Positions 1 through 64,000 of a DNA stretch of 64,000 nt are shown one piece after another. Every line of letters starts with the position of its first letter. Position 1 is the first letter of the stretch. The stretch comes from Pycnococcus provasolii (Eukaryota; Chlorophyta; Pseudoscourfieldiophyceae; Pseudoscourfieldiales; Pycnococcaceae). The notes under the pieces were generated by a model, which worked only from the letters and a program-made list of their open reading frames with translations, had not been told where the DNA came from and ran no database searches. The translations under genes were made by a program, and so were the position numbers. Where the stretch lies: positions 237,353-301,352 of the forward strand of contig OW568903.1 of assembly GCA_938743325.2 (NCBI GenBank), in the 5' to 3' direction.

Positions 1-100
1 CCACAACAAGGGTGGTAACCTGGACTCGCCTCGTGGTGTCGCTCCACCTTGTTTAGGGACAACTTCAAGGGTCACAGGTTCCCTTTCATCGTTGAAAGAA

Positions 101-1441
101 ATGGGGTCCGTGGGAAGGACGCTGTCCATGGGCATGGGCTCGCGCTCAAGTCGAGAGTTGCAGCGTAAGGAAGACCTTTTGAACCACTTCTGGAGTGCGA
201 CGGAACCAACAGAATCTGAACTCAAGTGCGTGCGAGAGCTCGCCGCTAAGCTCAAGGAGAAGCAAGTCGGCCTTCCCGCATCCATAGCCGTGAACGGCGA
301 CGAGACGCGAGCGCTCGTGCGATTCGTACGCGCTCGCCAGGGCGTCTTGCACGACGCAGAGGCCATGGTGCTCGAGATGCGGCGGTGGCGCGCCGAGAAG
401 AAGACAGACACCGTGCTGGACGCGCCGCTAGGGACGTGTCCAGGCAGCTCGCAACCTACCAAGGAGAGCGTGATTCGCGCTTGCGTTCCGAACGGCGTTC
501 ACGGCTACGACAAACAAGGTCGCCCCATCTACTTCGAACGGCTTGGCAAGCTGCGCTTCAGGGCAATGACCGAGCAGGGTGTCACGCCCACAGACTTCGT
601 ACACCACCACGTGCAGTTTCAGGAGTACATGGCGAACGTGTGCTTCACGGAGGCGTCGCGGCGCGCGGGATTCACCGTCGACAAGTTCACGTACGTCATG
701 GACATGAAGGGCCTGAGTTTGTCGGTGCTCAACACGTCGACGTTCAGCGCGTTCAAGGAGATATGCCGCATCGACCAGAACTACTACCCTGAGACGCTTG
801 GCATCATGCTGATTGTGAACGCGCCTACCGTCTTCTCCGTCTTCTGGTCCACGTGCAAGAGCTTCGTTCACCCGAACACGCGCGCGAAAATCAAAATCGT
901 TCGTCCGAACAAGACGCCGGAGACGCTGCTGCAGTACGTTGACGCTGACGTGCTGCCTGTCGATCTCGGCGGCACCTTCACGGGCCTCGCGACGAGCACG
1001 GAGAACGGGCAGGTGACCACCTTCCATACGACGTTTGACAGCGAGGTGCGGCGACGAGCGAGCTCGAAGGCGTCGTCGTCGTCCATTAGAGAGTGCGAGC
1101 AACGTGCGCCGGCGCCGTGCACGCAAGAGGAGGAGGTGTCAGCGGCGCCGGACATCAAAGTCAGCCGCGTTGTTCCCACGACGTCTGCTTTGTCCGACGC
1201 CGTGGATGTGCCAAGAGGCGACGTGGAGGTTGTTTCGACAACAACTCGCAGAGCAGCGGACGACGACGTGGCTGACGCGCGAGTCGACGAAGCCTCTCCT
1301 CTTGTCAAGGTGAAAGACGAGGTGGCACCTCGCGACGTGTCAACGCGCCACGCGCTCGCGACGTTTTTCCTCGGCGTTTTCGCCGGCGCACTCTCCGCGA
1401 GTGCATGCTTCCTAGGCAGCGACGACAGCGCGTCGTCGTGA
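101..1441 (+). CDS. SEC14-like CRAL-TRIO lipid-binding protein with C-terminal membrane anchor
   Basis: A 446-residue protein of the SEC14/CRAL-TRIO family, which moves phosphatidylinositol or other lipids between membranes. Residues about 25-85 form the helical CRAL-TRIO N-terminal region (DETRALVRFVRAR is typical), and residues about 115-300 form the lipid-binding domain, with GRPIYFERLG, the YVMDMKGLSLS strand and YYPETLGIMLIVNAP, the most diagnostic motif. A low-complexity Ser/Ala/Glu linker follows, then a single hydrophobic segment near the end (LATFFLGVFAGAL), suggesting tail anchoring, which is not universal in the family. The open frame extends back to a TTG at 92, but the first ATG is at 101. 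TGTAA lies 10 bases past the stop. Family assignment is secure; the ligand is unknown. Confidence 0.9.
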   Translation: MGSVGRTLSMGMGSRSSRELQRKEDLLNHFWSATEPTESELKCVRELAAKLKEKQVGLPASIAVNGDETRALVRFVRARQGVLHDAEAMVLEMRRWRAEKKTDTVLDAPLGTCPGSSQPTKESVIRACVPNGVHGYDKQGRPIYFERLGKLRFRAMTEQGVTPTDFVHHHVQFQEYMANVCFTEASRRAGFTVDKFTYVMDMKGLSLSVLNTSTFSAFKEICRIDQNYYPETLGIMLIVNAPTVFSVFWSTCKSFVHPNTRAKIKIVRPNKTPETLLQYVDADVLPVDLGGTFTGLATSTENGQVTTFHTTFDSEVRRRASSKASSSSIRECEQRAPAPCTQEEEVSAAPDIKVSRVVPTTSALSDAVDVPRGDVEVVSTTTRRAADDDVADARVDEASPLVKVKDEVAPRDVSTRHALATFFLGVFAGALSASACFLGSDDSASS

Positions 1442-1450
1442 GTGTTACTA

Positions 1451-1455
1451 TGTAA
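1451..1455 (+). terminator. TGTAA polyadenylation signal of the SEC14-like gene
   Basis: TGTAA lies 10 bases after the stop codon. The same pentamer follows many genes here and matches the green-algal poly(A) signal. Confidence 0.5.
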
Positions 1456-1716
1456 ATGTATTTAAGTTCCACCAAAAAACGACGAAATTTCCCGCCGCAC
1501 GCTGCGTTTGCATGTCGCTGACGCGGCGCGCCGGGTGCGCAGACAGAGACGTCGTCAGGCAGAAAGGAGGCGGAAGCGCGCGAAGTTGCGCGCAGAGGAG
1601 CGCGGGCGTAGGAGGATGTGCGCAAGGAGGTAAAGTACGTCGCAAATCACGTCTTAAAGACTTACTCATTTTTAATTGTTTTTTCTCAGGTAAGGCAAAC
1701 AGTCATCGTCGATCCC

Positions 1717-2085
1717 TTACTTGCTGATGGTGCTCATGATGGCGGCGTACACGGGCGGCCCGAACTTTACGAGAGCGAGTCGCGCCGCGAAGAAGACGAT
1801 ATATATGGCAAGCGCGGGCAGTCCGAGAACGATTCCGAGCACGATGGAGACGAGCATGATGGTGAACGCGTGCTCGAGCAGCTGCACGAGGAACATGCGT
1901 CCACGGCTGGTGAGCGTGAACGAGACCATGTTCAGGACGAAGATGGCCCCGAAGGTGGTTTTCAAAATCGGCGTGTTAAGTCCGTTCGGTCCCCACTCAG
2001 GCACTTGGCCTTTTCTGTAAGACTGCAGTGCGAGCGTCTGCATCCTCGCGAGGTCACTCACAACATTGTTCACGAACAACGACAT
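1717..2085 (-). CDS. small multi-pass membrane protein, unknown
   Basis: A 122-residue protein that starts with a clear ATG (MSLFVNNVV) and is dominated by hydrophobic segments: one around residues 45-65 (FGAIFVLNMVSFTL) and a long one around 75-105 (IMLVSIVLGIVLGLPALAIYIVFF), with basic residues between them. The composition is that of a real membrane protein rather than a chance frame. I do not recognise a family. It is convergent with the SEC14-like gene, and a CCCTAA cluster lies 29 bases upstream of its ATG. The localisation (ER, plastid or mitochondrion) cannot be told. Confidence 0.65.
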   Translation of the reverse strand: MSLFVNNVVSDLARMQTLALQSYRKGQVPEWGPNGLNTPILKTTFGAIFVLNMVSFTLTSRGRMFLVQLLEHAFTIMLVSIVLGIVLGLPALAIYIVFFAARLALVKFGPPVYAAIMSTISK

Positions 2086-2113
2086 ATATGCGAAGAAGGA
2101 GAACGTTGCAATG

Positions 2114-2131
2114 CCCTAACCCTACCCTAAC
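2114..2131. promoter_or_regulatory. telomere-like CCCTAA cluster upstream of the small membrane protein gene
   Basis: Three near-perfect CCCTAA units sit just upstream of the ATG at 2085. See the finding on telo-box-like clusters. Confidence 0.4.
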
Positions 2132-2265
2132 AAAGAGAAGCAAGCTTATTACGCACAACAAGCAAGCTTACGCACAGCAAGCAAGCTTACGCACGAGCAC
2201 GCACAGCACAGCAAGAGCACGCACAGCAAGAGCACGCACAGCAAGCTTACACAAGCTTACACACG
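2132..2265. repeat. degenerate tandem repeat of AAGCTTACGCACA / GAGCACGCACAGCA units
   Basis: Alternating AAGCTTAC and GCACGCACAGC units are repeated about ten times. It is non-coding and upstream of the gene ending at 1717. It has the look of a minisatellite. Confidence 0.7.
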
Positions 2266-2452
2266 GCGGCGGAGAAGGATGGCAGGAACCGGCGGTTCCA
2301 TTCAATTCGGGGTTTCGTATTTAACTATTTAGGAAGAGGAGCGTTACACCCCCCTTCTTGAAACTTCAAAGAAACACTGGTTTATTATTCGCAACTCGTT
2401 CGGTCTGCGCACTTATTCCTCTTTCTGCTTTCTGTCGAGGATCACGAGGTGG

Positions 2453-3154
2453 ATGGATGGCGTTACGAGTTCGTCTTGCGAGTCCTTCAGCTCATGCCTC
2501 ATCCTCTTGAGTCTGGAAGAGTTCTGGATGGCGCTCGCTCGACTACCTTTAGCTGAGCACGACCTGGAGAGTGACGACACAATACCTTACATCATTCGGC
2601 ACGAGCTAGCTGCACACGAGCCTCGACTTGCCGAGCTTCCCGAGGAGACGCCCTCGTTCGTCGTTCGTCGCCCTCGAAAAGCCAACTCGACGTCTTCGAT
2701 GTACTGTAGCTCATCAGAGGCCGAGCTCGGGCAAGCGGAAGGGTGGGCTCCAGGAAAATGCCAAGCACTTACGTATGGATCCCCACGGGCGAGGAACTAC
2801 GGGTACGAGAAGCGAGAAGACGGACACACGCGCCCACCGTCCAAAACTCATTTTTTAATCCTCTTGCCGTCTTGCGAGGAACGATCAACGGGCCAAAGGC
2901 CGAAGACGAAGGACGAGGTTGCGAGAAGGCTCAAGAGGTACGGAACGACCGTGCAGTACGTGGAGAGATGCTACCCAGACTATCCCTTGCAAGCTGCAAG
3001 CTGCAAGTTGGCCTACTATCGTAGTACTACTGTGCCTAACCCTCGCATCCGACCACCCCCCTGGCAGCGTGGGGGTTCATCTGACCGGTCATCCTTGGTT
3101 ACGGCGAAGCTCACAAATAATCACCAAGACACCAATCAGGCAGTCAAGACGTGA
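2453..3154 (+). other. open frame in a gene-poor gap, probably not a gene
   Basis: A 233-codon ATG-initiated frame lies in the 1.8 kb gap between 2086 and 3888. Its composition is mixed and it lacks recognisable domains, membrane segments or repeats. A short stretch, DEVARRLKRYGTTVQYVERC, looks somewhat protein-like and may be a remnant of an older gene. No homologue comes to mind. The rest of the gap holds only short repeats. Confidence 0.2.
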
Positions 3155-3548
3155 AGACGCTCGCCTGACTCGAGACAACCCCGTTGCTTTGAACGCCTCC
3201 AATCACCAATGCATGGGCATTGCATGGGCCATGCGCATTGCATGGGAGGTTCCTTGTAAATGTACCTGGTACCAAGGCCATGCCATGCAAGCAGGAAGCA
3301 GGAGCAGGTTGGATTCGTCTACAGGAAGGACTCTCCGAACAGGTCCCGAGACTACCGAGACATGGGCCGAGACCTCATAGGAGGATAAGTCGGGCGTAAT
3401 ATTAGGTCCCAGGGGTCGCAGGACGAGGAGGAGGACTGGAGGAGGAGGAGCTCGTTGGAATATTAATCTCGCACCCACCAGGGGAGTGCAATGCCTTGCA
3501 TCTCCCTCATTGGTGCAGCACCCACCCATGGCCCATGCAGGCAAGCGG

Positions 3549-3753
3549 CTTAAGTCGGCCAATTAGGTCGGAGGAGGAGCCCGAGCCCTCACCTTGCAGG
3601 GCTCACCTTGCAGCACCCATGCGAGCGGCTTAAGTCGGCCGATTAAGTCGGCCGATTAAGTCGGAGGAGGAGGCTCGCAACCCGTTCGTTGGAAGGCCGC
3701 ATTGCAGCTTAAGTCGGGCGATTAAGTCGGGCGATTCCGTCGGAGGAGGAGGA
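3549..3753. repeat. degenerate repeat of TTAAGTCGG(C/G)CGA units with GGAGGAGG spacers
   Basis: Blocks at about 3549-3578, 3627-3675 and 3709-3753 repeat AAGTCGGCCGATTAAGTCGG followed by a GGAGGAGGAG run. They lie upstream of MNS1 and show no coding potential. Confidence 0.65.
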
Positions 3754-3888
3754 GCTCTCGAGAACTCTGCTCAGGAGGGGGAGGGGGCCAGGGCATCTGG
3801 GAGAACTCCCCTTCCCCTGAAAGAATTCAACTTCAACTTCTTCTCCACTTCACGCGGCCTCCCACTCCCCCTCGGCAGTTCACCAAAG

Positions 3889-5313
3889 ATGGCGGGTTCT
3901 CTGGCGCGTCAGCATGAGCTCATGCAGCACGCGCGTCGTCTCGAGGAGGATAGGAGCTTGTTTTTGAAGAATGAAGTTTCGACGGATATTGCACTCCGTG
4001 ATAGGTTTGGGATCGAGGAGCGTTCCTCCAAAAAACAACGTGAGCGTGAAGTGCGTGAACGTATCGCAGAGTCCCAACAAGTCGCGCAACTCTACAACGA
4101 CGCGAGAGCTGCGCACTTTCAAAGGCAACAGGCGCGTGAAGAGGACGCGCTCGCGCTCGAACTGGAAAGGCGTAAGAAGGCGTCTGAGGCACACGCAAGG
4201 GAGGTGCAAAAAGTCAGAGAGGAGAGTGAGGAACTTAGGTGGCTCCAGGAAAAACTTAGGGCGGCGGAGATGAACATGCAGCGCAAGCTGCAGCTCGACG
4301 AGAAGGTCATGCTCGGCGAACGCGCCAAGGCGGAGGAGGCGCGCTACGACGAAATGATGGAGGGCGAGCGGCAGAAGCTCGTCGCGAGGCTGGAGAAGGA
4401 GGCTTATGACCGCCGAATGTTCTGCCTCGAGCAGAAGCGCGTCCTGCAGGAGCAGATGGACGAGAAGGTGGAGGTCATGGAACAGGCACGCCTCGAGTAC
4501 GAGCGCGAACGAGCGCAGATCGACGCCGTCGTGGCGCAGATCCAGGCGGAGGACGTCGCGGAGCTCGAGCGCAAGCGCGAGAAGCAGGCGGAGACGCAGG
4601 ACTACATCAAGCACTTCCTCAAGGAGCAGGAGGAGTTCAAGGCTGCGGAGAGGGCGCGGATGGACGAGGAGGAGAGGCAGATCGCGGCGCACGCGGCGGA
4701 AATCGCGCGCCGCGACGCCGAGGCGCAGGCAGCCAAGGCGGCGAAGCAGAACGCCGCGGACAAGCGCCTGGAGGAGCTCAAGCGCATCAAGGAGGCGGCG
4801 GACCGCGAGAAGGAGGAGATGGAGGAGCTGCTCAACGAGCTGCACTTCCAGGAGCAGGAGGAGAAGTACGTGCAGAAGGAGCGCGACGCGCGCGAGAAGA
4901 AGGAGCGCGAGCGACAGGAGATGATGCAGGCGAACGCGTACCTGAAGGAGCTTCGCCAGCAGAGGTTGGCGCAGGAGCACGAGGAGGAGATGCTGTTCCG
5001 AAAGCACCTGCTCGAGAAGTTCGCGGAGGACGACCGCATCGAGCAGATGAACGCGCAGCGCCGCCGCATGAAGATGGAGGAGCACAAGCGCGAGGTGCAG
5101 CGCCTTTGGGAGGAGAAGCAGGCGCGCTTCAACGCCCAGCGCGAGGCGGAGATGGCGGAGATGGCCGCGGCTCTCGCCCGCGACGAGCGCCGCGCGGATA
5201 TTGTCGAGGCGGAGCGCCAGCGCCTCCTGCGCGAGCACGCCGCGAGGCTGGCGGAGTACTTGCCCAAGGGTGTGCTGCAGTACGAGAGCGACTTGGCGCT
5301 GATTGGAAAGTAA
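3889..5313 (+). CDS. MNS1: meiosis-specific nuclear structural protein 1 homologue (axonemal microtubule inner protein)
   Basis: A 474-residue, almost wholly alpha-helical, Glu/Arg-rich coiled-coil protein, close to the roughly 495 residues of animal MNS1. The C-terminal half carries the trichohyalin-plectin-homology signature, with KFAEDDRIEQMNAQ followed by RMKMEEHKREVQRL, and the conserved tail LPKGVLQYESDLALIG, which matches the LxYLPKGV...DxxLxG ending of MNS1. In animals MNS1 binds inside axonemal doublet microtubules and is needed for motile cilia and sperm flagella. The ATG at 3889 has a good context (AAAGATGGCG) and no intron is evident. CFAP53 and trichoplein are related, but the tail fits MNS1 best. 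The gene implies cilia in the organism or its life cycle. Confidence 0.88.
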   Translation: MAGSLARQHELMQHARRLEEDRSLFLKNEVSTDIALRDRFGIEERSSKKQREREVRERIAESQQVAQLYNDARAAHFQRQQAREEDALALELERRKKASEAHAREVQKVREESEELRWLQEKLRAAEMNMQRKLQLDEKVMLGERAKAEEARYDEMMEGERQKLVARLEKEAYDRRMFCLEQKRVLQEQMDEKVEVMEQARLEYERERAQIDAVVAQIQAEDVAELERKREKQAETQDYIKHFLKEQEEFKAAERARMDEEERQIAAHAAEIARRDAEAQAAKAAKQNAADKRLEELKRIKEAADREKEEMEELLNELHFQEQEEKYVQKERDAREKKERERQEMMQANAYLKELRQQRLAQEHEEEMLFRKHLLEKFAEDDRIEQMNAQRRRMKMEEHKREVQRLWEEKQARFNAQREAEMAEMAAALARDERRADIVEAERQRLLREHAARLAEYLPKGVLQYESDLALIGK

Positions 5314-5524
5314 AGCAGGAGGAGACGCTGCTTTCTTGCTGGACCACATTTAATAACAAAAGAAAAGATATTTGTCTTACGTCGTGCAGAGCCGTTCGTC
5401 GTGCGCGTTGTGCAAACAAGCGCGCGTTGAGTTTGTTTGCGTGAGGTTGAAAAGCGTCGAAAGTAAAACTATATATCGTTACTGGATGGGCGACGCGTTA
5501 CGTCTCAGTTGCCCGTGTCCGTCT

Positions 5525-6538
5525 TCACGACGCCTCTGCAACCATGGCGTTCAGCTTCGTTATGTACGAGGCAAGCGACGACTTCTTTTCCACGTAGGTG
5601 GAAAACTCGTAGTCGTCTTGGTGAGCCAAGTAGTGGCTATCGATCGCGCTAGGTGGCGCCGGCGACGTTCCCGTGTTTGCCGCCACGACGCGGTCGTAGA
5701 ACGCCTTGGGTGGTTCGTGTATGACGATTTCCTCGTACGCCTCCACCACCACAGGTTTCTTCGTGGTCTGTTGCTGCCCCTCCTCCTGCGGGTACAGCTT
5801 GAGCATGTGGAAGACGTCGACCGGTTCTCCGTATCCGCTGTCTGGCGAGAGGTAGAGGCTGATTTGTATTTCGAACTCGCCCCATCCCTTTTCGGTCACT
5901 TCGAACGGCCCTTGTTCGATCGTGCGTGTCGCGTTCTGAAAGCTTGGGTGCAGGTGGAACACCACCTTGGATATGACTGTGGATAGGTCCTGGTTGCGTG
6001 CACTGCGTGCGTACACCGTCCATCTGTGGCTGTTGTATTCGTCCGCTTTCTTGCCAAGCCAGAACGCGACGGTCCCGAACGCGATGGGTATCACGATTTG
6101 TTTATTGAGAACGCGTCCTTCGGCGGAGACCTGCAAGGACCCTGAAGAAGCAGCACCCGTGTTTGCCTGAGTCGGCGCCGCTCCTCCTCCTCCACTGCCT
6201 GCTGGTAGACTGCCTACACCCCCCTGAGAAGCCGAAGGTGCTTTTGCTTCAGCATTTGCATTGTTGTTTTCAGAAACACCCGCTAAAGCTTCCCCCTTGA
6301 TCCCAACATTAATGGCTCCTCCTCCAACGGCTCCTCCTGGAAGCCCTGCACCCCCTTCCACACCAGCACCAGAAGCACCAGCAGCACCAGCATCCTCTCC
6401 AAGGTTGTTGTTGTTATCATTGACATCCTGAAAAGCTCCAGGATTTATGTTGGCGACATCCATGTCCATGCCGGTGTTTGTTGTTGTCGTTGTCGGATGA
6501 GCACTGTCGTCGACATTGACGTTCGCCGCCGCGTCCAT
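5525..6538 (-). CDS. YEATS-domain chromatin protein (GAS41/Yaf9-like)
   Basis: A 337-residue protein. The first 130 residues are a disordered Asn/Asp/Ala/Gly-rich region. Residues about 135-270 form a YEATS domain: VLNKQIVIPIAFGTVAF, then HRWTVYARSARNQDLS, VVFHLHPSFQNATRTI, PFEVTEKGWGEFEIQI and PVDVFHMLKLYP. The HxSF-like stretch and the WGEF motif are the parts that line the acyl-lysine pocket. YEATS4/GAS41 and Yaf9 are subunits of the NuA4/TIP60 and SWR1/SRCAP complexes, which deposit H2A.Z and acetylate histones. Unlike human GAS41, the domain is preceded by a long disordered region, so TAF14 or ENL-type relatives are possible. It is transcribed divergently from EBP2, with only 189 bp between the two ATGs. 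Confidence 0.88.
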   Translation of the reverse strand: MDAAANVNVDDSAHPTTTTTNTGMDMDVANINPGAFQDVNDNNNNLGEDAGAAGASGAGVEGGAGLPGGAVGGGAINVGIKGEALAGVSENNNANAEAKAPSASQGGVGSLPAGSGGGGAAPTQANTGAASSGSLQVSAEGRVLNKQIVIPIAFGTVAFWLGKKADEYNSHRWTVYARSARNQDLSTVISKVVFHLHPSFQNATRTIEQGPFEVTEKGWGEFEIQISLYLSPDSGYGEPVDVFHMLKLYPQEEGQQQTTKKPVVVEAYEEIVIHEPPKAFYDRVVAANTGTSPAPPSAIDSHYLAHQDDYEFSTYVEKKSSLASYITKLNAMVAEAS

Positions 6539-6581
6539 TTCGATTTTTTTTTTTTGTTTTCAAGAAAGAATATTTAGAACA

Positions 6582-6649
6582 GGGTTAGGGTTCGGGGCCA
6601 CTCGGGTTCGGGTTAGGGTATTAGGGATAGGGTTAGGGCTAGGGTTAGG
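6582..6649. promoter_or_regulatory. TTAGGG-like cluster in the YEATS/EBP2 bidirectional promoter
   Basis: The 189-bp spacer between two divergent ATGs contains at least six GGGTTAGGG or TTAGGGAT-type units. Such telo-box motifs are known in plants in promoters of ribosome-biogenesis genes, and EBP2 is one. Confidence 0.5.
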
Positions 6650-6727
6650 TGGCGGCGGCGGCGGTGCCGTTGCCCTCCCTACACAGGCCTGTACAGGCGA
6701 ACCACTTTTTTTCGTAAAACGTTCGCC

Positions 6728-7963
6728 ATGCCGAAGCGCTCGTCGTCCCAGCGTTACGGAGCGAGTGGTGGGAAAAGGAATACGCGCGAAGACTCGGACT
6801 CGGAAGAGGAGGACTTCGAGGATGAAGATCTTGCTTCTCACCAAGTGCTCATGAGGAAACATGGACAGAAGTTCGATGACGTTGACGACGATGATTTGGA
6901 TGAGGAGGATTCGTCGGAGGATGATTTGGACGATGTGGACGACGACGAGGCGGCGGCGGAAGCGGCGGCACTCGCGCGCATTCGAAGAAAACAGACGACG
7001 CACGACGACGATGAGGAGGACGACGACGATGAGGACGGCGATGATGATGAAGAACTCGGAAATAACAATGACACGCTGCAGCAGAAGCCTCAGTACGACG
7101 TGCACGCCCTTCACTCGAAGCTCGAGTCCATCGCGTGGGGAAACGTGCCGTGGAACGAGCACCTATCTGTCGTCGCCAACCTAGACCACAGCCGGCAAGG
7201 TGGACCTGCACTCCTCTCCAACAAACCGTCAACTGCAGCTGAGCCGGAGGACCTCGACGACGTCAACGACGACGCACAACGTGAACTCAGCTTCTACAGC
7301 CAGGCGCACGACGCCGTCATGCGCGCACTCACGCACATGCAGAAAGAAGGACAAAGGTGGCAGCGTCCGAGTGACTACTTCGCAGAGATGGTGAAGAGCG
7401 ACGAACACATGGCGAAAATCCAAAGACGTCTCCTGGAAGAGAAAAAGCAGGCGGATGAGAGCGAGGAGCGCAAGAAGCAGCGTGCACTCAAGAGGTACAG
7501 CAAACAAGTTCAGTCTGAGAAGCTCAGAGAGAAGGCGCGCGAGAAGAAGGTGAACGAGGAGAGCATCACGAAGTGGCGCAAAGAACGTCAGCGCAACGGG
7601 TACTCTCCACTGCAGAGTGAGGCGGATGTGGATCCTGAGTACATTGCTATGGCTCTCAAGGCAAAACGACAGCTGCAAGGTAAATTCGGAGAACGTCTCG
7701 CAGCAAGTGCCGCGGGAAAGAGCAAGAAGCGACAAGCACGCGACGACAAGCACGGCTTTGGTGGACGTAAGCGCCTCAAGAAGCAGAACGATCGTGACAG
7801 CGCGAATGACATGAGCTCGTATCGACCAGCGCGCTTCGACCAGGAGTGGAAAAGGGCTGGCAAGGTGGGAAATCCGAAGTCCGCCTCTGGCAGCCCGAAG
7901 AATCCCAAGATGATGAAGCGACCAGGAAAGGCAAAGCGTGCCGCGTCTCGCGCGAAGCTGTAA
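6728..7963 (+). CDS. EBP2: rRNA-processing protein EBP2 (EBNA1BP2 homologue)
   Basis: A 411-residue nucleolar protein. Residues 15-120 are very acidic, with long Asp/Glu runs. The middle includes WNEHLSVV and PSDYFAEMVKSDEHMAKI, typical of EBP2. The C-terminal half is basic and helical. The tail has the diagnostic run KHGFGGRKRLKKQNDRDS, then MSSYRPAR and RPGKAKR, equivalent to FGFGGKKKGxKxN...SF and RPGKxxR in human EBNA1BP2. EBP2 acts in early 60S ribosomal subunit assembly and 27S pre-rRNA processing. It shares a short bidirectional promoter with the YEATS gene and converges with CDKAL1 (56 bp between stops). Confidence 0.92.
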   Translation: MPKRSSSQRYGASGGKRNTREDSDSEEEDFEDEDLASHQVLMRKHGQKFDDVDDDDLDEEDSSEDDLDDVDDDEAAAEAAALARIRRKQTTHDDDEEDDDDEDGDDDEELGNNNDTLQQKPQYDVHALHSKLESIAWGNVPWNEHLSVVANLDHSRQGGPALLSNKPSTAAEPEDLDDVNDDAQRELSFYSQAHDAVMRALTHMQKEGQRWQRPSDYFAEMVKSDEHMAKIQRRLLEEKKQADESEERKKQRALKRYSKQVQSEKLREKAREKKVNEESITKWRKERQRNGYSPLQSEADVDPEYIAMALKAKRQLQGKFGERLAASAAGKSKKRQARDDKHGFGGRKRLKKQNDRDSANDMSSYRPARFDQEWKRAGKVGNPKSASGSPKNPKMMKRPGKAKRAASRAKL

Positions 7964-7991
7964 TAAGTAAGTGTCATGTTGAAATAAGGAT

Positions 7992-8008
7992 TTACAGATT
8001 TTCTTACA
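7992..8008 (-). terminator. two TGTAA poly(A) signals for CDKAL1
   Basis: TTACA on the plus strand at 7992-7996 and 8004-8008 reads TGTAA just past the CDKAL1 stop. Both lie in the 56-bp convergent spacer with EBP2. Confidence 0.5.
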
Positions 8009-8019
8009 GATTTTCACAT

Positions 8020-9966
8020 TCACAGGTCGTAGTACCATGCGACGGCGGCGGCAATGCCTAGCACAAGTGCCGCAAGCACAAGTACGACATCGGCACGGTC
8101 GATCTTCTGTATTGTGGAAGAAGCGACGACGTTGCCATCTGCAGCAGGAGCAGGAGTAGGGACGGGGGTAGAAACGTTGTTGGTCGCTGTCGACGACAAC
8201 ACATTTGCACTTGCATCGTCGTCAGAATGCGCTGCTGGCGCGGGTGCCGGTGCCGCCGAAGGCTGGCAGTTATCTAGCAGTGGTACGCCCATCGCGTCGT
8301 GCGTAACTTTCCTCAGCACGCCATGAACAGACCATCGGCTTGACTTCACGATGTCAACCCTTGCCACGCATCCCAGAAGACTTCCGCCGCTTCCGTTGTC
8401 GTCCGTGACGAGCACCTGCGTATAATTTTCCGTGTGTCCCACGAGATGTGAGCCGTCAGCCGCCTTCTCGGTGATCCAGATGCAAACATCCTTCGATCCG
8501 ACGAGGTGCGTGTACGGGTCGAACGACTCGACGAGCGCCGTCAGGCGTCGTGTTCGCGCCTTCTTGACATTGCCAGGCACGGCATTCTTCATCGACGCCG
8601 CGGGTGTTCCAGGGCGCGGGTAGAACTGCGAGATGTGGCACTTCGCGAAGCGGTACTTTTCCACGAGCCGCATCGTCGCCTCAAAGTCCTCCTCTGTTTC
8701 CCCGGGGAATCCCACGATGATGTCCGTGGACACCTCGAGCTCGGGCACATATGATTGCAGCGTGTCGACGACGCGCTCAAACTCCTCGACGGTGTACTCT
8801 CGATTCATGCGTAGCAGCACGTCATTGGATCCGGACTGCACGGGAATGTGCAGGAACTTGAAGCATGCCGGATGACGTAGCACGTCAGCAATCTCTCGCA
8901 GCGAGTCGAGCATGAAGGGCGGATTCGTCATTCCAATGCGCATCATCGACGCGCCGTGTTTCGGGAAGTGAGGAAGCAGGTGTTCGCTCGCGAGCTTGGC
9001 GAGCGTCGCGTCGATGTCTCTTCCATACGCGCCCGTATCCTCGGAGCTCAGCCACACCTCGCGCACGCCTCCCTCTTCGAGGGCCGCTTTCGTTCGCGCC
9101 GTGAGCGTTTCGACGGGATAGCTTCCGAGTGCGCCCCTTGCGTGCTTCGTCTTGCAGTACGTGCAGTTTCCGAGGCAGCCCGTGGATAGGGGTAGAATTT
9201 CGACACGTTCGTTGCGCCTCACACGAGGCATATCCTTGAGCGGCGGCAGGTCGCCTCTCTTCCCTTCCCCCTTGTTGTCTTTGACGCGTCGTCCGAGCCA
9301 CCGCACGGTATTTCCTTTCATGGTTTCCTCGACAACCTCGACGACGCGCGTGAGCTGCGCTACGCCGAGCAGGCTGGCTCCTTTGAGTTCCCCAGCGTTC
9401 GGGTCGCCCTGCGGTATGCACCCAGCGAACACGACAGGTTTGTTGAGATTTTTTGCCTTTGTGTTCCACGTTCCCGCGCTCGCCTGGCTTGGTCCTTTGA
9501 CGGTGCACGTGTTGATGAGCCACGCGTCCGCGCTTTCAGGCTTCGCGTCTGTGACGTTGTACCCGTACTCCTTGAGCAGTCCCGCCATGATTTCTCCGTC
9601 GGAGACGTTGTGCGCACATCCGAACGTGCGTACGAACACCGTCTGCGTACCCGGCACAAGAGACGTCGCCGATGCTTGATGAGTAGGACTAAGAGCAGAC
9701 ACGCCATTGGCGGTATTGTTGTTGTCGTCAGAGTTCGCACAAGTGCTGTCGTCTTGATCCTCAGACATGACATGATCGCTGTTCTCATGATCATGATTAT
9801 TATGCACACCACCAGTCCCAGTGGAGGACTCCTTTAAGAAAGAATCTGCGAGAGAAGGTTGATTCAAGTGGTTGTGATTCAACAAAGCCAAGTCCTCGAT
9901 ATCCGCCAAGGGTAAGGGCAAGTCCCCGAACGCTGCTGGTGAGGTGTTTTCGGACGTCGACGCCAT
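8020..9966 (-). CDS. CDKAL1: threonylcarbamoyladenosine tRNA methylthiotransferase, CDKAL1 type
   Basis: A 648-residue radical-SAM enzyme that adds a methylthio group to t6A37 of tRNA-Lys(UUU), using S-adenosylmethionine and two iron-sulfur clusters. A disordered Asn/Asp-rich N-terminus precedes the UPF0004 domain, whose cluster-binding cysteines are C117 (FGCAHN), C154 (NTCTV) and C183 (AGCIPQ). The radical-SAM motif CxxxCxxC is C264/C268/C271 (CLGNCTYC), and a TRAM domain follows around 510-575. The last residues form a hydrophobic helix (VVLVLAALVLGIAAAVAW), a tail anchor as in animal CDKAL1, which resides in the ER. An open frame continues upstream to 10092 but reads through CCCTAA repeats, so the ATG at 9966 (MASTSEN) is preferred. 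It is the eukaryotic and archaeal type, not MiaB. Confidence 0.95.
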   Translation of the reverse strand: MASTSENTSPAAFGDLPLPLADIEDLALLNHNHLNQPSLADSFLKESSTGTGGVHNNHDHENSDHVMSEDQDDSTCANSDDNNNTANGVSALSPTHQASATSLVPGTQTVFVRTFGCAHNVSDGEIMAGLLKEYGYNVTDAKPESADAWLINTCTVKGPSQASAGTWNTKAKNLNKPVVFAGCIPQGDPNAGELKGASLLGVAQLTRVVEVVEETMKGNTVRWLGRRVKDNKGEGKRGDLPPLKDMPRVRRNERVEILPLSTGCLGNCTYCKTKHARGALGSYPVETLTARTKAALEEGGVREVWLSSEDTGAYGRDIDATLAKLASEHLLPHFPKHGASMMRIGMTNPPFMLDSLREIADVLRHPACFKFLHIPVQSGSNDVLLRMNREYTVEEFERVVDTLQSYVPELEVSTDIIVGFPGETEEDFEATMRLVEKYRFAKCHISQFYPRPGTPAASMKNAVPGNVKKARTRRLTALVESFDPYTHLVGSKDVCIWITEKAADGSHLVGHTENYTQVLVTDDNGSGGSLLGCVARVDIVKSSRWSVHGVLRKVTHDAMGVPLLDNCQPSAAPAPAPAAHSDDDASANVLSSTATNNVSTPVPTPAPAADGNVVASSTIQKIDRADVVLVLAALVLGIAAAVAWYYDL

Positions 9967-10029
9967 AGTGCGAAAGGAACGGCGGAAAGGCGACTGACTG
10001 GCAGGGGAAGTCTGGCGGCGGGACTTCCC

Positions 10030-10052
10030 AACCCTAACCTTAACCCTAACCC
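10030..10052. promoter_or_regulatory. CCCTAA cluster upstream of CDKAL1
   Basis: ACCCTAACCTTAACCCTAACCC lies 64 bp upstream of the CDKAL1 ATG, in the 365-bp spacer shared with the divergent MYND gene. Its second half holds an isolated AAACCCTAA box. Nothing else is recognised in the spacer. Confidence 0.45.
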
Positions 10053-10280
10053 AGGCCCCCAAAGGTCGTAGGAAGTAATAACCCCGAATCAAAATTTAGC
10101 CATCTGGAGGAGATGACTGAGGCCGAGACTGAGGCTTCTGACTGATGAAACCCGCTGAGACCCCTTTCTCCCGGGGATCCGTTTCTTGTCCTTCTAAATG
10201 GAAAAAAATCTCCTCGACCTAAATGTTTCCATTCAAGACTCTGTGGAGGGGATCCCCTGATCTATCGTAGGACGACGGGG

Positions 10281-10289
10281 AAACCCTAA
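10281..10289. promoter_or_regulatory. AAACCCTAA telo-box upstream of the MYND gene
   Basis: An exact AAACCCTAA, the plant telo-box core, lies 43 bp before the ATG at 10332. Confidence 0.4.
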
Positions 10290-10331
10290 CCGAGTCGCTT
10301 CATTGTTATTTCGTCATAATTTCACGCAGTC

Positions 10332-11111
10332 ATGGCGGACTCCTCCTCCTCCGTGGAAGAAAGTGAAAGTGGTGGTGGTTCTGTGGTGGCTTCGGTGGAT
10401 GAAGAATCTGCTTCATTAGCAGCAGCTGGTGTTGAAGATGATGATGATGTTGAGGAATCATCAGAGGATGTTGAGTCTTCCTCAACCCCTTCTTTGGCAA
10501 AGTCGTCGTCGGCGTCGTCTGCTTCTTCGGGGTCTGGGAAGGTTTCCATGGCCTCTGTGAATTCCTCAGCGTTTGTTGTGAACTTAGTTGGGTCGATCAT
10601 CGTCATGGGATTCGCGTTTGCCATCTCGCACGCATGGAAGCTTAGGCGTGAACGACGAGGGGAAAATAAGACGTCAGCCAAGAGGTTGGCGGCGCGTTCG
10701 TCCAAAAATTCGGCAGACAAAAAGAAAGTGGACGACAAGGAAAAGGCAAAGGAAAAGGCGGGAGATAAACAAAAGGAAAAGGCGCCGCCACCCGCGCCCG
10801 TTCCCAAAGAAGCAAACAAGCCAGAGCCTGCAGCTGCCGCACCACCCGCGTCGGCGCCCAAGCCTGCTGCACCCGCTGCTCCGAAAACGGCGACGCAGAC
10901 GACCGCGCCCAAACCTGCTGCACCCGCAGCTCCGAAAACGGCGACGCTGGCGCCTGACGGCGTGAAAAAGTCGTGCCTGTTCTGTGGGGACGACAACCCG
11001 GAAACGCACCTCCTGAGGTGTTCCGTGTGCAAAAGCGTCTACTTTTGCTCGAGGGCGTGCCAACGCGCGGCGTGGCCGACTCACAAGGCGGAGTGCAACG
11101 CGAAGAAGTAA
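10332..11111 (+). CDS. MYND zinc-finger protein with a membrane segment
   Basis: A 259-residue protein. Residues 1-75 are Ser/Glu/Asp-rich. Residues about 76-96 (VVNLVGSIIVMGFAFAISHAW) are a probable transmembrane helix, followed by a basic, then Lys/Ala/Pro-rich linker holding a duplicated KPAAPAAPKTAT unit. The C-terminal 40 residues are a MYND finger with the full ligand set: CLFC, CSVC, YFCSRAC, and HKAEC. MYND fingers bind proline-rich peptides, often in transcriptional co-repressors. A MYND finger tethered to a membrane is unusual, and function is unknown. The gene converges with the GAF-thioredoxin gene. Confidence 0.82.
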   Translation: MADSSSSVEESESGGGSVVASVDEESASLAAAGVEDDDDVEESSEDVESSSTPSLAKSSSASSASSGSGKVSMASVNSSAFVVNLVGSIIVMGFAFAISHAWKLRRERRGENKTSAKRLAARSSKNSADKKKVDDKEKAKEKAGDKQKEKAPPPAPVPKEANKPEPAAAAPPASAPKPAAPAAPKTATQTTAPKPAAPAAPKTATLAPDGVKKSCLFCGDDNPETHLLRCSVCKSVYFCSRACQRAAWPTHKAECNAKK

Positions 11112-11174
11112 CCCTGTGATTGCTCATTCAGTTGTCTCATAGGACTTCACACTTCACCATTCCGCCCTTCGACT

Positions 11175-11179
11175 TGTAA
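11175..11179 (+). terminator. TGTAA poly(A) signal of the MYND gene
   Basis: TGTAA 64 bp after the stop codon, in the 134-bp convergent spacer. Confidence 0.45.
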
Positions 11180-11213
11180 AGAGTCAACACTAAAATATTT
11201 TGCTGTTTCTGAA

Positions 11214-11218
11214 TTACA
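11214..11218 (-). terminator. TGTAA poly(A) signal of the GAF-thioredoxin gene
   Basis: TTACA on the plus strand reads TGTAA 28 bases past the stop at 11246. Confidence 0.45.
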
Positions 11219-11245
11219 TGACATCTACCACGTCGGCGCGCCTCC

Positions 11246-14200
11246 TTACATCGCATCACCTCCGGCTAGCTGAGGTACTGGTACGTTCGACGAGGCGATA
11301 CTTGCAGCATGCTGCTGAAAGGCGTGCTGCACAACCCGCGTGTTCACCGCACCATGGCGCATTGCCACAGCCTCCGCAAGAGATAGTAGACTGGAGCTCG
11401 ATGCCGCGTCACCGGCAGAACCGCTGTCTGCGAGATGGCGTACCATATTCAGGTGATGCTCGGCAGTCCGCTTCATCGCACCGAGAACCATGCCAGACTT
11501 AGCCACAGATGGATTTTCGTCGGCGAGAGCCTCCGTGCGAGAATGCTGCGACTCGAGCACTCGGCCAAGCACCTCGAGAGAGCTTGGGGCATTCCCATTC
11601 ACGCGTCGAATCACACGAGAGAAGACGTCGAGCTCAGCCGCATGCGATTGCACAAACTTCTCCAAGGCTTGCTCTAAGGTTGCAGGAGGTGAGACCGAAT
11701 TCACCAAGGTCAAAGACGATGGTTCTGGCGGCTCATCGTGCCCCTCATACTTCACCAACGCGTTCTCAGGTGCACGACCAGACGATCGCGCAAGCGGTGG
11801 ATCGAACGCCACGTTGTGTGTTTCCGCCAACCAGACTTCGAGTGCAGTCAAGTCGGATGAGCTGATGTGACCCCCAAAGCGTACAGGATTCACACCAACA
11901 CCGCGAGGTGCAAGGACGATCGTTGGGATCTTGTTGGTTCTCCATGCATCATGAGGCAGTGGTACATCCGAGGCGTCTACGTCGTACGTTGCAAACGTCG
12001 GCGACTTGTACTTCGCTGCCATCGTACTGAAAGCCGGCACCAGCGATTTGCAGACGCCGCACCACGGTGCCGTCAGCATCACCACGACGTCGCGATCTGC
12101 CGCCATCACTGATGCTTCAAAGGTATCCTCCGTGAGATGCGTGATTGCACCGCCACTTCTCGAGGACTCAGAAGTCTTGCCTGACATGCGACGTGATGCT
12201 GCCGCTTGAGCGACGTCTGCGTGAGCCTGCACAGATGTGTGACTCCCTTCCTCTTCAATCGAGAGAAGATTGGTCGATGCCTTTTGGCGATTTTCTGCAC
12301 GTTTCCTCACCAGAATCTCTGATACGCGGTCCGCCATCTGCTGCAACTTTTTCCCATCAATGTCATTGCGGTGCTTGTCGTCCAGCACACAAAATGTCCC
12401 AATGGGCGCGCCATTCACGCGTATTGGTGCGGCGGAATAGTGCGACTCTTCCACCGTTGACATGAAGCTCACGAAATCTCCGATGCCTTTGTTTTTGACT
12501 TGTATACCGGCGAAAGAGTCGAACGTGCCATCCGGATCGTCTAGATTCAGGTTATCGAAACGATGCTTCAGACTCACGTAATGTTCAGCCCCAGCTGCCG
12601 CAAGTGCATCGACTGCCTCAAATCCAATTGATGGTACGCCATCTAACTTACCCATACCACCCTGCGCCTGCACAACTTCATTTCTCGCGATCACATGCTG
12701 GCACGCTGTCATTTCACGGGGCATTCTCATCCCCGACATGGAGGAAGTATATTCGCCGCCAACTCCTCCCTCAAGTTTTCCCTTGTCGTATGCTGATGCA
12801 AGAACTGTCTGTGTGTCTTGGTCAAAGGTGGACATAAAAGCCATAGGCGCACCAAACTCTCGAGCCGCATCCTGAACAGCTTTTTGGAGGTCATCGCTGT
12901 CGACGAGGTCGCTGATGTCGACATTGCCATCGGAGGATCCTGCGATATCGAGATCGAGCTTGCGAATCTGCTCAATGCCTCCGGCCTCGTCTTGTCGAAT
13001 TGGCATGCACTCCTGAATCTCGCGAAGCACAGCGCCAGTCGTCTGCTGAGCCATCGACTCGCCGGTAGCATTCTCACCACCAGCTCGAAATGCCATCATC
13101 GCGGACATCATCGTGGTGAGCTTCTCGATCTGCTTCGACATGGCATCCGACTGTGCACGCGACTCTTCGTTCTGCGTCTTGAGGCGTTGCCAGAGCTGCT
13201 TGTGGCTCTTCTCGACAGCCAAGTTCGTCTTCTGCACGCTCGCCATCAGCAGTTTGTCGCTCGCCTCGAGCTCGCCTTCAAGTTCCTTCATCGCGTCTTC
13301 ATTATCTAAGGCGGAGGCCGCGCCGCCAAGCTCTTCAAGCTTCGCCTTGAGCCGCTCCCCCTGCGCAAACTTTGCTTGCACGAGAGTTGCGGTTGTCACC
13401 GACGCCATCAGCGTGATGACGTTGATTGAATCTTGAATCGCCTGGTTGATTTCCTGCAATTTCGTGGCGTCGCGCGAGCTGAGGAGCATGGCTGTGAAGG
13501 TGGACTGAGAAGCGAGACGCTGGCAATACGCCAAACCTTCCTCGAGCGATCCTCTCAGGTCGTCGACGGCATTTTTCGCCTTATCTAAGGTTCCCTTGTC
13601 ACCAGCCTCTTTCAAGATGTCCTCGACACTCTCGACGGTTCGCCCAAACGCCTGTGCATCCGCACGCAAGGTCTTCGCGTCGTGTGCCGCCTTGGCCACG
13701 GCACCGATGAGGAAAGCGACAGGCGCAACCCAAGGCAGAGTCTTTCCCAGCTCGAGGAGTGCGTGCCCGGCCGCAGATGCGGCTTCTGTGGCGTGTCCCA
13801 TCAGCTCACCCGCTGTCGACGCCGCGGCGGCTGCGAGTTCCGCGCGCGACTCCCCGGCCGCTTCGACGACACCGTCGACAGCAATTTCCGCCGCGTGCGC
13901 CGCCGCTGATGTGGTTCGCGTGACGGCGTGTCTCACAGCGTCCATCGTGCCACCTGGAATCATGATGCTACTAGGTTGTGTTGAAGATGATGATGATGCC
14001 GCTGCCGCTGCCGCTGATCTTCCTCCACCTGCATCTGCTGCATCAAGGGTACTCCCCAAGGGTACTCCAGCCGCTGCGACACCAACACCCGCTCCCAAGA
14101 CAAGGGGACTCCCCATACCCACTACATCCACATCCACATCCATACCTGACGCGTGTGATGAGTTGGAATCCTCAACATTATCAGGAACATTGTCGTCATG

Positions 14201-14281
14201 ATTGGTGTTGCGTGCTTCGAGGATGTTGTTAAGGTTATTAGGCGCCACCTTGGACTTGGATGTGGACGCGCCACACCCCAT
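11246..14281 (-). CDS. putatively acylated helical-bundle / GAF / thioredoxin multidomain protein
   Basis: A 1011-residue protein. The ATG at 14281 gives MGCGASTSK: Gly2 and Ser6 fit the N-myristoylation pattern and Cys3 is a palmitoylation candidate, so membrane attachment is likely; an ATG 13 codons upstream would abolish this. Residues 178-303 begin LPWVAPVAFLIGAVAKAA and form predicted helices that resemble the N-terminal four-helix bundle of MLKL/HeLo-type cell-death proteins (tentative). Residues 305-400 are coiled coil. Residues 465-660 are a GAF domain (ACQHVI, PIRVNGAPIGTFCVLDD), close to GAFs fused to bacterial sensor kinases. Residues 712-820 are a thioredoxin domain with CGVC at 741-744 and the cis-Pro motif KIPTIV. 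The C-terminus is helical. No kinase or cyclase output is present. A redox- or ligand-sensing membrane-associated protein is inferred. Confidence 0.85.
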   Translation of the reverse strand: MGCGASTSKSKVAPNNLNNILEARNTNHDDNVPDNVEDSNSSHASGMDVDVDVVGMGSPLVLGAGVGVAAAGVPLGSTLDAADAGGGRSAAAAAASSSSSTQPSSIMIPGGTMDAVRHAVTRTTSAAAHAAEIAVDGVVEAAGESRAELAAAAASTAGELMGHATEAASAAGHALLELGKTLPWVAPVAFLIGAVAKAAHDAKTLRADAQAFGRTVESVEDILKEAGDKGTLDKAKNAVDDLRGSLEEGLAYCQRLASQSTFTAMLLSSRDATKLQEINQAIQDSINVITLMASVTTATLVQAKFAQGERLKAKLEELGGAASALDNEDAMKELEGELEASDKLLMASVQKTNLAVEKSHKQLWQRLKTQNEESRAQSDAMSKQIEKLTTMMSAMMAFRAGGENATGESMAQQTTGAVLREIQECMPIRQDEAGGIEQIRKLDLDIAGSSDGNVDISDLVDSDDLQKAVQDAAREFGAPMAFMSTFDQDTQTVLASAYDKGKLEGGVGGEYTSSMSGMRMPREMTACQHVIARNEVVQAQGGMGKLDGVPSIGFEAVDALAAAGAEHYVSLKHRFDNLNLDDPDGTFDSFAGIQVKNKGIGDFVSFMSTVEESHYSAAPIRVNGAPIGTFCVLDDKHRNDIDGKKLQQMADRVSEILVRKRAENRQKASTNLLSIEEEGSHTSVQAHADVAQAAASRRMSGKTSESSRSGGAITHLTEDTFEASVMAADRDVVVMLTAPWCGVCKSLVPAFSTMAAKYKSPTFATYDVDASDVPLPHDAWRTNKIPTIVLAPRGVGVNPVRFGGHISSSDLTALEVWLAETHNVAFDPPLARSSGRAPENALVKYEGHDEPPEPSSLTLVNSVSPPATLEQALEKFVQSHAAELDVFSRVIRRVNGNAPSSLEVLGRVLESQHSRTEALADENPSVAKSGMVLGAMKRTAEHHLNMVRHLADSGSAGDAASSSSLLSLAEAVAMRHGAVNTRVVQHAFQQHAASIASSNVPVPQLAGGDAM

Positions 14282-14330
14282 GTGGAATGAATGGAAATAA
14301 TCTCCGCCGAATGAATCCAAAAAGGTGGTC

Positions 14331-14384
14331 CAAACCCCTAACTCAAACCCTTAACTCAAACCCTTAACTCAAACCCCTAACTCC
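14331..14384. repeat. tandem repeat ACTCAAACCC(T/C)TA, telomere-like
   Basis: Four copies of a 14-15-bp unit combining CTCAAACC with CCTTAA/CCCTAA lie 50 bp upstream of the GAF-thioredoxin ATG. The 334-bp divergent spacer to 14616 contains no gene. Confidence 0.6.
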
Positions 14385-14450
14385 GGCTCCGGCTCCCAAT
14401 AATGAGGTGCACACCCCCCCTAAACAAGTTTCCTCGCGCTGATTCATTCA

Positions 14451-14493
14451 GATTAGGGGTTAGGGATCTAGATTAGGGGTTAGGGTTAGGGGT
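14451..14493. promoter_or_regulatory. TTAGGG-like cluster upstream of the INT_rpt gene
   Basis: GATTAGGGGTTAGGG-type units occur four times in opposite orientation to the CCCTAA block at 14331-14384. Each block points away from its adjacent gene. Confidence 0.45.
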
Positions 14494-14615
14494 TCGTTTC
14501 TCCCTTGCACACACACACACCTTATTCAGGGAAGGTGATGTTGGCATTCCCCCGGCTGCCCGGCTGCCCGGGAAAGAATTCGGAGCAGTAGTGGCCCATT
14601 CATTCTATTCTAGAA

Positions 14616-16754
14616 ATGGCGTCGTCCGGGGAGGATGTCCCTCCATGTCCTCCGGGAACCCTCACTCACACCACGTTGGTGCGTTCTTCTTCACATTCTT
14701 GGCCACCTCCTTGCTTGTTCCGTCCTTCGCCGTTACTCTTAACATTCCTGGAGTGTTCAAGCCTTGTTGTAGACGACCCTTGTCATGTTTCTGGTCTTGA
14801 AGAAGGGGATGATTGCTCTCTGAAGAAGAGGAAACGCACTCATGTCGGGGAAGATGGTGGTGGTGGTGGTGGTGGTAGGAGTGATTTCAACGTGAACTTT
14901 CATGAGGGTGGTGGTGGTGGGCTCTCTGTTGACGCGGCGGTGGTCTCTTTCCCTTCTTCTTCGCAGCCGACGCACACATTTCGCAGCTTCGAGGAGGCGC
15001 GCACGTACGTGCGTACGCTCAAACTGAAGAGCAAGAAAGAGTGGGAGGCGTGGAGCAAATCAGGCTCGCGACCTCCCGACATTCCGAGCCAACCTGCTAA
15101 GACGTACAAGTCATCCGGCTGGACGTCGTACCCCGACTTCCTCGGATACGCGGACAGCAAGGTGACAGGCTCGTTTCGCTGCTTCGAGGAGGCACGCACG
15201 TACGTGCGCACGCTCGGCCTGAAGAGTAAGAAAGAGTGGGATGTGTGGAGTAAGTCAGGCGCGCGTCCACACGACATTCCGAGTGATCCTTATGCGACGT
15301 ACGCGTTATCGGGCTGGCTATCTATTGGCGACTTCCTTGGATACGCGGAGGGCCAAGGTGCGCGTCGCTCGTTCCGAAGCTTCGCGGATGCGCGCTCGTA
15401 CGTGCGCACGCTCGGCCTGAAGAGTCAAGAGGAGTGGATTGCGTGGAGCAAATCAGGCGCGCGTCCGCACGACATTCCAGCTGCTCCTGATCAGAAGTAC
15501 AAGTCATCAGGATGGCTATCATGCGCCGACTTCCTCGGATACGGCGTCGACAAGGTGACTGACTGTTCCTTTCGCACGTTCGAGGAGGCGCGCACATACG
15601 TGCGTACACTCGGGCTGAAGAGCTACAAGGAGTGGTGGGCGTGGAGTGCATCAGGCGCGAGGCCGAACGACATTCCGAGTCGTCCTGATAAAACGTACGC
15701 GTCGACGGGCTGGCTGTCTATTGGAGACTTCCTCGGATACAAGGAAGGAAAAGTGACTAGCTCGTATCGCTCGTTCGAGGATGCGCGCGCGTACGTTCGC
15801 GCGCTCGATCTGAAGAGTACGGAGAAGTGGAACGCGTGGAGCAAATCGGGCGCGAGGCCGCACGACATTCCGAGCCAACCTGCTAAGACGTACAAGTCAT
15901 CCGGCTGGCTATCTATAGGCGACTTCCTCGGGTATGATAAGGGCAAACGGGCGCAGAGGGCAACGGCGTCGAAGTTTCGTTCGTTCGAGGAGGCGCGCAC
16001 ATACGTGCGCGCGCTCGGCCTGAAGAGCTGGAAGGAGTGGGAGGTGTGGAAGAAGTCAGGCGCGAGGCCGCACGACATTCCGAGCAGTCCTTATGATGCG
16101 TACGCATTAACGGGCTGGCTATCTATGGGCGACTTCCTTGGATACGCGGAAGGCCAGGGGGCTAAGAGTACAAGAAATTCAAAGTTTCGCACGTTCGAGC
16201 AGGCGCGCACATACGTGCGAACTCTCGGTCTGAAGAGCGCAAGGGAGTGGCAGGCGTGGAGCAAGTCCGGCTCGCGACCTCCCGACATTCCAAGCCATCC
16301 TGATGTGACGTACACGTCATCGGGCTGGCTATCGTACGGCGACTTTCTTGGGTACGATAAGGGCAAGGCGGCTGTCTCGACGGAGAATGTTTGCATCGAG
16401 CTGATTGCACTACCGAGGGCGCTCGAAAGAGAACCAAATGACATCACGCTACCGCAAATTTCGCAACGCTTCATCGTTTTTGACACGCCAATGCTTGAGA
16501 TGAGATATGCCGCCATGTATGTTGCGCAGATGCTTCGAGAGGATGGATACAAGGGCATCAACGACGGCGACATTGAGCTGCGCTTGCTCAGCGGCGATAT
16601 GGTGTCGCTAACGGAGCATAAGATTCGCGACGTGCTCGTGCTTACGGCAAGCGGCACCTCTGCATCAGGTTCCACTCCATTGCTTAAGGTTCACTACAGA
16701 CACGTTCGCGGAGGTGCGTTGGACACCCTCGATCATGCTTTCAAAGAAGAGTGA
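14616..16754 (+). CDS. protein with seven phage-integrase repeat (INT_rpt) units
   Basis: A 712-residue protein with a disordered N-terminus (Lys/Arg patch KKRKRTH, Gly-rich run) and seven tandem units of about 60-67 residues from residue 122 to about 588. Each unit has F(R)xFEEARTYVRTLGLKS, W..WSKSGxRPxDIP, then TYxSxGWLSxGDFLGY. This matches the phage-integrase repeat unit (Pfam INT_rpt) in predicted proteins of algae and large viruses; related SAP-like units are thought to bind DNA. There is no integrase catalytic domain. The last 120 residues (ITLPQISQRFIVFDTPM, EMRYAAMYVAQML) are a conserved-looking globular domain that I cannot name. A DNA-binding nuclear protein is the best guess. Two TGTAA signals follow the stop. 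Confidence 0.8.
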   Translation: MASSGEDVPPCPPGTLTHTTLVRSSSHSWPPPCLFRPSPLLLTFLECSSLVVDDPCHVSGLEEGDDCSLKKRKRTHVGEDGGGGGGGRSDFNVNFHEGGGGGLSVDAAVVSFPSSSQPTHTFRSFEEARTYVRTLKLKSKKEWEAWSKSGSRPPDIPSQPAKTYKSSGWTSYPDFLGYADSKVTGSFRCFEEARTYVRTLGLKSKKEWDVWSKSGARPHDIPSDPYATYALSGWLSIGDFLGYAEGQGARRSFRSFADARSYVRTLGLKSQEEWIAWSKSGARPHDIPAAPDQKYKSSGWLSCADFLGYGVDKVTDCSFRTFEEARTYVRTLGLKSYKEWWAWSASGARPNDIPSRPDKTYASTGWLSIGDFLGYKEGKVTSSYRSFEDARAYVRALDLKSTEKWNAWSKSGARPHDIPSQPAKTYKSSGWLSIGDFLGYDKGKRAQRATASKFRSFEEARTYVRALGLKSWKEWEVWKKSGARPHDIPSSPYDAYALTGWLSMGDFLGYAEGQGAKSTRNSKFRTFEQARTYVRTLGLKSAREWQAWSKSGSRPPDIPSHPDVTYTSSGWLSYGDFLGYDKGKAAVSTENVCIELIALPRALEREPNDITLPQISQRFIVFDTPMLEMRYAAMYVAQMLREDGYKGINDGDIELRLLSGDMVSLTEHKIRDVLVLTASGTSASGSTPLLKVHYRHVRGGALDTLDHAFKEE
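14979..16370 (+). repeat. seven coding tandem repeats, about 180-200 bp each
   Basis: DNA of the INT_rpt units. Copies share near-identical patches such as CGCGCACGTACGTGCG and TCAGGCGCG, suggesting fairly recent duplication or gene conversion. Confidence 0.8.
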
Positions 16755-16798
16755 TTGCACCCTGTAGGAAACAACTACATATCCGTAACAAGTTACAG

Positions 16799-16820
16799 TG
16801 TAAGAAAGTAAAGATTGTAA
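16799..16820 (+). terminator. TGTAA poly(A) signals of the INT_rpt gene
   Basis: TGTAA at 16799-16803 and 16816-16820, 45-66 bp past the stop. The rest of the 439-bp spacer to 17193 holds a short ATG frame at 17017 (MAGPDVGDTGATTCRSFEDVW) with a protein-like start that soon degenerates or changes frame; it is not called as a gene. Confidence 0.4.
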
Positions 16821-17193
16821 TAAGTACTACTATCCATAATGAAAAGTGTGAGGTGAACCCCAGGGGTGTCGCTGCGTCGATCAAAGTCATTCTGCACAAA
16901 TTGCGCGGATTGGCGGCGAGTCTGCACGCGCACGACCTCGCGCGTGCGTGCGTGCACAACCTACAAGAACGACCCATCTCTCTTAGAGAGTTCTTTTTCT
17001 TTTCTGCCTGGATGTTATGGCTGGACCGGATGTAGGCGACACTGGTGCGACGACGTGTCGGTCCTTCGAGGATGTATGGAGAGAGGTAGTGGTTGGGGAA
17101 AAGAGGCGTTGGATATGGAGTACAAGGGGTACTATGGTGTCATTCGCACCACGCTGTTGCGCCCATCCACTGAGTAAAAGTGGTTTTCTCTAC

Positions 17194-17198
17194 TTACA
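17194..17198 (-). terminator. TGTAA overlapping the stop codon
   Basis: The TAA stop of the surface protein is the last part of a TGTAA pentamer. Confidence 0.35.
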
Positions 17199-19935
17199 AG
17201 GGGTTTGTGAAATCGCGCGGTGGTGGCGAAGGCTCCGCCGGTGGCTTTCGCACCACACATGCGGTAGCGGCACCGATGGTGACAAATGCGCCTACGGCGG
17301 TGATCACGCCCGCCCATGTAGGGAAGCCGTTCTCCTTCGAAGCAGATTTCTTTGCCACGACACCCGTGGTACTCTTCGAATTCAACTTGACATCCACAAC
17401 TTTCAGACGCCTCACGTCGTTGGATAGAAGCAAACGAACGTGAGGTGCCGCGACGTTCAAAAATACAGCCGATGCATCGCCTGCGATCTTGCCGCCGAAC
17501 ACCTTGGCTGGTGCCTCCGTGTCAAACAGAGCTGCGAGATCCAAGTTCAACGCCCCACCGTCGCCCATGCGCAGGTCGCCCACGGCAACTTTGGAGATTG
17601 CAAGAGGTGGCGCTGTGGAAGATGCGACGGCGCGACGCAGTTCGTAGCGTAGCCGAGGCGCATTCACCGACTTCGCATCCACCTTGTCAAGGAGCAACTT
17701 CACAACCAAGCTCGCCTGCGCGCCTGATGGCGCGCTAACACTGCCAGCCATCGTCGGCATGGGGGAAGGTGCTTGCACGGACGTCGCTTGCAGTGCGCCG
17801 CTTGGTGCTTTGTACACTATTACCATCGTCGGTCGACCCGCTTCAGGCTTTGGGAGCGTCACAGATGTTGTGGAATCACCAACGGCAATCGAGCATGCCT
17901 CGGCGGTGTTCGTGGTGGCCTCGAAGGGCGCATCTGCCGGCGAGAAAGCTCCACCCTCCAAGGAATTCAGCGTCTTGACAGGTGTCGCCGTGGCAATGGC
18001 CGTGGAAGCACCACCGCACGTCAGAGATGCCGACGACGACGCCGTGTTCACGAGCTGCACGATTGTCGCCGATGCTGCACCAAGACCTAATGGCGAATCG
18101 GAAACGAGCACGGCGTCGGCATTCGGTAGCACAACGAGCGTGTACCGTCCAGGATACGAAGCAGGCAACGCAAGACGCCCCTCCGTCGATGCGCCAACTG
18201 TGAATGCAACGACGCCTCCATCCGCGAGACTAATAGACGCGTAATCGCTAGCCTTGCCAGCAGTCGCGGTTGCTGCAGCCGCACCTCCAAGAGTAAGCGA
18301 CGCCGACGACGTTCCAAGATTGAACAATCGAAGCGATGCCGCGGCTACCGCCGGAGCATCTGCGGGAATTGTGGCGGGTTCGGAAGGCACCGGCGGTGAA
18401 GTTGTTGCTGCTGTCGTCGGCGGATTGGTCGTCGTCGGCGCATTGGTCGTCGTCGGCGCTTTTGTCGTCGTTGACAGAGGAGCGGTAGGTGCCTTTTCAG
18501 GCGCTTGCTCAACAGCAACCGTGGGTGCCTGAATGCCCGTAAAGCCAGTTATGCCATCCGCCTTCAGGTTGGTCTCGTACTTGCCGTCGTCCACAGCCTT
18601 AGTGAACCTGTCGGTGATTTCCTTTGCATCCTGCGCATCTGCCACAGCCACCTTGAAGGTGACTTTAAGGCCAGTTGCCGAGAGAGAGCGACGGCGCTTC
18701 GACGGCGCCGTGCTCTCTTCAGCCTTCACATCCGTAATGTCCTCGGGGGAAATGTCCATCGTTCGCGCCGTCGCGGCGGCGAACTTCGTGGAGTTGAACT
18801 GTGCCTTGGTCATGCCCGCAAGCACGACTGACGCGTCTATCGGCGTTAGGATTTCAGGGTCTTCGTCGCCACCGCCGTTTTTGGCGCACGCACTCAGCAC
18901 TGGCATGATATCGTCGACATCGCTTTGTGTTAGCATCGGTTCACCTTGCGTGGAGTTGAAGTTGAGCTTCGACTCCGCCATGAGCGACGCGCACTCGCTC
19001 GAGACGTTCGCGCGCTCCAGCCCCTCGCACGACGGATTCTGGTTCTGCTCTTGCAGAGCCTGGCTGTACGCCATGAGCTTCGGCACGCAGAGCGTTTCGT
19101 TGGAGTCCTTGATGTCGCACGCCGTGGGATAATACACGCAGATGAAGTCTGTGCCATTGCAGATGTTCGCGACGTCAATCAGCTGTGCCTTGTATCCAAC
19201 GGTAGACGGGTTTGCCGTATCGAGGAGCTCCTTGGGCGTACCCTCGTAGCCTGCGGCTTCGGCGATGACTGGGAAGGTGAAGTTCGCCTGAAGGAGCGCG
19301 TCGATACACTCGGGGCGGCCAAACTTCTCGCAGAACGTCGCCGGCTTCGACCAGTCGCTGTACGCCTGCAGCTCCTGCGTGAAGGTGAGGTAGCAGATCT
19401 CGCCATTCGCGCTCTTCGCCTCGCACGCCGTGGGATAGTACTGGCACGTTGTCGCGGTTGGATCGAGCGTGGTTGAGTTCGTTGTTGTTGTTGTGTTGTT
19501 CGCAGCAGCCCCAGTCGTTGTGTTAGTTGTTGCTGTTGTTGTGCTTGTTGTTGATGTGGCATTGGTGCTGTTCGCCGTTGTTGTTGATGTTGTTGTCGTA
19601 TTCGCCACGGCCGCCGTTGTTGTCGTCGTCGTCGTCGTCGTCGTTGTGGTGGTGGTGGTGGTCGTCGTCGTCGTCGTCGTCGTTGCAGGAATGGTTGTTG
19701 TCGTTTGCAATATTGTCACACCGTAGAACGACGAATCTGCATAGACTTGCCTGCAAGCTCCCTGTAAGCACCCCAGGAGCCAAAAACACGCCAAAAACAA
19801 ACGAAAAATCGAGAAAGAATGACAAGACCCCCTGAACCTGCAGGAGCGCTTGGCATATGACAGACGACACCAAGAAGAAGACGACAGCATTAATGTTGCA
19901 GGAGCGGAGCACCACAAGGACGACGGCATAGACAT
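17194..19935 (-). CDS. secreted or surface-anchored Thr-rich protein with two DUF4397-like domains
   Basis: A 913-residue extracellular-type protein from the ATG at 19935; other Met codons at 19929 and 19890 are possible, the last placing a signal peptide (FRLFLACFWLLGCLQG) nearer the N-terminus. A long Thr-rich mucin-like tract is followed by two related Cys-rich units containing YYPTAC. An algal extracellular domain comes next (VVLAGMTKAQFNSTKF...ISPEDITDV), with KRRRSLS inside, a possible cleavage site. A second Thr/Pro linker leads to two domains like DUF4397 (SLRLFNLGTSSASLTL...YPGRYTLVVLP and VQLVNTASSSASLT). A membrane helix (WAGVITAVGAFVTIGAATACVV) and a short Pro-rich tail end the protein. 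The role is probably cell surface or matrix. The stop codon overlaps TGTAA. Confidence 0.8.
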   Translation of the reverse strand: MSMPSSLWCSAPATLMLSSSSWCRLSYAKRSCRFRGSCHSFSIFRLFLACFWLLGCLQGACRQVYADSSFYGVTILQTTTTIPATTTTTTTTTTTTTTTTTTTTTTTAAVANTTTTSTTTANSTNATSTTSTTTATTNTTTGAAANNTTTTTNSTTLDPTATTCQYYPTACEAKSANGEICYLTFTQELQAYSDWSKPATFCEKFGRPECIDALLQANFTFPVIAEAAGYEGTPKELLDTANPSTVGYKAQLIDVANICNGTDFICVYYPTACDIKDSNETLCVPKLMAYSQALQEQNQNPSCEGLERANVSSECASLMAESKLNFNSTQGEPMLTQSDVDDIMPVLSACAKNGGGDEDPEILTPIDASVVLAGMTKAQFNSTKFAAATARTMDISPEDITDVKAEESTAPSKRRRSLSATGLKVTFKVAVADAQDAKEITDRFTKAVDDGKYETNLKADGITGFTGIQAPTVAVEQAPEKAPTAPLSTTTKAPTTTNAPTTTNPPTTAATTSPPVPSEPATIPADAPAVAAASLRLFNLGTSSASLTLGGAAAATATAGKASDYASISLADGGVVAFTVGASTEGRLALPASYPGRYTLVVLPNADAVLVSDSPLGLGAASATIVQLVNTASSSASLTCGGASTAIATATPVKTLNSLEGGAFSPADAPFEATTNTAEACSIAVGDSTTSVTLPKPEAGRPTMVIVYKAPSGALQATSVQAPSPMPTMAGSVSAPSGAQASLVVKLLLDKVDAKSVNAPRLRYELRRAVASSTAPPLAISKVAVGDLRMGDGGALNLDLAALFDTEAPAKVFGGKIAGDASAVFLNVAAPHVRLLLSNDVRRLKVVDVKLNSKSTTGVVAKKSASKENGFPTWAGVITAVGAFVTIGAATACVVRKPPAEPSPPPRDFTNPL

Positions 19936-20316
19936 ACTCAAAAGAGCAAGCCACGTGGCCCAAATAAGTAAGCCCCTTTGGCCTTAAGCACCACTGGCCG
20001 AGAAGCACTTTCAAGAGCAGGCGGAACGGAATGAAACAGAGAGTGAGTGAGGGAGAGAGAGAGAGGCTATGGTATGGGCACGTGAAAATCGGCCGGTATC
20101 ACGAGCTGAGTGTGTCTCGAATGTCGCGAGACACAGCTCGCCACCGATACACACACGAGCTGAATATACGTAATCCCAACAAGACAAGCACAACAAGGAT
20201 GCTTGAGCCGTTCAAGCCCGAAATTGTTGAAATTGTGGAAATTGGGGAAATGGGCGTCGGGAATGATTCGGCGGAGCTTTTGCCAATAGGCATATGCGCG
20301 CGCGCGCCAAACAACA

Positions 20317-20374
20317 ACCCAACAACCCTAACTAGGGTTGGGAAACCCTAACAAGCAAGCAAGAACCCTAACCC
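20317..20374. promoter_or_regulatory. mixed-orientation CCCTAA/TAGGG cluster in a 1.25 kb gap
   Basis: AACAACCCTAACTAGGGTTGGGAAACCCTAAC followed by AACCCTAACCC. The gap from 19936 to 21183 has no convincing gene; short frames there lack protein-like features. A (CG)n-like GCGCGCGCGC run lies at 20296-20307. Confidence 0.45.
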
Positions 20375-21183
20375 GAATCAGGCATGCAGGCACCTACCTG
20401 GGCGTTGTGGTTCAGTTCAGTTCAGGCAGCACTCAGGGTTGTTTAATTGTGGTTGACCATGTCGCCTTTCGCCTTACTTTCGGGCGTCACGTATGTATCA
20501 CGTATGTATGTAGGCGATGACACGTGATGACGTGAGTACTACGGAGTAGTCCTGACTCCTGAGTGGTTCTTGAAGAAGACGAGTTCGGATTTTGGAATTT
20601 ACTTACTTCTTCAACATGAATGAGCAAACGTTGATGAACATCAGTCAGCACACGAGCGAGACGAGCGCAAAGGCCGGTTGGCGGTACAGCGGCCACCACC
20701 GAGCCACGCGCTACTACTCCTAGCAAGGTCTACACGACGCGGCCACGCTTGGCGGCCTTGACCAAGCTCGTCACTCTTTACTTTAAGTCTTTAAAAGACA
20801 AATGTAGTAACGTCTTATTAAGACATTTTCCTCACAGAACAACGTAACTTAAGGTCGACAGGTCTTCACGCGAGCCTTAAGTAGTCTACACGTCTGCTAC
20901 AACTCTTCACGCTCTTTGAAACGCTCTTTTGAATCCTTTCTGGCGCGAACCGCGAAGCATGCCGCTTCGCCCCCTTATTGATACTTGTTCTCTCAAGTAA
21001 CTTTCATTCTTACCTCCCTCTATTATCGAAGTCTTCCTTATACATTGGCACATTGCGAGTTGACAATCTTGAGTACATAAAAAGTAGTAACTAGTCGCAA
21101 TACACAGCAATAGAATACATACCATCATCCATCCTCCCTTCTCCAGGGCTAATCATAATCATGATCATAATCATCATCATCAC

Positions 21184-22200
21184 CTACCCGTGCTGCCACA
21201 CACTCGTTTTCCCGTCGCGTCCCATCTCTGTGAGTTGTTTGATCTCGTCCGTACTGAGCTCGCATGCTATACTGTGCGCCGCAATGTTCTCCAACGCCTG
21301 CGCTTCGTTCTTCGCTCCTGGGATGGGAATCGCACCCTTCGCTATCGTCCATGCCAGCGCGACTTGACCAGGCGTGCACTGATGCCTTTCACCGATGTCG
21401 CGCATCAAAGCCACCAAGGGATCGATCTCGCGCATCGGATACGAAGAGAAGCCACGCCGACCTTCGGGCTCGTGCTTTGCGCTGTATTTGCCCGTCAGCC
21501 GGCCCATGGCGAGCGGTGAATACGCCAAGATCTTGACGCCTAGCTTTTGGCACTCGTCAAGCATGCCACTAGTCAACGGAAGCTGTCGCAAGATGCTGAA
21601 CTCCACCTGGTTGCTTGCAAGCGGAATGCCTCGCGACTTTAGCGCTGCGTGCAGCGGGCGCAGCTCGTCCATAGCGAAGTTGCTCACACCGACGGCTTTT
21701 GCAAGTCCCGCCTCCACGACGTCGGCCAGGCCATGTCCCTGCTCTTCGAAGGATGCGGGGAAGAGAGGTGCGTGGATCTGGTAGAGCGCAATCTGCTTGA
21801 TGCCCAAACGCTTGACGGACTCCTTGGCCGCAGCTAGCATAGCCTTGCGCACGCCGAGACCCGACCCCCTCCACTTGCCCGGCTGGAACTTCGTTGCGAC
21901 CATGAGCTCGTCAGACAGCGGGTGGTTGCCCACGAGCTTGCCGACGATTTGTTCAGAGAGCCCGCCGCCGTATGTTTCTGCCGTGTCGAAGAAGCGCACG
22001 CCCCCGTCGACGGCTGCGTAAAACGCCGCGGAGATGGACTCGAGCGTGAGTGACTTGTCGTAGCTCTTCCATCCCCACACATGTTTGTCGTCCCCAAAGC
22101 TCCAGCACCCAATACCTAGTCCACAGGGTATGACCAAGTCTTGACCGTCAAGCGCAGCCAGCCTGGTGACACGACTACTACTAGGCAGATGGTTGGCCAT
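21184..22200 (-). CDS. aldo/keto reductase
   Basis: A 338-residue NADPH-dependent aldo/keto reductase. The catalytic tetrad is visible: Asp and Tyr in FFDTAETYGGG, Lys in VATKFQPGKW, His in ALYQIHAP. The barrel continues with AVGVSNFAMDELR, SNQVEFSIL, ILAYSPLAMGRLTGKY, and the cofactor-binding IPIPGAKNEAQALENI near the C-terminus. The layout resembles plant and cyanobacterial oxidoreductases of the At1g06690 type, often plastid enzymes, but I see no clear transit peptide. The open frame begins at a TTG at 22221; the first ATG is at 22200 (MANHLPS). The substrate is unknown. Confidence 0.93.
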   Translation of the reverse strand: MANHLPSSSRVTRLAALDGQDLVIPCGLGIGCWSFGDDKHVWGWKSYDKSLTLESISAAFYAAVDGGVRFFDTAETYGGGLSEQIVGKLVGNHPLSDELMVATKFQPGKWRGSGLGVRKAMLAAAKESVKRLGIKQIALYQIHAPLFPASFEEQGHGLADVVEAGLAKAVGVSNFAMDELRPLHAALKSRGIPLASNQVEFSILRQLPLTSGMLDECQKLGVKILAYSPLAMGRLTGKYSAKHEPEGRRGFSSYPMREIDPLVALMRDIGERHQCTPGQVALAWTIAKGAIPIPGAKNEAQALENIAAHSIACELSTDEIKQLTEMGRDGKTSVWQHG

Positions 22201-22372
22201 GAACTGAATGTTCCCAACCAATCAAAACACGGAATGGAATGGACTGGAGTGCGTGACGTGGAGGGGGAGAGGGAGTGGCTGGCAGGGCAGTTCAGGTTTA
22301 CCTTAGGCCTTAGGGGATCCCGCCTTCTTTCAATGGACAACGGGGGATCCCCAACCCAACCACCTGTAACCA

Positions 22373-22431
22373 GTTAGGGTAGGGGTTAGGGTTAGGGTTA
22401 GGGTTACTGGGTTAGGGTTACTGGGTTAGGG
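22373..22431. promoter_or_regulatory. TTAGGG cluster in the AKR / unknown-gene divergent spacer
   Basis: About eight GGGTTAGGG or GGGTTACTGGG units lie 100-160 bp before the ATG at 22533, in a 332-bp spacer with no gene. Confidence 0.5.
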
Positions 22432-22532
22432 CTCCAAGAGTTTGCGTTTGGGGTCTGTGCCACCTGTCTGTGCCCCTGTGTTTTTTCCGGAACATGTTTT
22501 GACGTTGTGTCAGAGAGGTTGTGACAACCATC

Positions 22533-23921
22533 ATGGCGGACGACGTTGCACGTGCAGTCGGAGCAGGAATAGCTTCAGCTTCAGCAGGAGCCGGAGCCGG
22601 ATCGTCGTCGTCGGCTAGAGACGTAGTAGTAGCAGGCGTCACAAATCATAATATTAATAATGCTTCTCTTCTTGGCAAGCGTCGTCTTCAAGGTCTTCAT
22701 CAGCGTCGTCTCTCTGTTGCTGGTGGTCCCTCTGTTGCTGTGGTGGATCTCAAGGTTGAGACTCTGAAAGCTGCACGTCTCTCGAAAGAAGGTCTGGAGG
22801 CGGCGAAAACAGCGACGTGCAAGCTCGAATTTGCGATTCGAACGAACGTATCCTACAGCGATATCCCCTTACTGCCTGACTGCTTGCACTTGCACTCTGA
22901 GGCAGGTCACCACGCGACGTCGTGCGAGCTATGCAAGGTGGCAGATAAAACGTGCTACGGGTGCATTGGTGACGGTGATGCGAGTTCAGTTGTGCTTCTC
23001 GAAGACGCTCGCAAATTTTACCAAGGCACACGCAACGCGCCTGAGAACCTCGTGGACATGTGCGAGGAAGTGGGCGCGTACATGGAAGCAAGGAAGAAAA
23101 CAGAGGCGGCGGCAAAGCGAGTGGTCGTCATGACCGCCGCGAGAAAACTCGCTCCACGCGTGTACGGGTTAGTCAACCGGTCCCGCCAGCTCATTACGGA
23201 CGTGAAGAAGCTGCGTCGAGGGGGCTGGATGCTTCAGGAGGCACGTCGCATGCATCTCTCCAGTCAACACTCCCATGCTGAAGACAACGCAAAGACCGAT
23301 GAAGAACGGAGGAGGCTCCGAGAGGAATGGGCGAATCGTCGTGAAGAACCAAACGAGGTTGAGACCTTCGTGGATACGTCAACGCTCGGACTTTTGCGCC
23401 GTTTGACTGCGGTGATGGACTCGTGCAAGAAGAAGGCGGTGGAAGTTGTCGCGAACGTTCGTAGAGGCAAAACAATGAGAATGAGTGCGACCGACGATGC
23501 GGCGAACATTCGTGTTGCGGCTGAGAATGTGCCTGAAACAGTGTCGGCGGCTCTAGGCACAGTCGCAGATTTTGTGAGTGACAAAGTTGCGATTCGCGCT
23601 GACACGGACACTATTCGGTTCGTCTCCATGAAGGCGGCGCAGCTCGACACGCTCGAGGCGGAGTACAACTTCGCTCGTGAGATTTACGACGAGGCGCTCG
23701 AAGAGTTCAAAGCGCTCGTCAGGTCGAGTGAAAGGCCGGCCTGGGAAGTCGAGACTTACGGCGACATTCCCACCGAAGACGAAGCTTTCTTCGAGTACTT
23801 CGAGGTAAGTGACTACGACAACGACGAGGAAAGCGGGTGGGCACTTCCCGACACCGGCGATCTCGCCTTTCGGAGGTATCACGACGTGCACTGCTTGTGT
23901 CCGACGTGTCGTTATTTCTGA
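22533..23921 (+). CDS. unknown helical protein with two Cys clusters
   Basis: A 462-residue protein I cannot assign. The first ATG is at 22533 (MADDVARAV); the frame opens at a GTG at 22521. Residues 1-75 are Ala/Gly/Ser-rich. A Cys/His cluster at about 130-155 (HHATSCELCKVADKTCYGC) looks like a metal site. The middle, about 165-385, is predicted helix rich in Arg/Lys/Glu (KRVVVMTAARKLAPRVYGL, DEERRRLREEWANRREE). The end is acidic and then finishes CLCPTCRYF, a second CxC-x2-C cluster at the extreme C-terminus. GAG|GTAAGT at about 23800 resembles a splice donor, but the frame continues and no acceptor is evident. Confidence 0.75.
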   Translation: MADDVARAVGAGIASASAGAGAGSSSSARDVVVAGVTNHNINNASLLGKRRLQGLHQRRLSVAGGPSVAVVDLKVETLKAARLSKEGLEAAKTATCKLEFAIRTNVSYSDIPLLPDCLHLHSEAGHHATSCELCKVADKTCYGCIGDGDASSVVLLEDARKFYQGTRNAPENLVDMCEEVGAYMEARKKTEAAAKRVVVMTAARKLAPRVYGLVNRSRQLITDVKKLRRGGWMLQEARRMHLSSQHSHAEDNAKTDEERRRLREEWANRREEPNEVETFVDTSTLGLLRRLTAVMDSCKKKAVEVVANVRRGKTMRMSATDDAANIRVAAENVPETVSAALGTVADFVSDKVAIRADTDTIRFVSMKAAQLDTLEAEYNFAREIYDEALEEFKALVRSSERPAWEVETYGDIPTEDEAFFEYFEVSDYDNDEESGWALPDTGDLAFRRYHDVHCLCPTCRYF

Positions 23922-23959
23922 GACGGAAGTTTTGTTTAATATGTTACGAGGTTGAGCGT

Positions 23960-25129
23960 TCAACGATGAAGCACCTCGCGCGCTTTCGCCTCGACGTTAG
24001 GCGTGAATACATTCGCGTCCGCGCGCTTTTTCAAAACCTCCGCCGCGAACTTCGCCTTGTCGAATAGGTCGTCGTGAAGGTGCAGCGCGTCCGTCAGCGC
24101 CGACATGGCGTCGTGCTCCGTGCGGGCACCCTTGAAGCGGTCGAGCGGGCTCGCGAAGCCATCGTTGCCCATGTCGCCGTTCAAGCCTGTGTTCGCCTTG
24201 AAGCCGTATTTGTTGCACAAGTTCGCGTCCGCCCCGGAACTCACGAGCAAATTGACGGTACTTTGGAGCTCGTATGTGACGGCCATGTGCAGGCTCGTGT
24301 TGCCGTTGCGATTCTGCGCGTTCACGTTCGCACCTTTCGATAAAAGCAGCTTGACGAGGCTGTCGTGTCCGTTCTGCGCGGCGATGTGCAGAGCGGTGTT
24401 TCCTGGCACGTCTCGCCACTCGAGAAGCTGCGGGTTCGCCTCTAACTGCGCGTCCGCGTCGTCTAGACTCTTGTTCCAGCGCACGAGGAGGTGAAACGCC
24501 TTGCCGTTCTGGTTCGTGAGGTCGTCGTATTCATATTGCGGTTGTGGTGGTGGCGATGTTGATGACGAAGTTGCATGTGCATGTGCATGTGTTGATGTTG
24601 ACGCGGACATGGACGGGTCCATGAGCATGTGCGGCGGCGGCGGCGGAGGCAGCAGTGCGTTGTTTCTCGCACGTAGCATGCCCGCCGGCGGCGTTATTCT
24701 GTCAGCGGCGGCTGGTTTGTGCGGCCCCCCGTTTTGCGCGATGCGCTTCGTGAGCGTCGTTCCGCAGTTGAAGCAGAACTTGTTGACGGGCACCGGACTT
24801 CCCGGCGGCGGCGGGTTATTCTGCACGCCACACTTCGTGCAGAATCGGTTGTAGAGTCTCGCGTCGAATCCTCCACCCGTGGTGCTGCTAGGAGGAGCCT
24901 GAGCCTGAGCTTGAGTCTGTGCTGCACCAGGCTGCTGCTGGTGAGAAGAACCCCCACCTTGAGCTTGTGCCGAGTACCACGCCGCGAACTCCGCCGCCGA
25001 GTGGAGCGGCAGAACCTGCTGAGACTGCGAGTGAATTTGCGAAACAGGTGAGTCAAAAACCGCGCTTTGTGAATTCGCGTGAAGTGAAGAGACCCTAGCA
25101 ACGTCTGACGCCGAGACAGGAAGGGCCAT
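23960..25129 (-). CDS. zinc-ribbon and ankyrin-repeat protein
   Basis: A 389-residue protein from the ATG at 25129 (MALPVSASD); the frame opens further upstream at a GTG but runs through a (CA)n tract. Residues about 75-140 are Gln/Gly/Ala-rich leading into a zinc-ribbon-like pair CTKCG...FCFNCG. The C-terminal half holds ankyrin repeats (NTALHIAAQNGHDSLVKLLLSKGANVN, NTSLHMAVTYELQSTVNLLVSSGADANLCN), then a conserved-looking tail (ASPLDRFKGARTEHDAMSA) and a terminal helix. It is probably a protein-binding adaptor. Partner and location are not evident. It is divergent from the TMEM245-like gene. Confidence 0.85.
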   Translation of the reverse strand: MALPVSASDVARVSSLHANSQSAVFDSPVSQIHSQSQQVLPLHSAAEFAAWYSAQAQGGGSSHQQQPGAAQTQAQAQAPPSSTTGGGFDARLYNRFCTKCGVQNNPPPPGSPVPVNKFCFNCGTTLTKRIAQNGGPHKPAAADRITPPAGMLRARNNALLPPPPPPHMLMDPSMSASTSTHAHAHATSSSTSPPPQPQYEYDDLTNQNGKAFHLLVRWNKSLDDADAQLEANPQLLEWRDVPGNTALHIAAQNGHDSLVKLLLSKGANVNAQNRNGNTSLHMAVTYELQSTVNLLVSSGADANLCNKYGFKANTGLNGDMGNDGFASPLDRFKGARTEHDAMSALTDALHLHDDLFDKAKFAAEVLKKRADANVFTPNVEAKAREVLHR

Positions 25130-25690
25130 TTTTGAACTAAATAAACGTCTGAAATAAATGTCTGTCTGAAGAGCCTGTGCACACACACACACACACGCCT
25201 TAAGTTCGCTCACGCTAGCTCACAGCTCACACACAAGCAAGACTTAACCTCGCTCACAGCTCACACACACACACACAAGCAAGCCAGCCCCTATAGTACT
25301 CCCTATCGTAGGAGTATGGAGACACGCCTAACAAACAAGTTAAGTTCTGATCCACGCACGAGCTCTAAATGACAAAAATAAAATGGTGAGAATTAATGTC
25401 GCTGAAACACGAATGTGAAATGTTGACCGCGATTGACACAGCCTGAAATGAAAGGGACCCGGTGATCACACGGTGTGGTTTCGAAACCCGCGGACGGACC
25501 TTTTGTTTCGGTGTGTTTGGAATCAATTCACTCATTCGTCGACCTATTTTCCCACTCTCTTCATCTGGAGTTTTTTTCTCTCTCCGATATAAGTATCCGA
25601 CCACCTAGGGTAGGGGAATAAGTTCTCAGGGGGGTTTGAATTTTTGTGTTTTTTTTTGGGGGGGGTCATTTCCAACAACCGGCTCCATCC
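25130..25690. other. 560-bp divergent intergenic region with (CA)n tracts
   Basis: It holds CA dinucleotide runs at about 25179-25197 and 25262-25275, repeated CTCACAGCTCACAC units, and a poly-T/poly-G stretch at 25650-25668 just before the TMEM245-like ATG. No RNA gene or ORF was recognised. Confidence 0.5.
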
Positions 25691-28132
25691 ATGACGGCAC
25701 CTCCTCCCACATCTATGGCAACTGTCCCGCACGCAGCTCATGTGTCAGGTCAGGGGACTCCTCCTGTTTCTTTGGGGACTGCTACGCCTGGTGTGGTGGG
25801 TGGTGGTTTGGCTGGGTCGTCGTACCATGCTCAGTCTACAAGTGACCATGCTAATGCTGACAATGCATCCTCCTCGTCGTCGTCGTTTGCTTCCAATGTG
25901 GGAAACTTGATCACGTCCGTGTTTGTGGGGAATGTACTCACGGTTTTGTTTCTAGCACTGCTATGGCAAGTGCTCTCTGTGGCTTCGCCATTCCTTAGGC
26001 CAATCACGTGGGCGACGTTCTTTGCTGTCGCACTTCGAGTTCCGAAAGATGCGCTCTTAAGTCGTCTGAAAAAATCACTCCGAAAAACCAACGGACTGTT
26101 GCACCTCTGCGCGATGCCATTCACGTCAGTGTATGACTTAGTCGTCTCGTCGTTCGGATCCACAGAAACAAACGCAGGTGGGGAAGCGAGCGAACGACCC
26201 GCGTCCGACGCGTACTTCACGTGGCTCAAACGCGCGTGGGTCATATATGCAGTCGCGAGAATCTCAGGCGCAATGCCCGCGGCGGCCATTACGACGCTCG
26301 CGGTTGTTGCAGGCACGCAGGCCGTCGCCGCGTGGAGACACAGGGGAAGCAGCGGCGGTGGGTCGCAAGAGACGACGCAGGCTGAAACTGCGTCGTCGAC
26401 GACGACAGCAGCGACGACGACAACGACAACGACAACGCCCGCAAGAAATAACGCAAGAGAGCGTGTCGCGTCACCGCTTGGACGGCGATCGCCAAACAAG
26501 ACGACAAACACAACGCCGGCGGCGGGAGCTCACAGAAGGCACTCGTCCAGCGAAGAGCTTGCCACCACCCCCTCGAAGGATATTCCAAGCAGTGCAGTCA
26601 AACCGAAGCGTCAGCTGACGCGAAGCAACACGCTCATATCCTTACCCGTACGCCTGCTTGGCCGGGCATGGACAGCCTTTGACAGCGCGTGCTGCTCGAC
26701 ACTGAGCGACGCAAGCCTTCTTCACACGCTTGCCAGCGTTGTGCTGCTTGTTGGCGGCGCCGTGCTGCTCTCTGCGGTGTTCAGCTTGTACACAACAATG
26801 GTCGTTCGTGAGCTACGCGTCACCATCAGCGTCGCGCAAACTGCCGTCGCGGCGCAGATCCGCGTCGGAAGGAATGCAACGGCCTACGCGACGTCAAAGG
26901 TGCTCGAGCTGGGGGGCAAAAATGCCACGGAGATCAATGGCACCGCGGATGGCAGCACGACGGAAATGTTTGCGGATCTGCTCACATCTCTTGGATCGAA
27001 TCAGGAAGTGCGACAGTGGCTCGAGTATGCGCAGAGCCACGTCGATGCCATGGCTGCTCGCTACAACGTCTCCGCGCCGCTTCTGGTTGAACTCATGGAG
27101 AGGATGGGCGGCGCGGAAGGCGCGGATGACGTCGCCGCCGCCGACTGGCTGTCGCTTCCCCCGGAGCTCGTCGCGGCGCTCGAGCAAGGTCGCGCGGCGT
27201 GGGCGCAGGTACTCATGGGCGACCTCAAGGGGGCTGCGAGCACCATCAGTGCCGCCGTGGCGGGAGCGAGCGCGCTGGCGAGCGAGCAACTGGCGAGCTT
27301 CGCTGACCTCGCAAATGTCGGGATTCGCGTGGCCTTTCGAATGGCATTTCGAATGGGATTTCTCGCGAATGGCGTTCTAGCAGGCAGCACGAAGGCGCTT
27401 GTTGCCATCGGTAGCGGCGTGGCGGGCGCTCTCCTCAATGTGCTGACGTTCTTCTTCACGCTCTTCTACTTCCTCAGCGCGAAGAAGACGCCGATAGAGC
27501 TTCTCACAGACGTGCTGCCACTCGACGACTCCGAGCGCAATGCCGTGGGATCGGCACTTGGCGAGAGCGTGCGCGCGGTCTTTGTTGTCGTGCTGAAGGA
27601 GGCGGCGTTCCATGGAAGCTTCATGCTACTTCTCCTGATGCTACTGCGTGCGCCACTTTGCTTCAGCGCCAGTGCCGGCGCGGCTGTGCTTGCGGCCATT
27701 CCCGTCGTGCCTCCGAGCGTTGCGGCCGTGCCGGCTGTGCTGATGATGGAGAAGGGTGCGCGTGCCTGGGGTCTCGCTGGCGTTATTGTGCACTACCTGA
27801 TTGCCATGTTCGCTGATGCGGCGATCCAGAGCGAGTCGGGTCAGCACTACTACCTTTTCGCTCTCTCCGTGTTTGGTGGCATGGCGGCGTTCTCTCCCGC
27901 CTACGAGGGTGCCATACTCGGACCACTGCTCGTCACGGGGATTACGTTCATGCTGAAGCTAGCTCGAATGCTGACGCATGCCTACGAGCCTACACCGAGC
28001 GGCGCAGGGTCGTCTGTGAAAGTTCCACCATCCACTGGACTTCGCGAGCGCCTTCAGCGCGTGTTCCCAAGCCCGCGCGTGGCCATGCCACGTGCGGGAA
28101 CACCGAAACCACAGCCTGCATGGCAGTCATAG
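25691..28132 (+). CDS. TMEM245 / AI-2E transporter family membrane protein
   Basis: An 813-residue multi-pass membrane protein. After a Pro/Ser-rich start, two hydrophobic segments lie near residues 75-115 and another pair near 180-210, separated by a disordered Thr/Ser/Arg loop. A further segment lies around 350-370, followed by a long loop with N-glycosylation sequons. The C-terminal 230 residues carry the AI-2E/PerM-like fold: VLTFFFTLFYFLSAKKTP, AVFVVVLKEAAFHGSFM, AAIPVVPPSVAAVPA, and GGMAAFSPAYEGAILGPLLV. Eukaryotic members are TMEM245. Bacterial members have been linked to autoinducer-2 or Na+/H+ exchange; the eukaryotic role is obscure. The first ATG is at 25691 (MTAPPPTSM); upstream is a GTG after a poly-T run. 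It converges with the coiled-coil gene. Confidence 0.85.
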   Translation: MTAPPPTSMATVPHAAHVSGQGTPPVSLGTATPGVVGGGLAGSSYHAQSTSDHANADNASSSSSSFASNVGNLITSVFVGNVLTVLFLALLWQVLSVASPFLRPITWATFFAVALRVPKDALLSRLKKSLRKTNGLLHLCAMPFTSVYDLVVSSFGSTETNAGGEASERPASDAYFTWLKRAWVIYAVARISGAMPAAAITTLAVVAGTQAVAAWRHRGSSGGGSQETTQAETASSTTTAATTTTTTTTPARNNARERVASPLGRRSPNKTTNTTPAAGAHRRHSSSEELATTPSKDIPSSAVKPKRQLTRSNTLISLPVRLLGRAWTAFDSACCSTLSDASLLHTLASVVLLVGGAVLLSAVFSLYTTMVVRELRVTISVAQTAVAAQIRVGRNATAYATSKVLELGGKNATEINGTADGSTTEMFADLLTSLGSNQEVRQWLEYAQSHVDAMAARYNVSAPLLVELMERMGGAEGADDVAAADWLSLPPELVAALEQGRAAWAQVLMGDLKGAASTISAAVAGASALASEQLASFADLANVGIRVAFRMAFRMGFLANGVLAGSTKALVAIGSGVAGALLNVLTFFFTLFYFLSAKKTPIELLTDVLPLDDSERNAVGSALGESVRAVFVVVLKEAAFHGSFMLLLLMLLRAPLCFSASAGAAVLAAIPVVPPSVAAVPAVLMMEKGARAWGLAGVIVHYLIAMFADAAIQSESGQHYYLFALSVFGGMAAFSPAYEGAILGPLLVTGITFMLKLARMLTHAYEPTPSGAGSSVKVPPSTGLRERLQRVFPSPRVAMPRAGTPKPQPAWQS

Positions 28133-28161
28133 CCTTTCATGATAGTTGAGTTGTTCTTTTT

Positions 28162-28166
28162 TGTAA
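28162..28166 (+). terminator. TGTAA poly(A) signal of the TMEM245-like gene
   Basis: TGTAA 30 bp after the stop, in a 75-bp convergent spacer. Confidence 0.5.
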
Positions 28167-28184
28167 ATCAGGACTCTGCAGTTT

Positions 28185-28189
28185 TTACA
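28185..28189 (-). terminator. TGTAA poly(A) signal of the coiled-coil gene
   Basis: TTACA on the plus strand reads TGTAA on the minus strand, 19 bases past the stop at 28208 and only 19 bp from the opposing signal. Confidence 0.5.
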
Positions 28190-28207
28190 GTACGACAAAT
28201 GACCCGC

Positions 28208-29311
28208 TTAACTTTCGTCGAATTCTCTTAGCTCGCTTTCCACCTTTCTGAGCTCCGCCTCGAGGCGCAGCACCGCTCGCCCTCTTCTCTCATTCTCGCG
28301 CGTCACCTCATCTCTACTTTTGCGTGCCTCACGCACGGCTGCTTGCGCCAGCTCAAGCGCCTCCTCGAGTTCGCGAATACGCTTCTCGCGGGAAGCGGCA
28401 TCGCGCCTAGCTTCTTCGCTGGCACGCCGCGCCTCGTCCACAGCAGCTTCAGCCACCTCTGCACGGCACCTCTCCGCATCCGCTCGTGCGTCTGCGGCGT
28501 CTGCGGCGTCGACGGCGTCCGCCTTTTCTCCAAGTGCCTCCTTGGCCGCCATCTCCGCCGCCTTCGTTCGTATTTCCGCATCTTCGACGCGCGACTTGGC
28601 AGCCTTGAGTTCGCGTTCTGCTGTCGCAGCGCGGCTTCTCCACTGCTCCTCGGAAGCTAGCACCTCCCTGCACTGTTCCCTTGCGATATCCTTGATGTTA
28701 GCAATTTCCTCCGCAAGCATGGATCGCGCCGCTTCTTTTGCTTCCTTCGACGCTTGTTGGGCCTCAGCTGCTCTCGCCTCCGCGTCGTTTGCTCGTTGTT
28801 TATGTTGGTCTGCATCCGTTCGTGCGTCGTTTAGTTTCTGCTTGAGCGTTTCCATTTGCGCGTCGTGCTTCTTCGCGGCCTTTTGTGTTTGTTCTTTCAT
28901 GTTTTTGCACAAAGATGTTTGTTCTTCCAACGACGCTTTTAAGGCGTCTATTTCGTCGTTCAGGTCGAGAGCGCGTCGTTCCGCAGAGAGCGCACGCGTC
29001 TCCCAAGAGGGACTGACTTCTCCAGGTACGCCGGCTCCGACTCCCACAGCAGGTACATGTGCCCGAGTAGGCGTACGAGGCGCCATGGTTACCGTCACCA
29101 CGGATGACGACGACGACGAAGAAGAATTCTTCATTGAATTCAAAGTCTGCATTCCTACCTCGTCATGAGCATGATTCTTCTTCGAAGTAGTACTCTTCGA
29201 GGAGTCTCTCGACCAACCCTTTAATGAGAGTGACTTTTTTAAAGACGCATATTCACTTAACGGCAAATCACAATCACCCTTAAAAGAGGAGGAAGGGGAG
29301 GAGGAGGACAT
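28208..29311 (-). CDS. coiled-coil protein, unknown
   Basis: A 367-residue protein. Residues 1-95 are Ser/Lys-rich and disordered. Residues about 100-362 form one long coiled coil rich in Ala, Glu, Arg and Lys, with heptad-like patterns (AERRALDLNDEIDALKASL, ERELKAAKSRVEDAEIR). No tropomyosin, SMC or intermediate-filament signature was recognised. Its Ala-rich composition would also fit a late-embryogenesis-like or cytoskeletal protein. The ATG at 29309-29311 is clear and there is no sign of introns. Confidence 0.75.
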   Translation of the reverse strand: MSSSSPSSSFKGDCDLPLSEYASLKKSLSLKGWSRDSSKSTTSKKNHAHDEVGMQTLNSMKNSSSSSSSSVVTVTMAPRTPTRAHVPAVGVGAGVPGEVSPSWETRALSAERRALDLNDEIDALKASLEEQTSLCKNMKEQTQKAAKKHDAQMETLKQKLNDARTDADQHKQRANDAEARAAEAQQASKEAKEAARSMLAEEIANIKDIAREQCREVLASEEQWRSRAATAERELKAAKSRVEDAEIRTKAAEMAAKEALGEKADAVDAADAADARADAERCRAEVAEAAVDEARRASEEARRDAASREKRIRELEEALELAQAAVREARKSRDEVTRENERRGRAVLRLEAELRKVESELREFDES

Positions 29312-29472
29312 AGTTCTATCTGTCAGTTTGCGTATTTGAAAAATGAGAAGTTTTTTTCAACGATGTTTTTTTACTCTTATCCCCTAAGGGCCTTTGGGTT
29401 TCCCTCTCACCTCTCCTCAAAAGCTGTCCAAGAAGGGGAATTCGAACTTCTTGGGTTCGGGGTTTAGGAAAT

Positions 29473-29519
29473 GGGTTAGGGTTAGGGTTAGGGTTACTCA
29501 TAGTAGGGTTAGGGTTTTA
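29473..29519. promoter_or_regulatory. TTAGGG cluster in a 715-bp divergent spacer
   Basis: Five GGGTTAGGG units lie between the coiled-coil gene (ATG 29311) and the ankyrin gene (ATG 30027). The frame of the ankyrin gene stays open through this block, but the residues are not protein-like. The rest of the spacer is featureless. Confidence 0.5.
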
Positions 29520-30026
29520 GGAAGACGACATCAGCGTCGTTCTTTCGGCCATCATCTTACCTACTTGACGACGCCAAGGCAGGTTAATTTCCAACCTACG
29601 AAACGGCCGGCGTGTTGTCTGTGTTTGTTTGTTTGCGCGAATCTCAAGAGGTTCCGCACAGGTCTCGCGTGTGCGTTGCGTCGATTCTTCTTACCACGAG
29701 CTGTCTGGCAGCCTTTGTGGTGCACCTTGCAGTGCTACGTTTGGCCTCGCCGACATCAAAGACTCGCGCACGCCGTGTCGCATCTTTCACGGGACGATCT
29801 TGCGAGACAGCGGAGGAGAGGCAGAGCGGCGTTCGTTTGTCGGTGCGCGAAAGTCGCGTCTACGGGAAATAGGCTGGCTGCAGCGCCCAACACCTCGAGA
29901 GAGCTCAACACGCACGACAATCTTGCGAAACCGCTCACACAGCGCCCTCCGAGACTGAGCTGGCCGACTCGCTCGTCACGGTGCACGTGCTCGTTTCGCA
30001 CGTCTCCACCTACAACACGGACGACG

Positions 30027-31337
30027 ATGGGCTTCACAAAACTGCACGGTTTGATTTATAACCAAAAATGGACGGAACTATGCGCTCGCCTCAAGACACC
30101 AGAGGGAAAGGAGGAGGTGAAGGAGAACGTTTTGAAGGACCATTTCGGGGTTCTACCCCTGCACTGGGCGGCATATAGTCAAGCCCCCTCTGACGTCATT
30201 GAACTAATCTTGCATGCGTATCCTGAGGGTGCAAGGCAGCCGACCAACAACGGGGTTCTACCCCTGCACTGGGCGGCAGGTAATCAAGCCCCCTCTGACG
30301 TCGTTTCAAAACTCTTGGAGGCGTATCCTGAAGGTGCGGGGAAACCGGTCAACGGCGGGTACCTACCCCTGCACATTGCGGCATATTATCAAGCCCCCTC
30401 TGAAGTCGTTCAAAAACTCTTGCATGCGTATCCTGACGGAGCAGGAAAGCCGACCAACCGCGGGAGTCTACCCCTGCACCTTGCGGCAGAAAAACAAGCC
30501 CCCTCTGAAGTCGTTCAAATGATCTTGGATGCGTATCCTGACGGAGCAGGAAAGACGGACAACAACGGGTTTCTACCCCTGCACTGGGCGGCAGGTAAAC
30601 AAGCCCCCTCTGACGTCGTTCAAATGATCTTGGATGCGTATCCTGAAGGTGCGGGACAGCCGGGCAAGAACGGGGATCTACCCCTGCACTATGCGGCAAC
30701 ATTCAAAGCCCCCTCTGACGTCGTTCAAATGATCTTGGAGGCGTATCCTGAGGGCGCTCGCGTGAAAAACATGTTTGGAAATATTCCCTTCGACATTGCA
30801 AGGAATAATGGCGCTTCCGCTGAGGTGATCAAGCTTTTGGAAGATACTGCGAATCAAACGGCGAGAGCAGCAACTCCACCACCACCATCGCTACCGACGG
30901 CTGGCTTCACAGAACTGCACAACTTCATTCATAACAAGAAAGATTTGGAGCCTCCTGCCGCGAAAAGGGCAAGGTCTTCTGCACATGACAATAACGCAGC
31001 AGCAACGGTGGCGACTGAGTGGACTGACATTGATGAGCCAAGAGCCCTTGATCACCTTGTAGCAGCAGCGGTGGCTGGCCTTGAGGCCGCATGTACAACA
31101 GATGTCAAGGCGCGGAGGCGGGCTTTACAACAGAAATTGGCGACGGCGAGGCGGGCCATCAACGCTGCGGTGGAGGAGGAGAAGGCGCTAGCAATAATGG
31201 AGGAGCGGGAGACGCGCGCCACTGCGCAGCTTTTCCCAGAACTGACCGCGCGAAGGGAGGCGCAGGCGCACACACAAACGCAGACTTTGCCACCACTTAC
31301 GTCCCCAGTCACCGCTATTGGCCGTATGACTATGTAG
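30027..31337 (+). CDS. ankyrin-repeat protein with near-identical 35-residue units
   Basis: A 436-residue protein from the ATG at 30027 (MGFTKLHGLIYNQKW). Residues about 43-250 are six units of exactly 35 residues: LPLHWAA...QAPSDVVQMILDAYPEGAGQP..NG. This AYPEG-type ankyrin array is common in algae and stramenopiles and mediates protein binding. A partial seventh unit follows. The N-terminal motif GFTKLH..I.N recurs after the array as GFTELHNFIHNKKD, suggesting duplication of a capping segment. A basic KRARSS patch and a C-terminal coiled coil (RRALQQKLATARRAI) end the protein. TGTAA lies 76 bp past the stop. The open frame upstream to 29394 reads through telomere-like repeats and is discarded. 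Confidence 0.85.
   Translation: MGFTKLHGLIYNQKWTELCARLKTPEGKEEVKENVLKDHFGVLPLHWAAYSQAPSDVIELILHAYPEGARQPTNNGVLPLHWAAGNQAPSDVVSKLLEAYPEGAGKPVNGGYLPLHIAAYYQAPSEVVQKLLHAYPDGAGKPTNRGSLPLHLAAEKQAPSEVVQMILDAYPDGAGKTDNNGFLPLHWAAGKQAPSDVVQMILDAYPEGAGQPGKNGDLPLHYAATFKAPSDVVQMILEAYPEGARVKNMFGNIPFDIARNNGASAEVIKLLEDTANQTARAATPPPPSLPTAGFTELHNFIHNKKDLEPPAAKRARSSAHDNNAAATVATEWTDIDEPRALDHLVAAAVAGLEAACTTDVKARRRALQQKLATARRAINAAVEEEKALAIMEERETRATAQLFPELTARREAQAHTQTQTLPPLTSPVTAIGRMTM
30150..30780 (+). repeat. six coding tandem repeats with exact 105-bp period
   Basis: CTACCCCTGCAC recurs at 30153, 30258, 30363, 30468, 30573 and 30678, always 105 bp apart. The copies are nearly identical over long patches, including AAGCCCCCTCTGA(C/A)GTC. 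Confidence 0.9.
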
Positions 31338-31412
31338 GTCTCCGAGCATGGAGGCACGGAGACACCAGAGGAGCCCGCCGGAGTGGAGGTGGTGAATAGT
31401 ATGAATCAAATA

Positions 31413-31417
31413 TGTAA
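31413..31417 (+). terminator. TGTAA poly(A) signal of the ankyrin gene
   Basis: TGTAA 76 bp after the stop. Nothing else is recognised in the 592-bp spacer except a TTAGGGTTTTAG box at 31753-31764. Confidence 0.4.
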
Positions 31418-31752
31418 TTTGTTGCTATTATTATCCCTACAATCCTATTTGAAGTGTTGTTCTGTTCGGTTAGATCTTGTTGTATGATTGTAACATGTTG
31501 TGATACATTGACTTGAATTCATGTACACAGACATTCAGACAACCGTGTGTTCATGTAGACAGCACTTCGGAATTGTATTTTGTGTTACTCACGATTTCGC
31601 GCCGCATCCCCTGACAATCTTCAGGAGTACTAAATTTATATCTGTAACAAACACCCGGACGTGGTGTTCACGAGTAAGTTCCACCACTTGCTTGAGCACC
31701 GCCTACGTTAACTAGTAACTACTATGCCAGGGTCTTGCGTGCCTTTTCTTCG

Positions 31753-31764
31753 GTTAGGGTTTTA
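31753..31764. promoter_or_regulatory. single TTAGGG box upstream of the tandem-domain gene
   Basis: GGTTAGGGTTTTAG lies about 165 bp before the ATG at 31930. Confidence 0.3.
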
Positions 31765-31929
31765 GTCCGGAAGATCTAGGGTACTCAACTAGCTAAGTAG
31801 GGTTACCCTCCTGCGCTCCCTACCCGTGGGTTTGCCCCCTGGCACCCCATTATTACGCCATTACGCCGAGGTGTGGCCTGCACAGTAAAGGTAGCACGTG
31901 TACGTGTGTCTTGAAAGAATATTGAAAGA

Positions 31930-32511
31930 ATGGAGGGCGTGTACGACTTTGAGCACCCGCACGGCGTGTTCGACGTGCACCTCCGCTCGAAGGGCCGCTT
32001 CTTTGCCCCCAAGTTTCAGTGCAAGGCCGAGTGGCACGCGACAGAGGCGGGAGAGCTCGAGATCAACTTCGGCAAGTTCGGCGAGTACAAGCTGACGATC
32101 ACGGACCCGGCGACGCGTTCGTTCTCGGGCGCGTTGGTCGGCAAACCCGAGAGCTGGCGCAAGATGAAGCTCAAGCGGCCCTTCTCGACGGCGGAGAAGA
32201 TGCTCATGGACTCCGAGTGGGAGCTGGAGCACCCGGGCGGCAAGTTCAAAATCGAGTTCCGCGCGGACGGCTACAACCACTTCGTCTGCGCCGACTTCCC
32301 AGCGCACTCGCACTGGAGCCTCAGCAACGACGAGACCGCCACGCCGCTCCTCTACATCAACTGGGGCAAGTATGGCGAGTACGAGCTGGTGATTGCGGAG
32401 GATGGCCAGACGATGTCCGGCAGCGCCAAAGGGCAGCCGGGCAACTGGCGCAAGGCTGTTCGGCTGGGATCGGTCGGAAACGCGGCCGCCGTTCACGAGC
32501 ACAGCCACTGA
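31930..32511 (+). CDS. tandem-domain protein, two copies of an unrecognised ~90-residue beta-rich domain
   Basis: A 193-residue soluble protein made of two homologous halves (about 5-88 and 96-180). Shared landmarks, in order, are (E)HP.G.F, then INFGKFGEYKLTI versus INWGKYGEYELVI, then FSGALVGKPESWRK versus MSGSAKGQPGNWRK. Both halves are rich in aromatic residues, with alternating hydrophobic strands, suggesting a beta-barrel or calycin-like fold. There is no signal peptide or membrane segment. A His-rich tail (HEHSH) could bind metal. I do not recognise the family. The codon use (strong G/C third positions) suggests good expression. Confidence 0.8.
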   Translation: MEGVYDFEHPHGVFDVHLRSKGRFFAPKFQCKAEWHATEAGELEINFGKFGEYKLTITDPATRSFSGALVGKPESWRKMKLKRPFSTAEKMLMDSEWELEHPGGKFKIEFRADGYNHFVCADFPAHSHWSLSNDETATPLLYINWGKYGEYELVIAEDGQTMSGSAKGQPGNWRKAVRLGSVGNAAAVHEHSH

Positions 32512-32989
32512 TTGCTCTTGCAGCCTGCTGCACAGTATCCCTAACTCTGACCCCCTCAACACGAAGAAGGCTGGGGAAGCGGCGTGACGCGCAACGCAAT
32601 GTTTTCTAATAAATTACGTTAATTATTAAACTATTTTAATCCTGTAATCTTATATTAACCGATGTGCATAAACATCGCCGCCGATGAACGTTTTGAACGG
32701 AGACACCAAGGTCAAGGTGGTCAAGACACCTTGCAAGGTGGACTCATCTTTTCACTTTTCAGGTTCCGAATAGAATGTGCTGCACATGACCTCATCAACC
32801 TGACGAAGAACGAGCTTCCATCATGCCATGCCAGTCAGTTGTTGGTAAACTTTAAATTTTACCTTTAGGGGAGTGCTTGATTGAGTGACATGGGTCCCAC
32901 AAAGAAAGACATAAGGCCTCTGGCAAGAAACAGGCGACATACCTTACCTTAAGGCGTGGAATTCACAACCCTTATTATTATTATTCTAC
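32512..32989. other. 3' flank of the tandem-domain gene, no gene seen
   Basis: AT-rich sequence with TGTAA at 32643-32647 and an AATAAA-like stretch near 32610, both possible 3'-end signals. No further coding sequence was recognised. Confidence 0.4.
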
Positions 32990-33608
32990 TGTATTTTAAC
33001 AGGGGATTCGCGAGAACACCAGGGATTTTGGCCCCTTTTTTTGCAAGTGCAATTTTGTAACTTTTGCGCTATTTGTCCGTTGGAGATGCGGTTTGTTGCG
33101 CTGGATTCCTCGTCTTTCGTAATGGAGTTTAGAACAAAACAACGCTCAAAACCGACCTGTAGAACGCCGTCAGCACGCTGCGAAGGAGGGGGGGTAAGGG
33201 ACGAAATGGTCGTAACTTTAGTACGGGAGGGGCCCCGAATCCAAATTTCCCCGTAGTAGAATTCAGCTCAGGGGGTGTTATGGAAAATGAACCAAGAATT
33301 TGATCGAATTTTGGGGGGAGGGAGATTTTCTGATTTTTTATTTTTCCCCCCTAGTCGGGGAAATATGACGGGGAAGTTCCCCGTTATATTTCCCCGTTAT
33401 AGATCTGCCGAGTGCCCTCCCTAAAACTGCCATAGCTTCGCCGTCAGACGTCGAAAATGGGCAAATGACCACTCTAAACGCAGTTTCAGACCACGGGCTT
33501 TCCAACGAGCCAGGTCTCGTACCAAGCGCACAAATAGCGCAAAAGTTACAAAATTGCACTGTCGTCAAAACCCCCTGGTGTTCTCGCGAACCCGGTGTTA
33601 ATACTGGA
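32990..33608. mobile_element. foldback element (long inverted repeat), MITE-like
   Basis: A 619-bp imperfect palindrome. The left arm from about 32990 (TTCGCGAGAACACCAGGG, then GCAATTTTGTAACTTTTGCG, CTATTTG) is matched in reverse complement by the right arm ending at about 33608. Similarity extends roughly 200 bp inward on each side before decaying, and the centre holds a small perfect-looking hairpin built of GGGGAAATAT / ATATTTCCCC. No transposase is encoded, so a non-autonomous DNA element or a degenerate inverted duplication is inferred. Confidence 0.7.
33358..33403. repeat. short hairpin at the centre of the foldback element
   Basis: CGGGGAAATATGACGGGGAA is followed by its near reverse complement ending ATATTTCCCCG. 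Confidence 0.7.
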
Positions 33609-33730
33609 AAAGGAATTCTTATGGGGATCCCTCGCCCTTGTTGCCACTTCCTTGTCGTTGTCGTTGACGAGTTGGTGTCTGGTTCTTCGTAGTCGGAGTC
33701 GGGTCAACGTTCCCCCACCTGGGCCCTGGG

Positions 33731-33935
33731 GGTATCCTTGCACCCGCTAGTGGGAGCTTGGTCGGGGAGGGGTGAAGCCAAGCCCTTCGGGGCCCAAAGG
33801 TCCAGATTGGTCGACAGAATTGGTCGGGGGACTGATTTCCCCCCTATTTGGACCTATTTTCCCCGAAGGGCTTGGCTTCACCCCCGCCCTCGTCCCGACC
33901 AAGCTTTCCACTACCGTAGCGGGTGCAAGGATACC
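33731..33935. mobile_element. 205-bp MITE-like foldback with GGTATCCTTGCACCCGCTA termini
   Basis: Terminal inverted repeats start GGTATCCTTGCACCCGCTA and continue through AGCTTGGTCGGG and GTGAAGCCAAGCCCTTCGGGG, about 80 bp per arm. TGGG flanks both ends (33727-33730 and 33936-33939), a possible 4-bp target-site duplication. There is no coding capacity. Confidence 0.7.
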
Positions 33936-34120
33936 TGGGGGGGAGGTTTCGTCGTTGACGACGGTCTCCTCGGACCCCCGGGGGTTTGTTGACTTAACTT
34001 AAGTCTCTTCATTGTATTCTTCTCTCGCTCGCAGGCGAATTCGGCGTGCTTCCGCTCCATTCGGTTGGTTGCTTCACGTGAGCACGTCTGTCTCATATCG
34101 CCTCACACACTCGTAATATC

Positions 34121-36055
34121 ATGGACGACACCGCTCGTGCAGGCGTGTTTCTTAAGGGTGCTAATGGAAATGGAAATGGGAACACGCTTATTAATAGAAA
34201 TGGTCATGGTAAGAAAGAAGATGCGTTAGGACAAGCAGCAGCAGAAGAGCCTGAAGAGCTGTTTTCGTTTTCGAGTGGGAGTGCACCTTCTTCGGAACCT
34301 CACTTAAGTGACGTCGCCTCAAGGAGTGACCTGTCGTTTTCCGCCTCAGAGGTTTCGCAAAACGCACCTCCGACTGCGACTGCGAGTGCGAGTGGTGCTT
34401 CTTCGCGTTCGTATGGTCATAATCGTCGTTCGGGCGCTTCTTCGTCCAAGTTTTCTGGTGGTGGTGGCTCGCACCATCAACCCACTCTCGAGGAACTTCT
34501 CGCGGCTTCTCTGGCGAGGAATAACAGTAATGCTCACGCGAAGAAGAAAGAGATTGGTGGGGGTGCTTCTCACCACTCGGGTGCGTCGCTCGGTAGGCCG
34601 TCGTTTCACTCGCACTCCGACCCCGTCGACCCAGGATCGGCGCCCGACGAGTACCTCGACGACTTCTACGACGCTGGTGTGCCGTTCGAGGGAAACAGGA
34701 CGGACCACGTCGGAAGACACGTCACCGTCGACGGACGACGCCTGCGCCGTCTGAATACAACACTCAAGACGGGACGCGACGACAAGGCGAACTCGTCGAG
34801 AGACGATAAGGTGCGCAGGGCGGCGTGGCACCTCGGAGGAACGGCGCCAACGCAGGGACCGATCGACCTCGACGCGCTCGAACGCGTGCACGAGCGAGGA
34901 TGGACAAAACTTCCACGCAAACCCACGTTGACGTACCTGCAGTGGCACGAAAATCAAAATCGGGTCGTGCGCGCGGAAAAACCAATGCCGTTCAAGTCTG
35001 CAAGCGCCACCGCGAAGGCGACGGACGAACTCAGGAGAGGATTCGACCCGGCGTGGCTCGAAATGCCGAGGCAGGTGACGTCAGCAAAGCCGACGTCGTC
35101 GTGGAATCCAGGAAGTGCAGGTGCGGCACGAGCACAAGCGCGTCTGCATTCCAGCCGGCCAAGATCGGCACATGCGCCGAGCACGCGTCAGCCTGCGCTC
35201 TTCACGCGCCTCGATCCTGAGCGAGAGTCGTGGCGAAGGCACCACGCGGGGTGCGACGTGCACGCCGGCGGCACGACAAGTGAACGATCGACGTCGAAAA
35301 GGCCGCTGTCCGCCCTTCAGAGAAGCAAGGCTGCCATCGCCGCCGCGCCGCGGTTTCCGTACAAGTCGCCAAGTGTCCGCGCGCAAGAGGCGAGGAGACG
35401 CCAGCGGCCTAGCACCGCGTCGCCTGCGATTGGACGATCGTCGCAAGCGGAGGAGGAGTGGAAACAGACGCTAGCCGGCGGGAGAACCGTTCGAGGCAGT
35501 GGTCATAATGTCACTGCGTCAGTGTGCACTGGTGAAAACGCGCACTTGAAGTGGGAGATGTACGACCGTATGAAGTCGCTCTACAAGAGTTTGGGCATAA
35601 AGAATCGCGACACGGAGATCGACGGCGGTCTGGCGCGAGATGACCCCGACGATCTCATCAAGCCAACGCCGAGAAGTATGACGGCGACCGAGCAAGACGT
35701 CGACGTCGACGTCGACGTCGACATCGGCGTCGACGACAACCGCAACCACCGCGACGATAGCGAACATCACAGCAGTGAACATGACGAAGGGAATGCTGGT
35801 GCAGAGTCACCCTCTCACAATCTCGAAGGCAAGACGCTGGCGACTGGCATTAAGCGTAAGTTTCAGATCATCCCCCCCCGCTTTTTTTTTCTCTTTTCTC
35901 TTTTGCTTATTCATGTCTTGTTTGAATGGAACATCGAACATCGAACATCCGCAACTCACAAACAACATCTCTCCCCCTTTTTTCCCTTTCCTATTTTTAA
36001 ATTCGTTCTCACAGCCTTGGGAGATGCAGTTAGGCTAGCCGTAGCCCTAAGGTGA
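34121..36055 (+). CDS. Arg/Ser-rich protein with RPxSA-type motifs, probably cytoskeletal or ciliary
   Basis: A 644-residue protein if unspliced, or 591 if the candidate intron at 35856-36014 is removed. The N-terminal 170 residues are disordered (GNGNGN, Ser-rich, GGGGSHHQ). Residues about 175-330 are more conserved-looking (PDEYLDDFYDAGVPF, PRKPTLTYLQWHEN, WLEMPRQVTSAKP). Repeated Arg-Pro-Ser/Thr-Ala motifs (RPRSAHAPS, KRPLSALQR, RPSTASPA) resemble those of many flagellar and microtubule-associated proteins. HLKWEMYDRMKSLYKSLGI is a probable helix, followed by a (VD)n tract encoded by GTCGAC repeats. Family unknown; the ciliary link is inference. Confidence 0.7.
   Translation: MDDTARAGVFLKGANGNGNGNTLINRNGHGKKEDALGQAAAEEPEELFSFSSGSAPSSEPHLSDVASRSDLSFSASEVSQNAPPTATASASGASSRSYGHNRRSGASSSKFSGGGGSHHQPTLEELLAASLARNNSNAHAKKKEIGGGASHHSGASLGRPSFHSHSDPVDPGSAPDEYLDDFYDAGVPFEGNRTDHVGRHVTVDGRRLRRLNTTLKTGRDDKANSSRDDKVRRAAWHLGGTAPTQGPIDLDALERVHERGWTKLPRKPTLTYLQWHENQNRVVRAEKPMPFKSASATAKATDELRRGFDPAWLEMPRQVTSAKPTSSWNPGSAGAARAQARLHSSRPRSAHAPSTRQPALFTRLDPERESWRRHHAGCDVHAGGTTSERSTSKRPLSALQRSKAAIAAAPRFPYKSPSVRAQEARRRQRPSTASPAIGRSSQAEEEWKQTLAGGRTVRGSGHNVTASVCTGENAHLKWEMYDRMKSLYKSLGIKNRDTEIDGGLARDDPDDLIKPTPRSMTATEQDVDVDVDVDIGVDDNRNHRDDSEHHSSEHDEGNAGAESPSHNLEGKTLATGIKRKFQIIPPRFFFLFSLLLIHVLFEWNIEHRTSATHKQHLSPFFPFPIFKFVLTALGDAVRLAVALR
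35856..36014 (+). other. candidate spliceosomal intron, 159 bp, frame-neutral
   Basis: AAGC|GTAAGT donor at 35856 and a pyrimidine-rich tract ending TTCTCACAG at 36014. The inside is T-rich and translates into improbable FFFLFSLLL-type sequence, whereas the frame resumes with LGDAVRLAVALR. The length is a multiple of three with no stop, so both forms stay in frame. Confidence 0.6.
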
Positions 36056-36085
36056 TATGCGATCACAAGACAATGAGGCAACATG

Positions 36086-36090
36086 TTACA
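36086..36090 (-). terminator. TGTAA poly(A) signal of the J/TPR/GT60 gene
   Basis: TTACA on the plus strand reads TGTAA 20 bases past the stop at 36110. Confidence 0.5.
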
Positions 36091-36109
36091 TATACTACAT
36101 ACTTTCTTT

Positions 36110-38632
36110 TCATGACCTAACAAAGGAGTCCGACACATTTCCCGTCGGCCAGTGAGTTGGCAGGAACGGCGATCTGTCGGGCTGAAGAGCATCCGGCGGC
36201 AAACCGCCGAGACGGGCCATTCCCTTGATGCGCCCGCTACGTAAATCGAGTCCCACATCCTCCAAAAACTCGTCGGCTTCACACGCTGGGCCCAATCCAT
36301 ACCGCCCGAGTAACTCGTCCAAGCCGCCATCCGCGTCGGACGTGGGTGCCGCTCCCGGAAATGGCAAGCCACACTGCTGCAGAGCGCGACGAAAGCTTAG
36401 ATCGCGTATCTCCTGCCTAAACATGAACTCCGCCTCTGTTCCCAGCGCCTCCTTTCGCTCGGCGTACAGTCGATTGCCACGCCGTGCATCCTCGGCATAG
36501 TACAGCGGGCGATACCTATTTTCGTAGAGCGTGAACGCGGCGCATTCCGCGCAGTGCATGAGAGCATAGCCGTGCGATTTGAGGCGAGCTGCCATCGCAA
36601 GCGCCTCGGCGTGAGTAGGCAGATACGCCATGTGCATATCAGAGGGCACGTCGCGCTGAAAGGCTACACTGGGTGCAAAGGCGAAATGTGGCACGTAGTA
36701 GAGCGCGGGGAAAGGACGACCTCCGAGATCTTGCACCTTCTGCCGCGACAGCGGGCGCGCCATCATGTACGCCAAGCTTTGGTCAATCGTATTCAGGTTC
36801 CAGTGGTGCGCACACGTCCCAAGCGGGAGCCGTTCGGCGGGCGGCGGCAGGCGCGCCACATCCACCGTTGGATCGTCGCCATTTGTCACCTGCGCATCCT
36901 CGCCAAGCTTTGGCGCACGCTCGTACGCTAGAAGATGGTTCGTCAGCACGCATTTCTCGTGCGGGCATGCGGCATACTGCCGCAGCAGTATCTCGTCCCA
37001 ATCTTTCACAAAACGCGTGTGACTGTCAACCTGAAGAGTGAACTCCTCGCCCATCCACAGCGCATGTGCGATCCACCGCGCGTAGCTCGGTCCGTCAGCT
37101 TGCGTGTAGTGCTCGTGCACCTCGCGAACGTGACTGCGAAATTCAGCGGGAAAGCACGGATGAGCCGTTGTGTGACAGTCCGCTTCCAGGCGCTGCTCCT
37201 CTTTCTGCAACTTCCGCTGGTGCTTCATGCATTTTTTCAAGAACTTTTCCTCTGCGTCCAAGTCCCTGCCCTGCCCACCAATCATCTGCGCCTCATCCTC
37301 AATCTTCGCCGTGAGGCGATTCACACGCAGATACGCGCGCGTCACCTCTCCCTTCGGCTCGGGGGTTGTTGCATAGTGCCAGCATACGCCAGAAAACACA
37401 CGTCGGGGATTGGCGGCATTGCGAAAAGCACTCGCAAGCGATCGAATCCCCTCCGGATCTCGGTAGCATGCCATCGCCAGGAAAATGCGAGGGTGGTTTG
37501 TTGCATTCACCTGCACGCGCGGCTGTGCAGCAGCAGCGGTGGCGTCGCGCAGACTCTCCATGGAAGACTCGGCGATGCGCTCGAAGCTTGCACGGTATAG
37601 AGCGAGATCATCAGCGCTTCCGGCAAGAGCAGGATGCGACTCAACTACCCGCTTGAGGTATGCGGATCTGCACACATTCAGTGGCGCGTCGACGGGAACG
37701 CCGAGGCGGTGGAAATCTGACGACTCGTCATCAGCGTTTGCTTCGTTGCAGTCCTCCGCGTCCTGGGGATCACTGGTGCTCACCTTGCCGTCGCCGTCGC
37801 CGTCGCCGCCGCCATTCGCGTGCTGGGGCTTACTGGCGCTCACCTCGTCGTCGTCGCCGCCGCCGCCGCCGTCGCCGCCGCCGTCGTCGTCCTTGGCTCC
37901 TCGATACGCAAACGTCGGCGCTGTATCCCCCTCCGGCTTTGCACGTCCTAACCCCGCACGAGCGCCCTCGCCGCGTGCTGTTCGTGCGTCGACGTCTGCA
38001 ATTCGCCGTCGCAGCAGCTGAACGTCCGCCTCGTCGCTGCCTCCACCTTCTAGGATGGCGAGCGCCTCGGCGTAGCTTCGTCTGGCTCGCGCGAGTTCGG
38101 ACATGGCTGCGAATGCCTCCGCGCGTCGAAAGTGCCCTTTGTGCCAGTCAGGCCTCGTACGCACGCACTCGTCCGCCGCACCGAGTGCCGCATCCGCGTC
38201 GCCATCGAGGAGGTGACTCGCGCTCTCGTTAGCATGCATTGCCGCCGCCTTTTCGTCATCGTGAATACCTCTCGCTTCCTCCGCCGCGTTTCCAAACTCC
38301 GCTGCCGCACTTGCATACGCCCTCGCCTTGTAGAATGCCCTTGCTTTGTCCGCGGAAGTCCTCTCAACTTTTGACGGCTGCGCCGCCGCCGACGATGCCG
38401 CGTGGAATTCCTGCCTGAGAATTTCCAGCGCCCGCCTGACGCGTAGGAATGCGTCCGCTGATCCTCCTCGGTCTGGGTGCACGCGCGTGATCGCCCTGTT
38501 GTAGTGCGACTTGACGACCGCGAAGGGCGCGGACGCGGGCACGCCGAGCACGCGACACGCTTCCAGGGCGGTGGTCGGCATTGGCAGCACTGCATTGGAG
38601 GCACCACCACTGGCAGCTGATTCGGCGGGCAT
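36110..38632 (-). CDS. J-domain / TPR / J-like / GT60 glycosyltransferase fusion protein
   Basis: An 840-residue fusion. Residues 22-80 are a J domain with HPD at 52-54, which stimulates HSP70. Residues about 94-195 are TPR-like helices (DWHKGHFRRAEAFAAMSELARA). A Gly/Asp linker leads to a second J-like domain (306-360) in which HPD is changed to HPA (333-335), so it should not activate HSP70. Residues 381-720 match glycosyltransferase family 60, the Skp1 GlcNAc-transferase type: RIFLAMACYRDPEGIRS at the start, GPSYARWIAHALW, the metal-binding-like DSHTRFVKDWDE (536-547) and YVPHFAFA. In Dictyostelium the GT60 enzyme modifies hydroxyproline on Skp1 in the cytosol. The ATG at 38632 (MPAESAAS) is chosen; the upstream frame crosses a minisatellite. 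Confidence 0.88.
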   Translation of the reverse strand: MPAESAASGGASNAVLPMPTTALEACRVLGVPASAPFAVVKSHYNRAITRVHPDRGGSADAFLRVRRALEILRQEFHAASSAAAQPSKVERTSADKARAFYKARAYASAAAEFGNAAEEARGIHDDEKAAAMHANESASHLLDGDADAALGAADECVRTRPDWHKGHFRRAEAFAAMSELARARRSYAEALAILEGGGSDEADVQLLRRRIADVDARTARGEGARAGLGRAKPEGDTAPTFAYRGAKDDDGGGDGGGGGDDDEVSASKPQHANGGGDGDGDGKVSTSDPQDAEDCNEANADDESSDFHRLGVPVDAPLNVCRSAYLKRVVESHPALAGSADDLALYRASFERIAESSMESLRDATAAAAQPRVQVNATNHPRIFLAMACYRDPEGIRSLASAFRNAANPRRVFSGVCWHYATTPEPKGEVTRAYLRVNRLTAKIEDEAQMIGGQGRDLDAEEKFLKKCMKHQRKLQKEEQRLEADCHTTAHPCFPAEFRSHVREVHEHYTQADGPSYARWIAHALWMGEEFTLQVDSHTRFVKDWDEILLRQYAACPHEKCVLTNHLLAYERAPKLGEDAQVTNGDDPTVDVARLPPPAERLPLGTCAHHWNLNTIDQSLAYMMARPLSRQKVQDLGGRPFPALYYVPHFAFAPSVAFQRDVPSDMHMAYLPTHAEALAMAARLKSHGYALMHCAECAAFTLYENRYRPLYYAEDARRGNRLYAERKEALGTEAEFMFRQEIRDLSFRRALQQCGLPFPGAAPTSDADGGLDELLGRYGLGPACEADEFLEDVGLDLRSGRIKGMARLGGLPPDALQPDRSPFLPTHWPTGNVSDSFVRS

Positions 38633-38785
38633 GATTCGAAAAAAAAGCTTCTCGAAGAATGATCGAGAGGGCGGCCGTTTTTTTAAACCCCGAACGAAAA
38701 CTTGCTCCGGGGGAAGACTTTTGTTTGGGATTCCGGGGACCCGGTCGCGCGGGAGGAAGCACAACTGTTTTTTCTTTCTTTGGGG

Positions 38786-38908
38786 CGTGCTTTGCGCGTG
38801 CTTTGCTGAACGTGAGTCCCGGTGCTTTGCTGAACTGGTGAGTCCCGGTGCTTTGCTGAATGAACTGACCAGTGGTGCTTTGCTGAATGAACTGGTGGTG
38901 CTTTGCAC
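38786..38908. repeat. minisatellite of GTGCTTTGCTGAA(n) units, about 25 bp
   Basis: GTGCTTTGC recurs at 38788, 38798, 38822, 38848, 38874 and 38898 with variable GAACTGGTGAGTCCCG spacers. It lies 150 bp upstream of the J/TPR/GT60 ATG. The remainder of 38633-39238 shows no gene. Confidence 0.8.
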
Positions 38909-39238
38909 ATACACGTGCTTTCTTTGCTATGCTTGAGCACGCACGCGATTCCAACCAACCACTCAATGGCATTCAACGTCGGAGTCACTTTTTATCTGAC
39001 TTCGAACGTGTGCTATCGAGTATTACCTGAAGTCTTGAGTGTTCTGGGATTGCGACTCCACACTACCGAGCGAGTATGTGCCGTCAACAACACGTATTTC
39101 GAGTCTTGTCAATCATGATGTCCAGCTGGATACGAGAAGAACTGAAGTTGACGTATTCATGTTGAGCATTACATACAAGAAACGTCCGCCTGGAAACTCG
39201 ATAAAAGATAAAAGCTTGCCGTACTTACGTACGCTCGT

Positions 39239-39243
39239 TTACA
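39239..39243 (-). terminator. TGTAA poly(A) signal of the P450 gene
   Basis: TTACA on the plus strand reads TGTAA 15 bases past the stop at 39258. Confidence 0.5.
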
Positions 39244-39257
39244 TGTACAATTCCGCT

Positions 39258-40991
39258 TCACTTCGTCGTCAGCGCGCTCATGCAAACGTTAACGCGTGCT
39301 GGCGTGTTTGGCAAAATCAAACTCGGCATGAACTCCGGAGGATCGGGCGAGGGGGCGGTGAGCTCGACGCGCGCGAGAATGCCTGCAACAAGGAATTTCA
39401 CGATCGAATACGTCGCAGGCTGACCAGGACACCCGCGCCGGCCCAAGCTGAAGGGCATGTAAGCACCACTCGTAAACTCGCTCTCGCGGCCGCTCTCGAA
39501 ACGGCTGGGGTCAAACGCATCAGGGTTCGGCCAGACGCTCGGGTCGTGGTGAACGAGCCACGCGTTCGCGGCGACGTCAGATCCGGCAGGAATGTGCCGG
39601 CCATCTGGGAGCGTGTGATCTCGTACAGCCTTTCGTCCAATACAAATTGGCGAGTACAAACGCAGAGACTCCTTCAGACATCGCTCGAGGTGGGGAAAGC
39701 TGTTACGCCCAGCCTCTTCAAGGGTGGGAGCGCGTAGTGTGCCCAGTCCTTCCTCAATACTATGTCTAGCTCTCGCCTGATGCTCAGGCTCGCAAGCAAG
39801 GTGCCAGAGCAGCATAAGCGCCATCGACGTGACAGAAACTGTGCCTGTAAACAAGAATTCCATGGCGATCTCCAGCCGGTCGGCATCATTCATGGTGCTG
39901 TCCAGCTGCAACGCTCGCGCGATTGTAAATCCAGGAGCGGGATCGCCGTCGGCACGGACGATGGCGTGCACACGCCGTCTCAGCCGTGCGCAAGCATAGC
40001 GGTAGAACAAGTTTCCCGGCGTGGGCAGGTATTGCCAAAGGTGTATCGCGTTGACAAGCGGGCTTTCAATCATTCGTATGACCGCGTGCCACGCCTGCGC
40101 GTATATGCCGTTCGAGCCGGCGAAATGTGGGTCTGTGGGATTCGCACCTAGCACGAGGTGGAGTGTAACGCCCCAGTACATGTCGCGCAGTCCTGCGGCA
40201 AGATCAACCGTTCCGGCACTCGAGGAGGCGTTTAACGTGCGTCTTATGAAACGCGCGAGGCTCTCCTCGAGCTTGAGGCTTGCCTTGTCAGCACCCTTTC
40301 TCGCAAACGACGACGCGAGCTTGTGCACAGGAGCCCAAGCTGGCCGGCCGTCTGAGAGGCGCGTTTTTCGAAACGTTTCGATCACGCCGAACGCGTGGTC
40401 CTTCGTAAAATCGTTCGTGTGAGTGACGAGGATGCTTCGCAGTGCCTCGCGTTGGTTCACGAGAATGAAAGGTTTGCCGAGCGGCGGCTGAAGTCTTGCA
40501 ACGCCGTCTCTGCGCCTGAGCCACTCAATGACGACTTTGAGCAGACCCCGTATGTTCCCCCACGGTGCCGCGGCTAGCAAACTGCTTGGAATTTCGGCTG
40601 GCAGTTTCTTCTGCTGGCTGAAGGAACGTTCTCGTCGTCGGCGTTGTAAACGGGCGAACGTTGTCACCGTCACGACGACAAACGTCGTCCCGAACGCGGT
40701 TGCATCTGCCTGGCGTTGCTTCTCCGCCTTGCGAAGGAAAGCACGCGCTAAGAAGGCAACTGCGACGGCTGACCAAAAGCCGACGAGTGCAGCTTGTGCT
40801 ATATATGATTTGCCAAAGCACATCATCATCGGCGTTTGCTGACTGACCTTGACGTTGCCTTGATTACTCATAGGACGACGACGACTGCCCTGTCCATGTA
40901 GAAGTTGGCCGCGCGCATGCACATCGTCAACCACCTCATCAACCTCATCCTCACCAGGAAGCTCCGGTGCGGGTGCACTCACACCATTCAT
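39258..40991 (-). CDS. cytochrome P450 monooxygenase
   Basis: A 577-residue P450 with an N-terminal extension. A membrane segment near residues 68-87 (AALVGFWSAVAVAFLARAFL) suggests ER anchoring. The heme-binding motif FSLGRRGCPG places the axial thiolate at C521. The K-helix ExxR is in CLKESLRLYSP, the I-helix is around EFLFTGTVSVTSMALM (the usual acid-alcohol pair is altered to Thr-Val-Ser), and the PERF-like motif is FDPSRFESG. It is a microsomal-type monooxygenase needing a P450 reductase. The clan and substrate cannot be assigned; the class resembles bacterial-like or CYP4-like algal P450s rather than plant CYP71. Confidence 0.93.
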   Translation of the reverse strand: MNGVSAPAPELPGEDEVDEVVDDVHARGQLLHGQGSRRRPMSNQGNVKVSQQTPMMMCFGKSYIAQAALVGFWSAVAVAFLARAFLRKAEKQRQADATAFGTTFVVVTVTTFARLQRRRRERSFSQQKKLPAEIPSSLLAAAPWGNIRGLLKVVIEWLRRRDGVARLQPPLGKPFILVNQREALRSILVTHTNDFTKDHAFGVIETFRKTRLSDGRPAWAPVHKLASSFARKGADKASLKLEESLARFIRRTLNASSSAGTVDLAAGLRDMYWGVTLHLVLGANPTDPHFAGSNGIYAQAWHAVIRMIESPLVNAIHLWQYLPTPGNLFYRYACARLRRRVHAIVRADGDPAPGFTIARALQLDSTMNDADRLEIAMEFLFTGTVSVTSMALMLLWHLACEPEHQARARHSIEEGLGTLRAPTLEEAGRNSFPHLERCLKESLRLYSPICIGRKAVRDHTLPDGRHIPAGSDVAANAWLVHHDPSVWPNPDAFDPSRFESGRESEFTSGAYMPFSLGRRGCPGQPATYSIVKFLVAGILARVELTAPSPDPPEFMPSLILPNTPARVNVCMSALTTK

Positions 40992-41586
40992 CGGTTCCAG
41001 TTGCCGTATTTAAGGACGGTTAAGTTATCTAACCTTATCCGAACACGTGTATTCCTATCCGTGTGGTGACAAAGTTGACTTCATTTCAGGCCGCAAACTT
41101 TCTTCATCGACCCTCGGTACTCGACCAAGTTCATCGACGTGGAGGGTGGTCACGTCTCCCAAGTTCATCGACTACCGGGCAGATGCCCTGGACCTGGAGG
41201 GTGGTCACTTCTTTTCTTCACCCTCTCCCTCCCTCCCTCGCTCCCTATGTATAATACCCGAACGCACTGTGTTTTGATCCGTCGGTTTCGTGTGTGTATA
41301 TTTTACCTTTACTCTGTCGTATCCTTCGTCCTTAAACTTTACATATGTAACGTAACGTCTGATTCCACGTCTTATTACAAAACGCACAAACTACGAGCCA
41401 TAACACTCACTCACACATACAGCGCGAAATTATTTATGTAAAAGCGTTTCAAAGATTTGGTTGGCAACAGTTCATTCGCGCGTGCAACATTTCCATGCAT
41501 TCTTCCTTATTCCAGGATTTGTCAAAAGCATGTTCATCTAACTTAGATCGAACGCAGTACGTGTCAAAGTCACGCACGGAGCTGGA
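40992..41586. other. 595-bp intergenic region, short direct repeat, no gene
   Basis: GGAGGGTGGTCAC occurs twice (about 41141 and 41198) and AAGTTCATCGAC twice (41128, 41161). The rest is AT-rich with CA-poor spacer sequence. No ORF or RNA gene was recognised. Confidence 0.5.
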
Positions 41587-43197
41587 TCAGGGCACAGTGC
41601 AAGCCGCGAGCAACTGAGCAGCAGCTCGTGCCAACGCCGATGATGGCTGCGGAGTCAGTTGCGCAGCAGCTTGTGCCACCGTCGGTGATGGCTGCGGAGT
41701 CAATTGCGCACCAGCTTGTGCCACCGCCGGTGTTGGCGGCTGCTTTCGTTTCTTTTGTTTCTTTTTGGGGCGTTCGATCTGATCAACAGGCCGTGTGAGC
41801 CTCTCCACGACGGCAGGCATCTTCGCCCCTGTCGGCGTCAATCCTTTCCTGATCGCGAACTCGACTGCAGCGCGTGACCACGGCAAGTTCCTGTGATAAG
41901 AGGATGCAGCCTTCTTGGCAGCCGCCTCGGATGCCTTGCCGTCAAAAAATATGTCCTCCATCGCGAGTTGTTTGACGTGCACAGCTGCCGATCGCAATGT
42001 GTCGTCGATCGCGTCCTCAAAGTTCAAGGTGTTGTTGACTTTCTGCCCACCTCGACCAACAAAGTTGAAGTCAGGGCCTCCGCCGCCGCCGAGCCCGCCA
42101 AAACGGGATGATGATGGTGCCTTCGCGACTCTTGTCTCCATCAGCCCAAACCAAACGACGAACTCCTCTCTCGCGTGCGCAGCCTGGTCTTCGTCAGCAT
42201 AGTTTCCAAGGAAGACATTCTCACCGTTGAGACGCACTGTAGCCCTGAACATATTCTTCCCTTTAGCTGCAGGTTCCGCGGCAGCAGAGGCGGCGGCAGA
42301 GGCGGTGGTGGCAGCGGCGGCGGCAGCGGCAGGCTCAGCCGACTTTTTGGGCACGTATCCGGAGTGTTTGCGGAGTGTTTTGACAACGCCGAAGTACTTT
42401 GAAGACGTCGAATTGTCTTTCGCCTTCTCTTGTCCCTGGAGCGACCCACGGCTCTTCTTTCGAGGTGGTCCCGGCGGCGGCGGCGGTGGTGTTGGTGATG
42501 GCATCGGCGGCGGTGGCGGTGGTGCCTTCCCGCGCGCGGACTGCACAACCTTGCTGCCGTTGCGTCCTGGATACTGACCTGCGGGCTTGTTCGCAAAGTT
42601 GGTCGCAGCGTTGGTCACAGCGTTGGCACCTTTTTTCTCGATTGCCGCCTTGTCATATGCACGAGCAGCATCCACCTCCGTGTCGAAAGACCCAAGGTGC
42701 GTCGTCTTGCCCTCAACAGTAATCTTCGCCTGCCACTTGCCTTTATTACGGTGCACGCCGCGGTGCTTGGACGTCTTGGACGTTCCTGGTGCATGCTTTT
42801 GTACTTGCGGAGAAGGTTGCGTGAGTTGTGCGGCATCCAGCAGCGGCAGTAGCAGGTCTGGCCCTTCTTCTGGCTCAGAAACGAAGCTGGCTAACTTGCG
42901 CTTGCCCCGTGATGGCACCTCCTCCTTCCCGGTCGTATCACCGCGTCGACGCGTAGTTGCTGCTTCCAGGTTGGCGTTGTTGTTTCGCCCCCTGGAACTG
43001 GCACTGGCAGCCGGAACGACGAGCGTGCACTCTTTTTGCAGCTGCTTGAGCGTGAAGTTTTCGACGTCGCCATCGTCGAACGTGACGACGTGCGTGTACC
43101 TGCCCGCACCATCCTCGACGGCAGTGACGGTTCCCGCGTAGACTTGGTTGTCCTCGAAGCGCTTGGTGACGCGCGCGCCCATGGAGAACATCGCCAT
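41587..43197 (-). CDS. AP2-domain regulator with N-terminal Tudor/chromo-like domain
   Basis: A 536-residue nuclear protein. Residues 1-58 (FSMGARVTKRFEDNQVYAGTVTAV...YTHVVTFDDGDVENFTLKQL) resemble a small Tudor/chromo-like barrel that reads histone marks. Residues 143-201 are an AP2/ERF DNA-binding domain (SKHRGVHRNKGKWQAKI, HLGSFDTEVDAARAYDKAA). A second, interrupted AP2-like unit begins SKYFGVVKTLRKHSGYVPK and resumes after an Ala/Glu insert as MFRATVRLNGENVFLGNYADEDQAAHA. The C-terminus has a basic RPKKKQKKRKQPP patch and three PTVAQAAAQLTPQPS-type repeats. It is probably a sequence-specific transcription regulator linked to chromatin. The ATG at 43197 is clear; it lies 230 bp downstream of an integrase remnant. 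Confidence 0.85.
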   Translation of the reverse strand: MAMFSMGARVTKRFEDNQVYAGTVTAVEDGAGRYTHVVTFDDGDVENFTLKQLQKECTLVVPAASASSRGRNNNANLEAATTRRRGDTTGKEEVPSRGKRKLASFVSEPEEGPDLLLPLLDAAQLTQPSPQVQKHAPGTSKTSKHRGVHRNKGKWQAKITVEGKTTHLGSFDTEVDAARAYDKAAIEKKGANAVTNAATNFANKPAGQYPGRNGSKVVQSARGKAPPPPPPMPSPTPPPPPPGPPRKKSRGSLQGQEKAKDNSTSSKYFGVVKTLRKHSGYVPKKSAEPAAAAAAATTASAAASAAAEPAAKGKNMFRATVRLNGENVFLGNYADEDQAAHAREEFVVWFGLMETRVAKAPSSSRFGGLGGGGGPDFNFVGRGGQKVNNTLNFEDAIDDTLRSAAVHVKQLAMEDIFFDGKASEAAAKKAASSYHRNLPWSRAAVEFAIRKGLTPTGAKMPAVVERLTRPVDQIERPKKKQKKRKQPPTPAVAQAGAQLTPQPSPTVAQAAAQLTPQPSSALARAAAQLLAACTVP

Positions 43198-43427
43198 GAC
43201 GGAGTGTGTGACCTGACCACCTCCCTCCAGGGACCAGGGGGCAGCCTAGGGGAGGGGGATCCCGGATTCGAGTTCGTCGGGCAGGGGGGGCAAGGTCGGG
43301 GTTCGGTTTTATACTTTTATTCTTTGGTCGGGGAATTACAGTGGCGTCCACGGTTTTTGTTCTTTTTTTTCTTTTTTTTTCTTAGGGAAGTTGGGGATAC
43401 CGTGTCACGCCCCACGAGGGCTGATCC

Positions 43428-44687
43428 TCAGCTCCTCTCTACTCTGCCACCGCACGTGCTGCATCGAGGTGCACCTGGCTCTGTCGTCCCTTCCTTCATT
43501 TGCAGATGGCATGGTGCCATGTTGCGCTCATGCTCTGTGACTTGCGCGCCGTCTGCTCCCATCAACCGATAGGTGCCCTCTGCTCTGCCTTTGCCTTGCA
43601 CTCGCAAAATGACACGTGCCACGTGGGGCTCCAAGGTGCTGCGTGCCTCCTTGGACACGTAAACGTAATCCCCTTCCTCGTACTTGCGCAGCTTTGGCCG
43701 ATAAGCGCCATACCGTGCGGCTGCGTAGCGCAAGCTGTCCCTATGCTGTGCAATCCTGAGGTTGCCACCTGCCACAGTGCAGTGCTTTCGCATCAACAGC
43801 GCTCGCTGCAACATTGCGTCCGCCAGCCCCTCAGCTTCCCTCTCTAGCTCTAGCTCGCTCATCCTTCCTACCACTGCGGGTGGGATCACTGGCTCCCTAC
43901 CTAGCAGCAGCTCGTATGGCGTGAGCTTGGTGCTTGCCTGGACGCTGGCGTTGTACCCCATGGTAATCCACGGCACCAGCTCGTCCCACTCCTTCTGTTG
44001 TTCCTTCTCCATGCATCTCCGTAGCGCTGACTTCATTGTTTGCACCGCGCGCTCTGCAAGCCCATCTGCCTGTGGATGCCCTCTGCTTGTCCACCTGTGG
44101 TCGATGAGGGCCCGCTCCAGCAGCTCGTCAAACTCTCCTTTAAACTCGGAGCCGTTGTCCGTGACCACTTCCGCGCATGCACCATACTGACTCAGCACGT
44201 GCAGCAAAAACACCTGACTGGTTGTACTGGCTTCCTTGTTTGGCAGCGGTACTACGATGAGCGCCTTGCTGAACGCTTCAATCATCACCATGATGTACTT
44301 GTGGCCCCTTGACGTGGTTTGGAATGGCCCGGCCAAGTCCACCTGCCAGCGGTAGAACAGTCCTCTAATGGGCAGCGGTTGCAACTTCTGCCCTTCCAGC
44401 GCGGCGCCTCTCTGAGGTCGCGCCTTGGCGCGGTCACACGCAGGACATTGTCTGACGTGGCGTTCCACTTGCCCAACCATGCCTTGCCAATAGTATTGGC
44501 GAGCGAGCATACCTGCCGTGCGCCTCGCGCCAAAGTGTCCGGTGTCCTCGTGTGCTCTTCGCACCAGTTCTGCCCGCTCCGCCGGCTTCGGCACCACTCT
44601 CCAGCTGCCATTGGTGATGACCCCGTGGACCTGAGGGCCCGTTTTAGGAAAATGACCCCGCCAAGCCCAACGGGGTCGAATCCCCAA
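43428..44687 (-). mobile_element. Ty3/gypsy-type integrase fragment of a degraded LTR retrotransposon
   Basis: An uninterrupted 419-codon frame that has no ATG near its start, so it is the 3' part of a pol gene. A zinc-binding HHCC domain (H46, H51, C81, C84) leads into the DD35E core: D117 (WQVDLAGPF), D177 (VVTDNGSEF), E212 (DGLAERAVQT), with exact 35-residue spacing. A GPY/F-like C-terminal region (GDYVYVSKEA) follows. Gag, protease, reverse transcriptase and RNase H are absent upstream. A polypurine-like run (AAGAAAAAAAAGAAAAAAAA on the minus strand, about 43364-43386) lies downstream and may be the former plus-strand primer. No intact LTR pair was seen. Confidence 0.85.
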
Positions 44688-45842
44688 AATAGCGGGGTTT
44701 AGTGAATTATTCCATTTTTAGTACCTTAAGCACAAAATGGACTATCAAACCTATGTTATACATCTTCGATTGTAATGACCACTTAGGGAGGTCTTTATAC
44801 ACTCATAAGGATGAACTTCATTGGGGTCCGCTATACATACCGCCCTCCTATTGTGCGCTACGCTCGTTTCCCCACTTTTTTTCATGCAAAAACGACGTTC
44901 TGGCTGTTTAGCAGACTTTGAGGCTAGACACGGACCCCACGGTGGACATGTACATAGGATGTGAAGGTTAGAACTTCGAGAGGGGTCTATGAACAAGTTT
45001 TTCCTAGGAGGGTTTGACCAAATATCACGTGGAAGGTCCCCGTAAGCGGCGTCGCGCGAAACGGCAAAATGGGTGTCCGGACCCCCGGGACCCCCGGGAC
45101 GTCCTCCATTGAACTACATTGACGTGACAGATCGACGAGATCACGAGAACTTCTTTCCGCTTGCGAGGATGCGGCGATCTCTCTGATGTTGGGCATGTTG
45201 GGCATCTATAGCGGCGCTAGCGGCGGCGCTAGCCTTGTGAGTGGACTAACCCGCAGGGTTTTGGGGCACATAGAGGCCGAAACCACCCCATTCAAGCAAG
45301 GTCATGGACATGCCAAGACGTCAGCTAAAAAAAATTTTTTTTAGCCGTTTCTGACCTTTAGAGAAGGAGCGTTGCGCGCACCTTCCCTGGTCCCAACACC
45401 GTTCTGGGATGTTCTGTCCGTGTAATCGGGGAATTCAGTTAGGGGTTCGTTTTCGTTTTCGTTACGTACGTTGAAACCCCGAGCCGCGCCCAGGAGCTCC
45501 CTCCCTCTCCGATCCCTGGAGCGATGTGAAGAATCGACCGTTACTACACGACTGGGCTTCTAGACCTAGACAAAAAGAAGCCTCGTGCGAACCTGCGGGG
45601 CCAATTCCACTACGATTCACTCATCCAGATTGCCGGGTCCCACTCACTTTACCCACTCACTCAGATCCCCCGAACCTCAGGTTTTGAACTCTTTCGCGCG
45701 ACCTCGGGCCCTCCACGTGTGACTTCGTTCGGGGAGGCCTGCTTCGCACCCTGCCTTGTCACAACTCCCCCTCACTTTCTTGAGTGAGTGAGTGAGTGTT
45801 TGCCGCCATAGATAGATACTTTTAGAAGTACACTCAATAATA
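44688..45842. other. 1.15 kb intergenic region, no gene seen
   Basis: Mixed-composition sequence with small duplications (GGACCCCCGGGACCCCCGGG at about 45080; GGCGCTAGC twice near 45213-45230) and a GAGTGAGTGAGTGAGT run at 45784. No ORF or RNA gene is convincing. It may contain remains of the retrotransposon upstream of its integrase. Confidence 0.4.
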
Positions 45843-47846
45843 ATGTCGGTCGCGTCGCAGCCTTCTTCAGATTTGGTGTTGTCGCAGTCTCAGCGTCTTT
45901 CGCAGCTCCTTTTAGGAGGCTCTGCCAATCACAACAACAACAACAATGGGAACCACTTTTCTGCCGCCATGCATGCACATAAAAGGAGCAGCAGTGGCGA
46001 GCTTCTCGCGGCTGCCACGGCGCTGCGAAGCACGTCGTCGGCGGATCTCGACGACGCCTCGGACTCAAACGGCGGGGGGACGATCACCTCCGCGACGCAA
46101 GGCTCAGAGGCGGCGATGATGCTGATTGGCTCACCGCCACCTCAGCAACAACAACAATACCGTTTGCGCCGAGATGCGCCAGCAACGGTGGAGGAGGATG
46201 AGATGATGACGACACACGGTCACCACCACCACCACCTAGGTATACCAACGGCTTTCAGCCCCGCTTGGGAAGCAGCGGCGCCTGCGGATGACGACTATGT
46301 TGAGCATAAGCAACAGCAGCAGCAGCAGTACGACACGTCGCTCCTCTTCGCCGCTTCGCCAACTCTCTTCGGGAACCAACAACAGCAGCAGCAACAACGC
46401 CTCGCTCCAGCTTCACTGTCGCCTTGGACAACACCTCCGCAGACTCCAATCTGGGGAACTTCGCCGGAGTTGGCACCTTCACCATCTACGGCGACGACGA
46501 TCATTGGCACTGGTGGTGGTGGTGATACTACGAGCACGAGTGGTGGAAAGAGTTGGATGGGGCTCCAGCCGTCTGTCTTTTCACTTGACGACAACAAGCA
46601 GCAGCAGCAGCAGCAACAACAACAACAACAACAGTCTTCTTACACGAATCCGTGGTTCTTGCCGAGTGCTACTGGGGGAGGAGAAGGAGCGCCACCACCA
46701 CAGTCATCGTCAGTGAACGTGTCTCACGACGAACACGCGCACTCTTCTCCGTGGCTGGCTTCGACGCTTCCTCCTCTGGGGTCGACGCCAACAACAACGG
46801 TAGGATGGGGTTCAGGCCAACAACCACTAGCAACAGATGCTATTGCACCGACGCCGCCGTCGTATCGTGCCATGGCACTGAAGCAGCCACAACAACAACA
46901 GCAGTTTCGGACGCCTCCTTCGTACTCTGGGGTCCCTATTCCAAACGAGCTGAAGCGCAAGGATAGTGGTGGTGGTGGTGGTGGTGCAGCAGCACCAGGA
47001 CAAGGAGGAGGAGGAGCGAAGAGGGTGACGCCGTCATCATCGTCGCCACCTGCCGCCGGCGCTGCGAAACTTTCGTCGCCGTCATCCTCGGCTACGGCTG
47101 CAGCAATCTACCGTCAGCAGCAACAATCCGGCGGCGCGTCGCCGCCGGGTGGTGGTGGAGGAGGAAATACTGGTGAGAAACCTCGACGTGGAAGCAGGAG
47201 CCATCGCTCACCATCAGCAGCAGCAGCCTCATCCGCCACCGCAGCAAAGCTTGCAGCTCATCATCAGCATCAGCTATCGCCACAACAACAACAGCAATTG
47301 CAGCAGCAAGGACACGATGTGTACGAGTGCATGCCGGACATTCTGCCATCTGGAAGTCGCTCAAAGGGTCAGGGCATCGAGACGGATGCGAGTGGTCGTG
47401 AACTGCCACAAGGCATCGAGAAAGTCACCTCGACGAGCGGTGGATGTCAGCTGCAGGTGACGATGCTCGCGGCGGGATTCGTAATTGGACCTGGAGGCGT
47501 CACGATTAAGCGAATCGGTACGCAGTGCAAGTGCATTGTGCAAAGCTGGAGCGCGAAGAGCCAGCAGGAGAGCGGACGCGCGGTGCGCGTCTTCGATCTC
47601 ACTGGATCTCAGCGAGCGGTTGCATGTGCCGCACATTACATCCGACAACTTGTGGAGTTGTACAAGAATCTTGTCGAGGGACCGTGTGCGGGACATACGG
47701 TGAGCCGAAACCAGCAAGTGAGCGGTCCATGTGGCCAACTTCAGTGCGTGTACCAGCCGCCGCCACTCAGTCGCATGCCGTCGGCGGCGCGTGTTGAGGA
47801 GCGAGCCAGGCCGGCTGGCTGGTCCCCTCGCGCGGCCGGTGTTTGA
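45843..47846 (+). CDS. KH-domain RNA-binding protein with a long Gln/His/Ser-rich disordered region
   Basis: A 667-residue protein. The first 490 residues are disordered, rich in Gln, Ser, Pro, Gly and His, with many CAG/CAA runs. A single KH domain follows (about 530-610): LQVTMLAAGFVIGPGG (GxxG loop at 549-552), TIKRIGTQCKCIVQSW, and AVACAAHYIRQLVELY. It is probably a post-transcriptional regulator able to phase-separate. The C-terminus is Arg/Pro/Ala-rich. The start at 45843 is a good ATG just after an AT-rich leader. Confidence 0.85.
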   Translation: MSVASQPSSDLVLSQSQRLSQLLLGGSANHNNNNNGNHFSAAMHAHKRSSSGELLAAATALRSTSSADLDDASDSNGGGTITSATQGSEAAMMLIGSPPPQQQQQYRLRRDAPATVEEDEMMTTHGHHHHHLGIPTAFSPAWEAAAPADDDYVEHKQQQQQQYDTSLLFAASPTLFGNQQQQQQQRLAPASLSPWTTPPQTPIWGTSPELAPSPSTATTIIGTGGGGDTTSTSGGKSWMGLQPSVFSLDDNKQQQQQQQQQQQQSSYTNPWFLPSATGGGEGAPPPQSSSVNVSHDEHAHSSPWLASTLPPLGSTPTTTVGWGSGQQPLATDAIAPTPPSYRAMALKQPQQQQQFRTPPSYSGVPIPNELKRKDSGGGGGGAAAPGQGGGGAKRVTPSSSSPPAAGAAKLSSPSSSATAAAIYRQQQQSGGASPPGGGGGGNTGEKPRRGSRSHRSPSAAAASSATAAKLAAHHQHQLSPQQQQQLQQQGHDVYECMPDILPSGSRSKGQGIETDASGRELPQGIEKVTSTSGGCQLQVTMLAAGFVIGPGGVTIKRIGTQCKCIVQSWSAKSQQESGRAVRVFDLTGSQRAVACAAHYIRQLVELYKNLVEGPCAGHTVSRNQQVSGPCGQLQCVYQPPPLSRMPSAARVEERARPAGWSPRAAGV

Positions 47847-48091
47847 CGAGAATGTGAGGGCACGGCGAGAGTCCCACCAACGACGACTAAATTTTGCACA
47901 AGATACGATACGATGGCACGGCGGTCATCCATCAAGATACACTAATAACGGTGAACGAGAGAACAGAGAGAAAATACATATATATACACAAATGCGTCGC
48001 TTTTTTGCTACAGGACTTTTACTTTTTTTATTGCTCATTCAGTACTTCTTCTTCTTCTTCTTCTTCTTCTCTGAATGAACTTGTCTTGGAG

Positions 48092-48096
48092 TTACA
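48092..48096 (-). terminator. TGTAA poly(A) signal of the AP-3 mu gene
   Basis: TTACA on the plus strand reads TGTAA 50 bases past the stop at 48146. The adjoining (TTC)n at 48046-48069 lies in the 299-bp convergent spacer. Confidence 0.5.
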
Positions 48097-48145
48097 ATCT
48101 CTTTAAGAACGAAGCTTCTTCTTCGCACTCCTTCTGCATATCCTC

Positions 48146-49909
48146 TCACGCCAACCGCACGTGGAAGCGCCCACCCTTGAGCGTAGCCTTGAATGCCTTG
48201 AAAATTTTGTACATCTCGTTCGGAACGGATATCGACTCGACGCACAGTCCCGTCGCCGTCTCGCCGTGCAGCGAGAAGGACGCCGCGATGCACCCGCTGC
48301 TGAGCGGCGGCGGTGAAGACGCCTCGCCGCCGCCGCCGCCGCCGCCGCCAGCCATGGTGTAAAGCCCATTGAGGCATGGCGCCTTGTCGTACGGAATCTT
48401 GCCGATGTTCCACAGCACCACCCCCAGCGTCATATCGCACGTCACCGTCCCAACGTTGGCATTGAACTCGACGCGTTCGCATTTCTTCGGGATTGGCACG
48501 CGCACTGAAACGCGATCGCACGTCTTCGCGGCGTGCCCCTGCTGGTGTCCCTGCTGCCCCTGCGGATGCTTCGGTCGCTCGCCAACCATCACGCTCACCT
48601 TTCCTGTCGCCGTCGTTCCGTCCCAGCTCATGACAGGCTTGACGTAGATGGGCAGGTGCCATCCACCAACGGCGCTCGTTGCCTTCTGGCCACGTGCCGC
48701 ACGGCTTGCGGGTCCTGCCGGGTCGCGCGTTGCATACGTCATGATCTTCGAAGTTCCGTCTGGCGGAACGAGGTTCAGCATGCGTTCAGAGGTCCATCGA
48801 GCTGTACGAACACTGGGGTGGAAGCGCACAGACGTGTCGTCGATGACGCGTGTGTCCGACAGCCGCACGACAAGCTCCGGCGATGCGCCGCTCAGTCTCG
48901 AGGTGACGAACAGTTCCCCAATCACGCTAGATCGCACGCACTTTCCCTCCGAGTCGAGCTCGGCATCGAGCTCTTCGACAATGTCCACGAACACCTCGTT
49001 CGACGCATAGCGCGGCGCACGTGGGCGCCACGGTGGTGCGTTGTCAGCCTCGGCCGCCCCGAACGACGGCTGCGGTGGGCTGCTCCCGTTCCCCATGTAC
49101 GGCGAATGCGAGTTTGGCACTGGCGGCGTGCCTGACGACATCATCGTGCGCATCGGCGGCGGCGTGAACGGCGGCGTGGTTGGCTGCAAGGGTACGTGTG
49201 TTGGCGTTCCGCCTCCACCGCTGACGCGAGCGCGCGCCTTGGCGAACATTCCCTGCGCAACGTTCGCCATGCCTCTCGCCGCGGCTGCAGCCTTCGCTGC
49301 TGGGGTTGCTGGACTTGACGTGGTGGTGCTTCCGCTCGTGGACGTCGCCGCGACTCCACCTCCGCTGAGTGCACGCAGCATTTTGTCTCCTAGCGTCGGA
49401 GGTGGCAAGACGGACTTGAGCTGCGCGACGTCCGTTCTCCACGGCAGGCCACTCTCCGCAAGTTCCTCCAGTAGGAGGTAGACCATGACGAAGTGGTCTC
49501 TGACACCGTTTCCGTCGACGCCTCCGGTGGCGTCTCTGCCGACGTACTCCGCGATGGCGTCCGCGCTTGCCCTCATCCACTCCCTGACTGCGAGCGGGTT
49601 CGTCTCTCCTCCGTGCGTGGCGAGCAGAACGACCCCTCCGCTTACGAAGTGCGACAGGTACGACGACGGCATGGCGACGACGGGCGGCAGAGTGCGTGCG
49701 CGTGACGCGACCTGGTCTGGCGAGTACGAGAACCCAGCAGGTGAAGGTGAAGGTGAAGATGAGCCATTGCCGGAGCCTTGTTGTAAAAGTTTTGCAAAAG
49801 CACGCGGTATTCCGCACTGAGTGTTATTCCTCACTGGAGTGTAGTGCTTCTCCGCGATGGTCTCCAGCGAACGCGCGTCAAGCACCCAAACGCTGTCGAT
49901 GCCGCCCAT
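48146..49909 (-). CDS. AP-3 adaptor complex subunit mu
   Basis: A 587-residue protein. The N-terminus (MGGIDSVWVLDARSLETIAEKHY) is longin-like, as in mu subunits. A Pro/Ser/Gly-rich linker follows. The C-terminal half is a mu homology domain: NEVFVDIVEELDAELDSEGK, then GELFVTSRLSGASPELVVRL, the AP-3-type FHPSVRTARWTSERMLNLVPPDG, and VLWNIGKIPYDKAPCLNGLY, ending with MYKIFKAFKATLKGGRFHVR. AP-3 sorts cargo from endosomes to lysosomes, vacuoles or related organelles. Compared with human AP3M1 (418 residues) it is enlarged mainly by low-complexity inserts in the linker and MHD. The frame opens at a TTG; the first ATG is at 49909. Confidence 0.92.
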   Translation of the reverse strand: MGGIDSVWVLDARSLETIAEKHYTPVRNNTQCGIPRAFAKLLQQGSGNGSSSPSPSPAGFSYSPDQVASRARTLPPVVAMPSSYLSHFVSGGVVLLATHGGETNPLAVREWMRASADAIAEYVGRDATGGVDGNGVRDHFVMVYLLLEELAESGLPWRTDVAQLKSVLPPPTLGDKMLRALSGGGVAATSTSGSTTTSSPATPAAKAAAAARGMANVAQGMFAKARARVSGGGGTPTHVPLQPTTPPFTPPPMRTMMSSGTPPVPNSHSPYMGNGSSPPQPSFGAAEADNAPPWRPRAPRYASNEVFVDIVEELDAELDSEGKCVRSSVIGELFVTSRLSGASPELVVRLSDTRVIDDTSVRFHPSVRTARWTSERMLNLVPPDGTSKIMTYATRDPAGPASRAARGQKATSAVGGWHLPIYVKPVMSWDGTTATGKVSVMVGERPKHPQGQQGHQQGHAAKTCDRVSVRVPIPKKCERVEFNANVGTVTCDMTLGVVLWNIGKIPYDKAPCLNGLYTMAGGGGGGGGEASSPPPLSSGCIAASFSLHGETATGLCVESISVPNEMYKIFKAFKATLKGGRFHVRLA

Positions 49910-50013
49910 GACGGACAACCTGCCCGGAGAATGATGGAGACGTTAGTTCGGAGGAGCAGGGAGAGGAGAGGGAAAGGCTGATGCTGATGGGGGAAGAACC
50001 GGAAGAGGGATGG

Positions 50014-50036
50014 ATTAGGGTTTTAGGGTTAGGGTT
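50014..50036. promoter_or_regulatory. TTAGGG cluster upstream of AP-3 mu
   Basis: GGATTAGGGTTTTAGGGTTAGGG lies 105 bp upstream of the AP-3 mu ATG, in a 262-bp divergent spacer. Confidence 0.45.
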
Positions 50037-50171
50037 ACTAAGGGTAGCAGGGGGATTGAGTTGGGGATCCCGGTCCGGGACTCCGGCCGGTCGTGCACGT
50101 TATAACTGGGTCTCCCCCTTTGACCCCTTACACCCGGCCGCTTTCTTTGGAGCTTGCACGAGTTGTTTACC

Positions 50172-50585
50172 ATGGGGAAAAGAGGAAGGGATGACCACGA
50201 CAGTGGCACCGAATTTGTTGGTGTCGACGAACCGTTGTCGTCGCCGGTAACCGCCGCCGCCGAAGGTGCCGCCTCCGCCGCCGCCGAAGGTGCCGCCTCC
50301 ACCGCCACCGCCATCACCGCTGCCCACCTGCCAACGCCGCCACCACCGCCGCCACCGCCGGATGAACTGACCCCTTGGGACTTCCCGGATACAATCCTTC
50401 CGTTCATACCCGACAATGATGCTGCCTCCCCCGAAGATGCGGATGCGGCCGCCGCCGCCGCCACTGCCGCCCCCGAAGATGTTTCTCTTTACTCAAGAGC
50501 TGGTTGTGCACGCTCTTCAGATGAGGAGGGAGGAAGCGGCGCGAGAGGAGGAGGAGGACGAGCGCATAGCGCGCGAGCTTGCTGA
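50172..50585 (+). CDS. short Ala/Pro-rich ORF of a locus split between two frames
   Basis: A 137-codon ATG frame (MGKRGRDDHDSGTEF) with repeated AAAEGAAS units, a Pro run, then DELTPWDFPDTILPF, which looks like genuine protein. Beyond about residue 105 the translation becomes Arg/Gly/Ser filler, while an overlapping frame takes on protein-like character. A frameshift or a missed intron in the CCGCCG repeat is likely. Confidence 0.4.
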   Translation: MGKRGRDDHDSGTEFVGVDEPLSSPVTAAAEGAASAAAEGAASTATAITAAHLPTPPPPPPPPDELTPWDFPDTILPFIPDNDAASPEDADAAAAAATAAPEDVSLYSRAGCARSSDEEGGSGARGGGGRAHSARAC

Positions 50586-50712
50586 GCAGTTTGAGAGGGA
50601 GGATGAGGAACGTCAGAGGCAGGAGGAGGAGGACGAACGCCGCGCGAGGCTTGTACCCAACCCCATACTCGCGAGCAGCTTGGACGATGATGTTCAATCG
50701 GCGACGGAATGA
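50416..50712 (+). CDS. helical Glu/Arg-rich second half of the split locus
   Basis: A 98-codon ATG frame overlapping the preceding one. Its last 75 residues (TQELVVHALQMRREEAAREE, ELAEQFEREDEERQRQEEED, ARLVPNPILASSLDDD) are a convincing charged helix and tail. Its first 22 residues are Pro/Met filler from the other frame of a CCG repeat. It is probably the C-terminal part of the gene starting at 50172. Confidence 0.45.
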   Translation: MMLPPPKMRMRPPPPPLPPPKMFLFTQELVVHALQMRREEAAREEEEDERIARELAEQFEREDEERQRQEEEDERRARLVPNPILASSLDDDVQSATE

Positions 50713-50988
50713 TCGACCTGGCGGACAAGGAAAGCTTCCTATGCGCCGAAGCGAGCGACACCGCGAAGCCGGCGAAGCGACACCGCGCGTCCGGTGGGTT
50801 CGGCAATCGGCGCTGGCGGGCTTCGGCGCTGGCTTGTCGTGTCACGCGCATGTATACTTAGTACTTAGGGTAACCCCCGAACCAGTTCTGGACCGTTTCG
50901 AATGGTGTTTTTTCGGCCCTCTTTTCTTTTGTTTTTTTTCGCACTCGGAACTGAACGTTTCGGAATGCATTCTCATCCCTAGACTATA

Positions 50989-53931
50989 ATGTCTGCTCGC
51001 AGCAGTCTGCGCAAGAATGTGAGTGTCTCCGGCGTCAATGGCGGCGGCGTTGGTCCCCGTGGTGTTGGTGTTGGTGACTCTCCTCGTGATTTGTCTGCGC
51101 TCTCGCCTCTGCTTCCTCCTCCTCCTCATTCGTCATCCTCACTCTTCAGCTCTGCTCTTGGTGGTGGATCATCATCCTCTTATGGCTCGGGATCCATCTC
51201 ACCCCCTCCTGATGATGGGAGGCCTCAGGGGTCGTCGTCGTCGTCGTCGTCGTCGTCATCCTTGAAACCTCGAGGCTCGTTGAACACGTTCGTGGGTGTG
51301 TTCGCACCGAACGTTGTCAGCATGTTTGGCGTGATTTTGTATTTGCGTGTCGGGTGGACCGTCGGACAGGTGGGATTCATTGGTGCCGTTCTTTTGACGT
51401 TTCTCATCACATTCATGGTGGCGCTCACAGCCATGTCTCTGAGCGTCATTGCGACCAACGGACGAGTGTCGGGAGGTGGCGTGTACTTCCTCACGAGTCG
51501 AACACTTGGGCCGGAATTCGGAGGCGCGATCGGGTTCATCTTCTTCGCGGCGTCCGTCGTCAGCTCCGCGCTCTCTCTGAAGGGATTTGCAGAGCAATTC
51601 GTGCGCACGTTCGACACACTCGTGAGCCCGACGTGGCCAGCATACTGGACGGAGTTCGTCGTCGCGACGGCAGCCCTGTACGTCGCCGTGCTTCTGAACG
51701 TTGTTGACGTCAAGTACCTCGGACGGCTCAATATTGTCACATTCGCGTTCATGATGGGCACCGTCGTGCTCTGCTCGGCGTGCTTACTCCTCAGCGGCGT
51801 GTTTGGCGGTGACCCAAGCGAGGGAGGTGGCGTCGACATTGGCGGGCGCGGATTTCGGTGGCACATCATGGCGCAGAATTTCGGCAAGTACGGCGGGCTA
51901 CTTCCGTTCTGGGATCCAAAATACACCCACTTACGACCGCACCCGACGTGCAGCCCACGGGCGGAGGTAATCAGCGAAACGGGCGGCGGAGCTGTGCCGT
52001 CGATATGGCAGGTGTTCGCCGTGTTCTTCAACGGCTTCTCGGGATTCACGTCGGGAGCGAACATGAGCGGCGACCTTCGCGATCCATCCAAGAGCATTCC
52101 CAAGGGCACAATCGCAAGTCTTGCCTTTGTGGTGGCGGTGTACATATTTCTCATGTTCCTGCTGAATGGCGTTTACACGCGAGCATTTCTAGTCTGCAAC
52201 ACGCTCTCGATGCTCGACGCCATTCCGAGTGACGCCGCGGTGAAAATGGTCAACACCGCCATCCTGCTTGCGTCGTTGTTTGGTGCCAATAACACGCTCG
52301 CCGGAGCGAGTCGCGTCTGGTCAGCGCTCATGGCGGATGACGTTCTTGGACTTCGTGCGAACAGCAGCAATGGCGGCAGCAGCAGCAACGGCAACGGCAT
52401 TAATAACAGCAACGGCGGCGGTGATGGTAGTGCCACAGGCAAAAAATACGGGTTGGCACATCCGCATTTCAGTTTGGCTCTGTGCACCATCTGCACGCAG
52501 GCGAGCCTTTTCGTCGGCAATCTCGACGCGCTCGCGCCCATCTCCTCGCTCTGCTTTCTTCTCGCGTATGCGATCCTGAATTTGGCGTGCTTCACGCTTC
52601 GCATCACGTCGAGCCCCAACTTTCGACCAGCCTTTAGGCACTTTTCGTGGCAGACATCCATCGCCGGTGTGATCATGTGCATTGCAGCCATGTGCGCGAT
52701 CGACGTCCTGCTGAGCTTGATCGTGCTGCTTGCCATGTTCACGATCTTTTATTTGTTGGCACTTCGGTCGCCGCCGAAAAAGTGGGGGAGCATCCACCAG
52801 GCTCTCATTTTTCAGCAGGTGCGCAAGTACCTCTTAAAGTTGGAGAGTCCCACGGAAACGCACGTCAAGTTCTGGCGGCCTGGCGTGCTGCTTCTGTCCA
52901 ATGGCCTCCTCGACGGTGCCGGCGGACACCTGACTCCGGCGACGGGATCATCATCGGCGGCACTGGAGGTTCTGCCGCCATCACCCACCTACGACAGCCG
53001 TTATCTCCACCAAGCGGAAGCGGGCATGAATGACCAAATGTTAACGAATGGCGTTGCCGCTAGCGCAATCAAACTTGCCGACGAGCTCAAAAAAGGCGGC
53101 ATGTACTGCATTGGCCACGTCGCCGACTCGCTCGCGAATGCGACGAGTGAGTTGCGGCATCTGAATCGCGTCGTGCAACGTCTGCGTGTGAAGGCATTTC
53201 CACAGACGACGATTGCAACAGGCGATCACGCGCAGCTGACGGGGGCGATTAACATTGTGCTTGGCGCACGCCTGGGGCATCTCCGACCACACACGCTCAT
53301 GTGCAGATACGCGCCTTCGGAGAGAATGCCGTCCGCAGACTATGCACAGCTCGCGGCGGATGCGCTTCGACTTGGGATGCATTTTCAGCTCATTCAGGGG
53401 ATCGAGCATCTGCTCGCCCCCGATGGCAAGGAGTCGACGACCCCTCGTCTCGACGTCTACCACGAAAGGGCGACCGTGCTTACCGGCGACGAACATGCAT
53501 CCGTGGTCCCCGAGCTGAGCGCATCATTCAGCCTTGCCCTCGTGAACGCGTACGTGCTCACGCGAAGTGCACGATGGCGACACGCGCGTGTGCGTGTGGT
53601 ACTGCTTGTGGCGGATACGGGCGACGCAGATGATGTCGAGTCCGCTGTTGCTCACCGCGTCTTCTGCGCGCGAACCCTCCTGAGGGAGCTGCGCATAGAC
53701 GCCGAGGTGGTGGCGCGCGTCGTGCCACCTGGAAGCAACGAGCCTTTCCCTCGCCACTGCGACGTGCAACGATGGAGCCAGGGTGCAAGCCTCGCGTTTG
53801 TGCCAGTGGCATCGTCTGTGCTCAACGACAGCTCGTGGATTGCACGTTTGGACAACACGGATGCCACGACACCAACGTTTCCTATTATGTACAGTATTGG
53901 GTCACACGTGGTGATGACTACCGAATTGTAA
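50989..53931 (+). CDS. SLC12 cation-chloride cotransporter family protein
   Basis: A 980-residue membrane transporter. A Ser/Gly/Pro-rich N-terminus precedes an APC-fold core from about residue 95 to 590, starting GSLNTFVGVFAPNVVSMFGVILYLRVG. Conserved SLC12 features are IATNGRVSGGGVYFLTSRTLGPEFGGAIG, FNGFSGFTSGANMSGDLRDPSKSIPKG and LAGASRVWSALMADDVL. The sequence is closer to the SLC12A9/KCC side than to NKCC. Glu/Asn-rich inserts split one loop (NSSNGGSSSNGNG). The C-terminal 380 residues match the cytoplasmic regulatory domain (TGAINIVLGARLGHL, THAR-like segments). It carries Cl- with K+ or other cations, or amines, across a membrane. The stop overlaps TGTAA. Confidence 0.92.
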   Translation: MSARSSLRKNVSVSGVNGGGVGPRGVGVGDSPRDLSALSPLLPPPPHSSSSLFSSALGGGSSSSYGSGSISPPPDDGRPQGSSSSSSSSSSLKPRGSLNTFVGVFAPNVVSMFGVILYLRVGWTVGQVGFIGAVLLTFLITFMVALTAMSLSVIATNGRVSGGGVYFLTSRTLGPEFGGAIGFIFFAASVVSSALSLKGFAEQFVRTFDTLVSPTWPAYWTEFVVATAALYVAVLLNVVDVKYLGRLNIVTFAFMMGTVVLCSACLLLSGVFGGDPSEGGGVDIGGRGFRWHIMAQNFGKYGGLLPFWDPKYTHLRPHPTCSPRAEVISETGGGAVPSIWQVFAVFFNGFSGFTSGANMSGDLRDPSKSIPKGTIASLAFVVAVYIFLMFLLNGVYTRAFLVCNTLSMLDAIPSDAAVKMVNTAILLASLFGANNTLAGASRVWSALMADDVLGLRANSSNGGSSSNGNGINNSNGGGDGSATGKKYGLAHPHFSLALCTICTQASLFVGNLDALAPISSLCFLLAYAILNLACFTLRITSSPNFRPAFRHFSWQTSIAGVIMCIAAMCAIDVLLSLIVLLAMFTIFYLLALRSPPKKWGSIHQALIFQQVRKYLLKLESPTETHVKFWRPGVLLLSNGLLDGAGGHLTPATGSSSAALEVLPPSPTYDSRYLHQAEAGMNDQMLTNGVAASAIKLADELKKGGMYCIGHVADSLANATSELRHLNRVVQRLRVKAFPQTTIATGDHAQLTGAINIVLGARLGHLRPHTLMCRYAPSERMPSADYAQLAADALRLGMHFQLIQGIEHLLAPDGKESTTPRLDVYHERATVLTGDEHASVVPELSASFSLALVNAYVLTRSARWRHARVRVVLLVADTGDADDVESAVAHRVFCARTLLRELRIDAEVVARVVPPGSNEPFPRHCDVQRWSQGASLAFVPVASSVLNDSSWIARLDNTDATTPTFPIMYSIGSHVVMTTEL

Positions 53932-53938
53932 GTTGTAA
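53927..53938 (+). terminator. two TGTAA poly(A) signals of the SLC12 gene
   Basis: TGTAA at 53927-53931 includes the stop codon; a second is at 53934-53938, followed by a poly-A run. Confidence 0.5.
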
Positions 53939-54050
53939 AAAAAAAAAGTAGAAAAGCGTAGTAAAAAGAGGGGGGTGGGCCCTGAAATTGGGCGGAAGTC
54001 CTGAGTTTGGGCTAGAACTAATAGATTTGACGATGATAACTTGATAACCC

Positions 54051-54055
54051 TTACA
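54051..54055 (-). terminator. TGTAA overlapping the stop codon
   Basis: TTACA on the plus strand; the TAA stop is the last part of TGTAA. Confidence 0.35.
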
Positions 54056-57000
54056 GATTGTGCGCTAGAATGAGCGCCCGGTGTCCACTATCGACGCAAA
54101 CGATCACTCCTGTGACGCCTGCAGCAAATGTGACCCCCGTCGAGTCGTCTCCACACTTCCACGTCAGTGATCCTGAGCCACTCCACCTTGTAATGAAGAA
54201 GAGTGCACCCTCGTTGACGTTGATCACTTGGACGGTAGATGCCTGCCCAAGGTGCGTGCCGTAGTAAATTGTGAACGGGCTTAGCCGGTAGTCGAAAACG
54301 CTCACGGCGTTGTTCACCATCGTCTTGATGCCGCCGGTGAGTCCCGCAATGTTCGCCGTGCTCTTGATGTCGACGTCGCATCCGGGACACTTGATATCGA
54401 TGCCGTCATTCGCAGCAATCTCGATGTTGCTTGTTGCCGCAATCTCCAGATCGAGGCCGTAGAAGCTTCCCTTCGTCACCTGCTTGTTGCCAATCTCGAC
54501 GTCGTAAACCGCATTGCCGGTACCCACCTCCACAGCGCTCGCGGCGCCCGCGCCAACCTCCACGCGGTGCGCGCGCGCGTCTAGCTCCACGCCGCGGCTG
54601 CCAACCAGCTCGAGTCTGCGGCCGGCGTCCACGACGATGCCGTGCTCCGCGTCCACCTCAATCTTCTCACCATCGATGTTAACCTTGGTGTTCTTGTGGC
54701 TGTTTCCGATGTTGATCTTCTTCGGGCCGCCAACCACGCCCATGTTTATCGTGCGCGTACTGCCAGGATGTTCTCTTGTTGACCCGATGTCAATAATGCC
54801 ATCGCTGTCGAGATTCGTGCCATCGACTCCACTGGTCAGGTTCGTCCGACCGGTTGTGTGGGACACCAAGCTGCCCGAGGTGGTCATCGAGATACCCGAC
54901 GTGCCAGAAGCCAGCGCTATTCCACCCGCGGCATTCGTGGTTGCCAGTCCGATCGCCTCAGGGCCCGCGTAGCCACCTTTCAGCTGAACCTTGCCAAGGC
55001 CACTCTCAATGAGCGCAGAGTTGGCCGTCGTGGATAGTACGATGAGACCCGTGGTGTCAATACGTGCGCCTCCTGTTCCCGAGGACATGCGAATGCCACC
55101 CGTGGCGGCTGTCGCGTACAGCTGCACGGCATCGATGCCAAGACCACTTGATTTCAACACCAAGCTCGCGTCGACGGTGCCAGTCACCTCAACCGTGAGA
55201 TCGTCCCCTGCCGTATCCGCGGCGAGCGCAATCTTCGACGGAAGGGATTTTCCCAACAAGTTGAACGACCCTGCCGTCTCCATCAGTATGCCGCCGCTGC
55301 CACTCTTCATGTCGATGTGCCCCTGCCCCGAAAGAATGTTCTGCTGGAGGTTGCGACGCTGCTTGCGACCGCCCAACACTGGTTGGGAGCTGCTCGTGTA
55401 CGTCACGCCTGCGTAGATCTGAACTCCACCCGTGGTTGATGATGCCAGCAGCTGCGTTGCGTCCCTTCCAATGCCCTGTCCCTCAAGCACGAGCTTGCCA
55501 GTGAGTGTGCTGCCGAGCGTGGCGACGCGAAGCGTGTCATCGTTCGAGTTTGCCACCACCGTTACGCTTGAGCTCGAGCCGGTGCTGCGCACGTTGAAGC
55601 TACCAGTGGTGTCGGCGAGGAGGCCACCGAGACCGCTGCGCAGGTGAATGCCACCGAGCAGAGCGTTAGCGTGCAGGTCGATGGCATTGTTTGCCGCGCG
55701 ATTTGCCGTAAGTAGCACTTGGCCACCGTTCGTCGTGACCGAATCCTGCGTCGCGCCGATCACAGCATTGCCCTTGGACGCACTCATCGACAGCGTCGGC
55801 GCAACAGCCGTGATTTTATTTCCCGCCGCCACGAGCACGCCACCCGCGGCATCCGACGCGGAGATACTGACCGCGCTGTCGCTTTTGCCCGTTGACGCGA
55901 GAAATAGCGAAGCCTTGTGATTCGGCCCTGTCACACCGACGGTGAGCGAGTCGTCGTCCGAGTCCGCGGTAACGGTAACGCCACTCGCCGCGGTGCCTGC
56001 AACATTGAATGGACCTTTCGAGGCTGCCACCGTCACGCCGGAACTTCCCTGCGACGATAAGTTGATGCCACCACCCAAGGAGGAAATGTCAACATTCGCG
56101 GAACCTGCCGTCGCTGACACCGCGACGCCAGATGATGCTGTGACGCTCACGCCCCCCTGCGATGTTGCCGAAATCCCTTCCGTGCCTGCCAATGCGGAAA
56201 TTTTGCCAGCTGCAACGAGTTCGATGGCGCCGAGCGTGGCGTCGTTCCCCGTGCGCGAAGCTGAGAGCAGAACCTTACCATTTGCGGAGCTCACTGTGGA
56301 TGTTCCAAATCCGGTGTGAAGCGCAGCTTGACCACTCTCCGTGAACAGCTTAGCCGGGCCAGACTTGGACGTGATGTCAATACCAGTCCCAGCACTGAGC
56401 GTCGCTTGCGACGAGCACGTCATGCCGAGAGTGCCCGTGCTCGTGACGGTCACTTTCGCCGACGACACGTCCAGAGACTCGTCGCCCTTTATGCTCGCAA
56501 CGCGACCTTGCAGGAGAGCGGTGCCAGTCGTCGCCTTCAACGACGCGCCGGCAGGGCCGTCAGCCTGCATCGCGAACGAGCCACCCGATCGCATCGTCGC
56601 ATCAGATGTGGCTAGAACGTTGAGTCCCTTGCGGCTGGATATCGTCGCATCTTGGGCACTGTCAAGCTTCACGCTTCCCGTCGAGCTTACGAGGTACGCC
56701 TCTCCCGTGGGACTGAGAGTCAGGCTCGCTCGCTCGCTCGCCATCGACGCCGTCGTCTTCGCCGTGATAGCAACGGCCGATCCGGCATCGATGTTGACGG
56801 AAGTCGCGGCTTCCAGTCGCATACGCCCGGCGGACGTGGCGTTCATACCAAGCAAAATGTCCGTCGCCGTAAGACTCGTCCCCTTTCCGCTCAGGCTGAG
56901 CCTGCCGTCCTGTAGCTGCCCCGACTGCAGCAGCGCGCGTCTTCGACCTGAGGCTGCCGGTGATGCGATGGACGCGTCGAGGTTGATGCCGTCACCGCGC

Positions 57001-57908
57001 ATGGTCATCGCACCCGTGTCTGCGATGCCGAAGCGAGAGACGCCATCCTGCGTCAACGCAACGCTCTTACTTGCTACGCCGAATGGTCCGCCGGAATTGA
57101 TTGCCACAGCTTGCGTACCCTGGCTGCTGATTGTCACGCTGCCAGCGCTGGTCACGCTGACGCGAGGGGTTCCCGTCTGGTCGACGATTGCGACGCCGCC
57201 GTCGTTGGTGCTCGTCGTGGGGGCAGGTGTCATAGTGCCTCCTCCCGTCGATGGTGCGCTACCAGAGCCGGTTGAACCCGCCGGTCCGAGAATGACCTGC
57301 TTACTGCCCGAGTCCGTCACCACGCTCGTTGATGGCAGCGCTCCGACGCTAAACTGCCCGTCGTCGTCGTCACCCGCCCAACCCCACCAGTTCTCCTGCC
57401 TGCTTATCAATATGGTCGTGAACCCGATGAGAAGGTCGTGAGCGAGCATGAGGAGCACAATGAGCATGATGCGCTCGCACGTGAGCTTGCTCTGCAGCTT
57501 GCGCAGGTGTGCATTATTCGCAGAGCTGCCTGATCCTCCAAAAGGATCCGGCGAGGCTCCGTACGAGTAGTGGCCGGCGCCGCGAGGCGGCGGCGTGGTG
57601 GGCGGTCCCACGCCAGGCGGTGCGGCGCGCGCCACGGGTAGCGGTGCGTGCGCCGCAACACCTCCGGCCGGATGTCCGTTGTACGACGCCGTGTGCGCGT
57701 CCGCCATATCTTGCAGGCTTAGTGCACCCGCGTCCGCCTCGCAAACTGCGACTGACGCCGTTGCGTTTTCCGCGTCGCTGAGAGGTTGTCGTTGTGCTGT
57801 CGTCGCTGCTTCTGCCGTCGCTTCTCGGTCCCGGCTGGCGAGAGAGTCCACGGTGCGAGGTGCAAACATACGCGCATAGAGCGTCGAAGCGTGGTAACCC
57901 CAGCCCAT
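54051..57908 (-). CDS. giant repetitive type II membrane protein, beta-roll-like
   Basis: A 1285-residue protein. A disordered cytoplasmic segment and a single helix near residues 145-170 (ERIMLIVLLMLAHDLLIGFTTILI) suggest a signal anchor with the C-terminus outside. The next ~900 residues are short imperfect repeats of Gly/Ser/Thr/Ala-rich strands (for example GSVKLDSAQDATISSRKGLNVLATS; GGIALASGTSGISMTTSGSL), like sarcoglycan-type or beta-helix proteins. RRRALLQ and RKQRRNLQQ resemble processing or adhesion motifs of algal extracellular proteins. A denser tail (IVVDAGRRLELVGSRGVELDARAHRVEVGAG; CPGCDVDIKS) ends in a globular domain with two late cysteines. It is a probable cell-surface or wall protein. 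The stop overlaps TGTAA. Confidence 0.82.
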   Translation of the reverse strand: MGWGYHASTLYARMFAPRTVDSLASRDREATAEAATTAQRQPLSDAENATASVAVCEADAGALSLQDMADAHTASYNGHPAGGVAAHAPLPVARAAPPGVGPPTTPPPRGAGHYSYGASPDPFGGSGSSANNAHLRKLQSKLTCERIMLIVLLMLAHDLLIGFTTILISRQENWWGWAGDDDDGQFSVGALPSTSVVTDSGSKQVILGPAGSTGSGSAPSTGGGTMTPAPTTSTNDGGVAIVDQTGTPRVSVTSAGSVTISSQGTQAVAINSGGPFGVASKSVALTQDGVSRFGIADTGAMTMRGDGINLDASIASPAASGRRRALLQSGQLQDGRLSLSGKGTSLTATDILLGMNATSAGRMRLEAATSVNIDAGSAVAITAKTTASMASERASLTLSPTGEAYLVSSTGSVKLDSAQDATISSRKGLNVLATSDATMRSGGSFAMQADGPAGASLKATTGTALLQGRVASIKGDESLDVSSAKVTVTSTGTLGMTCSSQATLSAGTGIDITSKSGPAKLFTESGQAALHTGFGTSTVSSANGKVLLSASRTGNDATLGAIELVAAGKISALAGTEGISATSQGGVSVTASSGVAVSATAGSANVDISSLGGGINLSSQGSSGVTVAASKGPFNVAGTAASGVTVTADSDDDSLTVGVTGPNHKASLFLASTGKSDSAVSISASDAAGGVLVAAGNKITAVAPTLSMSASKGNAVIGATQDSVTTNGGQVLLTANRAANNAIDLHANALLGGIHLRSGLGGLLADTTGSFNVRSTGSSSSVTVVANSNDDTLRVATLGSTLTGKLVLEGQGIGRDATQLLASSTTGGVQIYAGVTYTSSSQPVLGGRKQRRNLQQNILSGQGHIDMKSGSGGILMETAGSFNLLGKSLPSKIALAADTAGDDLTVEVTGTVDASLVLKSSGLGIDAVQLYATAATGGIRMSSGTGGARIDTTGLIVLSTTANSALIESGLGKVQLKGGYAGPEAIGLATTNAAGGIALASGTSGISMTTSGSLVSHTTGRTNLTSGVDGTNLDSDGIIDIGSTREHPGSTRTINMGVVGGPKKINIGNSHKNTKVNIDGEKIEVDAEHGIVVDAGRRLELVGSRGVELDARAHRVEVGAGAASAVEVGTGNAVYDVEIGNKQVTKGSFYGLDLEIAATSNIEIAANDGIDIKCPGCDVDIKSTANIAGLTGGIKTMVNNAVSVFDYRLSPFTIYYGTHLGQASTVQVINVNEGALFFITRWSGSGSLTWKCGDDSTGVTFAAGVTGVIVCVDSGHRALILAHNL

Positions 57909-59157
57909 GTTTGTTTCGAATTGAATGTGTGTGTGTATGAATGTGCGAGCCGCGTGAATGTGAACGCCCAGCTAGCTATGAGTAGCTGGCCTTACTACGA
58001 GTTGAGTTGAAAGGGAAGTGTCCCACCCAGCAGCGCCAACAATGGCCAGTGGCAAGCGCAAAGTCGAGTCTGCCTGCTGCAACAGCACCACAACAAGTCT
58101 GCTAGTCTGCTGCTTATTATGCGTGATAGTACCACAGCACAGCCACAGCACACCACACCACGGCACCGGTCAGTCAGTCACACCTGTGACGCAATAAAAT
58201 GCACGCGGCCCAAACGCTGACAGTGGCAAGGGAGTAGGATTTTCAAGTTTGGCTCAAGCAATCCCACTCCACTCCACCAGCAGGAGAGAAAAACGAGAAG
58301 AACGGGCAGTTCCGGTGAGGCCTCAGCCTTCAAACGTTTTAGAAGTACCTCCTTCCCATCTGTCGGTCCCATAAGGCTTTGGAGAGTAAACCCTTTTTTT
58401 TTTCAAGACTCGTCGCTCGTTTCTGTCAAGGCCGGTCGTCAAGGCGGCTTGCAAGTAGTAAAGCCGCGACAAACTGACTGCGAATATCGGCTTTTCTTGG
58501 AGTTGGGTGGGATCCCGAGTCCCGACCCGCGGCTTGCCGGTCACCCTTCCTACCTCAGACCCTTTTGTCGTCACGTGTCGGACTGTCGGGTCCCGCCTAA
58601 AACGTCCCGCCTAAAAGGAAAGATCGGTGGCCGCGGACCCGCCTAAACCTTTAGGTGGGCCGCCTCGTCGGGGGTGCCTTTTCCTCGTGCCAGGCGAAAA
58701 GGGTTGCTTTGAATTCCACAACTCGGAGGACAACTCGCTCGGAGTCCACACCTCGCTGCCTGGCTGGAGACTTGCCGCCGCCCGGGGAGCGAGCCCAAAC
58801 CCTAACCCTAACCGGCTTGCCATGAGGGAGCGGCAGGTATGGGGGGCAGACAGACTCCCCTCCGACCTTTAGGAAGGCTACCCGTACAGGCCAACTTCAA
58901 CTTGTTCGTGATGTGTGTGTGACGCACGCACACTCGACGGATGGATGGATGGCGGTACGGACACGTTGTTCTTTTTTTCAGGAAGAACAAACTTGAACAA
59001 ATTTGAATTTGATTATTTGGTTGGGAGACTATGTATTACACTGGCGAGCATGGCGTGGCATGGCATGTGATGATGATGATGATGAATCATATTATGCACT
59101 CACCGACGCTGCTAAGCAACAAGCTGTTAACAGGATAACCTGATTTCGTTTCGTTGA
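57909..59157. other. 1.25 kb intergenic region with a telomere-like box
   Basis: No gene recognised. It contains AAACCCTAACCCTAACC at 58797-58813, an 8-mer GTGGTGTG-rich stretch near 58130, and (GAT)n at about 59070-59085. ORFs here lack protein-like features. Confidence 0.5.
58797..58813. promoter_or_regulatory. AAACCCTAACCCTAACC telo-box cluster
   Basis: Two overlapping telo-box cores, 890 bp upstream of the ATG at 57908 on the minus strand. Confidence 0.35.
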
Positions 59158-60585
59158 CTACCGCTTCGCGTCGTCCGTCTTTCGCTGACTGTACGGACTC
59201 ACGTAGTTCTTCAGCTTCCTGTGCGTCTTGTGCATGCTCATCGTACTGCCCGATCGTACTCCATGATGTCTCCGGTCGTCGCCCTTGCCGTGGTCACCGA
59301 CGTTCTTCAGAAGGGCGTCAAGCTTATTTTTCGCCGCGGAGGCAGCGCCACCTAGCGTGCGCTTCGGCTTCACCGAGTTTCCTATTGCCGGAAGAACGGT
59401 GACTTCACCTTCCGCGCCATCTGCATCGTTCTCCTTGTCGATGTACCCGCTGCCTTCGACTCCAATGCCTTTCATCGTCTTTGGAAGCAGTGTACCACCA
59501 CCGCCGGGAATGGAGGGAAGCGCTGCCGCCTTCGCGGCTGCCGAACGTTTCATCGTCGCGCTGGCTGCCGACGAGGATGCCCCGACGCCGCCGCTGACGG
59601 GTGGTGGCACCGGCTTGCCGCCACCTCCCGTGTTCGGAAGGCTCGGCGGGTTGGATGACGTTCCCACGCGCTCCTCGTCGGGGCTTGCAAGCGCCTGTGC
59701 GCGCATCTCCGCCGCGCGCAGCTCGCGAAAGTATGGATGCCGCAGCGCCTGCCTGGCACTCATGCGCTCGTCCGGGTTGTACGCGAGAAGCCGCGTGATG
59801 AGTTCGACGCACTCCGCGCTGACGTGCGGTATGAGCTTTTCGATGCCCGTTCCTTCCTTGTGCGGGAAGGTGAAGTCCATGTGCTGACTCCGCCGCTTCA
59901 TGCGCGCAAGCAGCTCGCTGGGAGGCGTTCCAATGACGTTGTGGATCTTCTGGATTTGGTCAAGCTCGTTTGTGCCTGGGAAGAGCGGGAAGAGGCTGAC
60001 AATCTCGAAGAAGACGCAGCCAACTCCCCACATGTCCATCTTGTAGTTGTAGAAGCCGTCCGTCAGAAGGCACTCAGGCGCGCGGTACCACCGCGTGCTG
60101 ATGTACTCCGTGTACGGCTGCTTGCTGTAAATCCCTCGACAGCTGCCAAAGTCCGCGAGCTTGAGTACGTCGTCGCATATCAATATGTTCTCCGGCTTGA
60201 TGTCTCGGTGAAAGATGCCGTTGCGGTGCATGTGGTCCATCGCCTTCATGAGCTGGAACATGTAACCGCGCACCTTCTCCTCCGCGACGTAGTGCCTGCG
60301 TCCTCGTATCAACTCGTATATGTTCATGTCCATGAGCTGAAAGACGAGCGCGAGTCGTCCAGTGGGCTGGTCGTACAGCACCTCCGTCAGCTTGATGATG
60401 TTCGGGTGCGGACTTAGGCGGCGCAGCGCCTGTATTTCGCGAAGGTTGTTCACCTGGTCCAAGCTGTCGAAGTGGTTCTTCATGCACTTGATGGCGTAGT
60501 ACTTGCCATTCTTGATGCACTGCGCCTTGAGCACCTCGCTGAACGTGCCCTCCCCCTTCTTCGCAACCAGGCGGTACTTGTGCAT
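59158..60585 (-). CDS. MOK: MOK (RAGE)-type serine/threonine kinase of the MAK/ICK/MOK family
   Basis: A 475-residue kinase. The domain covers residues 4-285: glycine loop GEGTFSEV, catalytic K33, HRD with D128, DFG at 145-147, and activation-loop TEY at 159-161, followed by ISTRWYRAPECLLTDG. The segments NNLREIQALRRLSPHPNI, MDMNIYELIRGRR and SKQPYTEYISTRWYRAP are hallmarks of MOK rather than MAK or ICK. The C-terminus is disordered and ends KNYVSPYSQRK. MOK family kinases localise to cilia and help set ciliary length. The first ATG is at 60585 (MHKYRLV); the frame extends to a GTG just upstream. No intron is seen. Confidence 0.94.
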   Translation of the reverse strand: MHKYRLVAKKGEGTFSEVLKAQCIKNGKYYAIKCMKNHFDSLDQVNNLREIQALRRLSPHPNIIKLTEVLYDQPTGRLALVFQLMDMNIYELIRGRRHYVAEEKVRGYMFQLMKAMDHMHRNGIFHRDIKPENILICDDVLKLADFGSCRGIYSKQPYTEYISTRWYRAPECLLTDGFYNYKMDMWGVGCVFFEIVSLFPLFPGTNELDQIQKIHNVIGTPPSELLARMKRRSQHMDFTFPHKEGTGIEKLIPHVSAECVELITRLLAYNPDERMSARQALRHPYFRELRAAEMRAQALASPDEERVGTSSNPPSLPNTGGGGKPVPPPVSGGVGASSSAASATMKRSAAAKAAALPSIPGGGGTLLPKTMKGIGVEGSGYIDKENDADGAEGEVTVLPAIGNSVKPKRTLGGAASAAKNKLDALLKNVGDHGKGDDRRHHGVRSGSTMSMHKTHRKLKNYVSPYSQRKTDDAKR

Positions 60586-61599
60586 ACTCACTCACAAGAT
60601 ACTGGTTGGTTGCTAAGAGCTAAGAGTAAATGGCGAAGCTACGAAAGCTGCTGTGCTTGCTTGTTGGAACAATAAGCCACGGGAATGAATGGAGAATGGA
60701 GTGGAGCCGAGACCAGAATGAATATGAATGTTCTGGTCTTTTCTTCACCGCAACGCAATGGAATGACGAAGGAGAAGTGAAAACACGACAACAACGTACT
60801 TATTCTATTGAGGCTCACCACAGGCACAGGTCTGAAGTTGTCCTTGAAACGTCTTAAGAGCTCGCTTAAGGTGTTAACAGGGTCCCTTCCCTTCCCGACG
60901 GACGAGAACGACAAGGAGGCCCCTGGGGAGAAAGAACCTCGTAGCACACACCTGTTTGGGGCCCACGCACCCGCCACCCGGCAACCCTCCCCTCCCAAGA
61001 ACAGGGCAAGGGGGCAAGCAACAGGGGAGGGTTTCCTCGAAGGCACAGCGAGAACGGGAACTCAGGGCCCCCTCCCGCGCTCCGTCGGTTCGTTGGGTGG
61101 GGACTACAACGACCTACCTTTAAGGGGGTGGCTTGGGCCTTGGGCCTTGGAGTTTGCCTTGGAACACGCGATGACGCGAGGACTGGTGCATTGGGGCAAG
61201 TGGGGGGGGGGGACGGACTTCCGGCGCCGCGTCCCAGGCCAAAGCCAAACGGGAATAATAAGAGAACAGGGAGCTGGCTGCTGGGTCTCGAAATACAGGA
61301 AGGAGGTCCATGCAAAGTCGTCGCTCGAGAATCATTATTATTGTCTAGAAGACTACAGTAGGGAAGGAAGGAAGCACTTCGAGGGGCACGTCGGCCTCGC
61401 ATGGGGCCCGACCCGTCAACGAGACATTTTCTGCGTTTGTGGCCTTGTCGATGTGTCGACATCAAACAAATTCCCCTTCCCCTTCTGGCTACATACGGTA
61501 GCAATGTATCCCCACGCAACCCGAAAGAGTCCGCGCCCTCTCCTAACGTTCCAGATTCCCTGCTCGGAGCAAATTGCCTCTTGACAAATAGCCTTGAAC

Positions 61600-61635
61600 C
61601 AAGGGGAAATAACACAACATTGTTATTTCCCCTTG
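61600..61635. repeat. perfect inverted repeat CAAGGGGAAATAAC/GTTATTTCCCCTTG
   Basis: Two 14-bp arms (61600-61613, 61622-61635) separated by 8 bases form a hairpin. Confidence 0.85.
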
Positions 61636-61759
61636 CTTGAACGGCTTGCATGTGTTGCAAGGTCGAGGTTTTGACCACCGAATTTGATGGTACCTTTATC
61701 GGGCTTGGTGTTGCATGCTGGTGCCTGGTGGAAGCCTGGCGACTACGAGTATAGTTGCC

Positions 61760-61823
61760 ACGGGTCATGACCCGGTTCACCGGTGACTTGGTAACGGGGG
61801 TAAGTCATGACGCGTCATGACCA
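61760..61823. repeat. palindrome pair built on GTCATGAC
   Basis: GGGTCATGACCC at 61760-61771 and GTCATGACGCGTCATGAC at 61806-61823 are perfectly self-complementary. The second holds TGACGCGTCA at its centre. Confidence 0.85.
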
Positions 61824-62160
61824 CCCCCCGAATTCCTGTGACCCGCGCCGTGACTTAGGGTTTTTAAGGAAAATAGTGGATATTTCGGAGTAAAGTTGGT
61901 TGTCCAGAGAGCAGGATGAACCTTGCTAGCTGGGCTCGGTGGCCTGCAGCCCCTCGGCTGGGACCCACCGTTGATCCAGCTCACAGCATTACCGGCATGC
62001 CGCCACCGCAGGGATGCCCCCTACAGGCTAACGCCATTCCGGCTTTCGTGAGCTCACGCACACGAAGCCTCCGACGAATTAATTCGTACGGTTGGGACGC
62101 ACACTACCTTGAGTAGGTCATTAATCCTCTGTGCTGACAGAGAAGCAGCTGACGTGACAT

Positions 62161-62457
62161 ATGTCTACAGCTGACTCGGATACCGCAGTATCCGCAGTGG
62201 AGGAAGTCCAAGGGGACCCTCCCACTGAACCAATTGCTGTGATTGTGCCTGCTCCGCTGACTCTGGAGGAGCTGCAGCGACAGATCGCAGAGCTTACTGT
62301 TCGGCATACGAAGGACGTATCCGATTTGTCTAATCGCAACAAGGACCTCGAACTCGAGTTGTTGCGAGAAAGGGATTCTCGCCGTGAGGCAGAAACCCAG
62401 CTGCTGAAGAAGCAATTCGCTGAAGGCGGCAAAGGAAAGGCCCCGAAAATCGTATGA
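62161..62457 (+). CDS. small coiled-coil protein, unknown, last candidate gene before the telomere
   Basis: A 98-residue ATG frame. An acidic start (DTAVSAVEEVQGDPPTEP) is followed by a regular coiled coil (TLEELQRQIAELTVRHTKDV, NRNKDLELELLRERDSRREA) and a short basic tail (GGKGKAPKIV). The heptad pattern is protein-like. It could be a small gene, the N-terminus of a retroelement gag, or a truncated subtelomeric gene. Confidence 0.45.
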   Translation: MSTADSDTAVSAVEEVQGDPPTEPIAVIVPAPLTLEELQRQIAELTVRHTKDVSDLSNRNKDLELELLRERDSRREAETQLLKKQFAEGGKGKAPKIV

Positions 62458-62532
62458 CTAGGTAACGGGGCAACTATAGTATTAACAATTTGACCAAGCT
62501 CGTGCCGCGAGTGAGTGCTTCGAATCAAACTT

Positions 62533-62648
62533 AACTGCCAAAAAAATGGCTGTTGTTATTGGCTTCGTTCTGCACGACACTGGCCGACGGTCGGCCGCAT
62601 ACCGGAGGCAAAATTTTTTTTTCAACATGTAGGTCAAACTGCCAGCCT
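62533..62648. repeat. 116-bp direct repeat, copy 1
   Basis: AACTGCCAAAAAAATGGCTG to GTCAAACTGCCAGCCT; matches copy 2 at 62805 with only a few differences, and is followed by an imperfect hairpin of GCACGCGCGCATG/CATGCGTGCGAG. Confidence 0.9.
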
Positions 62649-62804
62649 CGCACGCGCGCATGCCGCAAAGCTCATGCGTGCGAGCGTGCAAAATGATGAA
62701 CACTGATTGGGGGTTTGTTGTCTGGTGAAACCCCCACTGGAGATTTGTTTTGTGGGTTTGATTTTGGAAAAACCGTCTCGCACTTCTGAACATGTCGTCG
62801 AAAC

Positions 62805-62920
62805 AACTGCCAAAAAAATGGCTGTTGTTATTGGCTTCGTTCTGCACGACACTGGCCGACGGTCGGGCGCATACCGGAGGCAATTTTTTTTTTTCAACAT
62901 GTGGGTCAAACTGCCAGCCT
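62805..62920. repeat. 116-bp direct repeat, copy 2
   Basis: Second copy, 272 bp from the first and directly abutting the internal TTAGGG array. Confidence 0.9.
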
Positions 62921-62923
62921 GGC

Positions 62924-63126
62924 AATTAGGGTTACAATTAGGGTTACAATTAGGGTTACAATTAGGGTTAGGGTTAGGGTTAGGGTTAGGGTTAGGGTTA
63001 GGGTTAGGGTTAGGGTTAGGGTTAGGGTTAGGGTTAGGGTTAGGGTTAGGGTTAGGGTTAGGGTTAGGGTTAGGGTTAGGGTTAGGGTTAGGGTTAGGGT
63101 TAGGGTTAGGGTTAGGGTTAGGGTTA
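62924..63126 (+). repeat. internal (interstitial) TTAGGG array
   Basis: Four ATTAGGGTTACA variant units followed by about 28 perfect TTAGGG repeats, about 650 bp inside the terminal array and in the same orientation. Confidence 0.97.
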
Positions 63127-63778
63127 GATACCTTTACAGGAGCCAAGGAATTGCAAGGCTGTTTTTCTATAGTGGGAGACGCCCCTTTGCAATTAAATAA
63201 ATCATTTTTTTGTAAGGGGGACCCCCCGACCTTCCTGGGACTTTTTTTTCTCGACCAAAAAGGTCGAGAGGCCAAAAGTATACCCTCCCTTGAACGGTTT
63301 TTTTTGGTCGAGCTCCTGCTCGGTTAATTCGTATTTTCAATTAATAATTCGCTTGTATGGGAGATTAAGGTGGCAAAATTGATTATTAAGCCACTGAAAT
63401 GCCAGCGTACTAGCACTTTCCGGAGGCGGTTTGGTCGAAGAATGCAATTAAAAAGTATTTTATATTTGGTGAAAGGTGTGTATTAGGCTGGCAAGGCTGG
63501 CGGATGGTTATAAAATGCCTGCCAGGATTGCATTCACAAAATGAACGGTGTATACCCTAACACTCCCTTCCCTCTGCCGACCATTTTGGTCGAGCCCGAC
63601 CATTTTGGTAGAGCCCGACCAAAATGGTCGACAAAATTTTTGGGTGCGGTATTGCGAAAACAAAGTGCCTGCGTTACTCCCCCCATCTGACTGGTTATGC
63701 CCATGCAAAAAAAACGCCATTGATTTTTTACCGACCATTTTGGTCCAGCCCGACCAAAATGGGTGGGGCTTTTTTTTT
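63127..63778. other. spacer between two telomeric arrays with GACCAAAATGGTC palindromes
   Basis: Unique sequence with palindromic GACCATTTTGGTC/GACCAAAATGGTC boxes at 63581-63638 and 63731-63761, plus GGTCGAG boxes at 63253-63311. No gene was recognised. Confidence 0.7.
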
Positions 63779-64000
63779 GGGTTAGGGTTAGGGTTAGGGT
63801 TAGGGTTAGGGTTAGGGTTAGGGTTAGGGTTAGGGTTAGGGTTAGGGTTAGGGTTAGGGTTAGGGTTAGGGTTAGGGTTAGGGTTAGGGTTAGGGTTAGG
63901 GTTAGGGTTAGGGTTAGGGTTAGGGTTAGGGTTAGGGTTAGGGTTAGGGTTAGGGTTAGGGTTAGGGTTAGGGTTAGGGTTAGGGTTAGGGTTAGGGTTA
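63779..64000 (+). repeat. terminal TTAGGG telomere array
   Basis: About 37 perfect TTAGGG repeats run to the end of the window, with the G-rich strand 5'->3' outward. The end of the window therefore probably coincides with the chromosome end. Confidence 0.95.

Follow-up and report, generated by a model that had tools for sequence, protein, structure and literature searches.

The locus and its coding frame

The locus lies on the minus strand of the window, the whole stretch of 64,000 nucleotides that was analysed. Translation of positions 36110..38632 (-) gave a single frame of 840 codons that runs uninterrupted to its stop codon, and an intron-free reading suffices. From the N-terminus to the C-terminus, the frame holds a J domain, a TPR region, a low-complexity linker, a second J-like domain and a GT60 domain; the coordinates of these features are given below on the same strand.

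Codon usage was scored in 150-base windows, with the score trained on 13 other long frames in the window. It was above zero in this frame for all 150-base windows whose first base falls anywhere from the ATG to residue 747, linker included. At the 3′ end it was -0.04 for the window from residue 772, and negative once windows touched the stop. The scores 5′ of the ATG were negative or near zero (maximum 0.02); the ATG at 38632 is therefore the likely start, and the extension of the frame to 38914 is probably noncoding. The uninterrupted 840-residue frame claimed in a preliminary description of this DNA is thus supported by both translation and codon usage. A whole-genome search placed the locus on contig C43 and returned five matches, none of which was a second copy of the architecture.

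The first J domain and the TPR region

The HPD motif is needed by J domains for the stimulation of HSP70. The first J domain (J1) spans residues 22-79 (38396..38569) and is supported by Pfam, a J profile built from 30 J domains of the same genome, and the AF2 model. The DnaJ family (PF00226) matched residues 28-74 with an E-value of 1.5e-7 and 31.9 bits against a cut-off of 27.8; in the whole-genome scan J1 reached 27.3 bits, slightly below that cut-off. The own-genome profile scored it at 26.2 bits, and its pLDDT was 81-91 in blocks of ten residues. The HPD of J1, starting at residue 52 (38471-38479) and lying between helices II and III, is intact, as the preliminary description had stated.

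The TPR region covers residues 91-219 (37976..38362). Residues 126-193 matched HOP TPR1 (phmmer, best E 3e-9), the region aligned with TPR proteins encoded in the same genome, HOP among them, and it is helical in the AF2 model. Together these bear out the TPR helices described earlier, although Pfam reported only the DnaJ and GlcNAc/GT60 families in the 840-residue product and no TPR at E up to 1. In the alignment with the own-genome HOP, three of the five carboxylate-clamp residues are kept (N135, K165 and R169) and the first Lys and Asn are lost; the clamp positions follow HOP TPR1 numbering. Because two of the five are lost, binding of an HSP70 or HSP90 EEVD tail through this TPR appears doubtful. 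The Tah1 equivalents of the clamp residues are given in a passage of PMC4427203.

The linker and the second J-like domain

The TPR region is followed by an acidic and glycine-rich low-complexity linker at residues 227-303 (37724..37954), which contains an imperfect 60-bp tandem duplication at 37757-37871; pLDDT was below 50 at residues 227-305 in the AF2 model.

The second J-like domain occupies residues 304-368 (37529..37723), and HPA replaces HPD from residue 333 (37628-37636). It was not reported by Pfam at E up to 1. The own-genome J profile gave it 12.5 bits when scored alone and only 6.9 bits within the whole protein; 1000 shuffles were made as a control, of which 922 scored, the best at 7.5. 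The comparison with J1 showed 17 identical positions out of 42 without gaps (E 8e-9). The local score to J1 was 92, as against a best of 69 among 30 other J domains, and none of 2000 shuffles reached 92. Compared by hhalign with a profile that combines J1 with 12 further J domains, the second domain yielded an E-value of 1.1e-5 and a probability of 82, a support that is not independent of J1 because the profile contains it. In the model the helices are at the expected places with a low pLDDT of about 49-66; when the domain was folded alone, no significant structural match was obtained, the 12 Foldseek hits including two J-domain entries at E 5.5 and 8.9.

Judged by its sequence, this domain is a degenerate relative of J1, and most likely a duplicate of it. 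Since J1 itself scores 90 and 87 against two other J domains of the genome (L207 and L209), duplication of J1 is likely but not the sole possible origin. The second J-like domain with HPA in place of HPD, which the preliminary description had noticed, is supported by the J1 match, the shuffles, the J profile and hhalign.

The GT60 domain and its relatives

The GT60 (PF11397) GT-A domain forms the C-terminal part of the protein, at residues 379-808 (36209..37498). The Pfam match covers residues 383-725 (E 3.6e-45, 155.4 bits against a cut-off of 21), and the fold is a GT-A fold resembling that of GT27. Both RIFLAMACYRDP and DSHTRF are present in the domain, and with a profile match so far above the cut-off the GT60 assignment of the preliminary description was upheld.

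Relatives of the domain were collected from plasmids (6 records) and phages (3 records), of which 8 of 9 records were used, from viral contigs (at least 542 of at least 600 candidates confirmed as GT60 relatives, best 80 kept) and from prokaryote genomes (408 of 435 candidates confirmed, best 80 kept). The resulting 168 loci yielded 178 frames; one was too short and was left out, and 177 were aligned. These aligned relatives are prokaryotic and viral, with no known eukaryotic GT60 among them, and they are partly redundant, 120 of 169 collection-scan frames passing a filter for identity (<75%), length and the absence of X. The bacterial and phage relatives share 21-32% identity with the GT60 domain, and a J domain was found in 0 of the 178 frames. 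Since relatives are so common among bacteria and phages, GT60 membership alone does not indicate Skp1.

Some of the bacterial frames have compositions of their own. Two single frames of about 1800 residues from Rickettsiales/alphaproteobacteria (L106:12-5399 (+) and L109:174-5711 (+)) contain 8 and 7 GT60 stretches, respectively, and also match 2OG-Fe(II) oxygenase and AhpC/TSA, which places hydroxylase and GT60 domains within a single bacterial polypeptide. An alphaproteobacterial frame (L107:1947-5186 (+)) combines 4 GT60 stretches with methyltransferase matches.

The alignment of the 177 relatives was used to read the active site. The DxH motif is intact as DSH at residues 536-538 (37019..37027); D536 and H538 are identical in 177/177 relatives, partly by construction because the search patterns included that motif. 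R519 (Arg in 176/177) and E676 (Glu in 172/177) are also conserved, and YRD and W545-D546 are kept. The residues E676-A677 (36602..36607) are the equivalent of the GEE motif with its second Glu changed to Ala; position 677, which was absent from the search patterns, is Glu in 176 relatives and Asp in one. T701 (36530..36532) takes the place of a C-terminal His that is found in all 177 of these prokaryotic and viral sequences, was likewise absent from the search patterns, and lies in a region aligned without gaps against the nine first sequences. His419 of this protein, at a third position outside the search patterns, is Gln in 177/177.

Retaining families with DxH include GT27 and GT60, and GT27 has a metal-binding C-His, according to PMC7185993. 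From its position, we infer that the His replaced by T701 is this C-His. The same text describes the xED aspartate as variable among retaining families, so the Ala677 change may matter little. It also describes GT-A families that lack the C-His and have water or Asp as the substitute, with water in families such as GT6, GT13 and GT64; Thr701 is therefore a warning and no proof of inactivity.

The domain has further peculiarities. A helical hairpin is inserted at residues 429-485 (37178..37348), with helices at 429-451 and 458-485 in the AF2 model; the surrounding 84-residue stretch, 426-509, measures 16-62 residues (median 21) in the 177 relatives. In a tree of 178 sequences the terminal branch of this protein was the longest (2.17 against a median of 0.25), and its position was not supported. 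The loss of both the C-His and the second acidic residue, together with this branch, suggests relaxed or changed catalysis, though the changes at 677 and 701 may be ordinary among eukaryotes because the sample holds no known eukaryotic GT60. Given the altered active site, the domain is about as likely to be an active enzyme as to serve for binding.

Skp1, hydroxylases and cell compartment

In the protists studied, the O2-dependent glycan of Skp1 is started by a GT60 enzyme. The genome search returned one GT60 match and one Skp1 match, the latter carrying NDFTPEEEEE, which we take to be the context of the acceptor proline. This motif is widely conserved, plants included, and is therefore permissive evidence only. 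PF13640 had 33 matches in the genome; two were compared with solved structures, and PHD2/EGLN was the best match for both (E 9.6e-28 and 1.6e-24). Both partners named in the preliminary description, a Skp1 with the acceptor Pro and a prolyl hydroxylase, thus have candidate counterparts in the genome. PMC12101541 states that PhyA modifies a conserved Skp1 proline and that PHD2 likely evolved from PhyA.

GT60 is a broad family. According to PMC8724618, it also includes mucin-type peptide GlcNAc-transferases, with a Golgi form, and its genes occur in diatoms, oomycetes and algae; the Skp1 enzymes are described there as soluble, cytosolic and, in protists, often fused among themselves. A passage of PMC3797821 mentions prasinophyte GT60 sequences and terms their function speculative. 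The earlier statement that known GT60 proteins act on hydroxyprolyl Skp1 accordingly leaves Skp1 as one possible acceptor, given the breadth of the family (at least 542 viral and 408 prokaryotic relatives, besides the mucin-type enzymes).

By hydropathy, no signal or anchor segment is present in the 840-residue protein, no 19-residue segment having a mean above 1.39, and the protein is probably cytosolic. The proposed cytosolic enzyme recruited to HSP70/HSP90 clients is consistent with the missing anchor and the intact HPD, but it is weakened by the TPR clamp, kept at three of five positions, and by the changed His and Glu positions of the catalytic domain, which the preliminary description had not noted.

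Genome context

A total of 83 J-domain matches were found in the genome. Thirty J loci were sampled and ten long frames were scanned with Pfam, of which seven had a further Pfam match and three did not. Among the seven, the J domain is combined with ankyrin (L198), CS (L207) and STI1-DP/TPR (L212), and in a single frame with an alcohol dehydrogenase GroES-like domain (L209:154-2094 (-), contig C44). A further protein, L220:1-2043 (-) on contig C6, carries a J domain and WD40 repeats in one frame. The N-terminal part of L220 aligns with residues 13-182 of the J-TPR-GT60 protein (28% identity, E 1.5e-4); no TPR was present among the 25 listed of its 29 Pfam matches. Since several J loci carry further domains, J fusions are not rare in this genome, and the fusion with GT60 was found once.

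The genome search also returned 51 light-harvesting matches and no phycobilisome linker, which, with the TTAGGG arrays, fits a photosynthetic alga. Twelve light-harvesting matches of equal score form two clusters on one contig (C31:133072-142609 and 360395-366434). The telomere-type TTAGGG arrays lie in the window at about 62925-63130 (interstitial) and 63780-64000 (contig end). Other features of the window are tandem repeats with a GTGCTTTGCTGAA core at 38785-38906, 5′ of the ATG; a protein at 41587-43197 (-) that matches a PTM/DIR17-type Tudor domain and, slightly under the cut-off, AP2; and a retroelement-like integrase frame at 43428-44687 (-) with H2C2 zinc-binding and rve domains.

Interpretation

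At the level of sequence, the J-TPR-J-like-GT60 fusion is real. The explanation that we favour, at about even confidence, is a soluble J co-chaperone with a GT60-fold C-terminus, in which HSP70 would be recruited to a protein bound by the GT60 domain. Under this explanation, J1 would deliver HSP70 to the binding partner of the GT60 domain, the TPR and HPA domains may act as spacers or scaffolds, and the GT60 domain has most likely kept its ability to bind a UDP-sugar and a polypeptide, for which cytosolic hydroxyprolyl Skp1 would be the leading candidate. Of these steps, HSP70 recruitment through J1 has the best support. We infer the transfer of sugar, its acceptor and client handling, and transfer may have been retained, possibly weakened, or lost with about equal likelihood. 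The evidence counted for it comprises the single frame, the HPD, the GT27-like fold, the residues DxH, YRD, R519, W545-D546 and E676, the missing anchor, the single GT60 match, the Skp1 motif, the PHD2-like hydroxylases, the other J fusions in the genome and the loss of the C-His in other GT-A families (PMC7185993). Counted against it are the lost C-His and acidic residue, the longest branch, the incomplete TPR clamp and the weak support from the Skp1 motif.

A J-protein with a pseudo-glycosyltransferase, whose GT60 domain transfers no sugar and binds a UDP-sugar or a client for a dedicated co-chaperone, is a serious possibility, though a minority one. Two invariant or near-invariant positions (701 and 677) are changed, the terminal branch is the longest in the tree, the companion J-like domain has also lost its HPD, and the inserted stretch exceeds that of all 177 relatives. 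Yet the domain retains DxH, E676 and further conserved residues, the C-His is absent from some GT-A families (PMC7185993), and the changes may prove ordinary once set beside eukaryotic GT60 enzymes.

An active, HSP70-coupled candidate GlcNAc-transferase for Skp1 or another hydroxyprolyl protein is unlikely. Such an enzyme would start the O2-dependent Skp1 glycan, and its J/TPR module would use HSP70 to keep Skp1, or the complexes that contain it, accessible. The single GT60 match, the Skp1 motif, the PHD2-like hydroxylases and the missing anchor agree with it, as do the soluble, cytosolic and often fused Skp1 enzymes of protists (PMC8724618); the lost C-His and second Glu of GEE speak against it. 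More speculative still is a chaperone-coupled cytosolic glycosyltransferase, in which HSP70 recruited by J1 would hand its clients, Skp1 or hydroxyprolyl proteins still being made, over to the atypical GT60 site or hold them open for sugar transfer there; if true, O2-dependent glycosylation would be a step in cytosolic folding quality control.

A mucin-type Golgi enzyme with an accidental J/TPR extension is highly improbable, for although the peptide GlcNAc-transferases within GT60 have a Golgi form (PMC8724618), the signal or anchor segment is absent by hydropathy. Equally remote is the reading of two neighbouring genes, or an artefact, as one frame: the linker is of low complexity with a 60-bp duplication, but 840 codons run without a stop, the linker interrupts no codon-usage signal, and the J-like domain beside GT60 is most similar to the J domain at the opposite end.

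A GT60 fold within an HSP70 co-chaperone, as in the favoured explanation, would couple cytosolic glycosylation to chaperone action or, alternatively, exemplify a glycosyltransferase converted to a binding module.

Comparison with known systems

No paper on a J-TPR-GT60 or near combination was found in searches of the open-access literature, in agreement with the preliminary description, which knew of no report of this architecture. J-TPR co-chaperones are exemplified by DNAJC7-like proteins. With these, and with L189 of the same genome, the present protein shares a J domain with HPD and a TPR, and it differs in its GT60 C-terminus, second HPA domain and incomplete TPR clamp. The PF11397 domain is common to the bacterial and phage proteins (21-32% identity), which lack a J domain (0/178 frames) and keep the C-His in all 177 that were aligned.

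Gnt1, the Skp1 GlcNAc-transferase (GT60) of Dictyostelium and Toxoplasma, has in common with this protein a PF11397 domain with DxH, the lack of an anchor, and a genome with Skp1 and PHD-type hydroxylases. The J-TPR-J-like N-terminal module sets the present protein apart, as do the Thr for C-His, the Ala for the second Glu of GEE and the helical insertion, changes that are defined against prokaryotic and viral relatives. The references of PMC12101541 include a plant-pathogen enzyme with both prolyl hydroxylase and GlcNAc-transferase functions, which is reportedly a Pythium PhyA-Gnt1 fusion. This enzyme and the present protein both fuse a Gnt1-type module to another, but the partner is a pathway enzyme there and a co-chaperone here.

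The GT27 polypeptide GalNAc-transferases belong to a different sequence family, and GT60 is described without their ricin-like domain in PMC8724618. In the fusions among Skp1 enzymes that this paper describes, the partners are again pathway enzymes, whereas here the partner is a co-chaperone module.
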